This document shows positions 1 through 64,000 of a stretch of DNA of 64,000 nt, in pieces. Source of the stretch: an uncultured Campylobacterales bacterium. Lineage in GTDB: Bacteria; Campylobacterota; Campylobacteria; Campylobacterales; Arcobacteraceae. Position 1 is the stretch's first letter. Every line of letters starts with the position of its first letter. The position numbers and the translations under genes are program-made. Where the stretch lies: NCBI GenBank assembly GCA_947494995.1, contig CANLWY010000002.1:1-64000 (forward strand), in the 5' to 3' direction. The notes beneath the pieces were generated by a model. That model had not been told where the DNA came from. It searched no databases and worked only from the letters and a program-made list of their open reading frames with translations.

Positions 1-2
1 GA

Positions 3-134
3 GATTTAAATACTTGTGATTTAAATACTTTAGATATGAATGAATTTACTTTAGTTCAAAATGAATTAGTAAATAGAAATATGTTAGATATTCCTTTATC
101 TTCTGTTTCTTTATCTCATGAATATGGATTTTAA
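3..134 (+). CDS. C-terminal tail of an unidentified ORF cut by the window edge
   Basis: An open frame enters from the left edge and ends at TAA 132-134. The visible 43 residues are hydrophilic and end in HEYGF. No domain is recognisable. It runs into the small helix-turn-helix gene that starts at 118 or 136, as expected for tightly packed genes of an integrated element. It could be non-coding, because only the last part is visible. Confidence 0.3.
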   Translation, partial: DLNTCDLNTLDMNEFTLVQNELVNRNMLDIPLSSVSLSHEYGF

Positions 135-387
135 AATGCAACTTTATACTATTAATGAACTATCACAAATTACAAAATACTCAAAACATACACTATATAC
201 AAAAAAGAAAAATATGACTAATGGTATTCATTACTTTCAACAACCAAAAGGTAAAATTTTATTTAGTGATAAAGCTATTAGTTTTCTTTTACAAATACCG
301 AAAGGAAAACATATAAATGAAAGTATCAAAAGGAACAATTTTCAAGAAAAAAAACAGTCCGTATCTATATATAAATATTTCAATTAA
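118..387 (+). CDS. Small helix-turn-helix DNA-binding protein, excisionase/AlpA-like
   Basis: This 89-residue basic protein has an N-terminal MerR/excisionase-like segment, LYTINELSQITKYSKHTLY, in which a first helix (INELSQI) is followed by a recognition-like helix (SKHTLYTKK). A short beta-like stretch (YFQQPKGKILFSDKAI) follows, resembling the wing of AlpA/Xis-type proteins. It overlaps the start of the integrase at 317 by 71 nt in another frame, which suggests translational coupling. The likely role is a recombination directionality factor or regulator of the element; this is inferred from the HTH and the position. An internal ATG at 136 is an alternative start. Neither candidate has a strong Shine-Dalgarno. 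Confidence 0.5.
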   Translation: MNMDFKMQLYTINELSQITKYSKHTLYTKKKNMTNGIHYFQQPKGKILFSDKAISFLLQIPKGKHINESIKRNNFQEKKQSVSIYKYFN

Positions 388-1417
388 TAAAAAGAGATAT
401 TTAATAAATACAAAATATCCTTATAGTAAAGAGCAGTATGTTAAAGATATTGAACTTCCTCTTTTTCGTGCAAAAATACTTTCTAAAGAGATTGTATTGG
501 AAAAAGAAGAAACTCAAGTTAAAAACTTTGAATATTATAGTAAAAGTTTTTTAAATACAAAAAAGTATTTAAAAGAATCAACATTTAAAGTTTACTCAAT
601 CTCTATTAGTTTTATTAATTCTCAATTTGGTTCTTTAGATATAAGTGAAATTAAAACAAGTGATATTAAAAGCTTTCTTTATAGTTTAGATATATCTGCA
701 TTAACATTTAGAAATTATCTTGTTCTTTTCAAAAATATTTTTGATGAAGCTTTACAAGATGGGTTAATAAGTGTTAATCCTTGTGATAATATTAAAAGAC
801 CAAAAGGCAAAACTAAAGATATTGAACCTTTTTCAGTTGATGAAGTTGATTTGATTCTTAACTCTTGTAGTGGTTGGTTTAGAAATTTTCTTGCATTATC
901 ATTTTATACGGGAGTTAGAACTGGTGAAGCAATAGCTCTTAAATGGCAAAATGTTGATTTAAAGAAAAAGAGAATTTATATAAATGCAACTAAAGCTGAT
1001 TATACAAAAGAGTCTACTCCCAAAACTTCTAATAGGTATGTTCCTATCTTTGATAGTTTAATTCCATATCTAGAAGAACAAAAAAGAACAACAGGATTAA
1101 AGACATATGTTTTTTATTCTGATAGGGGGAAAGTTCTAAGGAGTAATAATTTAAAAAGGTATTATTGGTTTCCTTTACTAAGAAGATTAAATATTGCATA
1201 TAGAGTTATATATAATACTAGACACACTTTTGCAACTAATATGATTATAAGTAATCAATTTAATTTAAATCAGATTGCTTATTGGTTAGGACATGCAAAT
1301 ATAAGAATGTTGATACATCATTACAATAAATATATTTCATCTGATTTGGATAATATTGATAAGAGTTTTGATGTTTTTTGTGTAAAAAAATGTAACACTA
1401 ATTTTGTAAGTGCTTAA
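317..1417 (+). CDS. Tyrosine recombinase / phage-type integrase
   Basis: The product is 366 residues, a normal length for the phage integrase family. Residues 1-60 look like an arm-type DNA-binding domain, about 70-160 is the SAM-like core-binding domain, and 175-345 is the catalytic domain. Visible catalytic residues are R201 (YTGVRTGE), probably K226, R302 (NTRHTFAT), H326 (WLGHANIR) and the nucleophile Y336 (HHYNKYI). The first histidine of the H-x-x-R box is Y299, a tolerated variant. The ATG at 317 has an AAAGGAAAA ribosome binding site. The gene sits at the right end of what appears to be an integrated element extending left of the window. No tRNA gene is visible beside it, so the attachment site is unknown. 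Confidence 0.9.
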   Translation: MKVSKGTIFKKKNSPYLYINISINKKRYLINTKYPYSKEQYVKDIELPLFRAKILSKEIVLEKEETQVKNFEYYSKSFLNTKKYLKESTFKVYSISISFINSQFGSLDISEIKTSDIKSFLYSLDISALTFRNYLVLFKNIFDEALQDGLISVNPCDNIKRPKGKTKDIEPFSVDEVDLILNSCSGWFRNFLALSFYTGVRTGEAIALKWQNVDLKKKRIYINATKADYTKESTPKTSNRYVPIFDSLIPYLEEQKRTTGLKTYVFYSDRGKVLRSNNLKRYYWFPLLRRLNIAYRVIYNTRHTFATNMIISNQFNLNQIAYWLGHANIRMLIHHYNKYISSDLDNIDKSFDVFCVKKCNTNFVSA

Positions 1418-1440
1418 AGAAGGCATTTAGTCTTATTTTG

Positions 1441-1454
1441 AGATAATATTATCT
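1441..1454. repeat. Perfect 14-bp palindrome between integrase and rraA-like gene
   Basis: AGATAATATTATCT is its own reverse complement. It lies 23 bp after the integrase stop and about 20 bp before the next start codon, at the border between element and resident genes. It could be a recombinase core site, a regulator site or a chance AT-rich palindrome. No second copy was recognised in the window. Confidence 0.3.
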
Positions 1455-1476
1455 TACTAAGAAAAAAGGAAGATTA

Positions 1477-1956
1477 ATGGAATTTTTTACAGCAGATATT
1501 TGTGATGAACACCCAGATAAAGTACATGTATTAGATAATGATTTTACAAACTATGGAGCAAAAGAGAAATTTATAGGACAAGTTGTAACTGTAAAACTTG
1601 ATAGAAATAATAGTGAACTAATAAAAGTATTAAGAGATGAAGATGGTACTGGTAAAGTTGTAGTTGTAGATGTAGAAAACGAATACTTTGCAGTTGTAGG
1701 TGAAAACCTAATGAAATTTGCACATAATAATAACTATGAAGGGATTATTGTAAATGGATATATTAGAGATACTTTTCAAATAAAAGATATTCCTGTTGCT
1801 CTATTTGCTAGAGGAACTTGTTCTAGAAAGTATATTCCTGTAACGCAAGGTCAAAGAGGTATTGAACTATCTTTTTGTGGAGTTCAGTTTAATGATGGTG
1901 ATTATGTATATGCAGATACAGATGGAATCATATTATCACAAGAGAAGCTAGTTTAG
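1477..1956 (+). CDS. rraA: RraA family protein (RNase E inhibitor-like / HMG aldolase fold)
   Basis: The 159-residue protein matches the RraA/MenG-like family over its whole length. It has the conserved core AVVGENLMKFAHNNNYEGI followed by GYIRD and the IPVALFARGTC segment. In this fold the R-D pair of GYIRD and upstream glycine-rich turns form the divalent-metal and ligand site. In gamma-proteobacteria RraA binds RNase E and inhibits it; in other bacteria homologues act as 4-hydroxy-4-methyl-2-oxoglutarate/oxaloacetate aldolases. Which role applies here cannot be told from sequence. The start has an AAAAGGAAG ribosome binding site. The next gene begins 1 nt after the stop, so the two are co-transcribed. 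Confidence 0.85.
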   Translation: MEFFTADICDEHPDKVHVLDNDFTNYGAKEKFIGQVVTVKLDRNNSELIKVLRDEDGTGKVVVVDVENEYFAVVGENLMKFAHNNNYEGIIVNGYIRDTFQIKDIPVALFARGTCSRKYIPVTQGQRGIELSFCGVQFNDGDYVYADTDGIILSQEKLV

Positions 1957-1957
1957 A

Positions 1958-2524
1958 ATGTATATATTTGGTTATGGTTCACTTGTAAATATTTCAAGTG
2001 CACAAAAATCTTTTAAAAGAGAGTTAAAACACGAAGATTTTATTCCTGTCGTTGTAAATGGATATAAAAAAGCTTGGAATTCAATAGAGTATATTGTTTT
2101 TGATGGGGAAGAAGAGATTATAAATGGAATCTTCTTAAATCTTCAAGAAGATAAGAATTCAAATACAAATGGTGTTTTATTAAAGATTACAGAAGAAGAG
2201 TTTGAGTTTTTAAAATTAAGAGAGAAAAACTACTCTTGTATAGAGATAAGTTCTGTTGAAGATTTTCAAACAGATGAAAAGATATATACTTTTATGACTA
2301 CAAGAGAAGAGAAAATAGCAAAAGCTGATGATGAGTCTTGTTATATTCCTAAGAAATATATATCTTTGCTTGAAGATGGACTAAAACCTTATGAAAATAA
2401 GTTTAAAGAAGAGTTTGTCTCATCATATTCAAACTATCCTTTTCCTATAAAAGATGGAACATATAAGTTCTCAGACCCTATACAAAATAAGTTTGCAAAA
2501 GATGGTATAAAAGATGAATTGTAA
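1958..2524 (+). CDS. Gamma-glutamylcyclotransferase-like protein
   Basis: This 188-residue protein starts MYIFGYGSLVN, the YGSL signature of the GGCT/AIG2-like fold that binds the gamma-glutamyl moiety. A likely catalytic Glu lies in FLKLREKNYS, equivalent to the family's E followed by Y/R. Known members cyclise gamma-glutamyl amino acids or glutathione fragments to 5-oxoproline. The substrate here is not predictable. The C-terminal third (about residues 120-188) is not part of the minimal domain. The gene is sandwiched between the RraA-like gene (1-nt gap) and a TPR membrane protein (11-nt overlap), so the three probably form an operon. Confidence 0.75.
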   Translation: MYIFGYGSLVNISSAQKSFKRELKHEDFIPVVVNGYKKAWNSIEYIVFDGEEEIINGIFLNLQEDKNSNTNGVLLKITEEEFEFLKLREKNYSCIEISSVEDFQTDEKIYTFMTTREEKIAKADDESCYIPKKYISLLEDGLKPYENKFKEEFVSSYSNYPFPIKDGTYKFSDPIQNKFAKDGIKDEL

Positions 2525-4724
2525 TTGCAACCTTCATACAGGAGGGTTGTCTTTAAATAGAAGAGAAAAGAGCTCTCAATCTATTCTTACAAAAAACGCA
2601 AATGAGATAGAGATTGTATTTTGTAAAGATGATACCTTAGATGATTTTGAAGCTGCATTAAGTGAAGTAAGTGGTAGTAGCTCTTCTTCTTTTTATAAAT
2701 TAAAGAAAAAAATATCCTCTTCAATCCTTAGTATTGTATCAGTTATAATTATCATGTTCGCACTTTTATCATCTTCTTTATATGAAGATGTATTTAAAAA
2801 AATCCTTTTTGAGTCTCCTTTAGCGTGGGAAGTTAGTGATTCTATTTCTATGCTTTTTGTATTGCTTTTCTTTTTTGGACTTGTGATGATGCCTTCAATT
2901 CTTGAAGGTGAGCGTTCACAGTTAAAGAATGTATTAGAGTCTTGGTTTAACAAAGATGCAAGAAGAAGAAAAAGACTTATTTTAGCTTTTAAAGAGTTAG
3001 ATAAGAAGTGTCAAATCAAGATTTATAATATTGATTTATTGGAAGATGAACACTGGATGTGGAAACTAGTTGTTCCAACAGTAATAAAACATTTTATAGA
3101 TATAGATTTTTTTATTAGAAATGATCAGAAAAGAGTTATATTAAAAAGATTAGAAAAGCTAGATGTATTAGGAATAAATATTACTAATGAAATAGATAAA
3201 AAGCCTAAAGCTAGTGTAGAGATACTTCTTAGTGAAAAAGAGGCTTCTTTATACTCTTTAATGCAGTTAAGTTCTACTTATATTGTAGGGAAGAGTCTTG
3301 ATAAGCAGTTTGTTTCTTTAGAACTTTTTGAATATTGCGGTAGAAGCTTTTTTAGTGACAAAAAAGATAGTAGTAAAAGTCTTATTTCAGGTTTTCAAAA
3401 CTTTATAAATAGATGTTTTGATGATTTCTATTTTTTAAAACAAGAAAAATCTGCACAGGTCTATTTTACACCTATAGTAGAGAATAAAAAACTTGAAGAT
3501 GAGAGAAGAAGATTATCATATTTTTTAAGAAACCATATTGAAGAGTGCTTGGAATATTTTGATAATCCAATTTCATTATTGATTTTATATTATTATGTAA
3601 AAGATATTGTTTTAGATGAAAAAAGAATGATAGCTATTTTAGAGAAGTTAATATCATCAATAAAGAAAAAACAACAATATGCACTAATAGATGAGTTTTG
3701 GTTTAGTATAACTGGGGAGATGTTTGATTCAGAAGATATAGAAAACTTTGAATTGACAAATAACTCTTTATATAGAAAACTAAGTGTATCTAGTCTAAAT
3801 GAACTGATGTTCTTATTTGAAAGAAATGGATATTTTGAACAGGCTTTATTATTAGCTAAATATCTATATGAAATAAACCCTCATAAGTATTCTGTTGATA
3901 TTTGTTCTTTATATGAAAGAAGTGGTCAGTTTGATAAAGCCTTCAAATCACTTCCTTTAGAGTTTAAAATAGGAAAGAGTGAATATACAAAACCAAAAGA
4001 TATAGAAGTAAGATATCTTCAAAGAAAGTCTTGGATAGTTGTAAGTCAACGAAGGCAAGAAGATAAACAAGAAGGTTTAGACTCTCTGGAAAAACTAAAA
4101 GAGATACTTTTCTCTCATACAGAAGATAATGAACCTTTATGGTTATGGCATTACTACAATATTAAAGCAAATTATTGTGAATGGAATGAAGATTATGATG
4201 AAGCTATAAAAAACTATAAAAAATGTCTAGCTATTCCTGCACTTGGTGCTTTTGAATATGGTGGAACCTTTGTAAATATGTCTATAGCATTAAGATTTAA
4301 GTACTTAACAAAGGGTTTACAAAATATTGATACTATAAACGACTCTATTTCTATAGGAAATACGGGAGTGATGTTAAAAGAGTCTGTAGGTGATAGGGAT
4401 GAGATGCCTGTAGTATTACATAATCAAGCCTTGAATATTTTATACAAAGTTTTAAATTTTGAAGATGAAAAGTTAGTTAAAAGTGCAGTTGAATTGACAA
4501 ATAGAGGAATTGAGATTTTAGATTCAACAGCTTCTATTAAAAGACTTGGAATTATTCTTTGTGAAAATATAATTGTGAAATCTATTTTAAAAGAAGATGT
4601 GAGTTCTTTAAAACTAAGACTAGAAGAGCATTGGCCTTTAATGGATGATTATGAAAAAGAACAAATCTGTATGATTTATGATAAATTTGTTTTGAAAGCT
4701 ATATGTAATCCTTTAAATATATAA
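2514..4724 (+). CDS. Large membrane-anchored TPR-like protein of unknown function
   Basis: The product is 736 residues. The N-terminal 55 residues are polar with a serine-rich stretch. Two membrane segments follow, about residues 65-88 (ILSIVSVIIIMFALLSSS) and 105-128 (SMLFVLLFFFGLVMM). The rest is a long helical, probably cytoplasmic region. Its middle and C-terminal parts show TPR-like spacing, for example FEQALLLAKYLYEINPHKY, FDKAFKSLP and YDEAIKNYKKCLAIP. No enzyme motif is seen. The start overlaps the upstream GGCT-like stop by 11 nt, suggesting coupled translation. A scaffold or assembly role is plausible from the TPRs, but the family is not one I recognise. Confidence 0.7.
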   Translation: MNCNCNLHTGGLSLNRREKSSQSILTKNANEIEIVFCKDDTLDDFEAALSEVSGSSSSSFYKLKKKISSSILSIVSVIIIMFALLSSSLYEDVFKKILFESPLAWEVSDSISMLFVLLFFFGLVMMPSILEGERSQLKNVLESWFNKDARRRKRLILAFKELDKKCQIKIYNIDLLEDEHWMWKLVVPTVIKHFIDIDFFIRNDQKRVILKRLEKLDVLGINITNEIDKKPKASVEILLSEKEASLYSLMQLSSTYIVGKSLDKQFVSLELFEYCGRSFFSDKKDSSKSLISGFQNFINRCFDDFYFLKQEKSAQVYFTPIVENKKLEDERRRLSYFLRNHIEECLEYFDNPISLLILYYYVKDIVLDEKRMIAILEKLISSIKKKQQYALIDEFWFSITGEMFDSEDIENFELTNNSLYRKLSVSSLNELMFLFERNGYFEQALLLAKYLYEINPHKYSVDICSLYERSGQFDKAFKSLPLEFKIGKSEYTKPKDIEVRYLQRKSWIVVSQRRQEDKQEGLDSLEKLKEILFSHTEDNEPLWLWHYYNIKANYCEWNEDYDEAIKNYKKCLAIPALGAFEYGGTFVNMSIALRFKYLTKGLQNIDTINDSISIGNTGVMLKESVGDRDEMPVVLHNQALNILYKVLNFEDEKLVKSAVELTNRGIEILDSTASIKRLGIILCENIIVKSILKEDVSSLKLRLEEHWPLMDDYEKEQICMIYDKFVLKAICNPLNI

Positions 4725-4766
4725 TACGCAATTATGTTATTAATTTAATGCTAAGAGGAAAAGTAA

Positions 4767-6869
4767 ATGAATTATATGAAAGATACTATAAATTTAAATA
4801 CTGGGACAGTTGAAGAAAAAAGAGCTCAAATTAAAGAGTACTTTCTTCAAACGTATGAATTAGATGAAAAATTATTTGATTTATTAAAGGATAGAAAAGA
4901 TTTATATAAGCAACCAAATAGATTAAGACATCCACTTATTTTTTATTATGGGCATACAGCTACATTTTTTATGAATAAGCTAAATGTATCAAATATAGTA
5001 ACAACTAGAATAAATAAAACATATGAATCAATATTTGCAATTGGCGTTGATGAGATGTCTTGGGATGATTTAAATGGCGAACATTATACTTGGCCAACAT
5101 ATGAAGAGACTAAAGCTTATAGGGATGAGGTAAAAGCTTTAGTTCTTGATTTAATAGATAATATGGAGTTTACTTTACCAATAAACTGGGAATCTCCTAT
5201 GTGGATTATTCTTATGGGTATTGAACATGAGAATATTCATATAGAGACTTCATCTGTATTGCTAAGAGAACTTAATATTAAGCATTTAAAAGATGATGAA
5301 ATATTTGAGTACAATAATGAAGCCTGTCATAACTATCCTCAAAATGAACTATTAGATGTAGAGGGTGGAGAAGTTTTATTAGAAAAAGATCATAACAATC
5401 CAATCTATTATGGATGGGATAATGAATTTGCATTTCACAAAGCGCAAATCAAAGATTTTAAAGCAAGTAAATATTTAGTATCAAATGGTGAGTTTTTAGA
5501 GTTTGTAAATGATGATGGATATTCTAAGCTACATTATTTTACTGAAGATGGATTAAAGTGGTTGGATTTTACTCAAGCTAAGCACCCAACATTTTGGGTG
5601 AAAGATAAAGATAGATTTTATTTAAGAGAGATAAATAGAATAGTACCACTTCCTTTAAACTATCCAGTGGATATAAATGTATTTGAAGCAGAAGCATTTT
5701 GTAAATACAAATCAGAAAAACTAGGATTTGAAGTAAGACTTCCTAGTGAAGATGAGTATTATAGATTAAATGATTATGTAAAAGCACAAAGTTGTGAAGC
5801 AAATATAGGACTTAAATATTTTAATCAAACGCCAGTAGATAAGTATGTATTTGAAAGTAAGAGTGGAGACTTTTATGATGTTATAGGAAATGTATGGCAA
5901 TGGAGTATAACTCCAACATATCCTTTTGATGGATTTAAAACGCATCCAGCATATGATGACTTTACAACTCCAACTTTTGATGATAGACATGCACTTATAA
6001 AAGGTGGATCTTTTATTTCTTTAGGAAATGAGATCTTAAGAGAAGCAAGATATGCTTTTAGAAAGCATTTCTTCCAACATGCAGGATTTAGATACGTGAA
6101 ATCAGACAATGATTATAGAACAAAATTAAACGACAATGTATATGAAACAGACGAACAAATCTCTCAGTATTGTGAATTTCATTATGGGCAAGAGAATTTT
6201 GGAGTTAAGAATTTTCCTAAAAATTCAGTAGATTTATTAAAGCCACATTTTGAAGGTATTAAGACTAAAAAAGCTTTAGATTTAGGATGTTCAGTAGGAC
6301 GAAGTACTTTTGAATTAGGGAAAATATTTGATGAGGTGTTAGGAATTGATTTTTCTGCAAACTTTATTAATGTTGGGGTTAAACTTAAAAAATACGATAG
6401 CCTTACTTTTAAAGTTGCAAGTGAAGGTGATTTATTTGATGAGAAGACAGTATCTTTAAGAGATTTTGATTTAGAAGAAACACAAAATAAAGTTTCATTT
6501 ATGCAAGGGGATGCTTGTAATTTAAAAGATATATACACAGGGTATGATTTAATCTTCTGCTCGAACCTAATAGATAGATTATATTATCCTCAAAAATTCT
6601 TAGATGATATTCCAAATAGAGTAAATGAAGGTGGTCTTTTAGTTCTTCTTAGTCCATATACTTGGCTTGAAGATTATACTCCAAAAGAGAACTGGCTTGG
6701 AGGTTATCTAAAAGATAATGTAGAAGTTAAAACTTTAGATACCTTAAAAGATAATTTAAAAGATAAATATGAATTAGTAGAAACTATTAATGTACCTTTT
6801 GTTATCAAAGAAACTGCAAGAAAACATCAGTATACAGTTTCACAAATGAGTATTTGGAAGAAAAAGTAA
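4767..6869 (+). CDS. ovoA: OvoA: 5-histidylcysteine sulfoxide synthase with 4-mercaptohistidine N1-methyltransferase domain
   Basis: The 700-residue protein carries the full OvoA architecture. An N-terminal DinB-like iron-binding domain has the HxxxHxE facial-triad motif at H154, H158 and E160 (EHENIHIE). A formylglycine-generating-enzyme-like sulfoxide synthase core spans about 200-450 (GNVWQWS, GGSFISLG, HAGFRYV). A C-terminal SAM methyltransferase domain spans about 490-700 (LDLGCSVGRSTFELG, motif I). OvoA uses O2 and Fe(II) to join cysteine to C5 of histidine and methylates the imidazole on the way to the antioxidant ovothiol A. The later C-S lyase step (OvoB) is not encoded next to it. 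The gene stands alone with its own AAGAGGAAAAG ribosome binding site. Confidence 0.92.
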   Translation: MNYMKDTINLNTGTVEEKRAQIKEYFLQTYELDEKLFDLLKDRKDLYKQPNRLRHPLIFYYGHTATFFMNKLNVSNIVTTRINKTYESIFAIGVDEMSWDDLNGEHYTWPTYEETKAYRDEVKALVLDLIDNMEFTLPINWESPMWIILMGIEHENIHIETSSVLLRELNIKHLKDDEIFEYNNEACHNYPQNELLDVEGGEVLLEKDHNNPIYYGWDNEFAFHKAQIKDFKASKYLVSNGEFLEFVNDDGYSKLHYFTEDGLKWLDFTQAKHPTFWVKDKDRFYLREINRIVPLPLNYPVDINVFEAEAFCKYKSEKLGFEVRLPSEDEYYRLNDYVKAQSCEANIGLKYFNQTPVDKYVFESKSGDFYDVIGNVWQWSITPTYPFDGFKTHPAYDDFTTPTFDDRHALIKGGSFISLGNEILREARYAFRKHFFQHAGFRYVKSDNDYRTKLNDNVYETDEQISQYCEFHYGQENFGVKNFPKNSVDLLKPHFEGIKTKKALDLGCSVGRSTFELGKIFDEVLGIDFSANFINVGVKLKKYDSLTFKVASEGDLFDEKTVSLRDFDLEETQNKVSFMQGDACNLKDIYTGYDLIFCSNLIDRLYYPQKFLDDIPNRVNEGGLLVLLSPYTWLEDYTPKENWLGGYLKDNVEVKTLDTLKDNLKDKYELVETINVPFVIKETARKHQYTVSQMSIWKKK

Positions 6870-6924
6870 AACATAATATTATATATTAATAATATATAAA
6901 TTTACTTTAGTGTAGACTATTTTT

Positions 6925-8175
6925 ATGAATAGTCTACAACTTATTAGTTCTAAAAAAGAGTTAGCTCTTTTCTCCTCTCTTTTAATACTTATTTTTCTTT
7001 TTAATATTGTTCATGAATATTTTAAATATAGAGATTTTACAAGCGAAGAAGTTTTTCAATCTAAATTTCAAATTATAAACATCTATAAGAAAGAAGACTA
7101 TTATGTTTTAAAACTAAAAGATGATAATCTTAGTTTTTTTACATCTATATCAAAAGAAGAGGGTGTAGAAAAACTTCAATATATAGATATCGCTATTTTA
7201 ACTACTAAAGTTGATTTTATTTCATATCTTAAAGGTTTTTACGCAAAGTCTCTTTATTATGAGTTATTAACTAAAAAAGATGATTTTAAAACTATTATTT
7301 ATGAAAATATAAATGCGCAACATAAAGATATAAAGCTTCAAGAGCTTTTCAATGCACTTTTTCTTGCAATTCCCATATCAAAAGAGAATAGGGCTATTTA
7401 CACAAATTTTGGAATATCTCATTTGATAGCTATTTCAGGTTTTCATTTGGGTATTATTTCTTTTGTAGTTTATTGGATAGTTTATTTTCCTTATTCTTAC
7501 TTACATAGAAAATATTTTATATATAGAAATAAAAGAGCTGATATTTTAATTTTAACAATTGCCATTCTTACTTTCTATTTGATTTTAGCCGATATTGTGC
7601 CTTCACTTTTGAGAGCTTTTATTATGTTTATATTGGCTTTTTTATTTTTGCGTTCAAATATAAAAGTAGTTTCCTTTCAAACACTACTATTTACACTTCT
7701 TCTCATAGTTGCACTATTTCCAAAATACTTATTTTCAATCTCTTTATGGTTTTCTGTCATAGGAGTGTTTTATATATTTTTATATATACAATATTTTAAT
7801 GGACTACAAAAGTTATTTGCTTTTCTCTTTTTTAATTTTTGGATATTTTTAGTATTTAACCCTATAGTTCACTTCTTTTTTTATAATACAGCTTATGAAC
7901 AGTTAATATCACCTTTTATAACACTATTTTTTACAGTTTTTTATCCTGTAGAACTTTTTTTGCATATTATTGGTAAAGGATCATTTTTTGATTGGTATAT
8001 CTCCTTTTTTCTAGACTATGAGATGAATATTTATGAAATAGAGACACCTTTATGGTTTTTTATAATTTATGTTACTATCTCGGTGCTTTCTATTTTCAAG
8101 AAAAAAGCCTTTGTTTTATTAAATATATTATTAGTGTTATTTAATATTTATTTACATTCACTTCTTTTCATTTGA
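6925..8175 (+). CDS. comEC: ComEC/Rec2-family DNA uptake channel protein
   Basis: This 416-residue polytopic protein has the ComEC competence-domain signature HLIAISGFHLGIISFVVYW followed by PSLLRAFIMFILAFLFLRS. An N-terminal membrane segment (FSSLLILIFLFNIVHEYF) precedes a periplasmic OB-like region with a KFQIINIYKKEDYYVLKLKDD pattern, and then at least seven further helices. ComEC carries single-stranded transforming DNA across the inner membrane. The C-terminal metallo-beta-lactamase domain of Gram-positive ComEC is absent, as in other Campylobacterota and Helicobacter forms. Its 3' end overlaps the convergent M48 protease gene by 28 nt. Confidence 0.85.
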   Translation: MNSLQLISSKKELALFSSLLILIFLFNIVHEYFKYRDFTSEEVFQSKFQIINIYKKEDYYVLKLKDDNLSFFTSISKEEGVEKLQYIDIAILTTKVDFISYLKGFYAKSLYYELLTKKDDFKTIIYENINAQHKDIKLQELFNALFLAIPISKENRAIYTNFGISHLIAISGFHLGIISFVVYWIVYFPYSYLHRKYFIYRNKRADILILTIAILTFYLILADIVPSLLRAFIMFILAFLFLRSNIKVVSFQTLLFTLLLIVALFPKYLFSISLWFSVIGVFYIFLYIQYFNGLQKLFAFLFFNFWIFLVFNPIVHFFFYNTAYEQLISPFITLFFTVFYPVELFLHIIGKGSFFDWYISFFLDYEMNIYEIETPLWFFIIYVTISVLSIFKKKAFVLLNILLVLFNIYLHSLLFI

Positions 8176-9194
8176 AAGCATTTTTTATATTTTTCAACTA
8201 GTTCATATCTCTCTTTATTTGTTGGATGTGATGAAAAGTAGTTAAATATTGTTTTCTTAGTACTTTTTTTATTTGTGATTTTTTCTAAGATATTAGAAAA
8301 GTTTTCGGGATTTATTCTCATATTTAACATCTTTTTTAAAGCATATTCATCTGCATCAAGTTCATGTTTTCTAGAATAGTTTGTATCTATTAAGATTGAT
8401 CCTAATCCAACTCCAAAGTCTGATATAGCAGTTGCATCACCTGATATATACATCAAGAAAACTGTAACAAAAGAGCTCTCAATAATTCTTTGTAGACTAT
8501 GTCTATTTACAATATGCCCAATTTCATGATATATAACGGCGTTTAATTCTTCACTATTTTTACTAAGTCTTATTAATTCATCTGTGATAATTATATTTCC
8601 ATCAGGAAGCGCCAATGCATTTGGTATACTTTGTTTCCCCATTTTCCATTCACGAAAGTTAAGTTTTATATTAAAATCTTTATTCTCTATATAAGGCTGA
8701 ACATTTTTTTGAAAAGAGGCTAAGATTTCTTTTTTCTTTTTATCATCTAATTTTGTCTTTTTAAGTAAGTATTCATCAAGGGCTTCTAGTGCATTCTCAG
8801 AAATCTTAACATTAAAATTTGCAGGTAACATAAAAGCAAGTTTTTTACTTGAATAGGGAACACCCCATTTAAAAAATGAAAAAGTTAATAGAATTGTCAC
8901 ACTAATAGATAAAATTATTAATATAAAACTCGATTCTAGTTTATGAAGTATATTTTTTTTAGGAATTAGAAATTCGTCAACAAAGCTGTTTTCTTTTGTT
9001 GTAAATATCAATCCTTCTTCAAGTTCAATTTTTCTAAGGATACTTCCTACTCTTGGACTTATTTTCAATAAAGAAAGTTGCCCACTAAATATAGTATCAT
9101 CATTATGAGTGATTATATAAATATTCTCTCTTATAGACAATTCAACTTTTTTTGAAGTTGAACTATCTTTTTCATATAAATTACCACTAATCAT
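8148..9194 (-). CDS. Membrane-anchored M48-family zinc metallopeptidase
   Basis: The 348-residue protein has an N-terminal domain of about 80 residues, one membrane helix (FILIILSISVTILLTFSFF, about 88-108) and a C-terminal M48 peptidase domain. The zinc motif HEIGH is in VIYHEIGHIVNRHSLQ. A downstream Glu ligand is in ELDADEYALKKM, and a conserved tail SSHPTNKERYELV matches BepA/YggG-like periplasmic M48 enzymes. The catalytic domain is likely periplasmic. It lies 2 nt after the DUF898 gene on the same strand, so a shared transcript and membrane-protein quality-control role are plausible. Confidence 0.88.
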   Translation of the reverse strand: MISGNLYEKDSSTSKKVELSIRENIYIITHNDDTIFSGQLSLLKISPRVGSILRKIELEEGLIFTTKENSFVDEFLIPKKNILHKLESSFILIILSISVTILLTFSFFKWGVPYSSKKLAFMLPANFNVKISENALEALDEYLLKKTKLDDKKKKEILASFQKNVQPYIENKDFNIKLNFREWKMGKQSIPNALALPDGNIIITDELIRLSKNSEELNAVIYHEIGHIVNRHSLQRIIESSFVTVFLMYISGDATAISDFGVGLGSILIDTNYSRKHELDADEYALKKMLNMRINPENFSNILEKITNKKSTKKTIFNYFSSHPTNKERYELVEKYKKCFQMKRSECK

Positions 9195-9196
9195 TT

Positions 9197-10363
9197 TTAA
9201 AGAGGCATACCAATATCTATATCAAGGGTATCACTTACTTGATCTGCAAATCCAGACTTTTTAGTTTGTTTTGAATTAATATATCCATCAAAACCTTCTT
9301 TTAGTTCAAGTGAAGTATTGTTTAATGTATACCTTAGAACTCTTACTTTTGCCCAAGGGTATGCTAATCCTAATGTAAATATAATCATTAAGAAATTTGA
9401 AATAAGAATTAAAGCATAAGGTAAAAATTTCATATTTGAAATAAAATTTACTTCATTTTCTAAATCTGTGTTTTCAAAAATATATTTTCTTATTCTTGTT
9501 ATGTAATATGCAAATGAAATCACCCAAATAAGGATTAGAAGAAGATAGATACTTATAATCAAGGGATATAAAATTGATAATAAAATTGTTAAAGCTGCAC
9601 TAGAGTCTGTCTTATACATTTCAGCATAAGTTTCTAAATAGTTAATATCAAAAAAAGCATAAGTAATTGTAGCAACTATTATAAAGCTTATAAGAAGTAC
9701 AAGTAGTCCTATTGCAAATGTTTTTAAAATGATTTTAATAAATGCAGAAGTATCGATATTTGTATTGAATTTAGCATCACCATATGAAGTATACTCTAAT
9801 AAATACCTAGTCTTTACAACGCTAAAATAAGCAAATGCAATGATATATAATAGATTAGTCAATAAAAGGGAAAAAATAAGAAGAATCATATTTTCTTTAA
9901 ATATTGTACTTAAATATATTGAAAATCCAATAGCAACTAAAGATATAATAGGAATTAAAAGAAATATTATATAAGACTCTTTTAAATTGCCCGAAAATTT
10001 AAATCTAATATTATTAAAACTTGTAACATGAAGGTTAAACTTCATACTTTTCCATATAAGCCAAGGGATAATAATAAAAAAGATTCCAAGTAGAATCAAA
10101 CTTCCAATAGGTAAAACTTTTTCTAGAATACTATAAATTATAAAAAATACTGCGGCTATTAAATAACCTATTAAGAGTTGTTTCCCTGTTGCATGGTAGT
10201 CAAAGTTCTTTTCTTCGATAGTAGAGTTACCATATAAATACTTGTTGTTTCTAACTCTTGCCCATGGATAATATATTCCAAAGGTTAGGATTGTTAATAG
10301 GGTATTAACAATCCATATTTTAAAATATTCTGTTCCTGAACCAGTAAATTCAAATGTTTTCAT
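9197..10363 (-). CDS. DUF898 (YjgN-like) polytopic membrane protein
   Basis: The 388-residue protein opens with FEFTGSGTEYFKIWIVN and contains the DUF898 hallmark FGIYYPWARVR. About eight membrane helices are visible. The hallmark recurs near the C-terminus as LGLAYPWAKVRVLRYTLNNTS, so the protein is an internal duplication of a half-unit. DUF898 proteins are inner-membrane proteins without a settled function. The pairing with a membrane M48 protease 2 nt downstream is a common arrangement and suggests a functional link. The start is preceded by a clean AAGGA-type site. Confidence 0.85.
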   Translation of the reverse strand: MKTFEFTGSGTEYFKIWIVNTLLTILTFGIYYPWARVRNNKYLYGNSTIEEKNFDYHATGKQLLIGYLIAAVFFIIYSILEKVLPIGSLILLGIFFIIIPWLIWKSMKFNLHVTSFNNIRFKFSGNLKESYIIFLLIPIISLVAIGFSIYLSTIFKENMILLIFSLLLTNLLYIIAFAYFSVVKTRYLLEYTSYGDAKFNTNIDTSAFIKIILKTFAIGLLVLLISFIIVATITYAFFDINYLETYAEMYKTDSSAALTILLSILYPLIISIYLLLILIWVISFAYYITRIRKYIFENTDLENEVNFISNMKFLPYALILISNFLMIIFTLGLAYPWAKVRVLRYTLNNTSLELKEGFDGYINSKQTKKSGFADQVSDTLDIDIGMPL

Positions 10364-10442
10364 TTGTGTCCTTCATAAATAAAAACATTATTATAACAAA
10401 TAATAGTTAAATATATATAATATAATTATATATTTTTTATAT

Positions 10443-10778
10443 TTATGATGGTTGTATATAGTCATGTTCAATACAAAAATCACATCTGTGCATTTTTTCA
10501 TATTCAACACTATTTAGTTCTATTTCCTTAAAGTGTTTTTTAATTAAATCAATTGCTTCTTTGTCTGCTGAATAAACCATAGATATATTTTCATCATTGA
10601 TAACAACTACATTTTTAGTTTCATTTAGTAGGGCTTTAAGACGATTATCCCAATAAGAAATTAGTTTTTCATTTTCAGATAGTTCTTCTGATCTATGATC
10701 CCAGTCAAGACACATATCAGGAAGTAGACCACAAGATTTCATATCATTAAAATCTAAAGTAATACCATAAAGTTTCAT
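10443..10778 (-). CDS. Small protein of unknown function
   Basis: This 111-residue acidic soluble protein has a strong ribosome binding site (AAAAAGGAGTCTACT before the ATG). It has no signal peptide or membrane segment. Noticeable features are cysteines at CGLLPDMC and CDFC near the C-terminus and an aromatic SYWDNRLKAL helix. The four cysteines might bind metal, but spacing does not match a family I know. It is monocistronic, with about 80 bp of AT-rich DNA on the DUF898 side. Confidence 0.6.
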   Translation of the reverse strand: MKLYGITLDFNDMKSCGLLPDMCLDWDHRSEELSENEKLISYWDNRLKALLNETKNVVVINDENISMVYSADKEAIDLIKKHFKEIELNSVEYEKMHRCDFCIEHDYIQPS

Positions 10779-10965
10779 AGTAGACTCCTTTTTCTAAATT
10801 CTTATAATATTTTAGCAAAGATTGAAGAATCTTGCTTTTATATTTATAAACTAATTAATTATATTAAGGTTTTAGTTAATTATTATTAAAAGTCATATTG
10901 TATTATTTTAAAAAGTACAAAATAAACTTCACTATAAATTTGAAGTTTATTTGTATAAGTTTAGT

Positions 10966-11274
10966 TTATTGAGCAAGAATAAAATCTCTGTATTGTTTTG
11001 CAGTGTTATAACTAATCTCTGCAGTTTTTGCAACACTATAGACTGTTATTTTTTTATCTTCAAATCTAAGTAGATTTACTGCATTTGTTATTGCATTTCT
11101 ACTCTTTTTTCTTTTTGCATTATTTGCTTTTGTAGTAGCTTTAATTTTCTTTGGTGTACAAGAGAGAATTGACTTTTTAAACTCTTCATTAAGCCTATTA
11201 TATAAAGTAGTATCTTTTTGCACTAATATTTTTTGAAGTGCTTGAAATTCGGTATCTGTGATTGTTATTCTCAT
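10966..11274 (-). CDS. Small basic protein with C-terminal helix-turn-helix
   Basis: The 102-residue protein is strongly basic in the middle (KKIKATTKANNAKRKKSRN). It ends in ITVYSVAKTAEISYNTAKQYR, which fits a helix-turn-helix in which SYNTAKQYR would be the recognition helix. The start has an AGGAGAAAA ribosome binding site. It is probably a DNA-binding regulator. It is transcribed divergently from sbcD, with about 160 bp between them, so it might control that promoter; this is inference from position only. Confidence 0.6.
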   Translation of the reverse strand: MRITITDTEFQALQKILVQKDTTLYNRLNEEFKKSILSCTPKKIKATTKANNAKRKKSRNAITNAVNLLRFEDKKITVYSVAKTAEISYNTAKQYRDFILAQ

Positions 11275-11410
11275 TTTTCTCCTATTTAATTTTTTGGGTG
11301 CGAATTATACAAAATCAAACTTAAATTTATCTCAAAATGTTATAACAATTTGAAATAAATTAAAAGAGTTTGTATCTAATTTTGTGACATTATTTTTGAC
11401 ATAACTTTGA

Positions 11411-11416
11411 TATAAT
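11411..11416 (+). promoter_or_regulatory. Likely -10 box of the sbcDC transcript
   Basis: A perfect TATAAT preceded by TTTGA lies 22 nt upstream of the sbcD TTG start. A T-rich stretch lies further upstream, in keeping with Campylobacterota promoters that depend on the -10 box and periodic T tracts rather than a -35 box. A TTGACA lies only 9 bp upstream and is too close to be its -35. Confidence 0.45.
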
Positions 11417-11437
11417 TGAAATAATAAAAGGAATTCT

Positions 11438-12586
11438 TTGAAAATAATACATTTTAGTGATACACACTTGGGATACAACGACTTAGATATTTTAGATGAA
11501 AACAATATAAATCAAAGAGAAGCAGATTTTTATGATGCTTTCTCACAAGTTATAAATCAAATAGAAAAAATACAACCAGATTATATAATCCATACGGGGG
11601 ATTTGTTTCATAGAAGCAGTCCTAGTAATAGAGCTATTACCTTTGCTCTAAAAGAGTTTAAAAGAATAAACGATATGAATATTCCATGTATTATGATTGC
11701 AGGGAATCACTCAACTCCTAGAACTAATCTAAGTTCACCAATACTGAAAATATTTGAAGATTTTGAGAATATATATGTTTCATATGAACAAAAATACAAA
11801 AAAATTGAGTTTGATGATATAGCTTTTCATACACTTCCTCATATGAATGATGAAACAAAAGCAGAAGAACAAATCAATCTATGTGAAGAAAACATAGAAA
11901 AAGACAAAAAAAATATCATGATGATGCACTGTTCTGTTGGTGCTTGGTATTTGATGCAAGAGTTTGGAGAGTGGGTATATCCTACGCATAAAGAGTATAT
12001 CTTTGAGTCTATGGATTATGTAGCACTTGGGCATTGGCATGGTTTTGGTGCAGTATCTGTAAAAGGAACAAAAGAAAAATATCCAAATGCTTTTTATAGT
12101 GGAAGTACTGAGAGAACATCTTTAAATGATAAAAGAAATGAAAAGTGTTTTGTAGAAGTTACAATCGACGATACGCTAAGAGTTGAACCAAAATATATAA
12201 ATATAAGACCAATCATCACAAAAGAGATAAACTGTGAGGATTATGAAACATCTTTAGAAACTTTAGATTCAAGTGATGTAAAAGATGCTATAGTAGAAGT
12301 AAGACTAATAAACCTAACATCGCTTCAATCAATAGATATACAAACAAGTGATATAAAAGCACTCTTTAAAGAAGCTATGCATGTATCTGTAAAAAGAGAG
12401 TTCAAAAAAAGCTCAACAGAATCTACAATAGATGATATAGAAGCTGTATCTTTAGAAGAGTATTTCCTAGAGCATATAAAAGAGGATAGTATAAACACAC
12501 AAGATACTAAAGAGTATGAGAGATTAGAGCTAAAAGTAAAAGAGCTGTTTTCTAAGTATGAGGAGGTAGCTGATGATACTATCTAA
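11438..12586 (+). CDS. sbcD: SbcD/Mre11-type DNA repair nuclease subunit
   Basis: The 382-residue calcineurin-like phosphoesterase shows all metal motifs: FSDTHLG (D8, H10), HTGDLFHR, AGNHS, MMHCSVG and LGHWHG. Together with SbcC it forms the Mre11-Rad50 complex that cuts hairpins and blocked DNA ends. The start is TTG at 11438 with AAAAGGAATT upstream; no better ATG exists before the first motif. The 3' end overlaps sbcC by 14 nt. The C-terminal part (about 260-382) is acidic and helical, as expected for the region that contacts the SbcC coiled coil. Confidence 0.92.
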   Translation: MKIIHFSDTHLGYNDLDILDENNINQREADFYDAFSQVINQIEKIQPDYIIHTGDLFHRSSPSNRAITFALKEFKRINDMNIPCIMIAGNHSTPRTNLSSPILKIFEDFENIYVSYEQKYKKIEFDDIAFHTLPHMNDETKAEEQINLCEENIEKDKKNIMMMHCSVGAWYLMQEFGEWVYPTHKEYIFESMDYVALGHWHGFGAVSVKGTKEKYPNAFYSGSTERTSLNDKRNEKCFVEVTIDDTLRVEPKYINIRPIITKEINCEDYETSLETLDSSDVKDAIVEVRLINLTSLQSIDIQTSDIKALFKEAMHVSVKREFKKSSTESTIDDIEAVSLEEYFLEHIKEDSINTQDTKEYERLELKVKELFSKYEEVADDTI

Positions 12587-14942
12587 ACTACAACTAGAAA
12601 ACTTCAAAAGATACACTTCTTATACTATACTGTTTGAAGATGGGCTTGTAGGAATAATAGGAAAAAATGGTAGTGGAAAATCAACTATCTTTGAAGCAAT
12701 ACTTTTTGCCCTATATGGAGAACTACAAAACAAAGGCTACAAAGAGATAATTAGAAACTCAAATGCCACTACAAAAGATCCTGTAGTTGTAGAGCTTGAG
12801 TTTGAGTTTGAAAGTATTGATTATAAAATCATAAGAGAGTTTAGAGGAAAGGCATTAAGTGCAAATGCAAAGTTCTATAAAAATGGTGAACTTATAACTA
12901 CAGGAGCTAAAGAGGTTACGAGTTCTGTTATAAAACTAACACATATGAACAAAGAAGCATTTTTATCTACGCTATTTGCTTCACAAAAAGAGCTAACTAC
13001 ACTAAGCTCTAAAAAGCCAGAAGATAGAAAGAAGATGATAAGACGTCTTCTAGGCCTAGAAAAAATAGACTTCATAGAAAAAGAGCTAATAGAAAAGAGC
13101 AGGGAACTCAAACGTGAGATAGCAGCATTTGCCGAAGTTCTTTTAAGCAATGAAGAAGTAAAACTAAAACAAGAACAGATAAAACAGAGTAATGATACAA
13201 AACAAACTCTTCAAAAAGATGTAGAAGTAAAATCAAAAGAGTTAGATAGTACAAAACTACTTAACCTAGATATAAAAAAGCAGCTGCAAGAGTATATAAA
13301 AACAAAAGAATTAAAACAAAAAGCTTTTAATACCCTTGAACTACTACAAAACACTATAAACTCTCATAAACAAAATTATACTAAACAAACCCAAGAGCTA
13401 GACTCCCTAGCAGTAAAACAAAAAGAGCTAAGAGGACTAGAGTCAGTAAAGACAGAATACACTTCTTTACATAATAGTATAAAAGAACAAGAGAAGTTAA
13501 AAGAGTATGCTCTAAAAAAAGAGGGACTTAAAAAAGAGCAAGTAGTATTAAGAGAACAGTATACAAAATCAAAAAATGAAATAGCCCAGTTTGAAGAACA
13601 GATAAAAGGCTATGATGAGTATATACAAAAAGAGAAAGAACTAAGTAGTTCTATATCAGTACTTGATGAAGAGATAAAAGCGTATATAAGTAAAGAACAC
13701 ACTCTAAACAAAGAGATATCAGGAGAAGAGAAACTAATCCAAGATATAAGCTCTAAAATAGAGACTATACAAAACCTAGGAAGAGAATCTGCGTGTCCTA
13801 CATGTACAAGACCACTACTTGAAGAGTATGACAAAGTACTAGATTCTTTACACAGTATCATACAAGAGAGTAAATCAAACAAACTAGAAAAAGCAACTAT
13901 AGAGTTAAAAGAAGTACAAAAAAATAAAACAGCCAAAGAAGAGAGAAGAAACACTTTAGGAAAAGAACAACTAGAAGTATCAAAAAGAATAAACCTAATA
14001 GAAAATCAAAAAAGAGATATGCTAAAAGAGAAAGAGCATTTTGAAAAGATATCAGATAAGGGAATGGAAAACAAAAAAGCCCTAGAAGAGCTAGAACAAT
14101 ACTCATACGATACAAAAGAACACGAAGCCTTAAACAATAGGTTCCAAGAATTAAAAAGCAAATACGAATATGTACTAAGCCTAGAGACAATGCTAAGACG
14201 TGTAGATATACTAAAAGAAGAACTAGAAGCAACACAGAAAAACATAAAAGAGAATGAGCTTAAATACCATGATAAAGAACTAGAGTACAAACAAATAGCC
14301 TATGACAAAGATAAACACGAAGCAAAACAAAAAGAGTCTGAGACGAACGCTAAGGATATAGAGACTAAAACAAGCTTTTTAAATGAACAAAAGGTGAAAA
14401 TAGCAAAATGTGAAGGTGAAATCAAAACAATCCAAGAATCACTAGATAACAACACAAAACAACTAGCCAAAGTACAGACCAAAAAAGATGACCTACTAGA
14501 CTATGACAAAATCAAAGTAAGCCTGAGTGAATTTAAAACAAAACTAAACTCAAAAATAGCACCAAGAATCTCAAGCTTTGCCTCTGATATGTATAGCCGT
14601 ATCACAAAAGGAAAATACCAACACATAGAAGTATCAAACGACTTTGACTTCTATATCTATGATGAAGGTGTCAAATACCCAATAGATAGATTTAGTGGTG
14701 GAGAAATAGACCTAGCGAATTTGGTTCTAAGAATCGCTATATCTAAAACCCTGCGAGAGTTAAGTGGAGCAAGTAGTATAGGCTTCTTGGCTTTTGATGA
14801 GGTATTTGGAAGTCAAGATGAAGCAAGACGTATGGAGATACTAGAAGCTTTTCATACTATCAAAGAACAGTATCGGCAGATATTTTTGATTAGCCATGAG
14901 ATGGAGATTAAAGAGATGTTTGAAAAAACTGTGGAGTTGTAG
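12573..14942 (+). CDS. sbcC: SbcC/Rad50-type ATPase with zinc hook
   Basis: The 789-residue SMC-like ATPase has Walker A GKNGSGKST near the N-terminus. Long coiled coils flank a zinc-hook CPTC at C408-C411. The C-terminal half carries the signature DRFSGGEIDLANLVLRIA and Walker B IGFLAFDEVFGSQD. It partners SbcD, encoded just upstream with overlapping ends. Leucine codons here are noticeably rich in CTA, and AAC/ACA codons are frequent, in contrast to TTA-dominated neighbours. This hints at a different codon history, though strong purine skew in coiled-coil genes could also contribute. Confidence 0.93.
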   Translation: MILSKLQLENFKRYTSYTILFEDGLVGIIGKNGSGKSTIFEAILFALYGELQNKGYKEIIRNSNATTKDPVVVELEFEFESIDYKIIREFRGKALSANAKFYKNGELITTGAKEVTSSVIKLTHMNKEAFLSTLFASQKELTTLSSKKPEDRKKMIRRLLGLEKIDFIEKELIEKSRELKREIAAFAEVLLSNEEVKLKQEQIKQSNDTKQTLQKDVEVKSKELDSTKLLNLDIKKQLQEYIKTKELKQKAFNTLELLQNTINSHKQNYTKQTQELDSLAVKQKELRGLESVKTEYTSLHNSIKEQEKLKEYALKKEGLKKEQVVLREQYTKSKNEIAQFEEQIKGYDEYIQKEKELSSSISVLDEEIKAYISKEHTLNKEISGEEKLIQDISSKIETIQNLGRESACPTCTRPLLEEYDKVLDSLHSIIQESKSNKLEKATIELKEVQKNKTAKEERRNTLGKEQLEVSKRINLIENQKRDMLKEKEHFEKISDKGMENKKALEELEQYSYDTKEHEALNNRFQELKSKYEYVLSLETMLRRVDILKEELEATQKNIKENELKYHDKELEYKQIAYDKDKHEAKQKESETNAKDIETKTSFLNEQKVKIAKCEGEIKTIQESLDNNTKQLAKVQTKKDDLLDYDKIKVSLSEFKTKLNSKIAPRISSFASDMYSRITKGKYQHIEVSNDFDFYIYDEGVKYPIDRFSGGEIDLANLVLRIAISKTLRELSGASSIGFLAFDEVFGSQDEARRMEILEAFHTIKEQYRQIFLISHEMEIKEMFEKTVEL

Positions 14943-15043
14943 TATTTAGATAAAACTTGATGATAAATAGATAGTTTTAGAGTGAAGGCAAAATTAATTA
15001 TTATAAAATACAAAATAAAAATAGTTAGATAATAGGAAAATTA

Positions 15044-18000
15044 ATGATATTAAAAGAATTTATTCAAAAAATATACAATGAAAAAACAGATTATAATTAC
15101 CCTAGTCAAGTAATGGATCAATCAAATTTATTAGAAACTGTCTCCTCTGATATATACACAGATCCCAAAAGGTTTATTTATGAACTTTTACAAAACGCAG
15201 ATGATTCATCAATAAGAAATTCTAAAAATCAAGTTAGTATTAAAATTATCAATGATTATCTAGTTTTTGCCCATAATGGAAAAATATTTTCTAATAGAGA
15301 TATTGAAGGATTGTGTTCTGTAAGTAATGGAACAAAAAAAGATGATAAAACAAAAACAGGATACAAAGGTATAGGCTTCAAATCAGTTTTTGGACAGTCT
15401 GAAGAAGTGACTATTTATACTAATAATGAATATTTTAGATTTGATAAAAAACATAAAATTAAGTGGAAAACAAAGTGGGGTAATACACAAGAGGAATGGG
15501 AAAAGGAAAATAAAAGATTATTTATATCTCCTTGGCAACTTATACCTATTTATACAGAGAAAGACTTTTTAAGTCATGAGATAAATATTTTTTTAGAAGA
15601 AAAAAATTTTACAGTTGCTACTATTTTAAAAATTAAAAGTATAGATAATTTAAAAAAAGAATTAAATGATTTAATTCAAAATATTAATATGTTTATTTTT
15701 TTAAGAAATATAAATCAAATAAATATTTTAATTGATGAAGAAACAATAATAGAAATTGAACATATATCTGACTGTGAAATTATATTAAAGAAAAACTCTA
15801 TAATTAAGTCATCTTGGTTAATAAAAAATATAAAACTTGAAGTTGATAGTGAAATAAAACAGGAAATTCAATTTGAAAAGAATATTCCTGATAAATTAAA
15901 AGAATCCGATCAAATAGAATTGACATTATGTGCTAAAAAAGACAAACAAGGAATAGTAAAAGTTATAGAAAATGAAAGTTTATTATATTCTTATCTGCCT
16001 ACCAGTACTAGGATAAATTTACCTATTTTAGTTAATGCAACTTTTATTATGGGAGCGAATAGAGAATCTTTACATACAGATTCATTATGGAATAAATGGT
16101 TGTTTTCTAATATTTCTCATAAGTTGATAGAATGGATATCAGAATTAGTTCTTACAGAATATTCTTTTCAAGCATATAGATTATTTCCCCAAAAATTAAA
16201 TTCTAATTACTCTTTTAATTTTGATTATAATAATGGTATTGATAAAGCAATCGAAACTGTACCATTACTTCTTTCGATAGAACAAAAGCTATTAAAAATT
16301 AAAGATTCTATTTATGATGAAGTTTCTTTTTCAAATCAACATTTTATATCTCAATCTTTAGTTAAAGATTTTGTGCTTGAAAAGAAAAATAAAGAAAAAA
16401 ATATTGATTATAATCCATTCATTCAAAAAACAAGTTATGAGCATATTTTTCATGAAATTGGCTTGATGGAATTTAAATGGGAAGACATATCATCATTTTT
16501 AAATTATCGAGATTTTGTAGAAATACATAACGTTAGTGATAATATTGAGTTAATAAAATTTTTGAAGGAGTCTGAACGTCCAGGAAGAATCAAGGACAAA
16601 ACTTTTAAAAATTGGTCTTTTATAATGGATCACCAAGAACAGTTAAAGATGCCTATAGATATTCTTTTACCTTTAGTAGATGATGAAGATTGGGAAAAAG
16701 AAACAGAACTATCTTATTTACATAATGACTTAAAAGATTTTATATCGTTAAATGGTGAGTATAAAAAATGGTTAGAAGAACTTGGTATAAAAGAAAAAAC
16801 TGAAATAAGTTATATAGAAACTAATATTTTACCTCATATTGAAGACTATATTACTACAAACAGTGCAATTAAACAAACAAAAGACTTTTATGAATTATTT
16901 ATTCAAGAAAAACTTACAGAAGATATATTTAATAAATTATCAAATATGAAAGTATTAACTACAAAAGGTAATAAAATTCCAATTTCTGATTGCTATTTTT
17001 CAAATTGTTTTAATCCAGAGGTGGAATTAGAAACACTATTAGATAGAGATATTTTTCTAAATGAAAATTATTTATTTACAAATGAAGATAGAGATATTAT
17101 CAAAGTGTTTTTTAATAAATTAGGTGTAAAGCAGAATATTTTATCTATTAAACCTGAAGAAAGAATTACTAAATTAGTATTAAATAATAAGTATGAAATT
17201 AATAAAGAATATTTTAATAATATAGATCAGTACACTGGTTATTCTCATTTACCAATAACAAGTTATTCTGATATTATGAGTATTGAGTATATACTATGTA
17301 CTGTTGATTATAACTTATCAAAATTGTATTGGAATTATATTGTTACAAGTGATTATTTTGCAGAAATTAATAAAAAAGCTATTGGTTATTGGGGATATAG
17401 TACTCAAAATGGGCAGGTTCATGGAAAATCAATAGAAAACTATATTAGTTGGCTAGTAAGAAATATAGATTGTATCCCTACTAAATTAAAAAAATGTTTT
17501 AAATCAACAGAAGTATTTTTAAACAATGATAGTATTTCTAAAATTGGAGATGGATATTTACCAATTGTTGATATTGAAAATTTAGATGATCCATGGAAAT
17601 CTTTCTTCAATTTTAAAACATTTTTGGAGTTTGATGATTATATAGAGGCCTTTTCTTTGATTATGAAAGATGTTCCTTCTGATAAAAAACTAAAAAAAGA
17701 TAACTTAGATAAAGTTATGAATATCTATGAATATTTTATAGATAGTTGTTTAAACTGGGATGAGTCTAAAATAAAATTAATTAAAGATACATTTAATTCA
17801 TTATTAATTCCTGATTCGAATTTAAATGTTAGATTATTAAATGAACTAAAATATACAAATGAAGAAGATACTAGTATTTTTTCAGATGACTATAAGTTTA
17901 TGTATTTTAATAAAGAAAACCAATCTCACCCAAATTTAAAAAGTTTTTTAGAAATTATAGAAATTGAAGTACTAACAGATAAAGATTTTCAAATTGAAAA

Positions 18001-19870
18001 AATAGGTGAAAAAAGAGAAAGTAGTTTAAAAAAAGAATTATTAACTATATTACCATATTTAAATAATTGGTTATTTCATCAAAATAATTTATTTGATGTA
18101 GAAAAACAAGATGTATTAAGAATACAAATAGAAGAAATAGAAATATTTGAGTTTGAAAGGTTAGAAACACCAAATAAATCTATAAAAATTTATTTTGAAG
18201 ATCATATTTTAAATATTGCGAAAACTTGGAAGTCTAATAGTGTTCAAATAGAACTATTTACTAAATTATCAAATTACTTAAATATAAAAGGACATGAAGA
18301 TAAATTAAGATTTTTATTAAATGCTGATGATAAAGATGAGATTATAGAATATTTTACAAGTGAAAAGATTGAATTACCAACTGTTATTATTCCAGATAAA
18401 AGTCATGAAGCTATTTCTCAAGAAGAGGAAATAGCTACTTTAGGTATAACAAAAAAAGATTATGCAGATATTACGAAAATTGCAAATAATTATTCTCATG
18501 AATCTGAGTCATCAATAGAAAAAAAGAAATATATTTTGAAATTATTAAAGCGATCTAAAAAAAATGTGTTAGAGCATTTAAATAGTTTAGATGAATATAA
18601 TTGTGAAAATGTAGATACTAGTGCTTTAACTGTATTGTCAGGAATAAAGAAAAATGGGAATGATATTTTTATAATTCCTCGTCCTTCAGATGATGGTCAA
18701 GTGATACTTCACTATGACTCAGAATTTGCTACGTTAGAGTATGCTGATTCAGAGTTGTGGTATGAGGATGAAGATTCAGCACCTAAAAAATTAACTTTTG
18801 GAAAAGTACTTAGAGAAGCAAAAATAAATAGAATACCAATAATAAAAACTAATAAAAATATTACTGATATTATTTATGATTATGGAAATGAAGATATTAT
18901 ATATAAGCCTATTTTACCATCATCTTTTGATATAGCAAAAATAATGGCTTCACTTGCCAATACAAATGGGGGTTATTTAATAATTGGATGCTCAAAAGAA
19001 GAAGGAATAATAGGATTAAGTAGTGAATTTAATATTGATGAATTAACTAGGAAGTCTATTGAATATTCAAGTTATTTTGAACAGTTTAAAATTGAAGAAA
19101 AAATAATAGATGGCAAAACTTTGATTGTTATAAAAATTGATAAATCTGATGAAACTATCTTTATCGAAGGTAAGAAATATATTCGTTATGGTTCAATAAT
19201 AATTGAAGAATTGACAAACAATGATAAACCATTAATTATTACAGAAGGAAAGACAGATTGGAAACACATAAAAAAAGCCTTAGAACGATTTAAAAATAAT
19301 GGAAGCTATCTAGATTTAGATATTCAGTTTCTAGAGTATGAAGAGATGAATATGGGAGATGGCGAATTGGATAGAATGGTTCAAACTTACTGTAAAACGG
19401 AACAGTCTAAAAAACACATTTTTATATTTGACAGAGATAATAGTACTTTTCTTAAGAAATATGCTAAGGAGAGATTTAATAATCATGGAAACAATGTATA
19501 CTCTTTTTGTATTCCAAAGATTAGTGATGAGCTAGACAGAATTTGTATAGAGTTTTATTATAAAGAGGAAGACTTAACAACCGAGGATGAAAATGGCAGA
19601 AAAATATTTATTGGTAAAGATTTTCTTTCTAATGGAAACAGTTTATGTGGTAAGTACATAACTGAAAAAAGAAAAGCTAATAAACTTGATATTTTAGATA
19701 GAGATAAGAAGGTTTATTTAAGAGAAGATATAGAGTGGGAGAACAATATTGCTCTTTCAAAAAATGATTTTACTAATAATATTATAAATGAAGTAGAAAA
19801 TTTTGATAGTTTTGATATTGACTATTTTAAATTAATATTTGATGTGACTATGGATATTATTAATAATTAA
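15044..19870 (+). CDS. Giant GHKL-ATPase (sacsin-like) / AlbA_2 / TOPRIM-like protein, putative antiviral defence
   Basis: This single 1608-residue protein has recognisable ends. The N-terminus is a sacsin/NO VEIN-type Hsp90-like ATPase: N-box ELLQNADDSS (E47, N51, D53), FAHNGKIFS around 75-83, and the glycine loop TGYKGIGFKSVF (105-116). Residues about 130-1140 have no recognised domain. Around 1215-1275 is a block with IPRPSDDGQVILHYDSE and ELWYEDED, of a kind I associate with other large sacsin-type proteins. Around 1285-1375 is a Schlafen-type AlbA_2 domain (MASLANTNGGYLIIG). The end is TOPRIM-like: EGKTD (E1401) and IFDRDN (D1463, D1465). It has its own start after a 101-nt gap and is followed by a DUF2779 remnant and a toxin-antitoxin pair. 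The defence role is inferred from domains and context. Confidence 0.75.
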   Translation: MILKEFIQKIYNEKTDYNYPSQVMDQSNLLETVSSDIYTDPKRFIYELLQNADDSSIRNSKNQVSIKIINDYLVFAHNGKIFSNRDIEGLCSVSNGTKKDDKTKTGYKGIGFKSVFGQSEEVTIYTNNEYFRFDKKHKIKWKTKWGNTQEEWEKENKRLFISPWQLIPIYTEKDFLSHEINIFLEEKNFTVATILKIKSIDNLKKELNDLIQNINMFIFLRNINQINILIDEETIIEIEHISDCEIILKKNSIIKSSWLIKNIKLEVDSEIKQEIQFEKNIPDKLKESDQIELTLCAKKDKQGIVKVIENESLLYSYLPTSTRINLPILVNATFIMGANRESLHTDSLWNKWLFSNISHKLIEWISELVLTEYSFQAYRLFPQKLNSNYSFNFDYNNGIDKAIETVPLLLSIEQKLLKIKDSIYDEVSFSNQHFISQSLVKDFVLEKKNKEKNIDYNPFIQKTSYEHIFHEIGLMEFKWEDISSFLNYRDFVEIHNVSDNIELIKFLKESERPGRIKDKTFKNWSFIMDHQEQLKMPIDILLPLVDDEDWEKETELSYLHNDLKDFISLNGEYKKWLEELGIKEKTEISYIETNILPHIEDYITTNSAIKQTKDFYELFIQEKLTEDIFNKLSNMKVLTTKGNKIPISDCYFSNCFNPEVELETLLDRDIFLNENYLFTNEDRDIIKVFFNKLGVKQNILSIKPEERITKLVLNNKYEINKEYFNNIDQYTGYSHLPITSYSDIMSIEYILCTVDYNLSKLYWNYIVTSDYFAEINKKAIGYWGYSTQNGQVHGKSIENYISWLVRNIDCIPTKLKKCFKSTEVFLNNDSISKIGDGYLPIVDIENLDDPWKSFFNFKTFLEFDDYIEAFSLIMKDVPSDKKLKKDNLDKVMNIYEYFIDSCLNWDESKIKLIKDTFNSLLIPDSNLNVRLLNELKYTNEEDTSIFSDDYKFMYFNKENQSHPNLKSFLEIIEIEVLTDKDFQIEKIGEKRESSLKKELLTILPYLNNWLFHQNNLFDVEKQDVLRIQIEEIEIFEFERLETPNKSIKIYFEDHILNIAKTWKSNSVQIELFTKLSNYLNIKGHEDKLRFLLNADDKDEIIEYFTSEKIELPTVIIPDKSHEAISQEEEIATLGITKKDYADITKIANNYSHESESSIEKKKYILKLLKRSKKNVLEHLNSLDEYNCENVDTSALTVLSGIKKNGNDIFIIPRPSDDGQVILHYDSEFATLEYADSELWYEDEDSAPKKLTFGKVLREAKINRIPIIKTNKNITDIIYDYGNEDIIYKPILPSSFDIAKIMASLANTNGGYLIIGCSKEEGIIGLSSEFNIDELTRKSIEYSSYFEQFKIEEKIIDGKTLIVIKIDKSDETIFIEGKKYIRYGSIIIEELTNNDKPLIITEGKTDWKHIKKALERFKNNGSYLDLDIQFLEYEEMNMGDGELDRMVQTYCKTEQSKKHIFIFDRDNSTFLKKYAKERFNNHGNNVYSFCIPKISDELDRICIEFYYKEEDLTTEDENGRKIFIGKDFLSNGNSLCGKYITEKRKANKLDILDRDKKVYLREDIEWENNIALSKNDFTNNIINEVENFDSFDIDYFKLIFDVTMDIINN

Positions 19871-19882
19871 AAAAATAAAGGT

Positions 19883-20119
19883 GAAGTAGGGAACCTCTCT
19901 AAATCCCTCTACACAAAAGGCATACAATGCCCAAAATCCTACAAGGAACTAGATGGCGTACAAAATGGAAGCCAAGCTATGAATGCCTTTGCAAATATGC
20001 AAAATATGGAAGAGGGCAAAAAAGAAAAAATGAGACAATCACTTTTAAAGTATTGTGAACTTGATACTTTGGCGATGATTAGGATATTGGGGAAGTTGAA
20101 AAAAGAAGTTAATAATTAA
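19883..20119 (+). pseudogene. Internally deleted remnant of a DUF2779-family gene
   Basis: An open frame directly downstream of the giant ATPase stop, and in the same frame, reads NLSKSLYTKGIQCPK and then SYKELDGVQNGSQAMNAF, ending RQSLLKYCELDTLAMIRILG. The first block is the N-terminal signature of DUF2779 proteins, and the second is their C-terminal nuclease-like end (the CELDT motif). About 500 residues that normally lie between are missing. There is no start codon before the first block. This is a deletion scar: both ends of a gene of about 1.8 kb are retained and the middle is lost. The exact family length is from memory. Confidence 0.7.
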
Positions 20120-20198
20120 AAACATTACAAAATGAAATACTTTTAGTATGAATTCACTTTTTTAGATAATATTTCTATATATTAAAAAGGAAAAGTAT

Positions 20199-20246
20199 AT
20201 GAGTTCAATATTGACAAAAGTTAACTTATATGTTAACATTTTATGA
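20199..20246 (+). CDS. Possible 15-codon leader ORF coupled to the toxin gene
   Basis: An ATG at 20199 has a strong AAAAAGGAAAAG ribosome binding site 8 nt upstream. It encodes [15 protein letters not shown] and stops at TGA 20244-20246. The stop overlaps the toxin ATG as ATGA. The toxin itself has no visible Shine-Dalgarno, so its translation may depend on this leader. The paired GTTAAC operator sites lie inside the leader. It may instead be the stump of an older gene. Confidence 0.4.
   Translation: MSSILTKVNLYVNIL
20211..20239 (+). promoter_or_regulatory. Toxin-antitoxin promoter with paired GTTAAC operator
   Basis: TTGACA (20211-20216) is followed after 17 bp by TAACAT (20234-20239), a reasonable sigma-70-type promoter. 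Two GTTAAC sites (20220-20225 and 20232-20237), separated by ttatat, form a symmetric element covering the spacer and -10. This suits autorepression by the XRE antitoxin. If this promoter is used, the mRNA would start at about the toxin ATG, making it nearly leaderless. An upstream promoter near TATATT (about 20176) is the alternative and would include the leader ORF. Confidence 0.45.
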
Positions 20247-20587
20247 AAGAGATTCTATTTTATAAAACTAAACAAGGCAGAAGTCCTATTGATGAGTTTT
20301 TAAATTCTTTAAATGTAAAAGAAGTTCAAAAAGTTACTTGGGTTTTACAATTAATAGAAGAATCAAATTCTGTATCTACAAAATTTTATAAAAAATTAGT
20401 AAATACAAATGATATATTTGAAGTTCGTGTTCAGTATACAAATAATAGTTTTAGGTTTCTTGGGTTTGAACACAAAGGTAATTTTGTAATTTTAACAAAT
20501 GCTTTTAGAAAAAAAGATCAAAAGACATCAATAAAAGAGATAGCGTTAGCTCAAAGAAGAAAAAAGGAGTACTTAGAAAATGAGTGA
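20243..20587 (+). CDS. HigB/Gp49-like RelE-superfamily toxin
   Basis: The 114-residue basic protein fits the phage-derived Gp49-like (HigB-type) branch of RelE toxins. Matches are the opening [17 protein letters not shown], the core [33 protein letters not shown] and the tail [14 protein letters not shown]. Such toxins cleave ribosome-bound mRNA. The gene precedes its antitoxin (HigBA order) and overlaps it by 8 nt, giving coupled translation. It has no Shine-Dalgarno of its own. It closes the accessory island that begins after sbcC. Confidence 0.85.
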
Positions 20588-20855
20588 TCTACAAAAATAT
20601 ATAGAAAAAAGAAAAAAATCAGATAAAGAGTTTGCAGAAAATTTTGATAAAGGTTATGAAGAGTTTAAAATAGGGGAGATGTTAAAACAAGCAAGAGTTG
20701 ATACTGGTATGACGCAAGAAGATGTAGCTACAAAACTTCATACAAAAAAATCAGCAATATCAAGAATAGAAAATCACGCTCAAGATATGAAACTATCTAC
20801 ATTACAAAACTTTGTAAACATACTTGGAAAAGAATTAAAGATACAAATAGTTTAA
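20580..20855 (+). CDS. XRE-family HigA-like antitoxin
   Basis: The 91-residue protein contains an XRE helix-turn-helix at about residues 35-85: [20 protein letters not shown], then [19 protein letters not shown]. The N-terminal 30 residues are charged and probably bind the toxin. It starts inside the toxin gene (8-nt overlap). It is expected to neutralise the toxin and repress the operon through the paired GTTAAC sites upstream. Confidence 0.87.
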
Positions 20856-20991
20856 ATACTTAGTAAATAAAATTATTCCCATCCTAGTTGTTTGCAGGTA
20901 TCTATATATTATCAAAAAACATTATTTTAAGATAGATTCTTAAAATAGAAATCTAAATTTAAACTTAAATACTATTTCTTTTAAAGCTTGA

Positions 20992-20997
20992 TATAAT
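20992..20997 (+). promoter_or_regulatory. Likely -10 box of the lysine-catabolism operon
   Basis: A TATAAT preceded by GCTTGA lies 69 nt before the saccharopine dehydrogenase ATG, with T-rich DNA upstream. The start codon has a good AAAAGGAGAT site. No riboswitch-like structure was recognised in the leader. The rest of the 210-bp gap (20856-21065) shows no gene. Confidence 0.4.
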
Positions 20998-21065
20998 TTA
21001 ATTAGATATATAAATGTAACCCTACTATTTTAATTAAACAATTTTGTTGTTGAAAAGGAGATAGT

Positions 21066-22166
21066 ATGCATAGAGTTATTATATTAGGTTCTGGTAATAT
21101 TGGTTTTACAGTTGCATTACTTCTTAAACAAAGTGGTGACTATGACGTAACTGTTGTTGCTAGAGATAAAAAAAGACTAGCTTATTTAACAGCACAAACT
21201 GGTGCAAATGTTTTACAATATAATTTAGAGAAAGAAAAAAATTATGTTGATATATTAAAAGGTTTTGATAGCGTTATCTCTGCTCTTCCTTTTTATTTAA
21301 ATACAAAAGTTGCAAAATCTGCATTGAAAGCTGGGATAAACTATTTTGATTTTACAGAAGATGTAAAAACAACAAATAGTATTAAAAAAATAGCTCAAAA
21401 AGCGAAACCTTATCAAGTCTTTATTCCCCAATGTGGTTTAGCCCCAGGTTTTATATCTATCTTAGCTTATTCATTAACAAAACAGTTTGAACAAGTTCAT
21501 AGTATAAAAATGAGAGTTGGAGCACTTCCTCAAAATCCATCAAATAAAATTCTTTATAATCTAACTTGGTCAACAGATGGTCTGATAAATGAATATAGTA
21601 ATGAATGTTTTGCAATAAAGAATTCAAAAATAGTTACTATGCAAGCATTGGAAGGTTTAGAAAAGTTTTCACTAGATGGTTTAGAGTATGAAGCTTTTAA
21701 TACTTCGGGAGGATTAGGAACCTTATGTGAGACATTTCAAGACAAGGTTAAAGAGTTAAACTATAAAACCATAAGATATAAAGGTCACAGAGAGTATATG
21801 GACTTTTTAATCAATGACTTGTATTTAGGTAAAAAAGAGAAACGACATCTTTTAAAAGAGATTTTAGAGTATGCAATACCTACAACTAGACAAGATGTAG
21901 TTTTGATATTTTGTAGTGTTACAGGTATTAAGCATGGGAAGTTAGAACAAGTAACAGATGTTAGAAAGATATATAATCAAGTTTTACATAAACAAAAACT
22001 TAGTTCAATTCAAATCACGACAGCTACTGGTCTTTGTACAGTTTTAGATCTTTTTGTAAATAAGAAAATAAATAAAAATGGTTTTATAAAACAAGAAGAG
22101 ATAGATATCAACGATTTTTTAGAAAATAGATTTGGAAAAGAGTATAAGCAGAAGGATTTAAAATGA
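21066..22166 (+). CDS. Saccharopine dehydrogenase-family oxidoreductase
   Basis: The 366-residue protein opens with a Rossmann fold (VIILGSGNIGFTVALLL). Saccharopine reductase motifs follow: SALPFYLNTKVAKSALKAGI, YFDFTEDV and IPQCGLAPGFISILAYSL. The C-terminal domain is as in glutamate-forming saccharopine dehydrogenases (YNLTWSTDGLINEY, ETFQDKVKELNYKTIRYKGH). It would oxidise saccharopine to glutamate plus aminoadipate semialdehyde. The next gene overlaps by 4 nt and encodes the aldehyde dehydrogenase for that product. A separate lysine-ketoglutarate reductase is not seen here, so the substrate could instead be a related imine. Confidence 0.85.
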   Translation: MHRVIILGSGNIGFTVALLLKQSGDYDVTVVARDKKRLAYLTAQTGANVLQYNLEKEKNYVDILKGFDSVISALPFYLNTKVAKSALKAGINYFDFTEDVKTTNSIKKIAQKAKPYQVFIPQCGLAPGFISILAYSLTKQFEQVHSIKMRVGALPQNPSNKILYNLTWSTDGLINEYSNECFAIKNSKIVTMQALEGLEKFSLDGLEYEAFNTSGGLGTLCETFQDKVKELNYKTIRYKGHREYMDFLINDLYLGKKEKRHLLKEILEYAIPTTRQDVVLIFCSVTGIKHGKLEQVTDVRKIYNQVLHKQKLSSIQITTATGLCTVLDLFVNKKINKNGFIKQEEIDINDFLENRFGKEYKQKDLK

Positions 22167-23713
22167 ATGAAACTATTTTAACTCAACTTGGGATAAGTAA
22201 ATTACGAATAAAAGGTGTTTTACCTTCTTTATTTATAGGTGATAGGTTTTATTATGGAAAAGGTAATGAGTTTTTCTCTAAGAGTCCTATAGATTTACAG
22301 AAAAATGTAACTTTTGAGCAATTAGATAAAGTAAAAATTAAAAAGACAATAGAAGTATTAAAAAATGAATTTAATTTATGGCAAGAAGTACCTGCACCAA
22401 AAAGAGGGGAGCTTGTAAGAAGGTTTGCTAATTTAGTAAGAGAGAAAAAAGAGCATTTAGCATTTTTGATTACTTTAGAGTCTGGAAAAATATATGAAGA
22501 AGCTTTAGGTGAAGTTCAAGAGGTAATAGATGTTTGTGATTTTGCAGTAGGTTTATCACGACAGTTATATGGACTCACAATTGCTAGTGAAAGATATAGA
22601 CACAAGATGATTGAACAGTGGCACCCTTTAGGTGTGGTAGGGATTATATCAGCATTTAATTTTCCTATGGCTGTTTGGGCTTGGAATGCAATGATTGCAT
22701 TAGTATGTGGAAATACACTTATTTGGAAACCTTCAACACAAACACCTCTTTGTGCTATTGCTTGTCATCTTTTACTACAAGAGGCGATTAAATCAATTGA
22801 TGATATTCCTCAAAATATTTCAGCTGTATTAATAGCAGATAGAAAACTTTCTGACTTGATAGTAAAAAGTAAAGATATAAGACTTTTAAGTGCAACAGGG
22901 TCTGTTTCTATGGGTAAAGCTCTTGCCCCAAAGGTTGCTTCAAGATTAGGACGTTTACTTTTAGAACTTGGTGGAAATAATGCAATGATAGTAAGTCCAA
23001 GTGCAAATTTGGATTTAGCTTTAAGAGCAGTTCTTTTTTCTGCTGTTGGAACAGCAGGACAGAGATGTACTAGTTTAAGAAGGCTTTTTATTCATAAAGA
23101 TATTTTTAAAAGTTTTTCTTCCTCTTTAGTAAAAGCATACAAAACTGTAAAAATAGGAAATCCTTTTGATAAAGAGAATTTAATGGGACCTTTAGTAAAC
23201 GAACAATCTTATGAAAATATGCAAGAGGCATTAAAAAAAGTAAAAAAACAAAAAGGCGAACTGCTTTATGGTGGAGATAGAGTTTTAAAAGATGTTCCCT
23301 ATGGCGGTTATTATGTAAATCCTGCTTTAGTAAAAATAGAACATAGTGCAAAAATAGTTCAAAATGAAACCTTTGCACCGATACTCTATTTAATAGAGTA
23401 TGAGGATTTTAATGAAGTATTAGAATTACATAATAGTGTTCCACAAGGTTTATCTTCAGCTATATTTACACAAGACTTAAAAGAGGCGGAACTATTTATG
23501 AGTAGTATTGGTAGTGATTGTGGTATTGCAAATGTAAATATAGGTACAAGTGGTGCAGAAATTGGTGGTGCTTTTGGTGGAGAAAAAGATACAGGAGGTG
23601 GAAGAGAGAGTGGAAGTGATTCATGGAAAAATTATATGAGAAGAGTTACAAATACTGTGAATTTTTCAGATGATATACCTTTATCCCAAGGTATAAATTT
23701 TGAAATATCTTAG
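22163..23713 (+). CDS. Aldehyde dehydrogenase, ALDH7-type (alpha-aminoadipate semialdehyde dehydrogenase)
   Basis: The 516-residue protein has the ALDH cofactor loop WHPLGVVGIISAFNFPMAVW, the catalytic Glu in LLLELGGNNAM and the catalytic Cys in AGQRCTSLRRLFIH. The last motif is typical of ALDH7/antiquitin, which converts aminoadipate semialdehyde (piperideine-6-carboxylate) to 2-aminoadipate. The tail GGEKDTGGGRESGSDSWK also fits ALDH7. The 4-nt overlap with the saccharopine dehydrogenase makes a two-gene lysine-degradation operon. The family call is firm; the exact substrate is inferred from the pairing. Confidence 0.9.
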   Translation: MNETILTQLGISKLRIKGVLPSLFIGDRFYYGKGNEFFSKSPIDLQKNVTFEQLDKVKIKKTIEVLKNEFNLWQEVPAPKRGELVRRFANLVREKKEHLAFLITLESGKIYEEALGEVQEVIDVCDFAVGLSRQLYGLTIASERYRHKMIEQWHPLGVVGIISAFNFPMAVWAWNAMIALVCGNTLIWKPSTQTPLCAIACHLLLQEAIKSIDDIPQNISAVLIADRKLSDLIVKSKDIRLLSATGSVSMGKALAPKVASRLGRLLLELGGNNAMIVSPSANLDLALRAVLFSAVGTAGQRCTSLRRLFIHKDIFKSFSSSLVKAYKTVKIGNPFDKENLMGPLVNEQSYENMQEALKKVKKQKGELLYGGDRVLKDVPYGGYYVNPALVKIEHSAKIVQNETFAPILYLIEYEDFNEVLELHNSVPQGLSSAIFTQDLKEAELFMSSIGSDCGIANVNIGTSGAEIGGAFGGEKDTGGGRESGSDSWKNYMRRVTNTVNFSDDIPLSQGINFEIS

Positions 23714-23814
23714 TATTTATTAATTAATTATTTACGTTAAGTTTAGAAAAGTAATATATTGATAAAATTTTAATAACTATTTTTCTTAAATGTGAAATCT
23801 AAAAAAGGATCTAC

Positions 23815-24597
23815 ATGGAAAAATCAATTAAACCGTTGTTTTTATCGCTGTTTTTGTCTTTTTTTACTGTAGTAAATCTTTATTCCTCTGAGATTACTTT
23901 TTTAACTCATAGTATAGATAATAAATATTATATTGATAAAAATAATCAAATGAGAGGTGTCCCTCATACGGGAAGAAGAGCTTTTAATTTAGAATTAGTT
24001 AGAGAAATGATGGATTCTATGAATTATCCAAAATCTTTTAAGATAGTGCCTTTTAAAAGAGGTTTAACTTATATCACTCAAAATAAAAAACCCTATGCTC
24101 TTTTTAATATAGGAAGAAGAGATTCAAGAGAAAAGAAAATGAAATGGGTTGGTCCTCTTCAAATAGATAATATCTATTTTTATGAAAATATAGATAATAA
24201 AACAAATATAAAAAGTTTTAATGATGCGAAAAAAGTCAAACTTATTTGTACTATTAGAGGCTCTTTTCATGAAAAACTTCTTAAGAAAAACAATTTTAAA
24301 AATGTAATTGTAAATTCTGATTATAAAGGTTGTTTTAATATGTTAGCTATTAAAAGAGTTGATTTAACAATGATTTCTAGTAATTCTATTAATTCAATTT
24401 TAAATGAGCTTATATTTAATTCTTCATTAATAAAAAGTACAGATGTTCTTTTTGCTAGAACAGAAGGCTACATGGCTTTTTCTAATATTATTGATGATAG
24501 TGTAATTATGCAATGGCAAAAGGCACTTGATGAAATTAAAAAATCAGGTAGATATGATGAAATAGCAAAAAAATATTTATATCCAAAAGAGAATTGA
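23815..24597 (+). CDS. Periplasmic solute-binding protein (SBP_bac_3-like)
   Basis: The 260-residue protein has a signal peptide (FLSLFLSFFTVVNLYS, cut after about residue 25). A type-II periplasmic-binding-protein fold of the amino-acid-binding class follows: RGVPHTGRRAFNLELVREMM, a GFK-like KKVKLICTIRGSFHEKLL and the tail LDEIKKSGRYDEIAKKYL. There is no adjacent permease or ATPase, so it may act as a sensor or orphan binding protein. Substrate unknown. A good AAAAGGATCTAC ribosome binding site precedes the ATG. Confidence 0.75.
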   Translation: MEKSIKPLFLSLFLSFFTVVNLYSSEITFLTHSIDNKYYIDKNNQMRGVPHTGRRAFNLELVREMMDSMNYPKSFKIVPFKRGLTYITQNKKPYALFNIGRRDSREKKMKWVGPLQIDNIYFYENIDNKTNIKSFNDAKKVKLICTIRGSFHEKLLKKNNFKNVIVNSDYKGCFNMLAIKRVDLTMISSNSINSILNELIFNSSLIKSTDVLFARTEGYMAFSNIIDDSVIMQWQKALDEIKKSGRYDEIAKKYLYPKEN

Positions 24598-24627
24598 AGA
24601 TTTAGTAAAACTGCAATATAATTCGAA

Positions 24628-25158
24628 ATGATTATATTAGATTTTGAAACAAATACATCAAATATTCATGATGTTATAGAAGTAGCTGCTGTAAAAGTAG
24701 GTTTGGATAAAAATGAGTACAAAGTAGTAGATAAATTTCACAGATATTATTTATCAAGATATGCAGTAAATCCTTTTTCTTATGAAGTTCATAAATTAAC
24801 ACCAGAAAAAATATTAGCTCATAGAAATGGAGCAACTTATGCTTCTTATTTTCAAGAGGATGAAGAGTTTATAGAATTTTGTAATGGAGTTAAAACTTTA
24901 GTTGCTCATAATATAAATTTTGAGTTAAGACATTTAGGAAATTTAATTAAATTTGAAAACCATTTTTGCACAATGAAAGAAAATAAACATGTGGTTAAGG
25001 CACAAAATATAAGAGGAAATATAAAAAATCCTAAGCTTGATGAAACTTGTCTTTTTTACGGAATAGATTTTGATCCAAGTTCATATCATAGTGCTACTTA
25101 TGACGTAAGTAAAACTTATGAAATATTAAGACGAATGGAAAAGAGAGTAGGTGTGTGA
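24628..25158 (+). CDS. DEDDh 3'-5' exonuclease (DnaQ-like)
   Basis: The 176-residue protein has ExoI motif LDFETNTS (D5, E7), ExoII region LVAHNINFELRHL and ExoIII HSATYDVSKTYEIL, fitting DEDDh exonucleases such as DnaQ-like or oligoribonuclease-like enzymes. A specific role in replication or RNA turnover cannot be assigned. It overlaps the M15 peptidase gene by 4 nt. There is only a short leader after the preceding gene (30 bp). Confidence 0.82.
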   Translation: MIILDFETNTSNIHDVIEVAAVKVGLDKNEYKVVDKFHRYYLSRYAVNPFSYEVHKLTPEKILAHRNGATYASYFQEDEEFIEFCNGVKTLVAHNINFELRHLGNLIKFENHFCTMKENKHVVKAQNIRGNIKNPKLDETCLFYGIDFDPSSYHSATYDVSKTYEILRRMEKRVGV

Positions 25159-25796
25159 AAACTAGTATTGTCTTTCTATCTTTAGTGAGTTCTCTATTTG
25201 CAGAGTATAATTATACAATCTCACAGATTACTCCAGAAATAAAAAATAGAATGTATGAAGGAAACTCCCATAAAGATAATTGTCCAGTAGTTTTAAAGGA
25301 TTTAAGATATTTAAACTTAGAGTACTTGAACTTTAAAGGAGAAACAAAAGTAGGAGAGCTTATCGTTCATAAAAGTGTAGCAACTGAAATAGTTGATATT
25401 TTTAAAACACTTTTTGAAACTAAATATCCAATTGAGAGAATAGAGCTTGTCTCAAACTATAATGGAAATGATTGGAACTCAATAGAGGTAAACAATACTT
25501 CTGCATATAACTGTCGTTTTGTAGAGGGTACAAAACGTTGGTCTAGACATGCTTATGGAAAAGCAATTGATATAAATCCCATACAGAATCCATTTATATC
25601 AAAAAAAGGAAAGATTTCTCATAAGGCTTCTTTTCTTCATACCAAAAGAGAACATAAAGATTTAAATAGTCCCAAAGATAAAGCAAGAATTTTAAAAAGT
25701 GACATTATTGTAAAAACTTTTAAGAATTATGGCTGGATTTGGGGTGGAGATTGGATTACTATTAAAGACTATCAACATTTTGATAAGAGAAAATAA
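25155..25796 (+). CDS. Exported M15-family D,D-/L,D-carboxypeptidase-like metallopeptidase
   Basis: The 213-residue protein starts at GTG 25155, inside the stop of the upstream exonuclease. It has a signal peptide (TSIVFLSLVSSLFA). The M15 zinc site is visible as RHAYGKAIDINP (HxxxxxxD) and, near the C-terminus, WIWGGDWITIKDYQHFDKR with the final His ligand. Family members trim peptidoglycan peptides. It would act in the periplasm. The adjacency to an exonuclease is probably transcriptional convenience. Confidence 0.83.
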   Translation: MKTSIVFLSLVSSLFAEYNYTISQITPEIKNRMYEGNSHKDNCPVVLKDLRYLNLEYLNFKGETKVGELIVHKSVATEIVDIFKTLFETKYPIERIELVSNYNGNDWNSIEVNNTSAYNCRFVEGTKRWSRHAYGKAIDINPIQNPFISKKGKISHKASFLHTKREHKDLNSPKDKARILKSDIIVKTFKNYGWIWGGDWITIKDYQHFDKRK

Positions 25797-25876
25797 TAAC
25801 TAAAAAGTGTTTTTATCTAATATAAACATTAAAAATAATATTCATCTTGTTATATATCATTTTTATTTATAAAAAT

Positions 25877-25908
25877 TTGACATATATCTTACATTGATAT
25901 TTTATAAT
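25877..25908 (+). promoter_or_regulatory. Promoter placed 7 nt before an ATG (possible leaderless mRNA)
   Basis: TTGACA (25877-25882) and a perfect TATAAT (25903-25908) precede the ATG at 25916. The spacer of 20 bp is long, so the -10 probably works alone. A start site about 7 nt after the -10 would fall on the start codon. No Shine-Dalgarno is present. Confidence 0.4.
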
Positions 25909-25915
25909 AACATTT

Positions 25916-26128
25916 ATGAAGACAGTAATCCTTGATTTACTCGATATTACGAATAATAATATTGAACATATAGAGAATAGATATCCTGCGATAAGAGAAG
26001 TTATAAATCAGATAAATACATTACTTAATAATAACCCTTCAAATAGAGAAATATTAGAATGGATGCTTTCAAATCAAGAAGCAATTGAAAATATAAATGA
26101 ATGTATAAATAGTATAAACAAATCTTAA
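25916..26128 (+). CDS. Small acidic helical protein of unknown function
   Basis: The 70-residue protein begins MKTVILDLLDITNNNIEHIE and appears all-helical and asparagine/isoleucine-rich. It has no membrane segment or known motif. It lacks a ribosome binding site, and its ATG sits 7 nt after a TATAAT box, consistent with a leaderless transcript. It lies between the M15 peptidase and an OmpR-type regulator. It may be a small regulator or a spurious ORF; the well-placed promoter favours a real gene. Confidence 0.45.
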   Translation: MKTVILDLLDITNNNIEHIENRYPAIREVINQINTLLNNNPSNREILEWMLSNQEAIENINECINSINKS

Positions 26129-26221
26129 AAAAATAATATATTATATGAAATGATACTATTCTAATATTATATTTAGATATATTTTGTTTTAAAAATAGAT
26201 AATTACTTTAGGCACTGATAG

Positions 26222-26869
26222 ATGAAAATATTACTAATTGAAGATGATATAAGGTTATCAACATCAATTGAAACTTTTTTTAAACTAAAAAATCATGAAA
26301 TTCATATTTTTAATGATGGTTTAGAATTTTTTAATCATTTGGAAAATAGTGAGCATTCTTATGATTTATATATCTTTGATTTAAATATCTCAGGACTTGA
26401 TGGTTTAGAGTTAATCAAACATATTCGTAAAACTCAACTTGAAATACCAATCATAATTATGACTGCATTACTTGAGATGGAAATATTACAACAAGCTTTT
26501 GCTTATGGTTGTACAGAGTATATAAATAAGCCATTTGATTTAAAAGAGCTTGATATTAGAATTAATAAAATTTTTCATAATGTAACTCAACTTATTGAAA
26601 CAAATGATTTTATTTATGATAAAAGTACTATGTTGTTAAGATATGGCAATCAGATAATTGAACTTAGAAAAAAAGAGAAACTTTTACTCAATATACTTTT
26701 TAAAAATATAGGATATGTTGTCTCAAGTGAAACTATTTCTGATTATGTTTGGGAAGGTGAAATAAAAGAGACCTATCCTTTAAGACAGTTAGTTAATACT
26801 GTTCGACAGAAGTTACCAAAGAATATTATAAAAACTGAAGTTGGCATAGGCTATAAAATAGATTATTGA
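26222..26869 (+). CDS. OmpR/PhoB-type response regulator
   Basis: The 215-residue protein has a receiver domain (LLIEDDIRLS acidic pocket; phospho-acceptor Asp in LYIFDLNISGLDGLEL; Thr in IIMTALLE; Lys in YINKPFDLKEL). A C-terminal winged helix follows (RKKEKLLLNILFKN to RQLVNTVRQKLPK). No histidine kinase is adjacent. It is most similar in style to the short regulator that runs off the right edge of the window. Convergent with the DUF2461 gene (2-nt gap). Confidence 0.9.
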   Translation: MKILLIEDDIRLSTSIETFFKLKNHEIHIFNDGLEFFNHLENSEHSYDLYIFDLNISGLDGLELIKHIRKTQLEIPIIIMTALLEMEILQQAFAYGCTEYINKPFDLKELDIRINKIFHNVTQLIETNDFIYDKSTMLLRYGNQIIELRKKEKLLLNILFKNIGYVVSSETISDYVWEGEIKETYPLRQLVNTVRQKLPKNIIKTEVGIGYKIDY

Positions 26870-26871
26870 TT

Positions 26872-27564
26872 TTACTCTTTAATACTCTTTATAAATTCAT
26901 CAAGCCAATTAAAAAGGTCTAAAGTAGAATCATAAAACTTGAAATTATAGTTTATAATCCTTTTAGAATGGAAAGTTTTATTTGGTTTAAAAGTTTTATA
27001 TACTAGCATGCCATCATATCGTGCAAGATATGAGTATTTGTTTTCTTTATCAAAACCTATAGGGACTCTTTTATAGTGCATTTCTGGAAGTTTTATCCCT
27101 TTTGATTTTAAATCTTCTAGTATTTCGTGTAATGTTTTTGCATTTTTTTCTATTTTTATATACTCTCTATAGTTTTTAAGAAGTTCGTCTTTGAATTTTC
27201 TAATTCCTGTTGCTACTAAAACTTCATGAGATTTATACTGCATATAGAAACAAGGGCATTTCATACGGTGTTTTGTCCCTTGCCAAAACATGATACCTAT
27301 TTTTGTTTTTATAGGAGTTTTATCATTTGAAAATCTTGTGTCCCTATAGATTTTAAATAAAGAACCACCCATTTTAGGTTCAGCTTTTATAAAAGGTGCA
27401 AGTGCAATTAGATGTTCTCCCATCTCTTCAACATAAGCTTTATTTGGTCTAAGAATTACTTCTTCCCATCTATATCTGTTTGCTTCAAACCAAGCTTTGT
27501 TATTGTTTAATTCTATTTCATCTAAAAAACTAAGAGCTTCTTCTTTAAATCCATCAAATTGCAT
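26872..27564 (-). CDS. DUF2461-family protein
   Basis: The protein is about 230 residues from the chosen ATG at 27564 (MQFDGFKEEALSFL). Family motifs are NNNKAWFEANRYRWEE, GGSLFKIYRDTRFSNDKTPIKT and FYMQYKSHEVLVATG. The function of DUF2461 is not established. A longer frame reaching 27600 exists, but its extra residues come from a repeated promoter segment (27571-27622), so the shorter start is preferred. Convergent with the response regulator gene. Confidence 0.87.
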   Translation of the reverse strand: MQFDGFKEEALSFLDEIELNNNKAWFEANRYRWEEVILRPNKAYVEEMGEHLIALAPFIKAEPKMGGSLFKIYRDTRFSNDKTPIKTKIGIMFWQGTKHRMKCPCFYMQYKSHEVLVATGIRKFKDELLKNYREYIKIEKNAKTLHEILEDLKSKGIKLPEMHYKRVPIGFDKENKYSYLARYDGMLVYKTFKPNKTFHSKRIINYNFKFYDSTLDLFNWLDEFIKSIKE

Positions 27565-27570
27565 AATTTC

Positions 27571-27622
27571 TCTTTCATTCCTTTTTTTGAATTTTAACAA
27601 AAAAATTATAGATTATGATAAA
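27571..27622. repeat. 52-bp perfect direct repeat, copy 1
   Basis: This segment is identical to 28717-28768. It begins 7 bp upstream of the DUF2461 ATG and contains that gene's promoter-like region on the minus strand (TATAAT is read inside it). Copies 1 and 2 bracket the two lipoprotein genes. Confidence 0.9.
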
Positions 27623-27716
27623 TATGGATAATAAAATATATTAAATCTAGTTATTTTATAAACACTATCTTATGCTTTTTTCGTTAATATATGTGAAATT
27701 TTTGAAAGGAAAATAA

Positions 27717-28160
27717 TTGAAAAATTTAATTTATATAATTTTATTTGGAGTGCTTTTTACAGGGTGTTCTATTGTTGATAGTTCAGTAAAACTTGTACCT
27801 AATACACAAATAAAACAGACAAAAAACTTTTATGTTGTTTTACTTGAAAGTGATAAAAGAGATATTGCAAGTCAAATAGCACAGGTATTAGTAGAAAAAG
27901 GATTTGTTGCAACTTCTGGTTCTTTTGAAGAAATCCCATCTAATGTTGATGTTGTTGTAACTTATGAAGATAGATGGTTTTGGGATATCACAAATTATTT
28001 AGTTAGACTTGATATACAGTTTAGGGATCCAAAAGATTTCTATCCTTATGTTGCTGCAGAAACTATAAGAACTTCAGTAGCAAGAAAAAGTCCTAAAGAG
28101 GTTTCATCTGAAACAATAACTAAGATTTTTGAAAAGCTTAATATGGAGGGTAAAAAGTAA
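27717..28160 (+). CDS. Small lipoprotein of unknown function (first of a pair)
   Basis: The 147-residue protein starts at TTG 27717 after AAAGGAAAA. Its signal sequence ends in the lipobox FTGCS. The mature part is a compact alpha/beta protein with VDVVVTYEDRWFWDITNYLVRLDIQFRD, loosely like periplasmic lipoproteins of the DUF4136 style. It overlaps the next lipoprotein by 1 nt. The pair is bracketed by 52-bp direct repeats, suggesting it arrived as a cassette. Function unknown. Confidence 0.7.
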   Translation: MKNLIYIILFGVLFTGCSIVDSSVKLVPNTQIKQTKNFYVVLLESDKRDIASQIAQVLVEKGFVATSGSFEEIPSNVDVVVTYEDRWFWDITNYLVRLDIQFRDPKDFYPYVAAETIRTSVARKSPKEVSSETITKIFEKLNMEGKK

Positions 28161-28690
28161 TGAATATATATAGAAATTTAATTTTAGTAATATTTGTATC
28201 TTTATTTTTTGTTGCTTGTGGAGGAAGACAAGCTATACTTTCTGAAAACTTATCTCCAAATATAAATGGTATAAAAACACAAAATATTGATGTAAATATT
28301 GTAGTAGACGGTGGTAGAGAAAAAGATGCTTTAGGATTACCTAAAATTACAAATGAAAAATTGTTGAAAGCTGTAACAAAAACAATTAAAAACTCAAAAC
28401 TTTTTAATAATATTGTTGAGAATTCGAACTATAGTTTAGAACTGTTTATTGTAAAACTAGGACAACCAGTTGCTGGAAAAATGATGAAGTCAAATGTTGA
28501 AATTGCATGGACTTTAAAAAAAGATAGTAAAGTGGTATGGCGAAAATCTATCATAACTAGTAAAGCAAAATATATGAATGAAATATCAATGGGTTTAGAG
28601 AGATTGATTGTTGCTACAGAAGAAGCTACAAAGCTTAATATAGAAGAAGGCTTACGTCTATTATCTACATTAGATATTGAAACATTATAG
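28160..28690 (+). CDS. Lipoprotein of unknown function (second of a pair)
   Basis: The 176-residue protein has a signal sequence with lipobox FVACGG. The mature part contains NVEIAWTLKKDSKVVWRKSI and FIVKLGQPVAGKMMKSN, an outer-membrane-lipoprotein-like beta pattern. It starts at the stop of the first lipoprotein (1-nt overlap). A strong terminator directly follows, so the two genes form a complete unit. Function unknown; joint export suggests the two act together at the envelope. Confidence 0.7.
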   Translation: MNIYRNLILVIFVSLFFVACGGRQAILSENLSPNINGIKTQNIDVNIVVDGGREKDALGLPKITNEKLLKAVTKTIKNSKLFNNIVENSNYSLELFIVKLGQPVAGKMMKSNVEIAWTLKKDSKVVWRKSIITSKAKYMNEISMGLERLIVATEEATKLNIEEGLRLLSTLDIETL

Positions 28691-28718
28691 AAGTCTCTTT
28701 TTTTAGAGACTTTTATTC
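28691..28718 (+). terminator. Rho-independent terminator after the lipoprotein pair
   Basis: AAGTCTCT and AGAGACTT pair perfectly over 8 bp around a six-T loop, followed by a T-rich tail. It starts right after the stop codon. Confidence 0.8.
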
Positions 28719-28768
28719 TTTCATTCCTTTTTTTGAATTTTAACAAAAAAATTATAGATTATGATAAA
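28717..28768. repeat. 52-bp perfect direct repeat, copy 2
   Basis: Identical to 27571-27622, 1146 bp away. Here it ends 9 bp before the YgjP-like gene ATG and could supply its promoter (a TATGATAAAAT-like -10). The duplication therefore carries an intergenic promoter to both sides of the lipoprotein cassette. Confidence 0.9.
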
Positions 28769-28777
28769 ATATGAATA

Positions 28778-29284
28778 ATGAAATCTCTTAAATATTTAGA
28801 ACACTATCCCGAACAAATAAAAAATCAAGTTAGATTTTTAATTGAACAAGAAAAATTAGATAAATACTTATTAAGTAAATATCCAAAAGCACATGATATA
28901 AAAAGTGATAAAGCTTTATATGATTATACAATTGAGTTAAAAAATAGTTTTTTAAAAAAATCTTTACCTCTTAGCAAAGTTCAATATGATGGTAAGATAA
29001 ATGTTATAAATGATGCTTTAGGAATGCACACCTTTATTTCAAGAGTTCAAGGTGGAAAATTAAAAAGTAAAAATGAAGTAAAAATTGCAACAATTTTTAA
29101 AAACTCTCCTGAAGAATTTCTTCGAATGATAGTTGTTCATGAGCTTTCTCATATAAAAGAAAAAAAACATGATAAGGCTTTCTATAAACTTTGTACATAT
29201 ATTGAACCAAACTATCATCAGTATGAATTAGACCTTAGAATATACTTAACATATGTAGAAAGATTCAGTAAGCTTTACTTTTAA
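28778..29284 (+). CDS. YgjP-like (DUF45) zinc metallopeptidase-fold protein
   Basis: The 168-residue protein has the minigluzincin zinc motif HELSHIKEKKHDKAFYKLC (HExxH plus a third His), as in the YgjP/DUF45 family. That family is structurally protease-like; reported roles of YgjP include pyrophosphate hydrolysis of nucleotides, so the reaction here is open. No signal peptide, so cytoplasmic. Its promoter region is the second copy of a 52-bp repeat. Confidence 0.8.
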   Translation: MKSLKYLEHYPEQIKNQVRFLIEQEKLDKYLLSKYPKAHDIKSDKALYDYTIELKNSFLKKSLPLSKVQYDGKINVINDALGMHTFISRVQGGKLKSKNEVKIATIFKNSPEEFLRMIVVHELSHIKEKKHDKAFYKLCTYIEPNYHQYELDLRIYLTYVERFSKLYF

Positions 29285-29336
29285 TCAAAAACACGCTATT
29301 ATCGCGAAAATATAAATAGTTTAAGGTAATAGTCTT

Positions 29337-29663
29337 ATGGAAATGATATTAAATGAAAATGATATAGTTGTAGGTGCAAAATTTGAGAATGGTACTATTC
29401 AAGATTATGTTGATGATGCACAAACTTATGGTTTAGTAAGAGTTGAAGATACAACTGCAAACTGGTTTTTATATAATAAAATTGACTCTCCTGATGATAT
29501 TCAGGAGCTTTATAAGAAAGTTATAAAGTCTGAACACTATATAAAAGATGAGTTTGGTGAAGAGCTTGTTATTTTTGATAAAAAAGGAACAGTCTCAAAC
29601 GAAGATATCATTGTAAAAATAGATGCATATTTAGATGATGAAATAATGTCTGGTGCATTTTAA
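29337..29663 (+). CDS. Small acidic protein of unknown function upstream of the helicase
   Basis: The 108-residue soluble acidic protein (ENDIVVGAKFENGTIQDYVD and DEFGEELVIFDKKG) has no recognised domain. Its ATG follows AAGGTAATAGTCTT. It ends at TAA 29661-29663, in the same frame as the DEAD-box helicase that begins 12 nt later at a non-canonical ATT. The pair is therefore an operon with a possible readthrough option. Confidence 0.65.
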   Translation: MEMILNENDIVVGAKFENGTIQDYVDDAQTYGLVRVEDTTANWFLYNKIDSPDDIQELYKKVIKSEHYIKDEFGEELVIFDKKGTVSNEDIIVKIDAYLDDEIMSGAF

Positions 29664-29675
29664 AAAGGATATACT

Positions 29676-30959
29676 ATTAATAAATTTAGCGAATTAAATT
29701 TACATGCTTCAATTTTAAAAGCAATTGAAGAACAAGGTTATGATAGACCAACACAAGTACAAAGAAAAGTAATACCAATCGTAAATAAAAAGATTGATGT
29801 AATTGCAGCTTCTAAATCAGGTACAGGAAAGACAGCTTCCTATACTCTTCCAATGCTAAATAAAGTAAATGCAAATATAAACTTTAATAATAGGGTTTTA
29901 AGAGGACTTGTAATTGTTCCAACAAGAGAACTTGTTGAACAAGTATCAAAATCTTTTGCTGATTATGGAAAGTTTTTAAAAGTAAAACATACTAAGGTTA
30001 TGGGTGGAACAAGTAGAACAAAACAATCAGAAGTTTTAGCTGGAGGAGTTGATATTATTGTTGCAACTCCAGGAAGACTTTTAGATTTAGAAAAAGACCT
30101 AATAGTTGATTTAAGTTCTGTAAACTTTATAGTTTTAGATGAAGCGGATACTATGCTTGAGATGGGATTTATTGAAGAGATTGAAAAGATATTTTCTCTA
30201 TGTTCTCCTTATAGACAAATTATTATGTGTTCAGCAACTGTATCTCAAAACATTAGAAAACTTGCAAAAGAGTTTTTAAAAGAGCCTGTAACAGTTCAGA
30301 TTCATGATAGAAGAGATAAGGTAGAGCTTATCAATCATAGAGCTTTTAAGATTGACGTTAAAAAGAAAAAAGAGCTTGTAACAACTCTTATAAAAGAATC
30401 AAAATATGAACAAATACTTCTTTTTGTAAACAAAAAAGATGCAGCAGATGCAGCCTTTGCTCACTTTAAAGAACAAGGAGTAAAAGTAGCAGCTATTCAT
30501 GGTGGTGTTGAATATAAAACAAGAGTACAAGCCATAAAAGATTTCAAAGCAAAGAAAGTAAAAGTTTTAATTGCTACAGATATTGCAGGGCGTGGACTTG
30601 ATATCAAAGGGCTTCCTTTAGTTGTAAATTATACTCTTCCTGAGTCAACAGATGATTTTACACATAGAGTAGGGCGAACAGGTAGAGCTGGAAATAAAGG
30701 TGAAGTTATAACAATTTTAACAGTTGAAGATTATAATAGTTTTACAAAAATAGAGAGAAATCTAAAATTGAATGTTAAAAGAGAAGTATACGAACAGTTC
30801 CCTTTAAAAGATAGACAACCTAGACAAAAAATACAAACAAAGAAAAAACTTAGTGAGAGAAAAGGAAAAAAAGTTCCTTCAACTGAACCACAAAGAGGTG
30901 GTGCAAAATCTAAGAAAACTACAAAAAGAGATACTAACAGAAACTTTAGAAGAAAATAA
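29676..30959 (+). CDS. DEAD-box RNA helicase with apparent ATT start codon
   Basis: The 427-residue RhlE/SrmB-type helicase has a Q motif (RPTQVQ), Walker A (ASKSGTGKT), PTREL, TPGR, DEAD (VLDEADTML), SAT (CSATVSQ), ATDIAGRGLD and HRVGRTGRAG, then a lysine/arginine-rich tail. The first in-frame ATG (29853) lies after Walker A, and no ATG, GTG or TTG exists upstream before the previous stop. The conserved N-terminus (NKFSELNLHASILKAIEEQG) begins after ATT 29676, which has AAAAAGGA 6 nt upstream. ATT initiation is therefore the best reading. Role: RNA unwinding in ribosome assembly or mRNA decay. Confidence 0.88.
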   Translation: MNKFSELNLHASILKAIEEQGYDRPTQVQRKVIPIVNKKIDVIAASKSGTGKTASYTLPMLNKVNANINFNNRVLRGLVIVPTRELVEQVSKSFADYGKFLKVKHTKVMGGTSRTKQSEVLAGGVDIIVATPGRLLDLEKDLIVDLSSVNFIVLDEADTMLEMGFIEEIEKIFSLCSPYRQIIMCSATVSQNIRKLAKEFLKEPVTVQIHDRRDKVELINHRAFKIDVKKKKELVTTLIKESKYEQILLFVNKKDAADAAFAHFKEQGVKVAAIHGGVEYKTRVQAIKDFKAKKVKVLIATDIAGRGLDIKGLPLVVNYTLPESTDDFTHRVGRTGRAGNKGEVITILTVEDYNSFTKIERNLKLNVKREVYEQFPLKDRQPRQKIQTKKKLSERKGKKVPSTEPQRGGAKSKKTTKRDTNRNFRRK

Positions 30960-31002
30960 GTTTCTGCTAGTATTATTATATTTTAATACCGTCACAATAC
31001 CC

Positions 31003-31026
31003 GTGAGTTTTTAATATATAGACATA
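31003..31026. repeat. Left imperfect inverted repeat
   Basis: The reverse complement of this 24-bp segment matches 35172-35195 at 21 of 24 positions, including the outer TATGTC and inner AAAACTCAC blocks. The two lie at the edges of the segment holding the retron remnant and three exported-protein genes. Confidence 0.45.
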
Positions 31027-31033
31027 ATAAAAT

Positions 31034-31059
31034 ACCTAAAAATAGGTTTTTTATTTTTT
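31034..31059 (+). terminator. Rho-independent terminator downstream of the helicase
   Basis: ACCTA, loop AAAA, TAGGT, then a long T-rich tail (TTTTTATTTTTT). It sits 75 bp after the helicase stop and would end that transcript before the retron remnant. Confidence 0.6.
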
Positions 31060-31101
31060 ATAGTTTGTCCAGATATAATGTATTCTTACTAAATCTTTTT
31101 A

Positions 31102-31330
31102 TTTGCTTCTGACCTTGGAATATCTCCAATTGATATATTTAACTTTTCAATGAAGGCTTAACGGCCAATATAGAAGATATATGATACCTAAAAGAACAGG
31201 TGGAAAAAGAACAATATATCAACCATCTAAAGAATTAAAAAAATATCAAAGATATATTGTTAAAAATATATTTGAAAAGTTTTCTATACATGAATCAGTA
31301 TATTCATATAGAAAAAACATTTCTTATTAA
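31102..31330 (+). pseudogene. Decayed N-terminal fragment of a retron-type reverse transcriptase
   Basis: Two frames together give a retron RT N-terminus. Frame one (31102-31161) reads FASDLGISPIDIFNFSMKA then a stop. The frame then shifts, and 31160-31330 reads IPKRTGGKRTIYQPSKELKK, then KYQRYIVKNIFEKFSIHESV, YSYRKNIS and a stop. GGKRTIYQPSKELK-YQR and the H-E-x-x-x-x-YRKN segment are the conserved pre-palm motifs of retron RTs. The YADD catalytic domain and all that follows are missing. This is a relic of a retron; no msr-msd RNA gene could be recognised beside it. Confidence 0.75.
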
Positions 31331-31425
31331 TAAATAAATAATATATATTAATATAATTATTGTTGCCTGTAATTATATTATTAGTTATAAAATTTTTTGA
31401 GATATTATTAAGAGAGGTTATTGTT

Positions 31426-31920
31426 ATGAAAAAACTATTTTTTTGTATTTTAATATTAATGAATGTTCATGCTTATGAGAATTATGATGAATGTATAATA
31501 AATAGTATGACAGGCGTTACTAGTGATATTGCTGCAAAAGAAATTAAAAAATCTTGTAGAAATCTTTTTCCTTCTGTATGGAAGTTGGATAAAACAATAA
31601 CAGTAGTATCAAGTAAGACAAAAAATAATGATAATAAGCTATATCAAGAAAAGTTTTGTGACAATAGGGGTGCTGGAGGATATTGTGCAGACGAAGTAGA
31701 AATCAGAAAAGCTGTCCTTGATGATAACAAATATGAATATCGAATAAAAACTTTTTTTGAAAATTGCCCTGTAGGTGTTTCTTCAGGTCCTAAAAGTCAC
31801 TATAAAATATTAAATTGTACTTTAAATGAAAATGGAAAAATATTTAATGCAAAAATTATGGGATGGACGAAGCCCCAAATATTTAAAGCTACTTTAACAA
31901 TTGAAAAAAGATTAAAATAA
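31426..31920 (+). CDS. Exported cysteine-containing protein of unknown function
   Basis: From ATG 31426 (AGAGAGGTTATTGTT upstream) the product is 164 residues with a clear signal peptide, KKLFFCILILMNVHA, cut before YENYDE. The mature part has several cysteines (YDECI, KSCRNL, EKFCDNRGAGGYCADE, ENCP, LNCTL), suggesting disulfide bonds in the periplasm. No family is recognised. A longer frame to 31360 exists, but its extra part looks like AT-rich non-coding DNA. It is the first of three consecutive genes for exported proteins. Confidence 0.65.
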   Translation: MKKLFFCILILMNVHAYENYDECIINSMTGVTSDIAAKEIKKSCRNLFPSVWKLDKTITVVSSKTKNNDNKLYQEKFCDNRGAGGYCADEVEIRKAVLDDNKYEYRIKTFFENCPVGVSSGPKSHYKILNCTLNENGKIFNAKIMGWTKPQIFKATLTIEKRLK

Positions 31921-31962
31921 ATTTGGCATAAATCATTAATTAAGATAACTTAAGGGGATGAA

Positions 31963-33654
31963 ATGAGAATTATATTTACATTAATACTTACAGTTTTTAT
32001 TGTAGGGTGTTCTAATAGACCTGTTTTAGATTCTGTTATACCAACTGATTCAAGTGAAATATCGAAACCAACTCAGGATTCACATGTTGGTATAAGTATG
32101 GGACTAGATTTAACGGAACTGAATAATAATATACAACAGTATGTTGGTACTTCAATGGAACATCGTACGGGTGTTTCTGTTAAAGTTCATTTACATGATG
32201 TAATTATTAATACTGTTGAAGAAGCTACGATAAAAACTTGGCATGAAAGTAAAGTAGCATGGTCTAAAGCACGAAGAGATACAGGTATAAGAGCTTGTAA
32301 TGTAAGGTATCCCCATAGTAGATCAAAACGACGAGATTGCCGAAATAAGAGATATAATAATCACGATAATAGAATGAGTGATTATAACGCTACAAAAGCA
32401 CGTCGAATGGCTAATAATAGAAAAAAAGAGGTTAGTGCTTTTGAGATCAAACCTTCGAGTGGTAAAGACAATTATGTTATAGCAAGTGCACGTCTAGATA
32501 AAATTGATGTCTCTTCAAAATCTGATAAACTAGTTGTTTTTACACAAATACATGCGAAAATAAAATTAAATGTAGAAAATCCATTTGATCATTCAAAGGA
32601 GATTAAAGGACTAGTAAATACAAGTTTTGATATAAAGGCCGCATTAGCTGCAAATATCAGTTTTACACAAGATGGGAAAATTAAATTAGTCAATAAAGAA
32701 ATTACTTTCTCACCTCGATTTAATATGCCAAGTAAATTAAAACCACTTAAAAAATTAGCAGATAAAATGAATGATAAAATTTCTGAGAAAATAAAAGAAC
32801 AAGTTGATAAACAGATTGCAAAAGTAGAATTTAAAAAAAATGTTGACGAAAAATTATCATTATTCACTTCAGAAATAAATAGTAAACTCTCTAAAAAAAA
32901 TATATGGATTATTCCTAATATATCAAAGATAATGTTTAATACAAACAAGGACTTTTCTTCAGATCGTAATATGATAGGTATTAATTTAGGTTTAATTCTT
33001 AAACCAGAAGTTATTTATTCAAAAGTTAAACCTAGTGTTATTGATAAAATTGATTATGATGTAACTTTTACAAATGAAAATAGTCCTAACAATATTTCTT
33101 TAAACTCTAGTGCATTAATTAGTTTGTCTGACATTAGTCCTATTTTAACAACAAAAATTCAAGAAGAGATTAATTTTTGGGTTAAATCAAATGAAGAGGG
33201 AAAAGCATTAAAGAAAAAATTGTTCGATATTGAAAAAGTAGAATTACTAACTTCAAAAAAGAGTCTTTTAATTGTTTTATATACAACACGACCTGTACGA
33301 GGAACTATCATTTTATCTACTACTCCTATTATTAAAAAAAGTGGGCAGATGCTAGAATTTACTGAAGTATCATTGTATACAGGTACTCGTTCAGTTTTAT
33401 CAAAAGAAACATCTTGGCTTTTAAAGTTTCCATTGGATTCGATACTTAAAGACAAATTATCGATTGACTTAAAATCTTATTTTGACAAGAACATATTAAA
33501 AATTAAGAAAGAAGGTATTCCTGTTAGTAAAAAAGAGAAACTTATATTTAAAGATGCAAACATTAGTTTAAAAAGGCTTAATGCAAGTAACGGTAATTTA
33601 TTAATCGAAAGTAGTCTTAAATCAAATATTGAAGTAATACCTAAAGATAATTAA
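31963..33654 (+). CDS. Large lipoprotein, DUF4403-like
   Basis: The 563-residue protein has a signal peptide ending in lipobox FIVGCSN. The body has repeated beta-rich domains, with amphipathic segments such as LKPLKKLADKMNDKISEKIK and a repeated style (LVVFTQIHAKIKLNVENPF; LLIVLYTTRPVRGTIILSTT). This resembles DUF4403 proteins, predicted TULIP-like lipid-binding envelope proteins; the match is by style and uncertain. A basic, low-complexity insert lies around residues 108-150 (YPHSRSKRRDCRNKRYNNHD). It has its own AAGGGG ribosome binding site, and the cluster context is exported proteins of unknown role. Confidence 0.6.
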   Translation: MRIIFTLILTVFIVGCSNRPVLDSVIPTDSSEISKPTQDSHVGISMGLDLTELNNNIQQYVGTSMEHRTGVSVKVHLHDVIINTVEEATIKTWHESKVAWSKARRDTGIRACNVRYPHSRSKRRDCRNKRYNNHDNRMSDYNATKARRMANNRKKEVSAFEIKPSSGKDNYVIASARLDKIDVSSKSDKLVVFTQIHAKIKLNVENPFDHSKEIKGLVNTSFDIKAALAANISFTQDGKIKLVNKEITFSPRFNMPSKLKPLKKLADKMNDKISEKIKEQVDKQIAKVEFKKNVDEKLSLFTSEINSKLSKKNIWIIPNISKIMFNTNKDFSSDRNMIGINLGLILKPEVIYSKVKPSVIDKIDYDVTFTNENSPNNISLNSSALISLSDISPILTTKIQEEINFWVKSNEEGKALKKKLFDIEKVELLTSKKSLLIVLYTTRPVRGTIILSTTPIIKKSGQMLEFTEVSLYTGTRSVLSKETSWLLKFPLDSILKDKLSIDLKSYFDKNILKIKKEGIPVSKKEKLIFKDANISLKRLNASNGNLLIESSLKSNIEVIPKDN

Positions 33655-33716
33655 TATGCATAGTTGATCTGGCTACACTCGTATAATAATATTTAAATTT
33701 TTTAAAAGGAGATTGT

Positions 33717-35000
33717 ATGAAAAAATTAATCATAGTTGTATTTTTATTTTTTACAACTTATGCAAATGCTTTAGCTACTGGTGCTACTATGTCTTTTGTT
33801 TTAAATGAAATTGAAGACAAAGCAAAAAGTATTATTGCAGAATTTGAAAATTCAAGCAATAATTTTATAAACAATGGAGTTTTTACACTACTTCATACAG
33901 TAGATCAACTCAAAGAAGATTATGCAGATGTTTTACATAAAACATCTAACGAACTTACCAGGCATGAAAAACAGATTTTTGAAGGTATTGAAACTCAGTC
34001 AAATAATCTATTTAAAAGTATCAAAGAAGAGCATGATAGAATAGATGATAGTTTGGACAATCTTGCAATTTATCTATCTGATACGATTTTTGTAGGTGAT
34101 GAACCAAGAATCTCAAGATTTTTGTCAAATACATTTGTACATGGGAATAATACTATTGATAAATTTAAAGTAGTAATAAAGGGTAAAAATTTAAATCATG
34201 AAGATAATCATATTATTATGTCCCAAAAAAAGATTACTCCTATTGTAAAAGCTGATAACCAATTAGTTTTTGAATTTGATAGAAGATTAATTGATTCTTT
34301 AACATTTGATAATAAACTTGTGCATCTTCCTATAAAACTATATGTACATGAAGATACATTTTTATGGTTTACAAAAGACAAAGAATATAAATATATTATT
34401 AATGTAATACCTAATGATATTGCAACAATTGCAGTCAAATATATACAAGATAGGACAAGAAAAATAAATCAACATAGAGTTACAAAACATGGTTCGAGTG
34501 GTTCCTTTAAATCTGGAAGAACCTCAAGAAGACATAGACATGTAGTTTCTAATTATTATCCTGATAATGGATATCTTGTAGATACTAATCAACCAATTCA
34601 TGTTAATTACAATGGTTCAGATCATTGTAGTGGTGGAAGTAGTAGATGTGGAGCTTCTTCAACAAAAAATGCTGTAAAAGCAGATTGTAATCTAGCTACA
34701 GAAAGAGGAAGAGGTGGAAGAGTTACTTGCTCTTATAGAATAGATTCCAATTTCTCACAATATAAACTAGAGCATTATACTTCTACAGAAACTAAACAAG
34801 CTACGTTAAAATCAAATAGAGATTTATTATTTGAGCCAACTGAAGGTTATGAGTTTAATAGTGTAATCTTAGAATATTTCGATGGAACACAAAAAGTTCA
34901 TACTACAGATTATTCAAATAATTTGTATTCTATAAAAAAAGATATTCAGAATCATAATGTTATTATCAAATCAAATGTAAATCCACAATTGTTGTTTTAG
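33717..35000 (+). CDS. Exported protein with coiled-coil and basic Ser/Gly-rich linker, unknown function
   Basis: The 427-residue protein has a signal peptide (LIIVVFLFFTTYANA). A helical region at about 25-125 looks coiled-coil (EDKAKSIIAEFENSSNNF, EEHDRIDDSLDNLAIYL). A beta-rich domain spans about 140-240. A low-complexity basic linker at about 250-275 contains HGSSGSFKSGRTSRRHRH. A cysteine-rich segment (SDHCSGGSSRCGASS, KADCNLATERGRGGRVTCS) precedes the C-terminal domain. A GAGATTGT-rich ribosome binding region precedes the ATG. It is the last of the exported trio. No known family; an envelope or secreted role is inferred. Confidence 0.6.
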   Translation: MKKLIIVVFLFFTTYANALATGATMSFVLNEIEDKAKSIIAEFENSSNNFINNGVFTLLHTVDQLKEDYADVLHKTSNELTRHEKQIFEGIETQSNNLFKSIKEEHDRIDDSLDNLAIYLSDTIFVGDEPRISRFLSNTFVHGNNTIDKFKVVIKGKNLNHEDNHIIMSQKKITPIVKADNQLVFEFDRRLIDSLTFDNKLVHLPIKLYVHEDTFLWFTKDKEYKYIINVIPNDIATIAVKYIQDRTRKINQHRVTKHGSSGSFKSGRTSRRHRHVVSNYYPDNGYLVDTNQPIHVNYNGSDHCSGGSSRCGASSTKNAVKADCNLATERGRGGRVTCSYRIDSNFSQYKLEHYTSTETKQATLKSNRDLLFEPTEGYEFNSVILEYFDGTQKVHTTDYSNNLYSIKKDIQNHNVIIKSNVNPQLLF

Positions 35001-35316
35001 TAATAGAATAGAAAGGGAATATACTTTTATATTTCTTTTCTTTAAATAGTAGATTCTATTCCTATTGCTTAATTAATCCTACAAGTTTTTTTAATTCCGC
35101 CATATTTTAACCTTTTAAATAGAGAATAAAATTATATTTATTTTTCTTTAGAAGTGTCTTTGTGTTTTTGTTATGTCCATATTTTTAAAACTCACAGTGG
35201 TGGGAATATTTAATAAATTCACGGGTAATATCTTTTAAATAATACTTATACCTAATTGCATAATTTGCTTTTTTTAAGATAAAATATACTTTTAACCTTA
35301 ATAAAAAAGAGAAAGT
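35001..35316. other. 316-bp intergenic region with right inverted repeat and a gene stub
   Basis: No substantial ORF. It holds the right inverted repeat (35172-35195) and a second TCACGGGTA block (35218-35226) that also matches the left end in inverted orientation. On the minus strand it has a 13-codon ORF (35062-35103, MAELKKLVGLIKQ) with a good AAAAGG site, possibly the stump of a truncated gene. Confidence 0.5.
35172..35195. repeat. Right imperfect inverted repeat
   Basis: This segment matches the reverse complement of 31003-31026 at 21 of 24 positions. With its partner it frames 4.1 kb that includes the retron relic and the exported trio. Confidence 0.45.
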
Positions 35317-36042
35317 ATGGATTGGTTAATACAAAGGCCTATAGCACATAGAGGTCTTCATAAAGGTTCTTATATTCCTGAGAATTCTTATCAAGCTTTT
35401 CAAGAAGCAATATTAAATAATTATGCAATAGAGCTTGATGTTAGAATTACAAAAGATAAAAAAGTTGTGATTTTTCATGATAAAAATACTCTTAGAATGT
35501 GCGGAGTAAAAAGAAGAATTGATAATCAAAACTATGCTGATTTGGAACAATTTACTTTAAATAATACTCAACAGAAGATACCTTTATTAAAAGAAGTTTT
35601 AGAGTTAGTAGATAATCAAGTACCTTTGTTTATTGAAATAAAAAACTATGGTCAAGTAGGGGAGTTTGAAAAATTAGTTTTAGAGGAACTAAAATCTTAC
35701 AGTGGTAAGTATGCTATTTGTTCATTCAATGTTGAAGTTGTAAAATGGTTTAGACAAAATCATCCTGAAATTATAAGAGGTTTAGTTTATTGTGATTTAC
35801 ACAAGTTTGGGATTAATTTCTTTCATCTTGTATTTTTGTATAGGCTTCTTTTAGTAAGACCAGATTTTATATTTTTAGACTATAAGTTACTTGATACTTT
35901 TTTACCAAAGATGGTTAGATTATTTAAAAAACCTTTGATTTGTTGGACTGTAAATGGGAAGAAGAAGTTAGCAAAAGCACAAACTATAGTAGATTGTGTA
36001 ATTTTTGAGAATGTAAAACCAATTAAAAAAGATAGGACTTAG
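35317..36042 (+). CDS. Glycerophosphodiester phosphodiesterase family protein
   Basis: The 241-residue protein has the GDPD catalytic motifs AHRGLHKGSYIPENSYQAF (first His-Arg), AIELDVRITKDKKVVIFHDK (Glu-x-Asp and His) and later FIEIKNYG and CWTVN. There is no signal peptide, so it probably acts in the cytoplasm, hydrolysing glycerophosphodiesters to glycerol-3-phosphate and an alcohol. It is monocistronic. Its stop codon lies inside the loop of a bidirectional terminator. Confidence 0.88.
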   Translation: MDWLIQRPIAHRGLHKGSYIPENSYQAFQEAILNNYAIELDVRITKDKKVVIFHDKNTLRMCGVKRRIDNQNYADLEQFTLNNTQQKIPLLKEVLELVDNQVPLFIEIKNYGQVGEFEKLVLEELKSYSGKYAICSFNVEVVKWFRQNHPEIIRGLVYCDLHKFGINFFHLVFLYRLLLVRPDFIFLDYKLLDTFLPKMVRLFKKPLICWTVNGKKKLAKAQTIVDCVIFENVKPIKKDRT

Positions 36043-36054
36043 CCTATCTTTTTT
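36025..36054. terminator. Bidirectional terminator between GDPD and NSS transporter genes
   Basis: AAAAAAGATAGG and CCTATCTTTTTT form a 12-bp perfect stem with loop ACTTAG. A/T runs on both sides serve the convergent genes. Confidence 0.85.
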
Positions 36055-36055
36055 A

Positions 36056-37396
36056 TTAGATTACACCTAGTTTATTTAAGAATAACAATGCAATTGCAAT
36101 TGGTACTATATATCTGATAAGTGCATACCAAATATTAAATACAGTTACACTTGTAACTGAAGAGAACTTTGTTTTTAATGTATTTTTATCAACATAGTAT
36201 CCTAAGAAGATACAAGTTACAAACCCTGAGATTGGAAGTGCTACTGATGATGTTAGGTAATCCATATGATCAAATAGATTTTTTCCAAAGAATGTCAACA
36301 TCTCTCCATAATCGGCACTCATAGATAGTAAAGCAAAAATCCCTAGAATCCAAAGGAATCCAGAAGTTAAATATACAGCTTTTACTCTAGACATTTCAAA
36401 CTTTTCTATTAAATATCTAACTGATGGTTCTAATAATGAAACAGCAGATGTAATCCCAGCAAATAGTAAAGCACAGAAGAATGCTACAGCAATAACTTGT
36501 CCAAATACTCCCCATCCAGCAAAAATAAGAGGAAGTGAAATAAATACAAGTCCAGGCCCTGCAGTACTTTTAGCTCCAGCTGCAAAAAGGAAAGAGAATA
36601 TGATAATACCAGCAATTAAAGCAACAGCTGTATCTACAATAGCTACAAATACTGATGATTTAACAAAGTTTGTATCTTTACCCATAGAAGCAGAATACGT
36701 AATAATAATACCCATACCAAGAGATAATGTAAAGAATGCTTGTCCTACTGCTGCTAGAATTGAATCTACTGTTATTTTTGACCAATCTGGCATAAACATA
36801 AAGTCAATTGCTTTTCCAAAAGAATCAAGAGTCATTGCATACATTAAAAGACCAAATAATATTAAAGCAAGTAGTGGCATTAATATTAGGTTTAATCTCT
36901 CAATACCTTTTTTAATACCTTTAAGAGCAATAAAAATCATAGTTGCAACTACTATTGTATGAAATAGTATTTGTGTTCCAATTTCGTTTGTAATAAGATT
37001 AGTAAATGTATCTTCAGCTTCTTTGATAGTTGAAGGTAGTCCTGTAAAAGAGATTATAAGATAATCAATAATCCAACCAATAATAAATGCATAAAATGAA
37101 AGAATTATAATACCTGCAAAGATTTGGAAACCACCCCATCTCCAGTTTTTATTCTGAGATTTTGATAAAATCTGATAACCAGATGCAGCATTTGCTTTTG
37201 ACTCTTTACCAATATATGACTCTGCAATAAAAATAGAAAGACCAATAAAGGCAATTGCAATTAAATATAAAATTACAAAAGCTCCTCCTCCATTCTCTCC
37301 AGTTACATATGGAAACTTCCATATGTTTCCTAGACCAACAGCAGACCCTGCTGCTGCTAAGATAAATCCTATCCTTGAAAAACTATTTGTTTTCAT
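36056..37396 (-). CDS. Sodium-dependent transporter, NSS/SNF family (copy B)
   Basis: The 446-residue protein opens with the NSS helix-1 signature FSRIGFILAAAGSAVGLGNI followed by WKFPYVTGENGGGAF. About eleven helices follow, the number usual in bacterial NSS members such as LeuT/Tyt1-like proteins. Na+-coupled uptake of amino acids is expected; the substrate is unknown. The gene starts directly after the stop of the upstream paralogue, so the pair is a tandem duplication within one transcript. The 3' end is served by the bidirectional terminator. Confidence 0.92.
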   Translation of the reverse strand: MKTNSFSRIGFILAAAGSAVGLGNIWKFPYVTGENGGGAFVILYLIAIAFIGLSIFIAESYIGKESKANAASGYQILSKSQNKNWRWGGFQIFAGIIILSFYAFIIGWIIDYLIISFTGLPSTIKEAEDTFTNLITNEIGTQILFHTIVVATMIFIALKGIKKGIERLNLILMPLLALILFGLLMYAMTLDSFGKAIDFMFMPDWSKITVDSILAAVGQAFFTLSLGMGIIITYSASMGKDTNFVKSSVFVAIVDTAVALIAGIIIFSFLFAAGAKSTAGPGLVFISLPLIFAGWGVFGQVIAVAFFCALLFAGITSAVSLLEPSVRYLIEKFEMSRVKAVYLTSGFLWILGIFALLSMSADYGEMLTFFGKNLFDHMDYLTSSVALPISGFVTCIFLGYYVDKNTLKTKFSSVTSVTVFNIWYALIRYIVPIAIALLFLNKLGVI

Positions 37397-38731
37397 TTAT
37401 ATAGCTCCTAATTTGTTTAAAAATAGTATAATAATTGCAATTGGAACTACAAATCTAATTAAGAAGTACCAAATATTAAAAATCGTTTCACTCGTGTGTT
37501 TTGTAAACTTCTCTTTTAAAACTTCTTTTTCAACAAAGAATCCTAAAAAGATACAAATAAGCATTGCTGCTATTGGCATCATAACAGAAGAAGACATAAA
37601 GTCCATAATATCAAAGGCATTTTTACCAAAGAAAGTAAGTTCTGCTCCAAAAGATTTTGACATTGAAAGTAGAGCAACAATTCCTAATACATAAAATGTT
37701 CCCCCACAAAGAAGAGTTGCTTTTGCTCTTGTAATTTTAAATCTTTCAATAAAGAATCTTAGTGATGGTTCAATCATTGAAACAGCAGATGTAATTCCTG
37801 CAAAAACTAAAGCAACAAAGAAAGATACTGCAATGATTTGCCCTAAGATTCCCCATCCTGAGAAAATAACAGGAAGTGAAATAAATACAAGACCAGGTCC
37901 TGCTGCACTCTCTGCTCCTGCAGCAAAAAGGAAAGAGAATATAATTAGACCAGCAACAAGTGCAATAGATGTATCAACTATAGCAACCATAAATGATGAT
38001 TTAACAAAGTTCGCTTCTTTTGGTAAAGATGCAGAATAAGTTAAAATTGTACCAACTCCAAGTGAAAGAGTAAAAAAGGCTTGTCCTAAAGCAGCTAATA
38101 AGGCATGACCATCAATTTTTGAAAAGTCAGGTGTAAACATAAATGAAACTGCTTGTGAAAATGAGTCTAATGTTAATGCGTAAACTAAAAGACCAATTAA
38201 AATTAATCCTAAAAGAGGCATTAGAATAAGATTGATTTTTTCAATTCCTTCTTTTATCCCTTTTAAAACAATAAGAATTACTGAACCTGCAATTAGTGTA
38301 TGGTAAACAATTAGTGAACCGATATCATCAGAAATCAATTTCTCAAAGTTTGCGCCAGCAACTTTTGCTTCTGTTGGAAGATCACTAAATGAAGTAATTA
38401 CATAGTCTAAAATCCAACCTAATACAACAGAGTAAAAAGATAAAATGATAAGCCCTGTAGCTACCATAAATCCTGCAAATTTCCAATTTTGATTTTTCGT
38501 CTTAGAAATAGATACAAATGATGTAGAAACGTCAGATTGTCCATTTTGTCCAATAACAGCCTCTGCTAAGAATACTGTTAAACCAATAAATAAAATAGCA
38601 AGTAGATACACTAAAATAAATGCACCACCTCCATATTCACCTGTAATATATGGGAATCTCCAAATATTACCTAAACCTACAGCTGACCCAGCTGCTGCTA
38701 ATATAAATCCTATCCGTGAAAATTTATTCAC
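37397..38731 (-). CDS. Sodium-dependent transporter, NSS/SNF family (copy A)
   Basis: The 444-residue protein shares its architecture and long stretches with the downstream copy: the opening is again SRIGFILAAAGSAVGLGNIW, and LIIFSFLFAAGA and AGITSAVS recur. It is the promoter-proximal gene. The two copies differ mostly in loops and in segments lining the substrate pathway, consistent with divergence in substrate. Direct abutment (0-nt gap) shows co-expression. Confidence 0.92.
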   Translation of the reverse strand: MNKFSRIGFILAAAGSAVGLGNIWRFPYITGEYGGGAFILVYLLAILFIGLTVFLAEAVIGQNGQSDVSTSFVSISKTKNQNWKFAGFMVATGLIILSFYSVVLGWILDYVITSFSDLPTEAKVAGANFEKLISDDIGSLIVYHTLIAGSVILIVLKGIKEGIEKINLILMPLLGLILIGLLVYALTLDSFSQAVSFMFTPDFSKIDGHALLAALGQAFFTLSLGVGTILTYSASLPKEANFVKSSFMVAIVDTSIALVAGLIIFSFLFAAGAESAAGPGLVFISLPVIFSGWGILGQIIAVSFFVALVFAGITSAVSMIEPSLRFFIERFKITRAKATLLCGGTFYVLGIVALLSMSKSFGAELTFFGKNAFDIMDFMSSSVMMPIAAMLICIFLGFFVEKEVLKEKFTKHTSETIFNIWYFLIRFVVPIAIIILFLNKLGAI

Positions 38732-38886
38732 AACTTAACCTTTAATTAAATTTTAAAGGTAATTATATAGTAATTTTTTGAAATTTATATGAAATTTAAT
38801 AAGGTTTTAGTGAATATTTAACATTTAGTATTACTTTTGGTAATCCTATATAGGGTTTATCATTGATATAAGTTTTTTTAATCTAA

Positions 38887-38914
38887 AAAGTTTTAGGTTT
38901 TATCCTAAAACTTT
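38887..38914 (-). terminator. Terminator of the PolC-type exonuclease gene
   Basis: AAAGTTTTAGG and CCTAAAACTTT pair over 11 bp around TTTTAT. On the minus strand it is followed by a T run. It overlaps the exonuclease stop codon. Confidence 0.75.
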
Positions 38915-39637
38915 GTCCAGTGTATATTTTAGATCTTCATCTAAATCCATATTTGTACGCATCCAGTTTAAATATCCTGCATCTTCTTGAGCTACTTTTG
39001 CTATTTCTTTACCTTTGTGTTTACCAAATTTAAAAGTTTTTATTAAAACTGGCGTTTTTGTTAGTTCTGCAAGTTTTTCCATAGGGTTATAATCTGGATA
39101 GATTTCTCTACATTTTGGAACAAGTTTTGATAAAAATAGTTTCATAACTAAAACGTCACCTATTGCATCATGGGCTTTAATTGTTATATTATGTTTTGCC
39201 GCTTCTGCTTCTTCTGTTTTATATAGTTCAAGTGCATATCTTAGATATTGAAGTCTATGGTATGGCATCTCTGGAAATAGATGCTTTGCGCATCTTAAAG
39301 TATCAATTAATTGATAAGAATTTACAAAACCTTCTTTTTCAATCATTCCCATATCAAAAGATATATTGTGTGCTATTAGATAGTTTTCATTAGAGTTTAA
39401 CTCTTCTAGCCTTTTATAGAAGTTTGTCTCAGTTGCTGTACATTTGCCTTCAATTAGATTTGGAGTAATATTATGAACTTCCATCGCTTCAATTTTAATT
39501 TCAATATCTGATGAACAAAACTCATCAAAAGCTTCAATTTTTCCTTTTTGGTCTACAATCATTGCTCCAAATTGAATTACTCTATCTTCTTCTTGGTTTC
39601 CTGTAGTTTCTGTATCAAATAGTACATAATGTGGCAT
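38900..39637 (-). CDS. DEDDh 3'-5' exonuclease with C-terminal DUF3820-like domain
   Basis: The 245-residue protein has ExoI LFDTETTGNQEEDRVIQFG (D8, E10), ExoII LIAHNISFDMGMIEKEGF and ExoIII AHDAIGDVLVMKLFL. The C-terminal tail FKFGKHKGKEIAKVAQEDAG then YLNWM is the small domain often fused to DnaQ-like exonucleases (the YLNWM helix resembles DUF3820). A role in proofreading or repair is likely, but the exact substrate is not determined. It is separated from queA by 59 bp. Confidence 0.87.
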   Translation of the reverse strand: MPHYVLFDTETTGNQEEDRVIQFGAMIVDQKGKIEAFDEFCSSDIEIKIEAMEVHNITPNLIEGKCTATETNFYKRLEELNSNENYLIAHNISFDMGMIEKEGFVNSYQLIDTLRCAKHLFPEMPYHRLQYLRYALELYKTEEAEAAKHNITIKAHDAIGDVLVMKLFLSKLVPKCREIYPDYNPMEKLAELTKTPVLIKTFKFGKHKGKEIAKVAQEDAGYLNWMRTNMDLDEDLKYTLDKVLG

Positions 39638-39696
39638 TGTATTTATTTCTCCAAATTTATTTAATGTATTCTTATAAAATGCTTTATTAATAAAGC

Positions 39697-40737
39697 TTAT
39701 ATTATTAACATACCATCGCCATAAGAGTAAAATCTATACTCTTCTTTGATAGCTTCATTGTATATTTCAAGTGTCTTTTCTAAGCCAACAAATGATGCAA
39801 TTAGCATAATAAGTGTTGATTTAGGTAAGTGAAAGTTTGTAAGTAAGTGATCTACTTTTATAGGTTTATTTGCTGGGTTTAAAAATAGGTCACATTCACC
39901 TTGAATCATATTTGTTCTTGCATAGTATTCAACTGTTCTTGTAACTGTAGTACCCACAGCAAGTACTTTTTGAGCTTTATCCAAAGCAGCTTTTGCTTCA
40001 ATTCCTATTTCAAAATATTCACTATGCATAGGGTGTTCTAAAATATCTTCACTATCTACAGGTTTAAAAGTTCCAGCTCCTACATGTAGAGTCAAAAAAT
40101 TAACGGGAAATTTATTATGAATTTTTTCTAGTAATTCGTCTGTAAAGTGAAGTGATGCAGTTGGTGCTGCAACAGCTCCATAGTTTTTAGCAAATAGTGT
40201 TTGATAGTCTTGATTATCTTTCTCTTCATCTTCTCTATTCATATATGGAGGTAAAGGTAGATGACCAATCTCATTTAAAATCTCTACAAGAGTTAGAAAA
40301 TCAAGTTTTTCATCACCTTTATAAAAATTTACAATTCTACTTCCATCATCATTTACTTCTATAACTTCAGCATTTAAGTTTTTATCAAAAAATAGTTTTG
40401 TACCTTCTTTTACTTTACCTCTAATCATTACTAAGTATCTATCCATAAAAAGAGGTTTGTTAAATAGTAGCTCTATTTTTCCACCTGATTCTTTAGTTCC
40501 AAAGATTCTTGCTTTTATAACTTTTGTATCATTTAAAAATACAGAGATATTTTCAGGCAGAAACTGCATAAGGTTTTTAAAAGTAGTGTGAGTGATTTTA
40601 TCTTCTGCTCTATTATAAACTAAAAGTCTAGCACTATCTGCTGGATGTACAGGATGTGTAGCTATGAGCTCTTTAGGAAGCTCATAGTCATAACTTGAAG
40701 TTTTAAGAGGATCTAGTTCTATATTATTCTTCTTCAT
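39697..40737 (-). CDS. queA: QueA: SAM:tRNA ribosyltransferase-isomerase (queuosine biosynthesis)
   Basis: From ATG 40737 (MKKNNIELDPLKTSSYDYEL) the product is 346 residues, the normal size. Motifs include YDYELPKELIATHPVHPADS, FLNDTKVIKARI, GHLPLPPYMNRE, AAPTASLHFT and LTNFHLPKSTLIMLIASFVG. QueA moves the ribosyl part of SAM to preQ1 in tRNA to form epoxyqueuosine. The longer frame to 40788 would overlap tatC more deeply and adds non-family residues. The chosen start overlaps the end of tatC by 14 nt, making a tatB-tatC-queA operon. Confidence 0.95.
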   Translation of the reverse strand: MKKNNIELDPLKTSSYDYELPKELIATHPVHPADSARLLVYNRAEDKITHTTFKNLMQFLPENISVFLNDTKVIKARIFGTKESGGKIELLFNKPLFMDRYLVMIRGKVKEGTKLFFDKNLNAEVIEVNDDGSRIVNFYKGDEKLDFLTLVEILNEIGHLPLPPYMNREDEEKDNQDYQTLFAKNYGAVAAPTASLHFTDELLEKIHNKFPVNFLTLHVGAGTFKPVDSEDILEHPMHSEYFEIGIEAKAALDKAQKVLAVGTTVTRTVEYYARTNMIQGECDLFLNPANKPIKVDHLLTNFHLPKSTLIMLIASFVGLEKTLEIYNEAIKEEYRFYSYGDGMLII

Positions 40738-41455
40738 CTTCAATAGGCGTTGCTGGGTTAAATACTTTTGCAATATAGATTGATACAATGTATAAGAAAA
40801 TTAATGGTCCAGCCATTAGGAATTGTGTAATTACATCTGGTGGAGTTAAAAGTGATGCAAAAATAAAAATAATTACAACTGCATATTTAAAATAGTCTTT
40901 TAACATTTGATCATCTACTAGACCAATTTTAGCTAAGAAAAATGTAATAACTGGTAATTCAAAGGCAATACCAAATCCAAATAAAAGTTTTGTAAAGAAA
41001 CCTACGTATTTACCAATACTTGGTAAAATTGTAACAACGGCAGAACCAAAGTTAATTAGGAATTCAAAACCAAAAGGTACAACTACATAGTATGCAAATG
41101 AAGATCCAATTAAAAACATTAATGTTGCAAAAAAGACAAAAGGTACAACTAATTTCTTTTCATGGTCATAAAGTCCTGGTGATAAAAACAACCACAATTG
41201 CCAAAAAATCACTGGAAGTGAAATAATAAATCCTGCAAAAAAAGCTACTTTTAAAGCAGTGAAAAAAGTTTCTTGAATTTCAACTGCAACCATTTGTGAG
41301 TTTGGTGGAAGTACTGCTTCAACAGGTACCATCATCCATTCTAAAATAGGTTCATAAAAGAAAAAACATATAAAAAAAGCAATACCTAAAGAAATTGCAG
41401 AATATACAAGTCTTTTTCTAAGGTCTGCAATATGGGGTTTTAAATCTTCTAACAT
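40724..41455 (-). CDS. tatC: Sec-independent (Tat) translocase subunit TatC
   Basis: The 243-residue protein has six membrane helices and TatC signatures LKPHIADLRKRLVYSAIS and FAYYVVVPFGFEFLINFGS. It forms, with TatB, the receptor for twin-arginine signal peptides. It follows tatB with a TAATG overlap. The window contains a clear Tat substrate, the superoxide-reductase-like protein at 48426, whose export would need this complex. TatA is not encoded here. Confidence 0.95.
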   Translation of the reverse strand: MLEDLKPHIADLRKRLVYSAISLGIAFFICFFFYEPILEWMMVPVEAVLPPNSQMVAVEIQETFFTALKVAFFAGFIISLPVIFWQLWLFLSPGLYDHEKKLVVPFVFFATLMFLIGSSFAYYVVVPFGFEFLINFGSAVVTILPSIGKYVGFFTKLLFGFGIAFELPVITFFLAKIGLVDDQMLKDYFKYAVVIIFIFASLLTPPDVITQFLMAGPLIFLYIVSIYIAKVFNPATPIEDEEE

Positions 41456-41988
41456 TATTTAATTTCCTCAGTTCCATCAAAATCTTCAAGTTCGACTTTA
41501 AATTTATTCATTGCATCAGCTCCACTTTCATCTATAAGTTCAGCTTCTTCAATTTTTTCATTTACTTTGTTTTCAACTTTTTCAACTGTTTTTTCTTCAA
41601 TCTTTTTTTCTTCTTTAGTCGAATCTTTTTTCTTTTTTTTCTTTTTTGGCTCTTTTAATGATACTTTTTCTTCAGCTTTTTTTTCTTTTTTAGCTTTTGG
41701 AACATCATCTTCATTTATGATTTTATTAAGTCCTAAATCTAGATTCTCTTTCATACTAAGAGTTGATTTAGCATCTTCAATTTGAGCTTTGTATTTAGCT
41801 GCTTCTTCTCTCATCTCAGCAATGTTAAGTTCATTGTCAAGAGTTGATTTAGCATCTTCTACACCTGATTTAAATTTTTTAAGAAACTTTGCAATTTCTA
41901 CCATAGCAGTAGGTAGTTTTTCAGGTCCTAACGCAATGATTGCTACAATTGCAATCAAAAATATTTCCATAAAACCCATTCCGAACAT
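41455..41988 (-). CDS. tatB: Tat translocase subunit TatB
   Basis: The chosen start is ATG 41988 (MFGMGFMEIFLIAIVAIIAL), with GGAG placed correctly; a TTG 12 nt upstream overlaps that site. The 177-residue protein has one N-terminal helix, the GPEKLP hinge and an amphipathic helix (TAMVEIAKFLKKFKSGVED), then a long charged tail with a polylysine stretch (KEPKKKKKKKDSTKEEKK). The tail is typical in length for Campylobacterota TatB. It is the first gene of the tatBC-queA operon. Confidence 0.92.
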   Translation of the reverse strand: MFGMGFMEIFLIAIVAIIALGPEKLPTAMVEIAKFLKKFKSGVEDAKSTLDNELNIAEMREEAAKYKAQIEDAKSTLSMKENLDLGLNKIINEDDVPKAKKEKKAEEKVSLKEPKKKKKKKDSTKEEKKIEEKTVEKVENKVNEKIEEAELIDESGADAMNKFKVELEDFDGTEEIK

Positions 41989-42069
41989 ATAATTCTCCAA
42001 TTTGTTTTTAAAGGTGATGATTTTAACTTATTTTTGCTAAAATCTTGCCATTATTTTTAAAGGAATGAG

Positions 42070-42825
42070 ATGAAAATTATCGTTTTACTTGTAATTGGAG
42101 TAGTTTTATATTTTATTGCAAGGAATTATAAGACTGAAAAGTTTGAGAATATTAAACTTAATATAAAAGAGAATTTTACTGGTGATTTAATGAATCATGA
42201 AGCAGGTCTGCTTGTATCTCTTATGGCAAAAGTGGCAAAAGCAGATGGATCAGTTTGTGAACTTGAAGCTGAAATGCTAAAGCATACTTTTACAGATATA
42301 TCAAGACATTTTGAAAATCAAGAAGAGATTAGAGAAAAACTGAAAAAAATTTATACTGCAGAAAAAGAGAGTTTTGATAATACTGTTCAAATATGTGAAA
42401 AATTATACAAGATTACAAAACATGATTATCCTAAACGTGTTAAAATTATGGAGTATTTGCTAAATCTTGCTTTTATTGATAAAGATTTTTCTCAAACAGA
42501 GTTTATGATTACAGAAGATATTTCAAGTGCTTTAAAAATTAAAAGAGCAGATTTTGAAAACCTTGTAAATAAATTTGAGACTTTTTATAAAGAGCAAAAA
42601 GCAAATCAAGCACTATCTTTAGATAAAGCATATGAGGTTTTAGAATCAAATGCAAATGATGATGCAGGTGTTTTAAAGAAAAACTATAGACGTCTTGTAA
42701 AGCAACACCATCCTGATATTATTTCTGGACAGGGTGCTAGTCAAGATATTATAGATGAAGCAACAAGAAAACTTCAAGAGATAAATGAATCATATGAACT
42801 TATAAAAAAAGAGAGAAATATATAA
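42070..42825 (+). CDS. TerB plus J-domain co-chaperone (DjlA-like)
   Basis: The 251-residue protein has an N-terminal membrane anchor (IIVLLVIGVVLYFIA), a TerB-like helical domain at about 40-180 (LVSLMAKVAKADGSVCELEAE) and a C-terminal J domain at about 195-250 with the HPD motif (RRLVKQHHPDIISGQ). This is the DjlA arrangement, in which the J domain stimulates DnaK in the cytoplasm near the membrane. The next gene starts at its stop, so it heads a run of five co-directional genes that ends with nadE. Confidence 0.9.
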   Translation: MKIIVLLVIGVVLYFIARNYKTEKFENIKLNIKENFTGDLMNHEAGLLVSLMAKVAKADGSVCELEAEMLKHTFTDISRHFENQEEIREKLKKIYTAEKESFDNTVQICEKLYKITKHDYPKRVKIMEYLLNLAFIDKDFSQTEFMITEDISSALKIKRADFENLVNKFETFYKEQKANQALSLDKAYEVLESNANDDAGVLKKNYRRLVKQHHPDIISGQGASQDIIDEATRKLQEINESYELIKKERNI

Positions 42826-43056
42826 TTGATTAAAGAGTTTGAAAAAGATTATGAAGTTTGTAATTGTAAAAATGTAAGTATTGAAGATATTGTAGTAGCA
42901 ATAAAAGATAAAAATGCAAAGACACTTGGTGATATTCAAGAGTTTACTGGTGCAGGTACTGAGTGTAGACATTGTATTTTTCCAGAAGGTGACTTTGGTA
43001 AAATGAAGAAAAAAATCTATTGTAAGGATGTATTAAAAGAGGTTCTAAATGGCTAA
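42826..43056 (+). CDS. BFD-like [2Fe-2S] mini-protein, copy 1
   Basis: The 76-residue protein starts at TTG 42826, directly after the djlA-like stop. Cysteines are arranged as VCNCKN (CxC) and TECRHC (CxxC) around a helical core (SIEDIVVAIKDKNAKTLGDI), the pattern of bacterioferritin-associated ferredoxin-type [2Fe-2S] domains. Unlike bfd, it is not next to bacterioferritin. It overlaps a related copy by 8 nt. Partner and role unknown. Confidence 0.8.
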   Translation: MIKEFEKDYEVCNCKNVSIEDIVVAIKDKNAKTLGDIQEFTGAGTECRHCIFPEGDFGKMKKKIYCKDVLKEVLNG

Positions 43057-43276
43057 AAAGTTTCCTCATTCTTATGAAGTCTGCAAATGTAAACATGTAA
43101 CTTTAGGTGAAATAATTCATGCAATCAAAGAAAGAGATGCTACAACAGTAGAAGATATTGTACAATTAACTGATGCAGGCAGTTCTTGTAAATGTTGTCA
43201 ATGCCCTGAAAAGGATATAGGTTCTGAAAAAATGGAACTTTATATAACTCAAATATTAAATAAATTTGTAGGTTAA
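43049..43276 (+). CDS. BFD-like [2Fe-2S] mini-protein, copy 2
   Basis: The 75-residue protein has VCKCKHVTLGEIIHAIKERD and SSCKCCQCPEKD. Its cysteine pattern and order match the preceding gene, with extra cysteines in the second cluster (CKCCQC). The two are clearly tandem paralogues. They overlap and were probably duplicated locally. Two such clusters in tandem could form a heterodimeric electron carrier; this is inference. Confidence 0.8.
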   Translation: MAKKFPHSYEVCKCKHVTLGEIIHAIKERDATTVEDIVQLTDAGSSCKCCQCPEKDIGSEKMELYITQILNKFVG

Positions 43277-43277
43277 G

Positions 43278-43499
43278 ATGGAAAAAGAATTAGATAAAAA
43301 TGAAATAATTGAAGATATTAAAAAGTTAATTATAACAGCAGAAGATGATAGTATAGAGATTAATCCAAATTTTTTAGAATACTTTCAATTAGATGAGCTC
43401 ATCTCTATAAAAGAGCAATTGAGTATTAAAAAAAGCAAAATTAGAGAAAGTACTTTTGATTATTTAGATGAACTTTATGAAAAAACAAAGGAAGATTAA
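43278..43499 (+). CDS. Small acidic protein of unknown function
   Basis: The 73-residue helical acidic protein (MEKELDKNEIIEDIKKLIIT, NFLEYFQLDELISIKEQL) has no cysteine or known motif. It starts 1 nt after the second BFD-like gene and lies before nadE, so it belongs to the same transcript. The surrounding conserved genes suggest it is real. Function unknown. Confidence 0.6.
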   Translation: MEKELDKNEIIEDIKKLIITAEDDSIEINPNFLEYFQLDELISIKEQLSIKKSKIRESTFDYLDELYEKTKED

Positions 43500-43540
43500 A
43501 ATATAATAAAAAGGTATATGACCTAGATAAAGGAAATGGA

Positions 43541-44302
43541 TTGATTAATTGGAAAGATGTTAAAAAACAATTGCAAAGTTTTTTAAAAACTGAGTTAGAA
43601 AAAACAGGACTTACAAAGGTTACAGTAGGGCTTTCTGGGGGATTAGATTCTGCCGTTGTAGCAGTACTTTGTAAAGAAACTTTTGGAGATAATATGAGTG
43701 CTGTTCTTATGCCCTCACAGTTTTCATCAAAAGCAAGTATTGATGACGCAGTAGAACTTTGTGAGAAATTTGATATCAAATATGAAATAAAGTCAATTGC
43801 TCCAATGATTGAAGCATATATTGACAATATGAATGAAGACAAACTTAGAATAGGAAACTTTAGTGCTAGAATGAGAATGTCTGTATTATATGATACTTCA
43901 TCAAGAGATGCGTCTATTGTTGTAGGAACTTCAAATAAAAGTGAACTTTTACTTGGATATGGAACTATTTTTGGAGACATTGCTTGTGCTATTAATCCAA
44001 TTGGAGAGATGTATAAAAGTGATGAATTTGATTTTGCAAAATATCTTGGTGTTACTGAAGCAATCATAACTAAAAAACCAAGTGCCGACCTATGGGAAGG
44101 ACAAAGTGATGAGGAAGAAATTGGCTATACATATAAAGATATGGATGCTGTTTTAAAACTTTTAGTTGATGAAAATAAATCAAAAGAAGAAATTATTACT
44201 TTGGGTCATGACGAAAAATTAATAGAAACTGTAGATTATAGAATTAAAGCGAATGCTTTTAAAGGTAAATTACCTGTAATTGCAAATATAAAATGGAGCT
44301 AG
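43541..44302 (+). CDS. nadE: NAD+ synthase, ammonia-dependent
   Basis: The 253-residue protein starts at TTG 43541 with AAAGGAAA upstream. It has the PP-loop VGLSGGLDSAVVAVLC, the segment VGTSNKSELLLGYGTIFGD and the active-site stretch PSADLWEGQSDEEEIGYTY. It converts deamido-NAD, ATP and ammonia to NAD+. There is no glutaminase domain, as expected for the short form. The DegT aminotransferase gene starts 3 nt downstream and lpxK follows. Confidence 0.95.
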   Translation: MINWKDVKKQLQSFLKTELEKTGLTKVTVGLSGGLDSAVVAVLCKETFGDNMSAVLMPSQFSSKASIDDAVELCEKFDIKYEIKSIAPMIEAYIDNMNEDKLRIGNFSARMRMSVLYDTSSRDASIVVGTSNKSELLLGYGTIFGDIACAINPIGEMYKSDEFDFAKYLGVTEAIITKKPSADLWEGQSDEEEIGYTYKDMDAVLKLLVDENKSKEEIITLGHDEKLIETVDYRIKANAFKGKLPVIANIKWS

Positions 44303-44305
44303 TAA

Positions 44306-45442
44306 ATGAAAGAAATACCTTTTTATCAGTCATCAATTGGAGATGAAGAGTTAAGTCAATTAAAAGCTGTCTTAGAGCTTAATAAAGATGAAAATAAAGT
44401 TTTAGAACTTGAAGACAATATTGCAAATTTTGTTGGTGCAAAATACGCCGTAGCTACTTGTAATGCAACTTCAGCAATACATTTAGCACTTAGTGCTATT
44501 AAGCTTAAAAGGGGTGATAAGATTCTAATGTCTGTTAACTCTTTTGTAAATGTCCCAGAAGTTGTTAGGCATTTTGATGCTGAACCAATTTTTATTGATA
44601 TCAATGATCAAGATATGAATATTGATATAAATAAATTTGAAAAAGCTTTAGCTGAGAATAAGACTAAAAAACTTAGAGGTGCAATTATTACTTTTGTAGC
44701 AGGTCAAACACCTGATTTAGATAGAATTTATGATATTGCAGAAAAATATGGAATTATTTTAATAGAGGATGCAACTTGCGCTCTTGGAGTTACATATAAT
44801 GATGAAACTGTAGGTTCATTAAGAGCCGATATGACAATTTTCTCTACAAACCCATCAAATGGTAAGTATAGTGTTTCAAGATCAGGTATGATTGTTACAA
44901 ATAATGAAGAAATTGCAGATAGAGCAAGATTACTTAGAACACATGCTATTACTACTACATATGATGATTTCGGAAACTTAGATTATATTTATGATGTTGT
45001 TGATATTGGACATAAGTATGATATTTCAGAGCTTGATGCAGCATTTTCATTAGCTCAACTGAAGAAAACTAATAAATTTATTAAAAGAAGAAAAGAAATT
45101 GCAAAAATCTATAAAGATAGATTAGCAGGAATTAAACACGTAACAATTCCAAATCATAAAGATGAACATATTTTTACTCAATTTATTATAAAAATATCAA
45201 GAAATAGAGATGCTTTTGCAAGAGCTTTAAGAGAAAAGGGTATTGCTACTGGACTTAACTATATTCCATTACATCTTTTATCTTATTATAAAACAAAATA
45301 TTCGATTAAAATTACTGAATTTAGTACAGCTTTAACTTCATATCAGCAAATTTTATCAATTCCAATGTATCCAAGTTTAACAGATGAAGAAGTTAATTAT
45401 ATTTGTGATCAAATTATAGATATTGCTTCTGAGTGGGTATAA
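44306..45442 (+). CDS. DegT/DnrJ/EryC1-family PLP aminotransferase
   Basis: The 378-residue protein fits this aminotransferase class: the opening IPFYQSSIGDEELSQLKAVL, ATCNATSAIHLALSAIKLK, IIEDATCALGVTYNDE-like segment, and HKYDISELDAAFSLAQLKK. The Schiff-base lysine is probably in FSTNPSNGKYSVS; the usual SFHPxK-x-T-T-G-E-G-G is altered here (two extra residues before Lys, and GEGG is replaced by SRSG). That may mark a different sugar substrate. Members aminate nucleotide-linked sugars for surface glycans. Next to lpxK, a cell-surface role is likely. Confidence 0.85.
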   Translation: MKEIPFYQSSIGDEELSQLKAVLELNKDENKVLELEDNIANFVGAKYAVATCNATSAIHLALSAIKLKRGDKILMSVNSFVNVPEVVRHFDAEPIFIDINDQDMNIDINKFEKALAENKTKKLRGAIITFVAGQTPDLDRIYDIAEKYGIILIEDATCALGVTYNDETVGSLRADMTIFSTNPSNGKYSVSRSGMIVTNNEEIADRARLLRTHAITTTYDDFGNLDYIYDVVDIGHKYDISELDAAFSLAQLKKTNKFIKRRKEIAKIYKDRLAGIKHVTIPNHKDEHIFTQFIIKISRNRDAFARALREKGIATGLNYIPLHLLSYYKTKYSIKITEFSTALTSYQQILSIPMYPSLTDEEVNYICDQIIDIASEWV

Positions 45443-45446
45443 CTAC

Positions 45447-46397
45447 TTGAAGCAAAAGCTTTTTTTATGGGTAGAAGATTATCTCTTCTTCCCAAATCTT
45501 TTTCAGAGAATTATCTCTTTTTTATTAATTCCTTTTACATTAATTTATATGTTAATAATAGCTTTTAAAAGAGCAAGTGCCAAAGCAGAAGAGTTTGGGC
45601 TACCTATTATTTCTATTGGAAATATTATTGTTGGGGGAAGTGGAAAAACGCCACTTACGATAGAACTTGCAAAAAAATATGATGATGCTTGTATTATTTT
45701 AAGAGGATACGGAAGAGAATCAAAAGGTTTATATGTAATATCACGAAAAGGAAAGGTTTTAGAAGATATTAAAACTAGTGGTGATGAAGCTATGCTTTAT
45801 GCAAAATCTTTGCCAAACGCAACTGTTATTGTAAGTGAAGATAGAAAAAAAGCTATTTTAAAGGCTAAAGAATTAGCTTGTAAAATAGTTTTTCTTGATG
45901 ATGGTTTTTCAAAATATAGTATTAGTAAGTTTGATATATTAATAAGACCTAAAGAGGAACCTACAAATCTTTTGTGTTTACCAAGTGGTGGATATAGAGA
46001 ACCAAAAATGGCATACTCCTTTGCCAATTTAGAACTTCAAGAAGGACGTGATTTTAAAAGAGTAGTCTCTTTTTCAAAAGATGGGGAACATATGGATGTA
46101 CTTCCTTCTAAATTAGTACTTTTAACTGCTATTTCAAAGCCAAAAAGACTTTTAGAATTCCTTCCTAAAAATACAAAAATGGAAGCTTTTGAAGATCATC
46201 ATACTTTTACTAAAGATGAATTAGAAAATATAAAAAATGAGTATAAAGGTTTTTCATTTATAACAACTGGAAAAGATTTTGTAAAGCTTCAATCTTTTAA
46301 TTTAGATAATATTTATCTAATGGATTTAACTTTACAAATAGAAAAAGATGTTGACTTTAAACTGATGAATGACTATATAAATAGTTATTCATCTTGA
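45447..46397 (+). CDS. lpxK: Tetraacyldisaccharide 4'-kinase (lipid A)
   Basis: About 316 residues from TTG 45447 (MKQKLFLWVEDYLFFPNLFQ); a frame to 45423 would overlap the aminotransferase. Family motifs are GNIIVGGSGKTPLTIELA (Walker A), ILRGYGRESKG, DEAMLYAKSLP and IVFLDDGFSKYSISK. It phosphorylates the 4' position of the lipid A precursor. An N-terminal membrane helix anchors it to the inner membrane. The 3' end overlaps the convergent HD-GYP gene by 13 nt. Confidence 0.92.
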   Translation: MKQKLFLWVEDYLFFPNLFQRIISFLLIPFTLIYMLIIAFKRASAKAEEFGLPIISIGNIIVGGSGKTPLTIELAKKYDDACIILRGYGRESKGLYVISRKGKVLEDIKTSGDEAMLYAKSLPNATVIVSEDRKKAILKAKELACKIVFLDDGFSKYSISKFDILIRPKEEPTNLLCLPSGGYREPKMAYSFANLELQEGRDFKRVVSFSKDGEHMDVLPSKLVLLTAISKPKRLLEFLPKNTKMEAFEDHHTFTKDELENIKNEYKGFSFITTGKDFVKLQSFNLDNIYLMDLTLQIEKDVDFKLMNDYINSYSS

Positions 46398-48181
46398 AAT
46401 TGATCTCTGATTTTTTTAAATTTGTCTATATTGTTAAAGAAGATATCAATTAGTTTAGGATCAAAGTGTTTTCCTTTTTGTTCTTCCATAAATTTAAATA
46501 TATCTTCATCTTTCCAAGCTTTTTTATAGTATCTATTACTTCCTAATGCATCAAATACATCTGCAATTGCAGTGATTCTTCCATAAATATGGATTTCTTC
46601 TTCTTTTAATCCTCTAGGGTATCCAGAACCGTCCCATTTTTCATGATGCTCATATGAAATAATTGCAGCAGCTTTAAGTACAGGTCTTTTAGAGTTTCTT
46701 AATATGTTGTAACCTATTTCAGAATGGGTCTTCATAATTTCCCACTCTTCACTAGTTAGTTTTCCAGGTTTTTTTAGTATGTTATCTGCAATACCAACTT
46801 TTCCTATATCATGCATTGGTGAAGCTGTAAAAATAAGTCCTACTTCATCATTGTTAAGACCATATTCAATTGCTAAAATTCTAGAGTATTCAGCTACCCT
46901 TTTTACATGGTTTCCTGTCTCTTTACTTCTTGTTTCACCAATTTCACCCATTTTATAGACAATCTCTTTTTGAGTATCTTCTATCTCTTTATGAAGTTTA
47001 AATATTTCCGTTAAATCATGTCTTATTGACATATACTCAATAATATTTCCATTTTCATCTTTTATAGGTACAATAGTTATATTAACCCAGTAACTATGTT
47101 TATGTTTATTTTTATTTTTTATTACGCCATTCCAAGTTTTACCTTTTGTGATTGTATCCCATAAGTCTTGGAAGACTTCTATTGGAGTGTCTGGATGTTT
47201 TACTATACTATGTTTAACTCCAATAAGTTCTTCTTTTGAATATCCACTTACTTGAAGAAACTTATCATTAACATGTGTTATTATTCCATTTGTATCAGTT
47301 CTAGATAGAATATTACTTTCATTAATAGCTCTTTCATACTCTTTACTAAGATTTAAAGCTGATTCAAACTGCTTATTTGTAATATTTAATTCATCTTCAA
47401 AGTATTCTTGAATTTTTATCTCTTCTGTGATATCTGTTCTTACGGCAATAAATTCAATTATATTACCAGCATTATCTAAAATAGGAGTAATAGTAGCTCT
47501 AACCCAATAATAGCCACCATCTTTTTTCTTATTTTTTATTATCCCTTTCCAAGATTTTTTATCACTTTTAATAGTCTTCCAAATATCAGCAAATACTTCT
47601 CTTGGAGTATCTGGATGTTTAACTATATTATGAGAAAAGCCAATTAGTTCCTCTTCTTTAAATCCTGAGATTTCACAAAAAGGTTCATTTACATAGGTTA
47701 TAATACCATCTTTGTCAGTTTTTGATACAATTTCACTTTCATCAACTACATGTTTATATTGTTCAAGAAGAATATTATTTAATTCAAGTTCTCTTTCAAG
47801 TTTTTTAACTTTTGAAACTTCTTCTATTTTATTGTGTAAATCTCTTAAATTCATAGGTTTTTGAAGAAATTTTGAAACATTTAAATCAATGGCTTTAGTT
47901 AATACTTCTAAATTCTTTAATCCAGTAACAAGAATGATAGGAACAGTAGAATCTTTTTCTCTAATTTCTTCAATCATTTTTATACCATTCATTTTAGGCA
48001 TATCAACGTCAGTAATTATAAGATCAATATTATTGGCACTAAATAGATCAAGACCTTCAAGACCATTTTTTGCAGAGTATATATTTTTTGTAATTCTTTT
48101 TAAGAAGAATTCCATTTGTTCTAAAATATCAAGGTCATCTTCAACTAATAAAACAGAAATTTCATAATTTTCATTTTTCAT
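46385..48181 (-). CDS. Response regulator with two PAS domains and HD-GYP output
   Basis: The 598-residue protein has a receiver domain (LLVEDDLDILEQ; IDLIITDVDMPKMNG; KFLQKPMNLRDL). Two near-identical PAS/PAC units follow (GIITYVNEPFCEISGFKEEE and GIITHVNDKFLQVSGYSKEE, each with a KHPDTP block). The C-terminus is HD-GYP: GNHVKRVAEYSRIL, HDIGKVGIADNILKKPGK and HHEKWDGSGYPRGLKEEEI. HD-GYP domains hydrolyse cyclic di-GMP, opposing the GGDEF proteins at 49 and 62 kb. The PAS duplication is internal. Confidence 0.93.
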   Translation of the reverse strand: MKNENYEISVLLVEDDLDILEQMEFFLKRITKNIYSAKNGLEGLDLFSANNIDLIITDVDMPKMNGIKMIEEIREKDSTVPIILVTGLKNLEVLTKAIDLNVSKFLQKPMNLRDLHNKIEEVSKVKKLERELELNNILLEQYKHVVDESEIVSKTDKDGIITYVNEPFCEISGFKEEELIGFSHNIVKHPDTPREVFADIWKTIKSDKKSWKGIIKNKKKDGGYYWVRATITPILDNAGNIIEFIAVRTDITEEIKIQEYFEDELNITNKQFESALNLSKEYERAINESNILSRTDTNGIITHVNDKFLQVSGYSKEELIGVKHSIVKHPDTPIEVFQDLWDTITKGKTWNGVIKNKNKHKHSYWVNITIVPIKDENGNIIEYMSIRHDLTEIFKLHKEIEDTQKEIVYKMGEIGETRSKETGNHVKRVAEYSRILAIEYGLNNDEVGLIFTASPMHDIGKVGIADNILKKPGKLTSEEWEIMKTHSEIGYNILRNSKRPVLKAAAIISYEHHEKWDGSGYPRGLKEEEIHIYGRITAIADVFDALGSNRYYKKAWKDEDIFKFMEEQKGKHFDPKLIDIFFNNIDKFKKIRDQFQDE

Positions 48182-48425
48182 TCTATTCCTAATACTTCCT
48201 ATATATGGTATTAAAATAAAATAATTATTAATACTACGTAATTATAGCACTTTGATATTAATAAATCAATTAAAATAATTTTATAATATCCTATGTAATA
48301 ACTTATAATGTGATATATTATGTATGGATTAGTTTAAATTTTTAACTTTTATTATAAAATTAAAATATATAATATTATTTGTTCTGCATATTGTTAGAAT
48401 GTATTAAACTTAATAGGAGAAATAA

Positions 48426-48863
48426 ATGGAAAAAAGACTTGGAAGAAGAGCATTTTTAAAAGTTGCCTGTATCACAGCAGCTGCTGCAACTGTTGTTCAG
48501 GCATATGACAAAAAGCTTGTGGTAAATACAATGGATATGAAAATTCAAGATCCAAAAAATCCTACAAAGGCAGAGTTAAAACATTCTCCTGATATAAAAG
48601 TAGGAGAAATAGATGCAAAAGGGTTTTCTATAGTTGAAGTAGAGGTGGGACAAGAAGGAATTATTCATCCATCTACTGCAAATCATTGGATTTATCAAGT
48701 GGAGCTTTATGCAGATGGGAAAAAGATTGCTGTTGCTGATTTAGAGCCTGAAATTTCAAGAGGATATTTGTCTTCAAGAGTAAACTTATCAAAAGTGAAA
48801 GAATTAAGTGCAATTGCAAAATGTAATTTACATGGGAACTATACTAGTAGTATAACTGTGTAA
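48426..48863 (+). CDS. Tat-exported class II superoxide reductase-like protein
   Basis: The 145-residue protein starts with a twin-arginine signal, KRLGRRAFLKVACITAAAA. The mature domain is a desulfoferrodoxin/neelaredoxin-type iron centre with ligands H53 (ELKHSPDIKVG), H81 and H87 (IHPSTANHWIY), and C133 and H136 (KCNLHG). This is the complete His4-Cys set of superoxide reductase. The usual EKH motif is LKH here, so the conserved Glu is missing. A periplasmic location is expected. It is monocistronic and ends in a hairpin. Confidence 0.85.
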   Translation: MEKRLGRRAFLKVACITAAAATVVQAYDKKLVVNTMDMKIQDPKNPTKAELKHSPDIKVGEIDAKGFSIVEVEVGQEGIIHPSTANHWIYQVELYADGKKIAVADLEPEISRGYLSSRVNLSKVKELSAIAKCNLHGNYTSSITV

Positions 48864-48866
48864 AGT

Positions 48867-48897
48867 TTAAGATAAGCCTTTACTAGGCTTATCTTAA
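48867..48897 (+). terminator. Hairpin after the superoxide-reductase-like gene
   Basis: TTAAGATAAGCC and GGCTTATCTTAA form a 12-bp perfect stem with a seven-base loop. There is little T tail, so it may be a weak terminator or an mRNA-end stabiliser. Confidence 0.6.
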
Positions 48898-49000
48898 TAG
48901 AAAATATATCTCTTATATAATCTTCTCAATAATTAGTCATTGAAATCTGTTATTAAAATATTTTTTGTATAATAAAACGAAAATTTTTAATAGGTTTATA

Positions 49001-49921
49001 ATGAGCAAAAAAAAGAAAAATCAAAAGATTACAGCAGATAAAATATGTGATGAATTTTTAAGACTTAAAAATATAGAGAGCGTATTTTTAAGATTTTTAG
49101 AGCTAACACCTGATTTTATTTATATAAAAGATAGAGAGCATAAATTTTTATACACAAGTAATTCTTTTGCTAATTTAGCAGGATATAAATCATGGCATGA
49201 ATTAGTAGGTAAAACAGATTTTGATATATTTCCTCAAGAACATGCAAAGCTTTATTTTGAAAAAGAAAAAGAGATTATATTATCAGGTGAACATATAACA
49301 AGTATGGAAGAACCTTATTATAATGAAAACAATAAATTATGTTATGTGGTTTCTAGTAAAAGAGCGATGTATGATGAAAATAAAAAGATCATTGGTTTAT
49401 TTGGTATAAGTAGAGATATTACAAAAAGAAAAGAGTTAGAAATTAAGTTACAAGAACATGCTAATCTTGATACGCTTACAAACTTATATAATAGAAGATT
49501 TTTTTTAGAACAATCAAAAAAGTTAATTGAGTTGTGTAAAAGAGAGAAAAAAAGTGCAGTTATATATTTTATTGATTTAAATGACTTTAAAATGGTAAAT
49601 GACAGTTATGGACATGATGCAGGGGATAAGATTTTAAAAAAGACTTCAAAACGTCTAAAAGAAAAATTTAGAGCTTCAGATCTTATTTGTAGATTTGGAG
49701 GAGATGAGTTCTTAGTGTTTACTATCATGAAGAATGATAAAAAATCAGTTAATTCAATAAAGAAATCTATAAAAGAGCTTATTAAAAAAAATATTACATA
49801 TAATAATAAGAAAATAGAAGTAGATTGTAGTGTAGGTGTAGCTTCTTTTCCTAATGATTCAAAAAGTATTGATAGCTTAATTAGAAAAGCAGATAAAAGA
49901 ATGTATGAAGATAAAAAATAA
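49001..49921 (+). CDS. PAS-GGDEF diguanylate cyclase
   Basis: From ATG 49001 the product is 306 residues: PAS domain at about 25-145 (DFIYIKDREHKFLYTSNSFA; GISRDITKRKELE), then GGDEF at about 150-305. The catalytic motif is RFGGDEFLVF. The inhibitory I-site RASD lies five residues upstream of GGDEF, as in feedback-inhibited cyclases. No membrane segment, so it senses an internal signal. It makes cyclic di-GMP. Confidence 0.93.
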   Translation: MSKKKKNQKITADKICDEFLRLKNIESVFLRFLELTPDFIYIKDREHKFLYTSNSFANLAGYKSWHELVGKTDFDIFPQEHAKLYFEKEKEIILSGEHITSMEEPYYNENNKLCYVVSSKRAMYDENKKIIGLFGISRDITKRKELEIKLQEHANLDTLTNLYNRRFFLEQSKKLIELCKREKKSAVIYFIDLNDFKMVNDSYGHDAGDKILKKTSKRLKEKFRASDLICRFGGDEFLVFTIMKNDKKSVNSIKKSIKELIKKNITYNNKKIEVDCSVGVASFPNDSKSIDSLIRKADKRMYEDKK

Positions 49922-49942
49922 TAGTAGTATAAGTCAATAGAC

Positions 49943-51121
49943 CTATACTACAATATGTCCTACAAATTTAGACATATTATTTAAGATTTTTTCACCTCGT
50001 CTGAAACCTAATCCTGAAGCTTCATAAGCATAAAAAACTCCAGCTTGATATGTTAGACCATTTGAATCAGTTGGAAGTTCTACATACTCTTGGAAAATAG
50101 ATTTATGACCTTCATATTCTCCAGAAGTCTCTACATCAATAGAACCATCTTCATTTATAATTCTACAGTTTGCACCTTCTCTTCCAAAACATTTTTTCTC
50201 AACTTGTTTTTTGTCTTCAAGCGGTTCAAATGAAGTTTCAAGTAAAAGAGGATGATTTGGATATAAGTCCCAAAGAATTTTCATAAAGCCTTTTGATTGG
50301 AACATAAGAGTATAAGCAGGATTAAAAATGATTGCTTTTTTGTCTTTTATAATTTCTGTTAAAAGTAGGGCAAGTTCACTCTCATCAATTGCAATATCTT
50401 CCCAAGGAATTAGTTTAAACCAAAATTCAAAAAGTTCATCATCTTTGAAAATTCCTTCATCATTAAACTGAGTATTTTCTATATATTCAAAGTCTGTATT
50501 AAATCCAGCTTCACTTGCTATATGTTGTAATAATTTTGTTGTATTAATATCTTCACTAGAACTAGAGATTGAAGAGAACAGGATTTTCCATCCAAGCTTT
50601 TCATAATATTCGTCAAATTTGTCTAGCTCTGATTCTAATGTAATAATTCTTTTGAAGTTGTCTTTTAGTGCATCGTAAAGATTGTTAAATTGACTTGCTT
50701 CATCAAGTCCATTTGCTTTTAATAGTGCCCATTGAATAATAGCTGTTTCAAAAAGTGAAGTTGGTGTATCTGCATTAAACTCAATAAGTTTAATAGGTTT
50801 ACCATCAATTCCACCTGCTAAATCAAATCTTGAATATAGATGCCAATGAACATCATTTTCCCAAGACTCTTTTATTACTTCTACTAAGTTAAAAGGAATA
50901 TTTATATCATGAAAAAGGTCATTTTCAATTACATATTCGCCAGCTTCACAAAACATTTCATAAAGTTCATTTGTAGCTTCATAAAAAGCATCAGCTTCTT
51001 CTTCTGAAATCTCTACAATTTCATCAGCTACATAAGATGAGTTATCTTCATCAGTATGCCAAACAAAACCTATAGATTCTAAATATTCATCAGTTAGTGG
51101 TTGTAGTTTTTGTAATTTCAT
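49943..51121 (-). CDS. Glutathionylspermidine synthase-family ATP-grasp enzyme
   Basis: The 392-residue protein matches the C-terminal synthetase-type family: FYEATNELYEMFCEAGEYVI, YSRFDLAGGIDGKPIKLIEF then NADTPTSLFE, KKCFGREGANCRIIN and YVELPTDSNGLTYQAGVFYA. The fold ligates an amine to a carboxylate with ATP. The product need not be glutathionylspermidine; short family members in Campylobacterota lack the amidase domain. It is paired with the UPF0323 lipoprotein gene, 3 nt upstream in the operon. Confidence 0.88.
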   Translation of the reverse strand: MKLQKLQPLTDEYLESIGFVWHTDEDNSSYVADEIVEISEEEADAFYEATNELYEMFCEAGEYVIENDLFHDINIPFNLVEVIKESWENDVHWHLYSRFDLAGGIDGKPIKLIEFNADTPTSLFETAIIQWALLKANGLDEASQFNNLYDALKDNFKRIITLESELDKFDEYYEKLGWKILFSSISSSSEDINTTKLLQHIASEAGFNTDFEYIENTQFNDEGIFKDDELFEFWFKLIPWEDIAIDESELALLLTEIIKDKKAIIFNPAYTLMFQSKGFMKILWDLYPNHPLLLETSFEPLEDKKQVEKKCFGREGANCRIINEDGSIDVETSGEYEGHKSIFQEYVELPTDSNGLTYQAGVFYAYEASGLGFRRGEKILNNMSKFVGHIVV

Positions 51122-51124
51122 TTA

Positions 51125-51754
51125 TTAACCACCAAATGAAGTTCTTGATTTTGTAGAACCAGACTTATTTCCAAAGAATCCACTTTTTTTAGAAGAGCTT
51201 GTACTTTTTGAAGTAGATGCTGCTTTTTTAAATGAACTTTGAGATCTACTATATGTTTGAGGAGACTTATATTGTGCTTTTCTTTGATTTTGATAGTTTT
51301 GGTTATTGAATAGCTTATTCCCTAACCACGAACCAATCATAGCACCTGCAATAGAAGATAATAAAACTCCCCCAAGTCCCATTCCTCCATTTGACATCTC
51401 TGGATTAGTTAGAGGTGATGTTCCAGCATCAATTTTTGCTTCTTCTGCTTTTACAAGTGCATCAATTTCTGCTTGTGATAAAATTTTTTCACTTCCATCA
51501 GGTTTTCTTAAAACAATTGTTGTTTTAGATGCTGGGAATTCATCTGCAATGGCATATTTTCCATCTGTAGACTCTTCAATTATTACAAAAGCTCCTTGCT
51601 TCTGAGAAGCATTTGAAAAGGCATCTGCTTGTCCTTGATTTTGTTGATTACTTGATTTATCTTCACATCCTGTAAGTCCAGTTATAAGAAGAGCTCCTAA
51701 ACCACCTACCATTGTATAGTTTGATATTTTTTTAATATAATTTCTTTTTTTCAA
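51125..51754 (-). CDS. UPF0323-family lipoprotein
   Basis: From TTG 51754 (AAGGA 8 nt before) the product is 209 residues and starts MKKRNYIKKISNYTMVGGLG, as in the Helicobacter/Campylobacter UPF0323 family. The signal sequence has lipobox TGLTGCED. Conserved blocks include QGAFVIIEESTDGKYAIADE, a glycine-rich GAMIGSWLGNKLFNNQNYQ and a Ser/Lys-rich tail. A longer ATG frame to 51775 has no good ribosome binding site. Function unknown; co-transcription with the ATP-grasp enzyme is conserved. Confidence 0.85.
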   Translation of the reverse strand: MKKRNYIKKISNYTMVGGLGALLITGLTGCEDKSSNQQNQGQADAFSNASQKQGAFVIIEESTDGKYAIADEFPASKTTIVLRKPDGSEKILSQAEIDALVKAEEAKIDAGTSPLTNPEMSNGGMGLGGVLLSSIAGAMIGSWLGNKLFNNQNYQNQRKAQYKSPQTYSRSQSSFKKAASTSKSTSSSKKSGFFGNKSGSTKSRTSFGG

Positions 51755-51836
51755 TTTATTTGTCCTTATAAACATATCTTTTAAAATTTAAGGTAATATA
51801 TTACTAAAATGTTCATATAAAATAGTTGAGAGAAAT

Positions 51837-51995
51837 TTATATAGCTTTGCTTTTACATAAATGTTTTTTTTCTTTTGCTACTCTAAGGCATTTTTTACAA
51901 ATAAAATGTGCAGATTTAACAATTTTAATAATTTCATTTTCTAATATAGAATAATTGTTTTTCTTAATATTACATAATTTTTGTATTTTTTTCAT
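51837..51995 (-). CDS. Small cysteine-containing protein (52 residues)
   Basis: This short ORF starts with ATG after AAAAAGGTATGTAA, a good ribosome binding site. It encodes a basic protein MKKIQKLCNIKKNNYSILEN then HFICKKCLRVAKEKKHLCKS. The CxxC plus a third cysteine suggests a small metal-binding or zinc-knuckle unit. Similar small FICKKC-ARVA proteins are, as I recall, common in Campylobacterota. It fills most of the gap between the UPF0323 and LysR genes. Function unknown. Confidence 0.6.
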   Translation of the reverse strand: MKKIQKLCNIKKNNYSILENEIIKIVKSAHFICKKCLRVAKEKKHLCKSKAI

Positions 51996-52059
51996 TTACA
52001 TACCTTTTTATAATTATATAATAGTTTACTATTTACATATATAAAAAAATATTTTACTC

Positions 52060-52887
52060 TTAAAATGATATTTCTTTTAAATAATTACTAATTTTTGGTA
52101 TGTTATCTTTCCTACATACTAAACAAGTTGGTATATCAACAATTTTTTTGTCTATTTTAGTAGTTTTTACTTTACTTAAATAGCCATATTTTTTTATAAT
52201 AGATTTTGGTAATAGTGTACTTCCCATACCCAATTCCACACAAGCTAATATAACTTCAAAATTTGCTAATTCTAAGATTTCATAATCTGTTATCCCTAGA
52301 TGTTCATAATATTTTTTTAGACCATTAAAAAATGCACAAATATCTTCATGCCCTATAATCGTGTTACTACTATTTTTCTTTTTTGATTCTACATAAAGTA
52401 ATTCATTTTCAAATCTTTTTAGTAAAGTCAATTCTTCTAGTTCTGGTTCTTTATTTATAAAGGCTACATCAACTTTATATTCTAATAGCATCTTTTTAAT
52501 ATTTACAGTATTGTTAGTCACAAGTTCTAATTTTGTATTTGGATAATCATTATTTAGTTTTTGTAAAAAAGGGATTAGTCTCATTTTTGTATTTGAGTAT
52601 GTTGAAGCAATAATAAGTGAGTCTTGTTTTTTAATATTTCTTATTTGATTTTGAGCCTCTTTTACTTTTTCAACTATTTCTATTGCAAGAGGTAGAAGTT
52701 TTTCTCCTTCTTTAGTAAGTAATACACCTTTTGGTACACGATGAAATAGTTCAAACCCAAGATTTTTTTCTAATTGCTTGATTCTAAGACTTACATTTGT
52801 TTGGGTTACTTTTAGTTTCTTTGCACCTAAACTAATACTTTTTTTCTCTGAAACTGCAACAAATACTTTTAGAAGATTTGAATCCAT
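52060..52887 (-). CDS. LysR-family transcriptional regulator
   Basis: The 275-residue protein has an N-terminal winged helix typical of LysR (LLKVFVAVSEKKSISLGAKK, LKVTQTNVSLRIKQLEKNLG, FELFHRVPKGVLLTKEGEKL) and a C-terminal effector domain. It is divergent from the cysteine desulfidase/L-serine dehydratase-like gene with 105 bp between. It probably controls that gene and senses its substrate or a related thiol; this is the usual logic of such pairs and is inferred. Confidence 0.92.
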   Translation of the reverse strand: MDSNLLKVFVAVSEKKSISLGAKKLKVTQTNVSLRIKQLEKNLGFELFHRVPKGVLLTKEGEKLLPLAIEIVEKVKEAQNQIRNIKKQDSLIIASTYSNTKMRLIPFLQKLNNDYPNTKLELVTNNTVNIKKMLLEYKVDVAFINKEPELEELTLLKRFENELLYVESKKKNSSNTIIGHEDICAFFNGLKKYYEHLGITDYEILELANFEVILACVELGMGSTLLPKSIIKKYGYLSKVKTTKIDKKIVDIPTCLVCRKDNIPKISNYLKEISF

Positions 52888-52906
52888 ATAACTATCCTTT
52901 ATATAA

Positions 52907-52954
52907 TCAATAATTATCTATTATTTGACTTGACTTAACTGATAGTAATATAAT
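52907..52954 (+). promoter_or_regulatory. Promoter and candidate LysR operator of the desulfidase gene
   Basis: TTGACT (52925-52930), an 18-bp spacer and TATAAT (52949-52954) form a good promoter 39 nt before the ATG. Just upstream and overlapping the -35 is an imperfect inverted repeat, TCAATAAT ... ATTATTTGA (52907-52927), a fair LysR-type site. Confidence 0.5.
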
Positions 52955-52992
52955 TGCACTTAAATTTAAGGATATTTTTTAAAAGGATTTGT

Positions 52993-54282
52993 ATGGAAAT
53001 TGAAAATTTTTTAAATATATTAAAAGAAGAGATTGTTCCTGCTCAAGGTTGTACAGAGCCTATAGCTATAGCTTATGTTAGTGCAAAGGCTGTAAAAGTT
53101 TTAGGGATATTGCCTGAGAGAGTAAATATCTATGTTTCAGGAAATATGATTAAAAATGTAAAATCAGTAATTATTCCAAACAGTGAAGGAATGGTTGGTA
53201 TTGAATCTGCTGTTTCTTTAGGTGTAACTGCTGGAAATTCTGATGATGAATTGATGGTAATAAGCTCTTTGAATAAAGATGAAATAAAAGGTGCTAAGAA
53301 GTATTTAGAAAGTAATAAGATAAATGTGATTCATGATAATACTGATGTAAAACTTTATGTAAGAGTAGAAGTTTTTTATAAAAACGAATGCTCTTTAGTT
53401 GAGATAAAACATTTTCATACAAATATAACAAGAATAGAGAAAAATAATAAGGTTTTAGTTGAGCAGATATGTAATGATATTGATTTTAAAACAACTCATG
53501 AGGATAGGTCAATATTAAGTATTAAAGCAATTTATGATTTTGCAAAAAAAGTTGATGTAAAAAAGGTTGAGTCTGTTTTTGATCAGGTAATTAAATTAAA
53601 TTCGAGCATTGCAAAAGCTGGCTTAAATGAAGAGTATGGCGTAAATATTGGAAGTTTAATTCAAAAAAATATGAATAAAGGATTTTATGGAAATGATATA
53701 AGGAATAAATGTGTCTCTTTTACATCTGCTGGGAGTGATGCAAGGATGAGTGGATGTTCTCTTCCTGTAATGACAACAAGTGGAAGTGGAAATCAAGGAA
53801 TGACAGCTTCTTTACCTATTATAAAATATGTAGAAGAGAAAAAACTTTCAAAAGAATGCTTATTAAGAGGATTGTTGTTTTCTCATTTATCAACAATACA
53901 TTTAAAAACAAATATTGGAAGACTATCTGCTTATTGTGGTGTTATGTGTGCAGCAAGTGCAGTAAGTGGTGCGATATCATTTTTAGAAGATGCTAAATAT
54001 GAAACAGTTGCAAACTCTATTACAAACAGTTTGGGAAATATCTCAGGAGTTGTTTGTGATGGAGCAAAAGCTTCTTGTGCAACTAAAATTGCAACAGGAA
54101 TTTATGCAGCATTTGACTCTTCAATGTTGGCATTAAATAATAAATATTTACATGCTGGAGATGGTATCATCTCTTCAGATATTGAAGAGACTATTAAAAA
54201 TATAGGTGTTTTATCACAATCAGGTATGAAAAAGACTGATGAAGTTATTTTAGATATTATGCAAGCTAAAAATAGAGTTTAA
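52993..54282 (+). CDS. L-cysteine desulfidase / UPF0597-type (CyuA) Fe-S enzyme
   Basis: About 429 residues from ATG 52993 (AAAAGGATTTGT upstream). It has the family signature IVPAQGCTEPIAIAYVSAKA, SAGSDARMSGCSLPVMTTSG then SGNQGMTASLPI, and CDGAKASCATKIATGIYAAF. The conserved cysteines (QGCTEP, SGC, CDGAKASC) bind the 4Fe-4S cluster. Members break cysteine to sulfide, pyruvate and ammonia, or act on serine. It is regulated by the divergent LysR gene. The transcript ends in a strong hairpin. Confidence 0.85.
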   Translation: MEIENFLNILKEEIVPAQGCTEPIAIAYVSAKAVKVLGILPERVNIYVSGNMIKNVKSVIIPNSEGMVGIESAVSLGVTAGNSDDELMVISSLNKDEIKGAKKYLESNKINVIHDNTDVKLYVRVEVFYKNECSLVEIKHFHTNITRIEKNNKVLVEQICNDIDFKTTHEDRSILSIKAIYDFAKKVDVKKVESVFDQVIKLNSSIAKAGLNEEYGVNIGSLIQKNMNKGFYGNDIRNKCVSFTSAGSDARMSGCSLPVMTTSGSGNQGMTASLPIIKYVEEKKLSKECLLRGLLFSHLSTIHLKTNIGRLSAYCGVMCAASAVSGAISFLEDAKYETVANSITNSLGNISGVVCDGAKASCATKIATGIYAAFDSSMLALNNKYLHAGDGIISSDIEETIKNIGVLSQSGMKKTDEVILDIMQAKNRV

Positions 54283-54312
54283 AAGGATGAATAGTTTTAC
54301 TATTCTCCTTTT
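54281..54312. terminator. Bidirectional terminator between desulfidase and aroE
   Basis: AAAAGGA(T)GAATAG pairs with CTATTCTCCTTTT around loop TTTTA: 13 bp with one bulged base. It serves the convergent genes and overlaps both stop codons. Confidence 0.75.
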
Positions 54313-55103
54313 AATGCTTTTCTCATTACTTCAATTACTTCTTCTGTAGCATTTTGCTTAGTAAAATATTCAAAAGCTAAAACACCTTGATAAAGTAACA
54401 TATCTTCACCATCTTTTATTTTAAGACCTTTTTCTTGTGCAAGATCTAAAAATGGTGTAACTTTTCCATAAACACAATCAAAAGCGGAAGTCGCAGATTG
54501 AAGTACATTTTCTAATATTTCTTGGGGGCAAGGAAGATAATCATCTTTTAGCCCAGCACTTGTAGAGTTTACTATCAAGTCATATTCTTGGGCATTAAAA
54601 TTATCCCAAGTAGAGCATTTGATGTTATGTTCTTTAAAAAAAGCAAGTTTCCCTTCACTTCTATTTAGAACAGTTACATCAATATCACTTTGTTGAAGGG
54701 CTAGTGAAATTGCTTTTGCAGTTCCTCCTGCTCCTAAAAGTAGAACTTTTTTAACTTCTCCAAAGCTTTCAATTGCATATAAGAATCCAGGAGCATCTGT
54801 ATTATATGCTATAATTTTCCCATCTTCATTTATATATGTATTTACAGCTTTTATTTCATTTGCTAAACCTCTTACTTCATCAGCATTTCTAAAAGCAGCT
54901 TCTTTATGAGGTACTGTAATATTTGCACCTTCATAACCTTTTTCTAAAAATACATCTTTGATTGTCTCTCCATCTTCAAGAAGATTTTTTATGTATTGGG
55001 CATTGTATTCAATATTTTCAAATCCAGCATTGTGCATTTGCGGTGATTTTGAATGTTCTACAGGGTTCCCAAATATTACAAATATCTTTTTTTCTTCGTT
55101 CAT
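54300..55103 (-). CDS. aroE: Shikimate dehydrogenase
   Basis: The 267-residue protein has GNPVEHSKSPQMHNAGFENI (substrate loop), ANITVPHKEAA (catalytic Lys), VNTYINEDGKIIAYNTDAPG, the NADP loop LLLGAGGTAKAISLALQQS and VNSTSAGLKDD. The length is normal. It reduces 3-dehydroshikimate in aromatic amino acid biosynthesis. It stands alone on this strand with a short AAGGAAAGAG ribosome binding site. Confidence 0.95.
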   Translation of the reverse strand: MNEEKKIFVIFGNPVEHSKSPQMHNAGFENIEYNAQYIKNLLEDGETIKDVFLEKGYEGANITVPHKEAAFRNADEVRGLANEIKAVNTYINEDGKIIAYNTDAPGFLYAIESFGEVKKVLLLGAGGTAKAISLALQQSDIDVTVLNRSEGKLAFFKEHNIKCSTWDNFNAQEYDLIVNSTSAGLKDDYLPCPQEILENVLQSATSAFDCVYGKVTPFLDLAQEKGLKIKDGEDMLLYQGVLAFEYFTKQNATEEVIEVMRKALKGE

Positions 55104-55200
55104 CTCTTTCCTTTAAAGATGCGATTTTATCTAAAATCTAATAAGAATATATTAAATTTTAAATTGTAAAATATTTTAATATTAATGCTTAGGATTACAA

Positions 55201-55875
55201 ATGTATAAAATATTTCACACTTTTACTACAAAAGAAGATGGAAATTTGGCTTATCATGTAAAAGACTTAAAAATAAATGTAGATAAAAACAGAGAAGTGT
55301 TGGCTTCAAAATATAATTTTGACTCTGAAAAATTAGTTTACATGAATCAAGTACATGGTAATAAAGTGGTTATTGTTGATAAGGACTCCCCAAGGCTAAT
55401 TGAAGATTGTGATGGTATTATAACAAAAGAAAAAAATTTGACTTTGATGGTTATGGTTGCTGATTGTATTCCTATTTTATTTTTTGATAAAGTTGAGGGT
55501 GTAGTAGCTGCTGTTCATGCGGGACGAAACTCTACATTTTTAAAAATTGCACAAATTACTGCTCTTAAAATGATTAATGAATTAAACTGCCTCCCTGAAA
55601 ATATTGAAGTGATTTTAGGCCCTTCAATTCAAAAGTGCTGTTATGAAGTAAATGATGAGATGGTAAATATTGTAAAAAAATCGTTTGGTAACCATTTTAC
55701 TAGGGGTAGATTAATTGATTTACAAGGTATAAATCAGAAGCTTTTAAGTGACATAAATGTGACAAATATAAGTATATCTAATATATGCACTAAGTGCTCA
55801 TCTGAGCCTTTTTTCTCCTATCGAGCAGATAAGTACTGTGGTAGGTTTGCTGGTTTAGTCTCGATACTAGCGTGA
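55201..55875 (+). CDS. pgeF: PgeF/YfiH-family laccase-domain protein (peptidoglycan editing factor)
   Basis: The 224-residue protein has YMNQVHGNKVVIVDK, DGIITKEKNLTLMVMVADCI then PILFFD, VAAVHAGRNSTFLKIAQI, LGPSIQKCCYEVNDEM and FFSYRADKYCGRFAGLV, the multi-copper-oxidase-like metal motifs of the PgeF family. Family members remove misincorporated serine from muropeptide precursors; older annotations say polyphenol oxidase. Cytoplasmic. Monocistronic. Confidence 0.9.
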   Translation: MYKIFHTFTTKEDGNLAYHVKDLKINVDKNREVLASKYNFDSEKLVYMNQVHGNKVVIVDKDSPRLIEDCDGIITKEKNLTLMVMVADCIPILFFDKVEGVVAAVHAGRNSTFLKIAQITALKMINELNCLPENIEVILGPSIQKCCYEVNDEMVNIVKKSFGNHFTRGRLIDLQGINQKLLSDINVTNISISNICTKCSSEPFFSYRADKYCGRFAGLVSILA

Positions 55876-56024
55876 TTGTGTAAAAACTATGTAAATATCA
55901 TGTAAAAATCATGTAACTTAAAAAGAAATAAAAGTTTATAAGCTGAAATTATCATTTTCCTCTTTTTTATAAGCTCAACTTAGTTAGAATCTAGTGACCA
56001 TTTATTAAGAAGAGAGGAGATTAA

Positions 56025-57281
56025 ATGAGTAATCCTGTAACAAAAGAAGAAGCATTAGACTATCATCAGTTTCCAAAGCCTGGGAAGCTTGAAGTTGGTA
56101 CAACAACTGAGTTAAATACTCAAAGAGACTTATCTTTAGCGTATACACCTGGTGTTGCATTCCCTTGTTTAGAAATTGAAGAGAACCCTGAATCTGCATT
56201 TAAATATACTGCAAAAAGAAATCTTGTAGCAGTAATCACAAATGGTACAGCTGTACTAGGCCTTGGTAATATTGGAGCGTTAGCTGCAAAGCCAGTTATG
56301 GAAGGTAAATCTGTACTATTTAAGAAATTTTCTGCGATTGATTCTTTTGATATTGAAGTTGCTGAAGAGAGTGCTGAAAAATTTATTGAAGTTTGTAAAG
56401 CAATTTCTCCAACATTTGGAGGAATTAATTTAGAAGATATTAAAGCACCTGAATGTTTTGAGATAGAAAGAAGATTAATTGAAGAGCTTGATATTCCAGT
56501 AATGCATGATGATCAGCATGGAACAGCAATTATTACAACTGCTGGATTAATAAATGCTTGTGATATTATTAAGAAAAATATTGAAGATTTAAAAGTAGTT
56601 GTAGTTGGAGCAGGGGCGGCTGCAATATCTTGTTCTAGAATGTATAGAGCAGTAGGGGTAGAAAATATTATTATGTGTGATTCTAAAGGAGTTATTCATG
56701 ATGGTAGAGATGACCTAAATAAATATAAAAAAGAGTTTTCAATTTCTGAGCCTTTAAGTAAACTTGAGGCTTTTAGAGAAGCAGATGTTGTTCTTGGTTT
56801 ATCAAGACCTGGAACATTTACACAAGAGCATATTGCTGTAATGGCTAGTGAACCTATTGTATTTACATTATCTAATCCTACTCCTGAGCTTTTCCCAGAA
56901 GAAGTACATGCAATTAGAGATAAAGCTATTGTAGGAACAGGAAGATCTGATTTTCCTAACCAAGTAAATAATGTAATAGGATTTCCATTTATTTTTAGAG
57001 GAGCATTAGATGTTCAAGCTAAGAAAATAAATATGCAAATGAAAAAAGCTGCTGCATATGCTATTGCAGATTTAGCAAAAAAACCAGTTCCAGATTATGT
57101 AAAAGAGATATTTGGAAACTTAACATATTCAAAAGAGTATATTATCCCAACTGCTTTTGATAAAAGACTTATTGTTGAAGTTTCAAGTGCAGTTGCTCAA
57201 GCTGCAGTTGATTCTGGAGTAGCAAGAGTTAAAAATTTTGATATTGAAGCCTATAAAGAACAGTTATCTAAAATGATTTAA
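56025..57281 (+). CDS. NAD(P)-dependent malic enzyme
   Basis: The 418-residue protein is the short bacterial malic enzyme (no phosphotransacetylase domain). It has SLAYTPGVAFPCLEIEENP, VITNGTAVLGLGNIGALAAK, MEGKSVLFKKFSAIDSFDIE, VMHDDQHGTAIITTAGLI and VVGAGAAAISCSRMY. It decarboxylates malate to pyruvate. Cofactor preference is uncertain from sequence. An AGAGAGGAGATTAA ribosome binding site is ideal. The leader (about 150 bp) contains no recognised riboswitch. Confidence 0.93.
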   Translation: MSNPVTKEEALDYHQFPKPGKLEVGTTTELNTQRDLSLAYTPGVAFPCLEIEENPESAFKYTAKRNLVAVITNGTAVLGLGNIGALAAKPVMEGKSVLFKKFSAIDSFDIEVAEESAEKFIEVCKAISPTFGGINLEDIKAPECFEIERRLIEELDIPVMHDDQHGTAIITTAGLINACDIIKKNIEDLKVVVVGAGAAAISCSRMYRAVGVENIIMCDSKGVIHDGRDDLNKYKKEFSISEPLSKLEAFREADVVLGLSRPGTFTQEHIAVMASEPIVFTLSNPTPELFPEEVHAIRDKAIVGTGRSDFPNQVNNVIGFPFIFRGALDVQAKKINMQMKKAAAYAIADLAKKPVPDYVKEIFGNLTYSKEYIIPTAFDKRLIVEVSSAVAQAAVDSGVARVKNFDIEAYKEQLSKMI

Positions 57282-57341
57282 ATTAATTTCATGGTATTAT
57301 TTCAAGTTAATTTGAAATAATACTGTGAATATAGGACAAAA

Positions 57342-58175
57342 ATGAAAGAATATATACTTCTAATAGATACAATCGATGCAAAAGGGCTTGTTTACAATGT
57401 CTCAAAAGTACTTTTTGCAAACAATCTAAATATAGAACAAAATGCTGAATATGTAGAAAAAGAATCAAATAAATTTTTTATGAGAACTGTGATTTCTGGT
57501 GATTTAAATAAAAATATACTTTTAAAAGAGCTTACAGAAGTTTTACCAGAAGGTTCGAGAATTAAACTTAATGCAAAATCAAAAAAAGATATTGTAATTT
57601 TAGCAACAAAAGAGTCTCATGTACTTGGAGATTTATTAATTAGATATATTGATGGTGAACTTGATGCAAATATTAAAGCAGTTATTGCAAACCACGATTA
57701 TTTAAGAGATTTAGTAGAAAAATTTGATATTCCATTTCATTGCATTAGTGCTGAGAACATGGAAAGAGAAGCTCATGAAGATTTAGTAATTGAACAAATT
57801 AAAGAGTATGAGCCTGAGTTAATTGTACTTGCAAAATATATGAGAATTTTAACTCCAAAATTTGTTGAAACTTTCCCTCAGCAAGTATTAAATATCCATC
57901 ATTCATTTTTACCTGCCTTTATTGGCGCAAACCCTTATAAACAAGCGCACCATAGAGGTGTAAAGATTATTGGAGCAACTGCACACTATGTAACAGATGA
58001 TTTAGATGAAGGTCCAATTATCTCTCAAGATGTTGTAAGAGTTGACCATACTTTTTCTTGGCAAGATATGAGAAGAGCTGGAAGAAATGTTGAGAAAGTT
58101 GTCTTATCAAATGCACTTCAGTTATTACTTGAAGATAAAGTATTTGTTTTTGGAAACAAAACGGTAGTATTATAG
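57342..58175 (+). CDS. purU: Formyltetrahydrofolate deformylase PurU
   Basis: The 277-residue protein has an N-terminal ACT domain (LLIDTIDAKGLVYNVSKVLF) and a formyltransferase-fold domain. Active-site segments are NIHHSFLPAFIGANPYKQAH and GATAHYVTDDLDEGPII. It hydrolyses 10-formyl-THF to formate and THF. The gene precedes trmL by 1 nt. Length and motifs are complete. Confidence 0.92.
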   Translation: MKEYILLIDTIDAKGLVYNVSKVLFANNLNIEQNAEYVEKESNKFFMRTVISGDLNKNILLKELTEVLPEGSRIKLNAKSKKDIVILATKESHVLGDLLIRYIDGELDANIKAVIANHDYLRDLVEKFDIPFHCISAENMEREAHEDLVIEQIKEYEPELIVLAKYMRILTPKFVETFPQQVLNIHHSFLPAFIGANPYKQAHHRGVKIIGATAHYVTDDLDEGPIISQDVVRVDHTFSWQDMRRAGRNVEKVVLSNALQLLLEDKVFVFGNKTVVL

Positions 58176-58176
58176 T

Positions 58177-58641
58177 ATGTTTAATATAGTTTTATTAGAA
58201 CCAAGAATCCCTGGAAATGTGGGTACAATCGGACGATTAGCTTTTGCTTTAAATTGTAGACTTCATTTAATCAAACCATATGGTTTTGGGGAGATTACAG
58301 AAAAAGAAGTTAGACGAGCGGGTCTTGATTATTGGTATGATTTAGATATTAGTGAATATGAAAATATAGAGGATTTTTGGTCTAAAAATCCTTTAAATGA
58401 TAGGCACTTTTATGCTACAACAAAAACTGAACAAGTCTATTTTGAACAAGAGTATAAAGCAGGGGATTATTTTTACTTTGGAAGAGAAGATAAAGGTTTA
58501 CCTGAAGCAATGTTAGATGAGCACATAGATGGTTGTATAACTATTCCTATGACAAATGATGCAAGATCTTTAAATATTGCAAACTCAGTGTCGATTGTAG
58601 CTTACGAAGCTTTAAGACAGAACTTTAAAGAATTTAAATAG
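58177..58641 (+). CDS. trmL: tRNA (cytidine/uridine-34-2'-O)-methyltransferase TrmL
   Basis: The 154-residue SPOUT methyltransferase has EPRIPGNVGTIGRLAFALNC, FGREDKGLPEAML and TIPMTNDARSLNIANSVSIV. It methylates the wobble base 2'-O in tRNA-Leu. The last 46 bp of its locus are partly duplicated at 59364-59420, behind a small membrane-protein gene, suggesting an insertion at its 3' end. Confidence 0.92.
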   Translation: MFNIVLLEPRIPGNVGTIGRLAFALNCRLHLIKPYGFGEITEKEVRRAGLDYWYDLDISEYENIEDFWSKNPLNDRHFYATTKTEQVYFEQEYKAGDYFYFGREDKGLPEAMLDEHIDGCITIPMTNDARSLNIANSVSIVAYEALRQNFKEFK

Positions 58642-58643
58642 TC
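58598..58643. repeat. trmL 3'-end repeat, intact copy
   Basis: Contains TAGCTTACGAAGCTTTA (58598-58614) and the 23-bp segment at 58621-58643. Both recur at 59364-59420, the first with one mismatch and the second without any. Confidence 0.85.
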
Positions 58644-58698
58644 AACAACCTTATTCCTAAGAAGAATGTTAGGAATGGGGAAAAGTCTTATTTTGTAT

Positions 58699-59253
58699 CT
58701 AGTTTTTTAATTTTTTTATAAGTTCGCTTGAAATAAATACAATTATTGGAAGAATAATAATCCCAACAATTATTGCATACGAAACAATATAAATAGCTTT
58801 TCCTAAATCATCTTCATTATTATTTATAGGAAGGTTATATTCATCATAAATTCCAAATATATACATCAAAAGATATAAAGAAATTATCATTAATACAATT
58901 GTTAAAAAAGAGATTAATAGATAATGTACATAATCACTTTTCTTCTTTTTTTGCTCTATACTGTAAAAAGGTAAAAATATCATTATCATAAATTCAATTA
59001 CTATAAATATTATAATGAAAAGTAATGTCGAAGAATTTAACTTAATCAAATAAGAGTAGTTTATAATAAAAAGAAGGAGTATCCAATTATAAAAAATACT
59101 TATAAAATAGATTATTTTTTTTGTTTTATATTGACTATGGCAATTCGAACAATTTACTTCTTTCCCTAATTTTAATGTTACGATGTTCAAAATATTTTGT
59201 AATTTATTTATTTTTGTCCCACACTTCTTGCATTTAAAATGTAATAAATCCAT
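58699..59253 (-). CDS. Membrane protein with N-terminal zinc-ribbon-like domain
   Basis: The 184-residue protein has two CxxC pairs in the first 45 residues (HFKCKKCGTKI and VNCSNCHSQYK), a zinc-ribbon pattern. About four membrane helices follow (IIYFISIFYNWILLLFII; LFIIIFIVIEFMIMIFLPFY; LLISFLTIVLMIISLYLLMY; YAIIVGIIILPIIVFISS). Function unknown. It lies inside a segment bracketed by trmL 3'-end repeats, on the opposite strand to trmL, so it looks like a late insertion. Confidence 0.65.
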   Translation of the reverse strand: MDLLHFKCKKCGTKINKLQNILNIVTLKLGKEVNCSNCHSQYKTKKIIYFISIFYNWILLLFIINYSYLIKLNSSTLLFIIIFIVIEFMIMIFLPFYSIEQKKKKSDYVHYLLISFLTIVLMIISLYLLMYIFGIYDEYNLPINNNEDDLGKAIYIVSYAIIVGIIILPIIVFISSELIKKLKN

Positions 59254-59363
59254 TTGTTTTCCACTAGTATTGATTTAATAATTAAATATTTTAATATATC
59301 TAAAAGTACTTTAATATAATCAAAAAAATTACAAAATACAATGTAAATTATCTACTTTGTATA

Positions 59364-59420
59364 TAGCTTACTAAGCTTTAGTTTGGAAATGAGAGAAAAC
59401 TTTAAAGAATTTAAATAGTC
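59364..59420 (+). pseudogene. Decayed duplicate of the trmL 3' end
   Basis: TAGCTTACTAAGCTTTA (59364-59380) and a perfect 23-bp match (59398-59420) repeat the end of trmL in order, with 11 extra bases between them and an in-frame stop. This is a non-functional copy. It marks the far border of the inserted membrane-protein gene. Confidence 0.7.
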
Positions 59421-59426
59421 TAAGTA

Positions 59427-59660
59427 CTATAATAAATTCTTTTTAGCCTTTTTTATAAGTTTTTTAATAGCTTTTAGTTTTTTTTCTAAAACTACTTTTT
59501 CTTCTTTATTCTTTTCTTTTTTTAGTTTTTTGCCTATTGCTTTTCTTTTTTCGAGAAGTTTAATCATTAGTTCATTTATTTCACTTTTATTTTCTTGAAT
59601 TACATTTTTATCCCAAGTAAAAAAGTTTTCAAAGTTTTTATTTATTTGCTTAAACTTCAT
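59427..59660 (-). CDS. Small lysine-rich coiled-coil protein
   Basis: The 77-residue protein is largely a basic helix (EEKVVLEKKLKAIKKLIKKA). Its start overlaps the end of the Na/Pi symporter gene by 11 nt, so it is co-translated with it. No domain known. The heptad-like Lys/Leu spacing suggests coiled coil or nucleic-acid binding. Real-gene status rests on the overlap and open frame only. Confidence 0.5.
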   Translation of the reverse strand: MKFKQINKNFENFFTWDKNVIQENKSEINELMIKLLEKRKAIGKKLKKEKNKEEKVVLEKKLKAIKKLIKKAKKNLL

Positions 59661-61419
59661 CTTCTGCTTCTCCTATTTTTCTTAATTTTTCATCTCTGAT
59701 AAATAAAATATTTGCAATTCTTAGTAGGTTTTTACAAATATTATAAGTAGATGTAGAATCATTTATAAGTGATGTTGCCATTTTTGAAGTAATTTGTTCT
59801 TTTCTAATAAGTTCATCGATTCTTCCATTGTTTACTAAGTCTAGTCGTTTTAATCTATCTTTATCAACTTGGATTATTGTAGATGTTTCTATATCGTCTG
59901 CATGAGAATCTTTTAATTGATTTACTTCAAAAATAAATGTTGCAAGTTCTTGTTTTATAAGTAGATATTCTCTTTTGATAAACTCATTTTTACTATTTAG
60001 GTAAAAGTCCATATTTTTTTGTATATCTCTAGTATCTTTTAAAATCTTTACAATTATGTTTGAAGCTAGTTTAAGTTGCGTTACATACTCATTTTGTTCT
60101 TTATTCATGTTTTGTTGAGAGAGCATAGTAAATTCTATTATTTCACTATAAAGAAGTTTTAAATCGTTTTGGTAAATGTCATCAAGGTTTGTATCTATTT
60201 TTGATATAGGTTTTGTTAGTATTTTTTCTATATCATCTTGTGATTTAAGTTCGCTTCTATGAATAGAGATTGCATGAAGTATAGCTTTTTGAGCATTTTC
60301 ATATAGATGAATAAGTTCTTTTTGAATTGATACCATAGCATTGTATGGGATTTTTATATTCTCTTTCGCCAAATATTTTGGTTTTGATGCTTTTCTGTAT
60401 TTTTCATCACTAATAAATTTCTTTGAAAGAAATACAATATATCCAATAAATGGGAATAAAACTACAATCCCAAGTAAGTTAAATATAGTATGAAATAAGG
60501 CAAGTTTCATAGAATAGTTATCTTGTGCAATAGCAAAATATGGACTTATATTATCGACTAAATCTTTTAAGACATAAATAAGTGCAACGGCAACAAGTCC
60601 TGTAATTATATTAAAAACAAAATGTCCAAAGGCTAGACGTTTTCCATTTTGGTTTGAAGTTAAAGCACCTAATACAGCTGTTACTGTAGTACCTACATTT
60701 GCACCAATTGCAAGTGCTAAAGCATCAATATATAAAATATTTCCTCCTGCAAGTGCTGTGATAATAATTGCCATAGTTGCAGAACTTGATTGTATTACAA
60801 CTGTTGCAATAGCACCAATTATAATATAAATAAATATCCCTAGATAACCTTCTACTGAATATGCTGCTAAATCTATAGCACTTCTTAAAGTATCAAAGCC
60901 ATCTTTCATATAGGCAATACCTAAGAAAATAAAACCTAAACCTAAAAGAATATTTCCTAAGCCTATGTAGCTATTGTTTTTTGAAAATCTAAAGATAACA
61001 CCAAATATAATCATAGGCATAGCATAAAGAGAGATTTTTAGTTTAAGTCCAAAAGAAGAAACTATCCATGCTGTTGTTGTACTACCTAGATTTGCTCCAA
61101 AGACTATTGCCATACCTTGAGTTAAAGATATAAGTTCTACAGATAAAAAAGAGATAACAATAACAGAGATTAAAGATGAGCTTTGAACAATGGATGTAGT
61201 AAGAAATCCTGTAAGTAAGGATGTTAATTTATTACTAGTAAATTTCTCTAAAACTTTTTCTAGTGTACCCCCTGAAAAAAGTTTAAAACCATCTTCCATA
61301 AAGTGCATACCAATAAGAAAAATAGCAATACCAGCTAGAATGATTTTTACATTTTCTTGAGAGATAACATAAAAAGCAGTTATTATCAATAAAATTATAA
61401 TAAGTAATTTTTTTATCAT
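59650..61419 (-). CDS. Na/Pi cotransporter family protein (NptA/PhoU-like)
   Basis: The 589-residue protein has the repeated Na/Pi motif TTSIVQSSSLISVIVISFLS and VVIQSSSATMAIIITALAGG (QSSS twice), with GANLGSTTTAWIVSS and GANVGTTVTAVLGAL. The C-terminal 200 residues are a helical PhoU-like cytoplasmic domain. Phosphate uptake driven by sodium is expected. It is the first gene on this strand, after a region divergent from the Cache-GGDEF gene. The TM core is complete. Confidence 0.9.
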   Translation of the reverse strand: MIKKLLIIILLIITAFYVISQENVKIILAGIAIFLIGMHFMEDGFKLFSGGTLEKVLEKFTSNKLTSLLTGFLTTSIVQSSSLISVIVISFLSVELISLTQGMAIVFGANLGSTTTAWIVSSFGLKLKISLYAMPMIIFGVIFRFSKNNSYIGLGNILLGLGFIFLGIAYMKDGFDTLRSAIDLAAYSVEGYLGIFIYIIIGAIATVVIQSSSATMAIIITALAGGNILYIDALALAIGANVGTTVTAVLGALTSNQNGKRLAFGHFVFNIITGLVAVALIYVLKDLVDNISPYFAIAQDNYSMKLALFHTIFNLLGIVVLFPFIGYIVFLSKKFISDEKYRKASKPKYLAKENIKIPYNAMVSIQKELIHLYENAQKAILHAISIHRSELKSQDDIEKILTKPISKIDTNLDDIYQNDLKLLYSEIIEFTMLSQQNMNKEQNEYVTQLKLASNIIVKILKDTRDIQKNMDFYLNSKNEFIKREYLLIKQELATFIFEVNQLKDSHADDIETSTIIQVDKDRLKRLDLVNNGRIDELIRKEQITSKMATSLINDSTSTYNICKNLLRIANILFIRDEKLRKIGEAEDEV

Positions 61420-61576
61420 TTATTTTTTCCTTAATCAATAATTATATTTTATTTATTGTATTCTTAAATATAAATAATTAAGCTTAAGAATAATAAAATA
61501 AAAAATAATTTATTTTAAAGACATAAGTCAAGTATTTTTGTTAAATATTTTGTTAAAATATAACATAAGGATAATT

Positions 61577-63703
61577 ATGTTTCAAAATAGTTCAAAAAAG
61601 TTTAATATTTTTACTATAAGTATCGCTATTGTAGTTGTTTTTACAACAGCTATTTTTATACAATCTCTATTTTATTTGAAACAAAAATCAGAAGAAATAA
61701 TTGAAAAATCAGTTAGTTTAGCTTATGAAGAAAAAAGAAAAGAATTAAAAAATTACGTTACACTAGCATATAAAACAGTTGACTCTTATTATAAAAGAAC
61801 TGCAAAAGAAAAAATCAAAGATGAAGTTAAATATTATTTAGAAGAACAATCTTATTATTTATTTTCAATACTTAATAGTGAGTATGAAAGAAATAAAGAT
61901 AAACTATCAGAAGAAGAGCTAAAAGAAAAACTTATTGCTATTGTAAAAGGGACTAGATATGGTAAATCTGGTTATTTTTGGATTAATAGTTTTGATTATA
62001 AAATGATTATGCATCCTATACAAGAAAATTTAACAGATAGATTTTTTAGAAATAATGAAGATGTACCTTTTGTTGGTTTAGGAATTAAAAAGTTAAAGGA
62101 TTCTAAAAAAGATGAAGGTTTTATTGAGTATTCATTTTATAGTCCAAGAAGCGAAAAAAGAGTTTTTAAAGCCTCTTTTGTAAAGGTATTTAAACCTTAT
62201 AACTGGATTTTAGGAACAGGAGCTTATATAGATGATGTAAGTAAATCTATGAAAGAAGAGGCTTTAAAAGCAATCTTACAAATGGGATATGGCAAAGAGG
62301 GTTATTTTTGGATTATTGATTCAAATCACAATCTTTTAATGGATGGAGGGAAGAAAACACTAGCTGTAGAAAATAAATATAATGTAAAAAATAGTAAAGG
62401 ACAGTATATTTACAGGGATATTGTAAAAATTGCAAATAATAAAAATGAAGATGACTTTCTAACTTATCATTGGACAATTCCTGAAGAAGAGGGTGAATTT
62501 GAGAAGTTATCTTTTGTAAAAAAGTTTGAGCCTTGGGATTTTATTATTGGAACAGGCGTTTATGTAAAAGATATAAATAAAAACTCAATTGAAATGAATA
62601 AAGAGTTAGAGAGTAATACTAAGTATTTTTGGACTTTGATAATAATGTTTTTAATGATGGTCTATTTAATTATTACTCTTTTTATAAGTATACAAAAACG
62701 AAGAAAAACACAAAAAAAATTAAAAAACAAGACTGTTGAATTAGATAATCTTAACAAAAATCTTGAAGAGAAAGTTTTAAACAGAACGCTTGAAATTAGA
62801 GGGCAAAAAGTACTTTTACAAAGTATAATTGATTCTCAAGAGTGTATGATTGCAGTAACAGATTTTAAAAAGATATCTTTTACAAATCAGTCTTTTAAAA
62901 ACTTTTTTTCTTTAAAAGATAAATCAGAATTTGAACAAAGGTTTGTATCTTTAGCTGATGTATTTTGTGAGTATGGAGAGTATATTCATAAAGAAAAAAT
63001 AGCAATATCAGTAAATAAAGATTCTTTTGCAAAAGCTTTTTATCAATATGTAGTTAATACTAAAGAAGATAAAAGAACTGTAATGATATTAAATAAGAAT
63101 TTAGAGCCAAAAACTTTTTTTATAAATATTAAAGCAGTTGACAAAGAAAAAGATTTATACTTAGTAAGTCTTATAGATATTACACGAATTACTTTAAGAA
63201 AACTATTAGCAGAACAAAAAGCTTATACTGATGAATTAACAGGTGTAGCAAATAGAAATAAATTTAATGAAGTATTTAAAAAAGAGTTATTGAGAGTAGA
63301 AAGATATGGTGGTATGTTTTCTATTGCTATTTTAGATATTGATAATTTTAAAAAGTTTAATGATAACTTTGGACATCTAATTGGAGATGAAGTGTTAATC
63401 TCTTTAGCTAGTGAGTGTAAAAAGAGTTTAAGAGCAGTTGATCTTTTTGCAAGATGGGGAGGAGAAGAGTTTATAATCTTATTCCCAGAAACAAAAATAG
63501 AAGATGCTATTATCTCTTCTAAAAAACTTAGAAAAAATATTGAAAATCTTAAGCATAAAACAGCAGGAAAAATTACTTGTAGTTTTGGAGTAACTTCATT
63601 TAAAGAGAATGATACTTTAGAAAAGATGTTTGAACGAGCAGATAAAGCTTTATATAATGCTAAGAAAAATGGAAAAAATAGAGTAGAAACTTTAGATGAT
63701 TAA
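61577..63703 (+). CDS. Membrane diguanylate cyclase with double Cache sensor
   Basis: From ATG 61577 (AAGGATAATT) the product is 708 residues: one membrane helix, a periplasmic double Cache domain at about 55-350 with two repeated units (YGKSGYFWINSFDYKMIMHP and YGKEGYFWIIDSNHNLLMDG; EPWDFIIGTGVYVKDI), a second helix (FWTLIIMFLMMVYLIITLFI), a coiled linker, a PAS-like region and a C-terminal GGDEF. The active site is RWGGEEFIILF with I-site RAVD five residues upstream. It senses a small periplasmic ligand and makes cyclic di-GMP. Confidence 0.93.
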   Translation: MFQNSSKKFNIFTISIAIVVVFTTAIFIQSLFYLKQKSEEIIEKSVSLAYEEKRKELKNYVTLAYKTVDSYYKRTAKEKIKDEVKYYLEEQSYYLFSILNSEYERNKDKLSEEELKEKLIAIVKGTRYGKSGYFWINSFDYKMIMHPIQENLTDRFFRNNEDVPFVGLGIKKLKDSKKDEGFIEYSFYSPRSEKRVFKASFVKVFKPYNWILGTGAYIDDVSKSMKEEALKAILQMGYGKEGYFWIIDSNHNLLMDGGKKTLAVENKYNVKNSKGQYIYRDIVKIANNKNEDDFLTYHWTIPEEEGEFEKLSFVKKFEPWDFIIGTGVYVKDINKNSIEMNKELESNTKYFWTLIIMFLMMVYLIITLFISIQKRRKTQKKLKNKTVELDNLNKNLEEKVLNRTLEIRGQKVLLQSIIDSQECMIAVTDFKKISFTNQSFKNFFSLKDKSEFEQRFVSLADVFCEYGEYIHKEKIAISVNKDSFAKAFYQYVVNTKEDKRTVMILNKNLEPKTFFINIKAVDKEKDLYLVSLIDITRITLRKLLAEQKAYTDELTGVANRNKFNEVFKKELLRVERYGGMFSIAILDIDNFKKFNDNFGHLIGDEVLISLASECKKSLRAVDLFARWGGEEFIILFPETKIEDAIISSKKLRKNIENLKHKTAGKITCSFGVTSFKENDTLEKMFERADKALYNAKKNGKNRVETLDD

Positions 63704-63763
63704 CTATAAATTAACTAAAAAGTTATAGAATATATACTTAATAAAATAAATTTAGGTTATAGA

Positions 63764-64000
63764 TTGAATAAGATACTTGTATTAGAAGACGATACGCTTT
63801 TATTAGAGACTTTAGAAGATTTTTTAGAAGATGAAAGTTTTGAAATAAAAACTGCTGTAAATGGTGAAGAGGTTATTGAATTTGCCTATGAAAACTCTTT
63901 TGACTTATATCTTTTTGATATTAATGTTCCTAAGATTAATGGAATAGATTTATTAAAGGAATTAAGGAAAAATGGCGACAATACTCCTACAATATATTTA
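63764..64000 (+). CDS. Response regulator, N-terminal part (cut by window edge)
   Basis: Starts at TTG 63764 after TTTAGG. The visible 79 residues are a receiver domain: ILVLEDDTLLLETLEDFLED and LYLFDINVPKINGIDLLKEL, with the phospho-acceptor Asp in the second. It follows the Cache-GGDEF gene by 60 bp in the same direction, so it may share its signalling circuit. The output domain lies beyond the window; by style it is OmpR-like. Confidence 0.85.
   Translation, partial: MNKILVLEDDTLLLETLEDFLEDESFEIKTAVNGEEVIEFAYENSFDLYLFDINVPKINGIDLLKELRKNGDNTPTIYL

Follow-up and report, generated by a model that had tools for sequence, protein, structure and literature searches.

The window analysed here is a stretch of 64,000 nucleotides at the start of a contig from an uncultured Campylobacterales bacterium of the family Arcobacteraceae. 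An uninterrupted open reading frame on its forward strand runs from an ATG at 15044 to a stop at 19870 and encodes a protein of 1608 amino acids. An open reading frame check of the window gave the same single frame and coordinates as an earlier reading made without database searches (the sequence-only reading). The gene starts 101 bases behind a pair of overlapping genes on the same strand (11438-14942) that we take, from their sequences, to be sbcD (11438-12586) and sbcC (12573-14942). It is followed on the forward strand by the relic of a DUF2779 gene (19892-20119) whose middle is missing. By eye, the relic is indeed what it had been called before: both termini of a DUF2779 protein are recognizable in it when it is read against the intact gene of a relative (L036:2790-4286). 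Next comes a toxin-antitoxin-like pair (20243-20855, forward strand), also named in the earlier reading, which family scans resolved into a Gp49/DUF891 gene (20243-20587) and an HTH_3 gene (20580-20855); a close relative of the former was seen by eye at L036:629-973. No Rfam RNA was found between 10400 and 21100 at an E-value of 0.1. Elsewhere in the window, positions 4767-6869 encode a 700-aa protein that presumably resembles OvoA, with an EgtB-like part and a methyltransferase.

Comparison with relatives shows sbcD and sbcC as the left border of a variable region. A match to sbcC at 1e-30 was obtained in 4 of the 16 genus genomes (the window's own and three of the 15 others), in a search that scored only part of the candidates in some genomes, and the set of genes behind sbcC differs in each of these four (window 11438-20855; L036, L037, L038). 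In G004 this place is occupied by an Old homologue (5.7e-80), a 269-aa protein with no family match, DUF2779, Bro-N and a Gp49 relative; G001 carries Ppl (1.9e-112) and MkoA (1.1e-187); and G014 carries SMEK, MComp1 and an LmuB-like ATPase (6.4e-76). No match to the 1608-aa protein was obtained in these three genomes. DUF2779 is intact in G004 and a relic in the window, and the Gp49 relative is common to both. On the right, the next gene was found in a single one of the 15 other genus genomes (G007), which gave no sbcC match. GC content is 0.228 in the core part of the large gene and 0.260 in its tail, against 0.322 in sbcC. We interpret the stretch behind sbcC as a site next to a housekeeping gene where defence genes vary between genomes; predicted defence genes at the same site in relatives support the defence locus suspected from the neighbouring genes.

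The whole gene (15044-19870) encodes, in order, a sacsin/TmtA core, a module named RPSD here, a Schlafen AlbA_2 domain and a TOPRIM domain. Residues 1-1130 (15044-18433, forward strand) form the core of the Tiamat protein TmtA, an ATPase followed by a long middle region that we propose to be a sensor or switch. Positions 1-1148 of the 1302 positions of the PADLOC model PDLC03972 match residues 1-1159 with an E-value of 3.4e-249, a figure in which the system-calling cut-offs of PADLOC play no part. Most of the roughly 1000 residues previously left unassigned are thus accounted for. The GHKL (Hsp90/sacsin) ATPase domain itself covers residues 38-240 (15155-15763, forward strand). It was recognized by Pfam (SACS, residues 38-230, E 4.2e-10, above the gathering score), by the sacsin-type ATP-binding domain of NCBIfam (8.7e-24) and by phmmer against the PDB (sacsin 5v47, 1.5e-4). 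The motifs pointed out earlier are in place, with E47, N51 and D53 in ELLQNADD and GYKGIGFKS at 106, and the GHKL residues E47, N51, D53, G106, G109 and G111 are identical in all three aligned rows, this protein included. A model of the core (residues 1-1160) built from 3 sequences is of low confidence (mean pLDDT 47); against the PDB it retrieved sacsin SR1 (Z 13.7 over 16-239) and Hsp90 (Z about 11 over 16-404), in agreement with the GHKL assignment.

The PDLC03972 match stops at model position 1148, leaving positions 1149-1302 unmatched in the 1608-aa protein, and a Pfam scan found no NOV_C in it. The two core relatives that we scanned, a protein encoded on a Hymenobacter plasmid (P0006, 563.9 bits with PDLC03972) and a protein from a viral contig that carries a phage terminase gene (L035, 1088.5 bits), both align over the core and end in NOV_C/DUF3883, so the end of the model would correspond to NOV_C. 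We take NOV_C to be the former DUF3883, consistent with the annotation of P0006. DUF3883 was termed "a novel REase domain" in the accessible text of a 2013 paper on HEPN domains (PMC3710099).

The place of NOV_C is taken by three other parts. The RPSD module, about 100 residues long (1165-1265; 18536-18838, forward strand), was delimited by alignment and by its similarity to proteins of two cyanobacterial plasmids, from Dolichospermum and Calothrix (52.4% and 51.2% identity over 84 residues), where it forms the C-terminal end of sacsin-type proteins. The one of these that was scanned (P0002) falls under a different TmtA model, PDLC03967. The AlbA_2 domain follows at residues 1281-1384 (18884-19195, forward strand), with NTNGGY at 1306 as noted earlier. 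Pfam SLFN_AlbA_2 matches at 1295-1384 (E 9.5e-9, 36.3 bits for a gathering score of 25.3), which upholds the AlbA_2 block of the sequence-only reading. The match begins only at profile position 15, and at position 19 in the other full-length homologue (G586). Aligned with the AlbA_2 domain of a Sulfuricurvum genome, which starts with ESVEFK, the corresponding stretch reads EDIIYK here and EDTAYE in G586; relative to the ExxEFK motif, E1283 is aligned and the second E and the F are replaced. The glutamates of motifs of this type are presumed to be catalytic in Schlafens. The active site at this end of the domain is presumably degenerate and mostly lost, and we therefore take AlbA_2 to serve in binding or coupling.

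The C-terminal residues 1385-1608 (19196-19867, forward strand) are predicted to form a TOPRIM nuclease of the retron I-C type. PADLOC RT-Toprim_I-C matches residues 1374-1607 with an E-value of 2.4e-29, the PADLOC retron matches starting at position 316 or 317 of 529 in the profile. TEGKTD at 1400 (E1401, D1405) and FDRD at 1462 (D1463, D1465) lie where they had been placed, and E1401, D1405, D1463, D1465, E1503 and K1573 are invariant in 8 aligned TOPRIM domains, this one included. A model of the tail (residues 1161-1608) from 8 aligned sequences, in which the Sulfuricurvum AlbA_2 row was trimmed to 32 residues, is of low confidence (mean pLDDT 44), as expected from so shallow an alignment. 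Only residues 1391-1490, which contain E1401, D1405 and the DxD motif, and a short C-terminal helix reach values of about 65-90; E1503 and K1573 therefore fall in an unreliable part of the model (below 50). Its best matches in the PDB are nevertheless to retron Eco2 (Z 10.5; 163 residues with an rmsd of 3.6, and 162 with 3.3), so that structure and profile agree on the TOPRIM end proposed from the motifs. The next rows, a PARIS chain that is probably AriB (Z 6.2) and OLD (Z 6.0), carry no weight, since unrelated rows score 5.8-5.9. At the sequence level, phmmer with the TOPRIM domain alone found no PDB chain at an E-value of 0.01, and the TOPRIM profile reached retron Eco2/Ec67 in the PDB at only 0.087. 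In Eco2 the TOPRIM site comprises E374/D460/D462, D378/S513/E515 and K562, and alanine mutants are reported to lose defence (PMC12405507). Six counterparts of these key residues are present here: the E1401-D1405 spacing equals that of E374-D378, the pairings of E515 with E1503 and of K562 with K1573 follow motif order, and C1501 occupies the position of S513.

The same kind of TOPRIM domain was found on other proteins: on a reverse transcriptase (L014), on an OLD-like ATPase (G250) and in five viral contigs at 33-37% identity, three of which Pfam confirmed as encoding AAA/ABC-type ATPases. Three P2-like contigs (L030, L031 and L033, about 2700-6700) carry an ABC ATPase-TOPRIM gene with the retron-type TOPRIM. 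In L030 Pfam identifies its neighbours as a phage replication gene A (GPA) on one side and a portal gene on the other, which is the location of old in phage P2; L031 and L033 resemble it by eye. In genome G532 (L026, 41-803) a gene with this kind of TOPRIM is interrupted by a frame change, which leaves two frames that overlap, and it adjoins, by eye, an MNT/HEPN-like pair. A Herpetosiphon RT-TOPRIM protein scored 375.7 bits with NCBIfam, under the retron cut-off of 450 bits. In a tree of 8 TOPRIM rows the reverse transcriptase-borne domain of L014 groups with two OLD-like ones (88/90, not starred) and the window row sits on a long branch; the topology is in line with a movement of the domain between partners.

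The full architecture is rare. Four of 104 genomes of the family gave a match, two full-length (the window's own and G586) and two to the GHKL part only. The G586 protein, from a genome that is 86% complete with 5% contamination, is 50% identical over residues 2-1606, keeps the GHKL and the E/D/DxD/E/K residues, gives matches to both Pfam domains and aligns over TOPRIM; it is the one other full-length member that we know of. On its account a chance reading frame or artefact was rejected, and the domains of the 1608-aa protein exceed chance. Directly behind it (L047, 5452-6474) lies a gene for a 340-aa protein without a Pfam family at cut-off, which could be a partner. Among 60 near relatives, four matched at 0.001: self and three AlbA_2 stretches. 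Across 398 genomes of the order eight matched at 1e-8, namely self, the TOPRIM part in two (G250 and G532) and the GHKL part in five; two candidates were scored per genome, so that this search may miss some, and the Sulfuricurvum genome (G420) and G586 are absent from its matches, either not drawn or missed. In a phylum sample of 397 genomes the TmtA model matched four at 1e-20, and the RPSD and TOPRIM profiles, built on few rows, matched two each (TOPRIM at 1e-10), in both cases only genomes already among their own rows. Eight records of the plasmid collection and three of the phage collection matched in part, none over 80% of the length, and the plasmid, phage and viral-contig searches returned no copy of the exact architecture. 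Viral contigs scanned with the 1608-aa protein alone gave no match, and 600 pattern matches to the RPSD module in viral contigs yielded no confirmed one. A search of genome contigs with the two-row alignment, which makes poor patterns, retrieved the Sulfuricurvum locus only. Patchy spread of this sort is usual for mobile defence genes.

Conservation is uneven along the protein. Between the window and G586, identity is 41.3% in the core, 77.2% in RPSD, 66.3% in AlbA_2 and 76.8% in TOPRIM; between G586 and Sulfuricurvum it is 53.3% in the core and 48.5% in RPSD. The G586 core is therefore closer to Sulfuricurvum than to the window, and the order is reversed in RPSD. In the RPSD tree the window and G586 form a pair (94/97, not starred) at a point where long branches meet, and constraining a different pair gave a p-AU of 0.044. 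The core tree favours the other grouping (77/76), and there the window-G586 pair is not rejected (p-AU 0.173). The pattern suggests that the tail domains may have been replaced together as one block; it could also have arisen from rapid evolution of the core in the window.

In Sulfuricurvum (G420 = L016) the parts are divided between genes. A 1294-aa protein, 41% identical, stops directly past the RPSD module, and the next gene, overlapping it by 4 bases, encodes AlbA_2 with a different tail (P0004) in which we identified an RHLFSH motif by eye. Ending 10 bases before the core gene is a gene encoding TPR and HEPN_LA2681 (1.9e-59). The locus (L010, 701-7174) appears to be a three-gene operon, TPR-HEPN_LA2681, TmtA core-RPSD and AlbA_2 with an R-x4-H tail, and is possibly a multi-gene relative of Tiamat. 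Neither Pfam (E 5) nor NCBIfam (0.01) detected a HEPN domain in the P0004 tail, TOPRIM was not found in this split version, and P0004 had no match in the plasmid collection.

The 1608-aa protein probably serves in phage defence and belongs to the Tiamat type. We consider it fairly probable that it represents a Tiamat variant whose effector has been exchanged, and in which an Hsp90-class sensor releases a TOPRIM nuclease that is probably an RNase, as part of an abortive defence. The Hsp90/sacsin-type ATPase and the long middle region would act as sensor and switch and keep the C-terminal nuclease inactive, until a cue induced by the phage alters the ATPase cycle or conformation and releases it. 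RPSD would couple the core to AlbA_2, which may present the substrate or link core and nuclease. The freed TOPRIM domain, presumably the end that cuts as first proposed, would cleave nucleic acid, most likely RNA, at a two-metal site formed by E1401, D1405, D1463, D1465, E1503 and K1573, and the infected cell would then stop translating and no longer support the growth of the phage. A caged nuclease under a sensor ATPase is the simplest reading. The isolated TOPRIM domain of Eco2 is reported to be toxic and an RNase, and not to be toxic within the full-length fusion (PMC12405507); with such a relative, an RNA target would be at least as likely as phage DNA.

The same protein might instead cut DNA, as OLD and Gabija do, attacking phage genomes or ends left by a host repair that the phage has blocked. 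We hold this distinctly less probable. The same TOPRIM kind does sit on OLD-like ABC ATPases in viral contigs and in G250, the tail model retrieves OLD rows (Z 6.0), and the gene lies 101 bases behind sbcC, a neighbour that could then matter together with sbcD. In both sequence and structure, however, the nearest relative is the TOPRIM of type I-C retrons, which is reported to act as an RNase when isolated (PMC12405507), and the place behind sbcC is common to unrelated defence genes, so that no functional link with sbcC is needed.

A working Schlafen-like nuclease in AlbA_2, cleaving tRNA or other RNA with TOPRIM in a secondary role, would fit the split Sulfuricurvum version, in which AlbA_2 is retained and no TOPRIM was found. 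We think this improbable, given the EDIIYK and EDTAYE stretches in place of ESVEFK, the late start of both Pfam matches and the standing of TOPRIM, with all six residues, among the best conserved parts (76.8%). About as improbable in our judgement is a protein without a defence role, serving the host in a chaperone-like capacity or in RNA metabolism: the relationship with Hsp90 and sacsin would suit it, but the distribution is patchy (full-length in 2 of 104 family genomes and, with two candidates scored per genome, in self alone of the 398 order genomes), the GC content of the gene is low, other defence genes occupy the site in relatives, and the matches are to TmtA and a retron effector.

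Returning to the Tiamat variant with a TOPRIM effector, whether Tiamat as a whole, rather than being one system, is a family in which Hsp90-class immune receptors are combined with exchangeable effectors seems to us evenly balanced. Its members would carry either NOV_C or an RPSD adaptor recruiting an effector borne by AlbA_2, encoded by the next gene in Sulfuricurvum (R-x4-H tail) or fused as AlbA_2-TOPRIM in the window. Should TOPRIM be the killer, the core would amount to a transferable sensor, and in other Tiamat proteins the killing would be expected to fall to the NOV_C end. As this TOPRIM kind is common to the Tiamat core, retrons and OLD-like ATPases, three unrelated sensors would drive one kind of nuclease, a single effector kind standing behind reverse transcriptases, ABC ATPases and an Hsp90-type ATPase.

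Several known systems share parts with this protein. Retrons of type I-C (Ec67/Eco2) have the same TOPRIM effector, by profile (2.4e-29), fold (Z 10.5) and key-residue counterparts, but theirs is fused to a reverse transcriptase; neither Pfam nor NCBIfam found a reverse transcriptase family here at an E-value of 1, and membership of the retrons was rejected for that reason. The OLD-like ABC ATPase-TOPRIM proteins of viral contigs, some of them P2-like, share the TOPRIM kind (33-37% identity) but have an ABC/AAA ATPase (by Pfam in L030, L031, L032 and P0008, by eye in L033 and L034), and the four scanned with Pfam showed no AlbA_2. The 1608-aa protein has a GHKL domain and no ABC/AAA family in Pfam or PADLOC at an E-value of 1, which led us to reject Gabija, PARIS and OLD. 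In the accessible text of Anantharaman et al. 2013, a Schlafen domain is joined to the MAE_18760 HEPN and an N-terminal domain is common to HEPN and TOPRIM effectors; no sacsin-AlbA_2-TOPRIM fusion appears among these toxins (PMC3710099). VcSduA, a Shedu protein of Vibrio, resembles the present protein in carrying a GHKL ATPase ahead of a nuclease, but that nuclease is a DUF4263 PD-(D/E)xK domain; Pfam found no DUF4263 here at an E-value of 1. VcSduA is reported to defend and to need both its ATPase and its nuclease sites, and its homologues have been called paraMORC3 (PMC12137116). In a literature search that covered few subscription papers, we recognized no description of a sacsin-AlbA_2-TOPRIM protein.

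The closest system is Tiamat, whose mechanism is stated to be unknown in the accessible text of two papers (PMC12926258, PMC10482375). The present protein shares with it the core (residues 1-1159, 3.4e-249), the single large gene and the GHKL motifs. The earlier proposal of an undescribed single-gene system consequently holds in part: the PADLOC scan returned a TmtA core and an RT-Toprim_I-C tail, so the core already has a name and a categorically new system was rejected, whereas we found no name for this tail on that core. Tiamat was reportedly first described by Millman et al. in 2022. A Tiamat core with an effector understood from its retron relative offers a direct test of the Tiamat mechanism. 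P0006 and L035 end in NOV_C/DUF3883 and the 1608-aa protein ends in RPSD-AlbA_2-TOPRIM; the core is the known part of this protein, and that tail on a TmtA core appears to be the new one.
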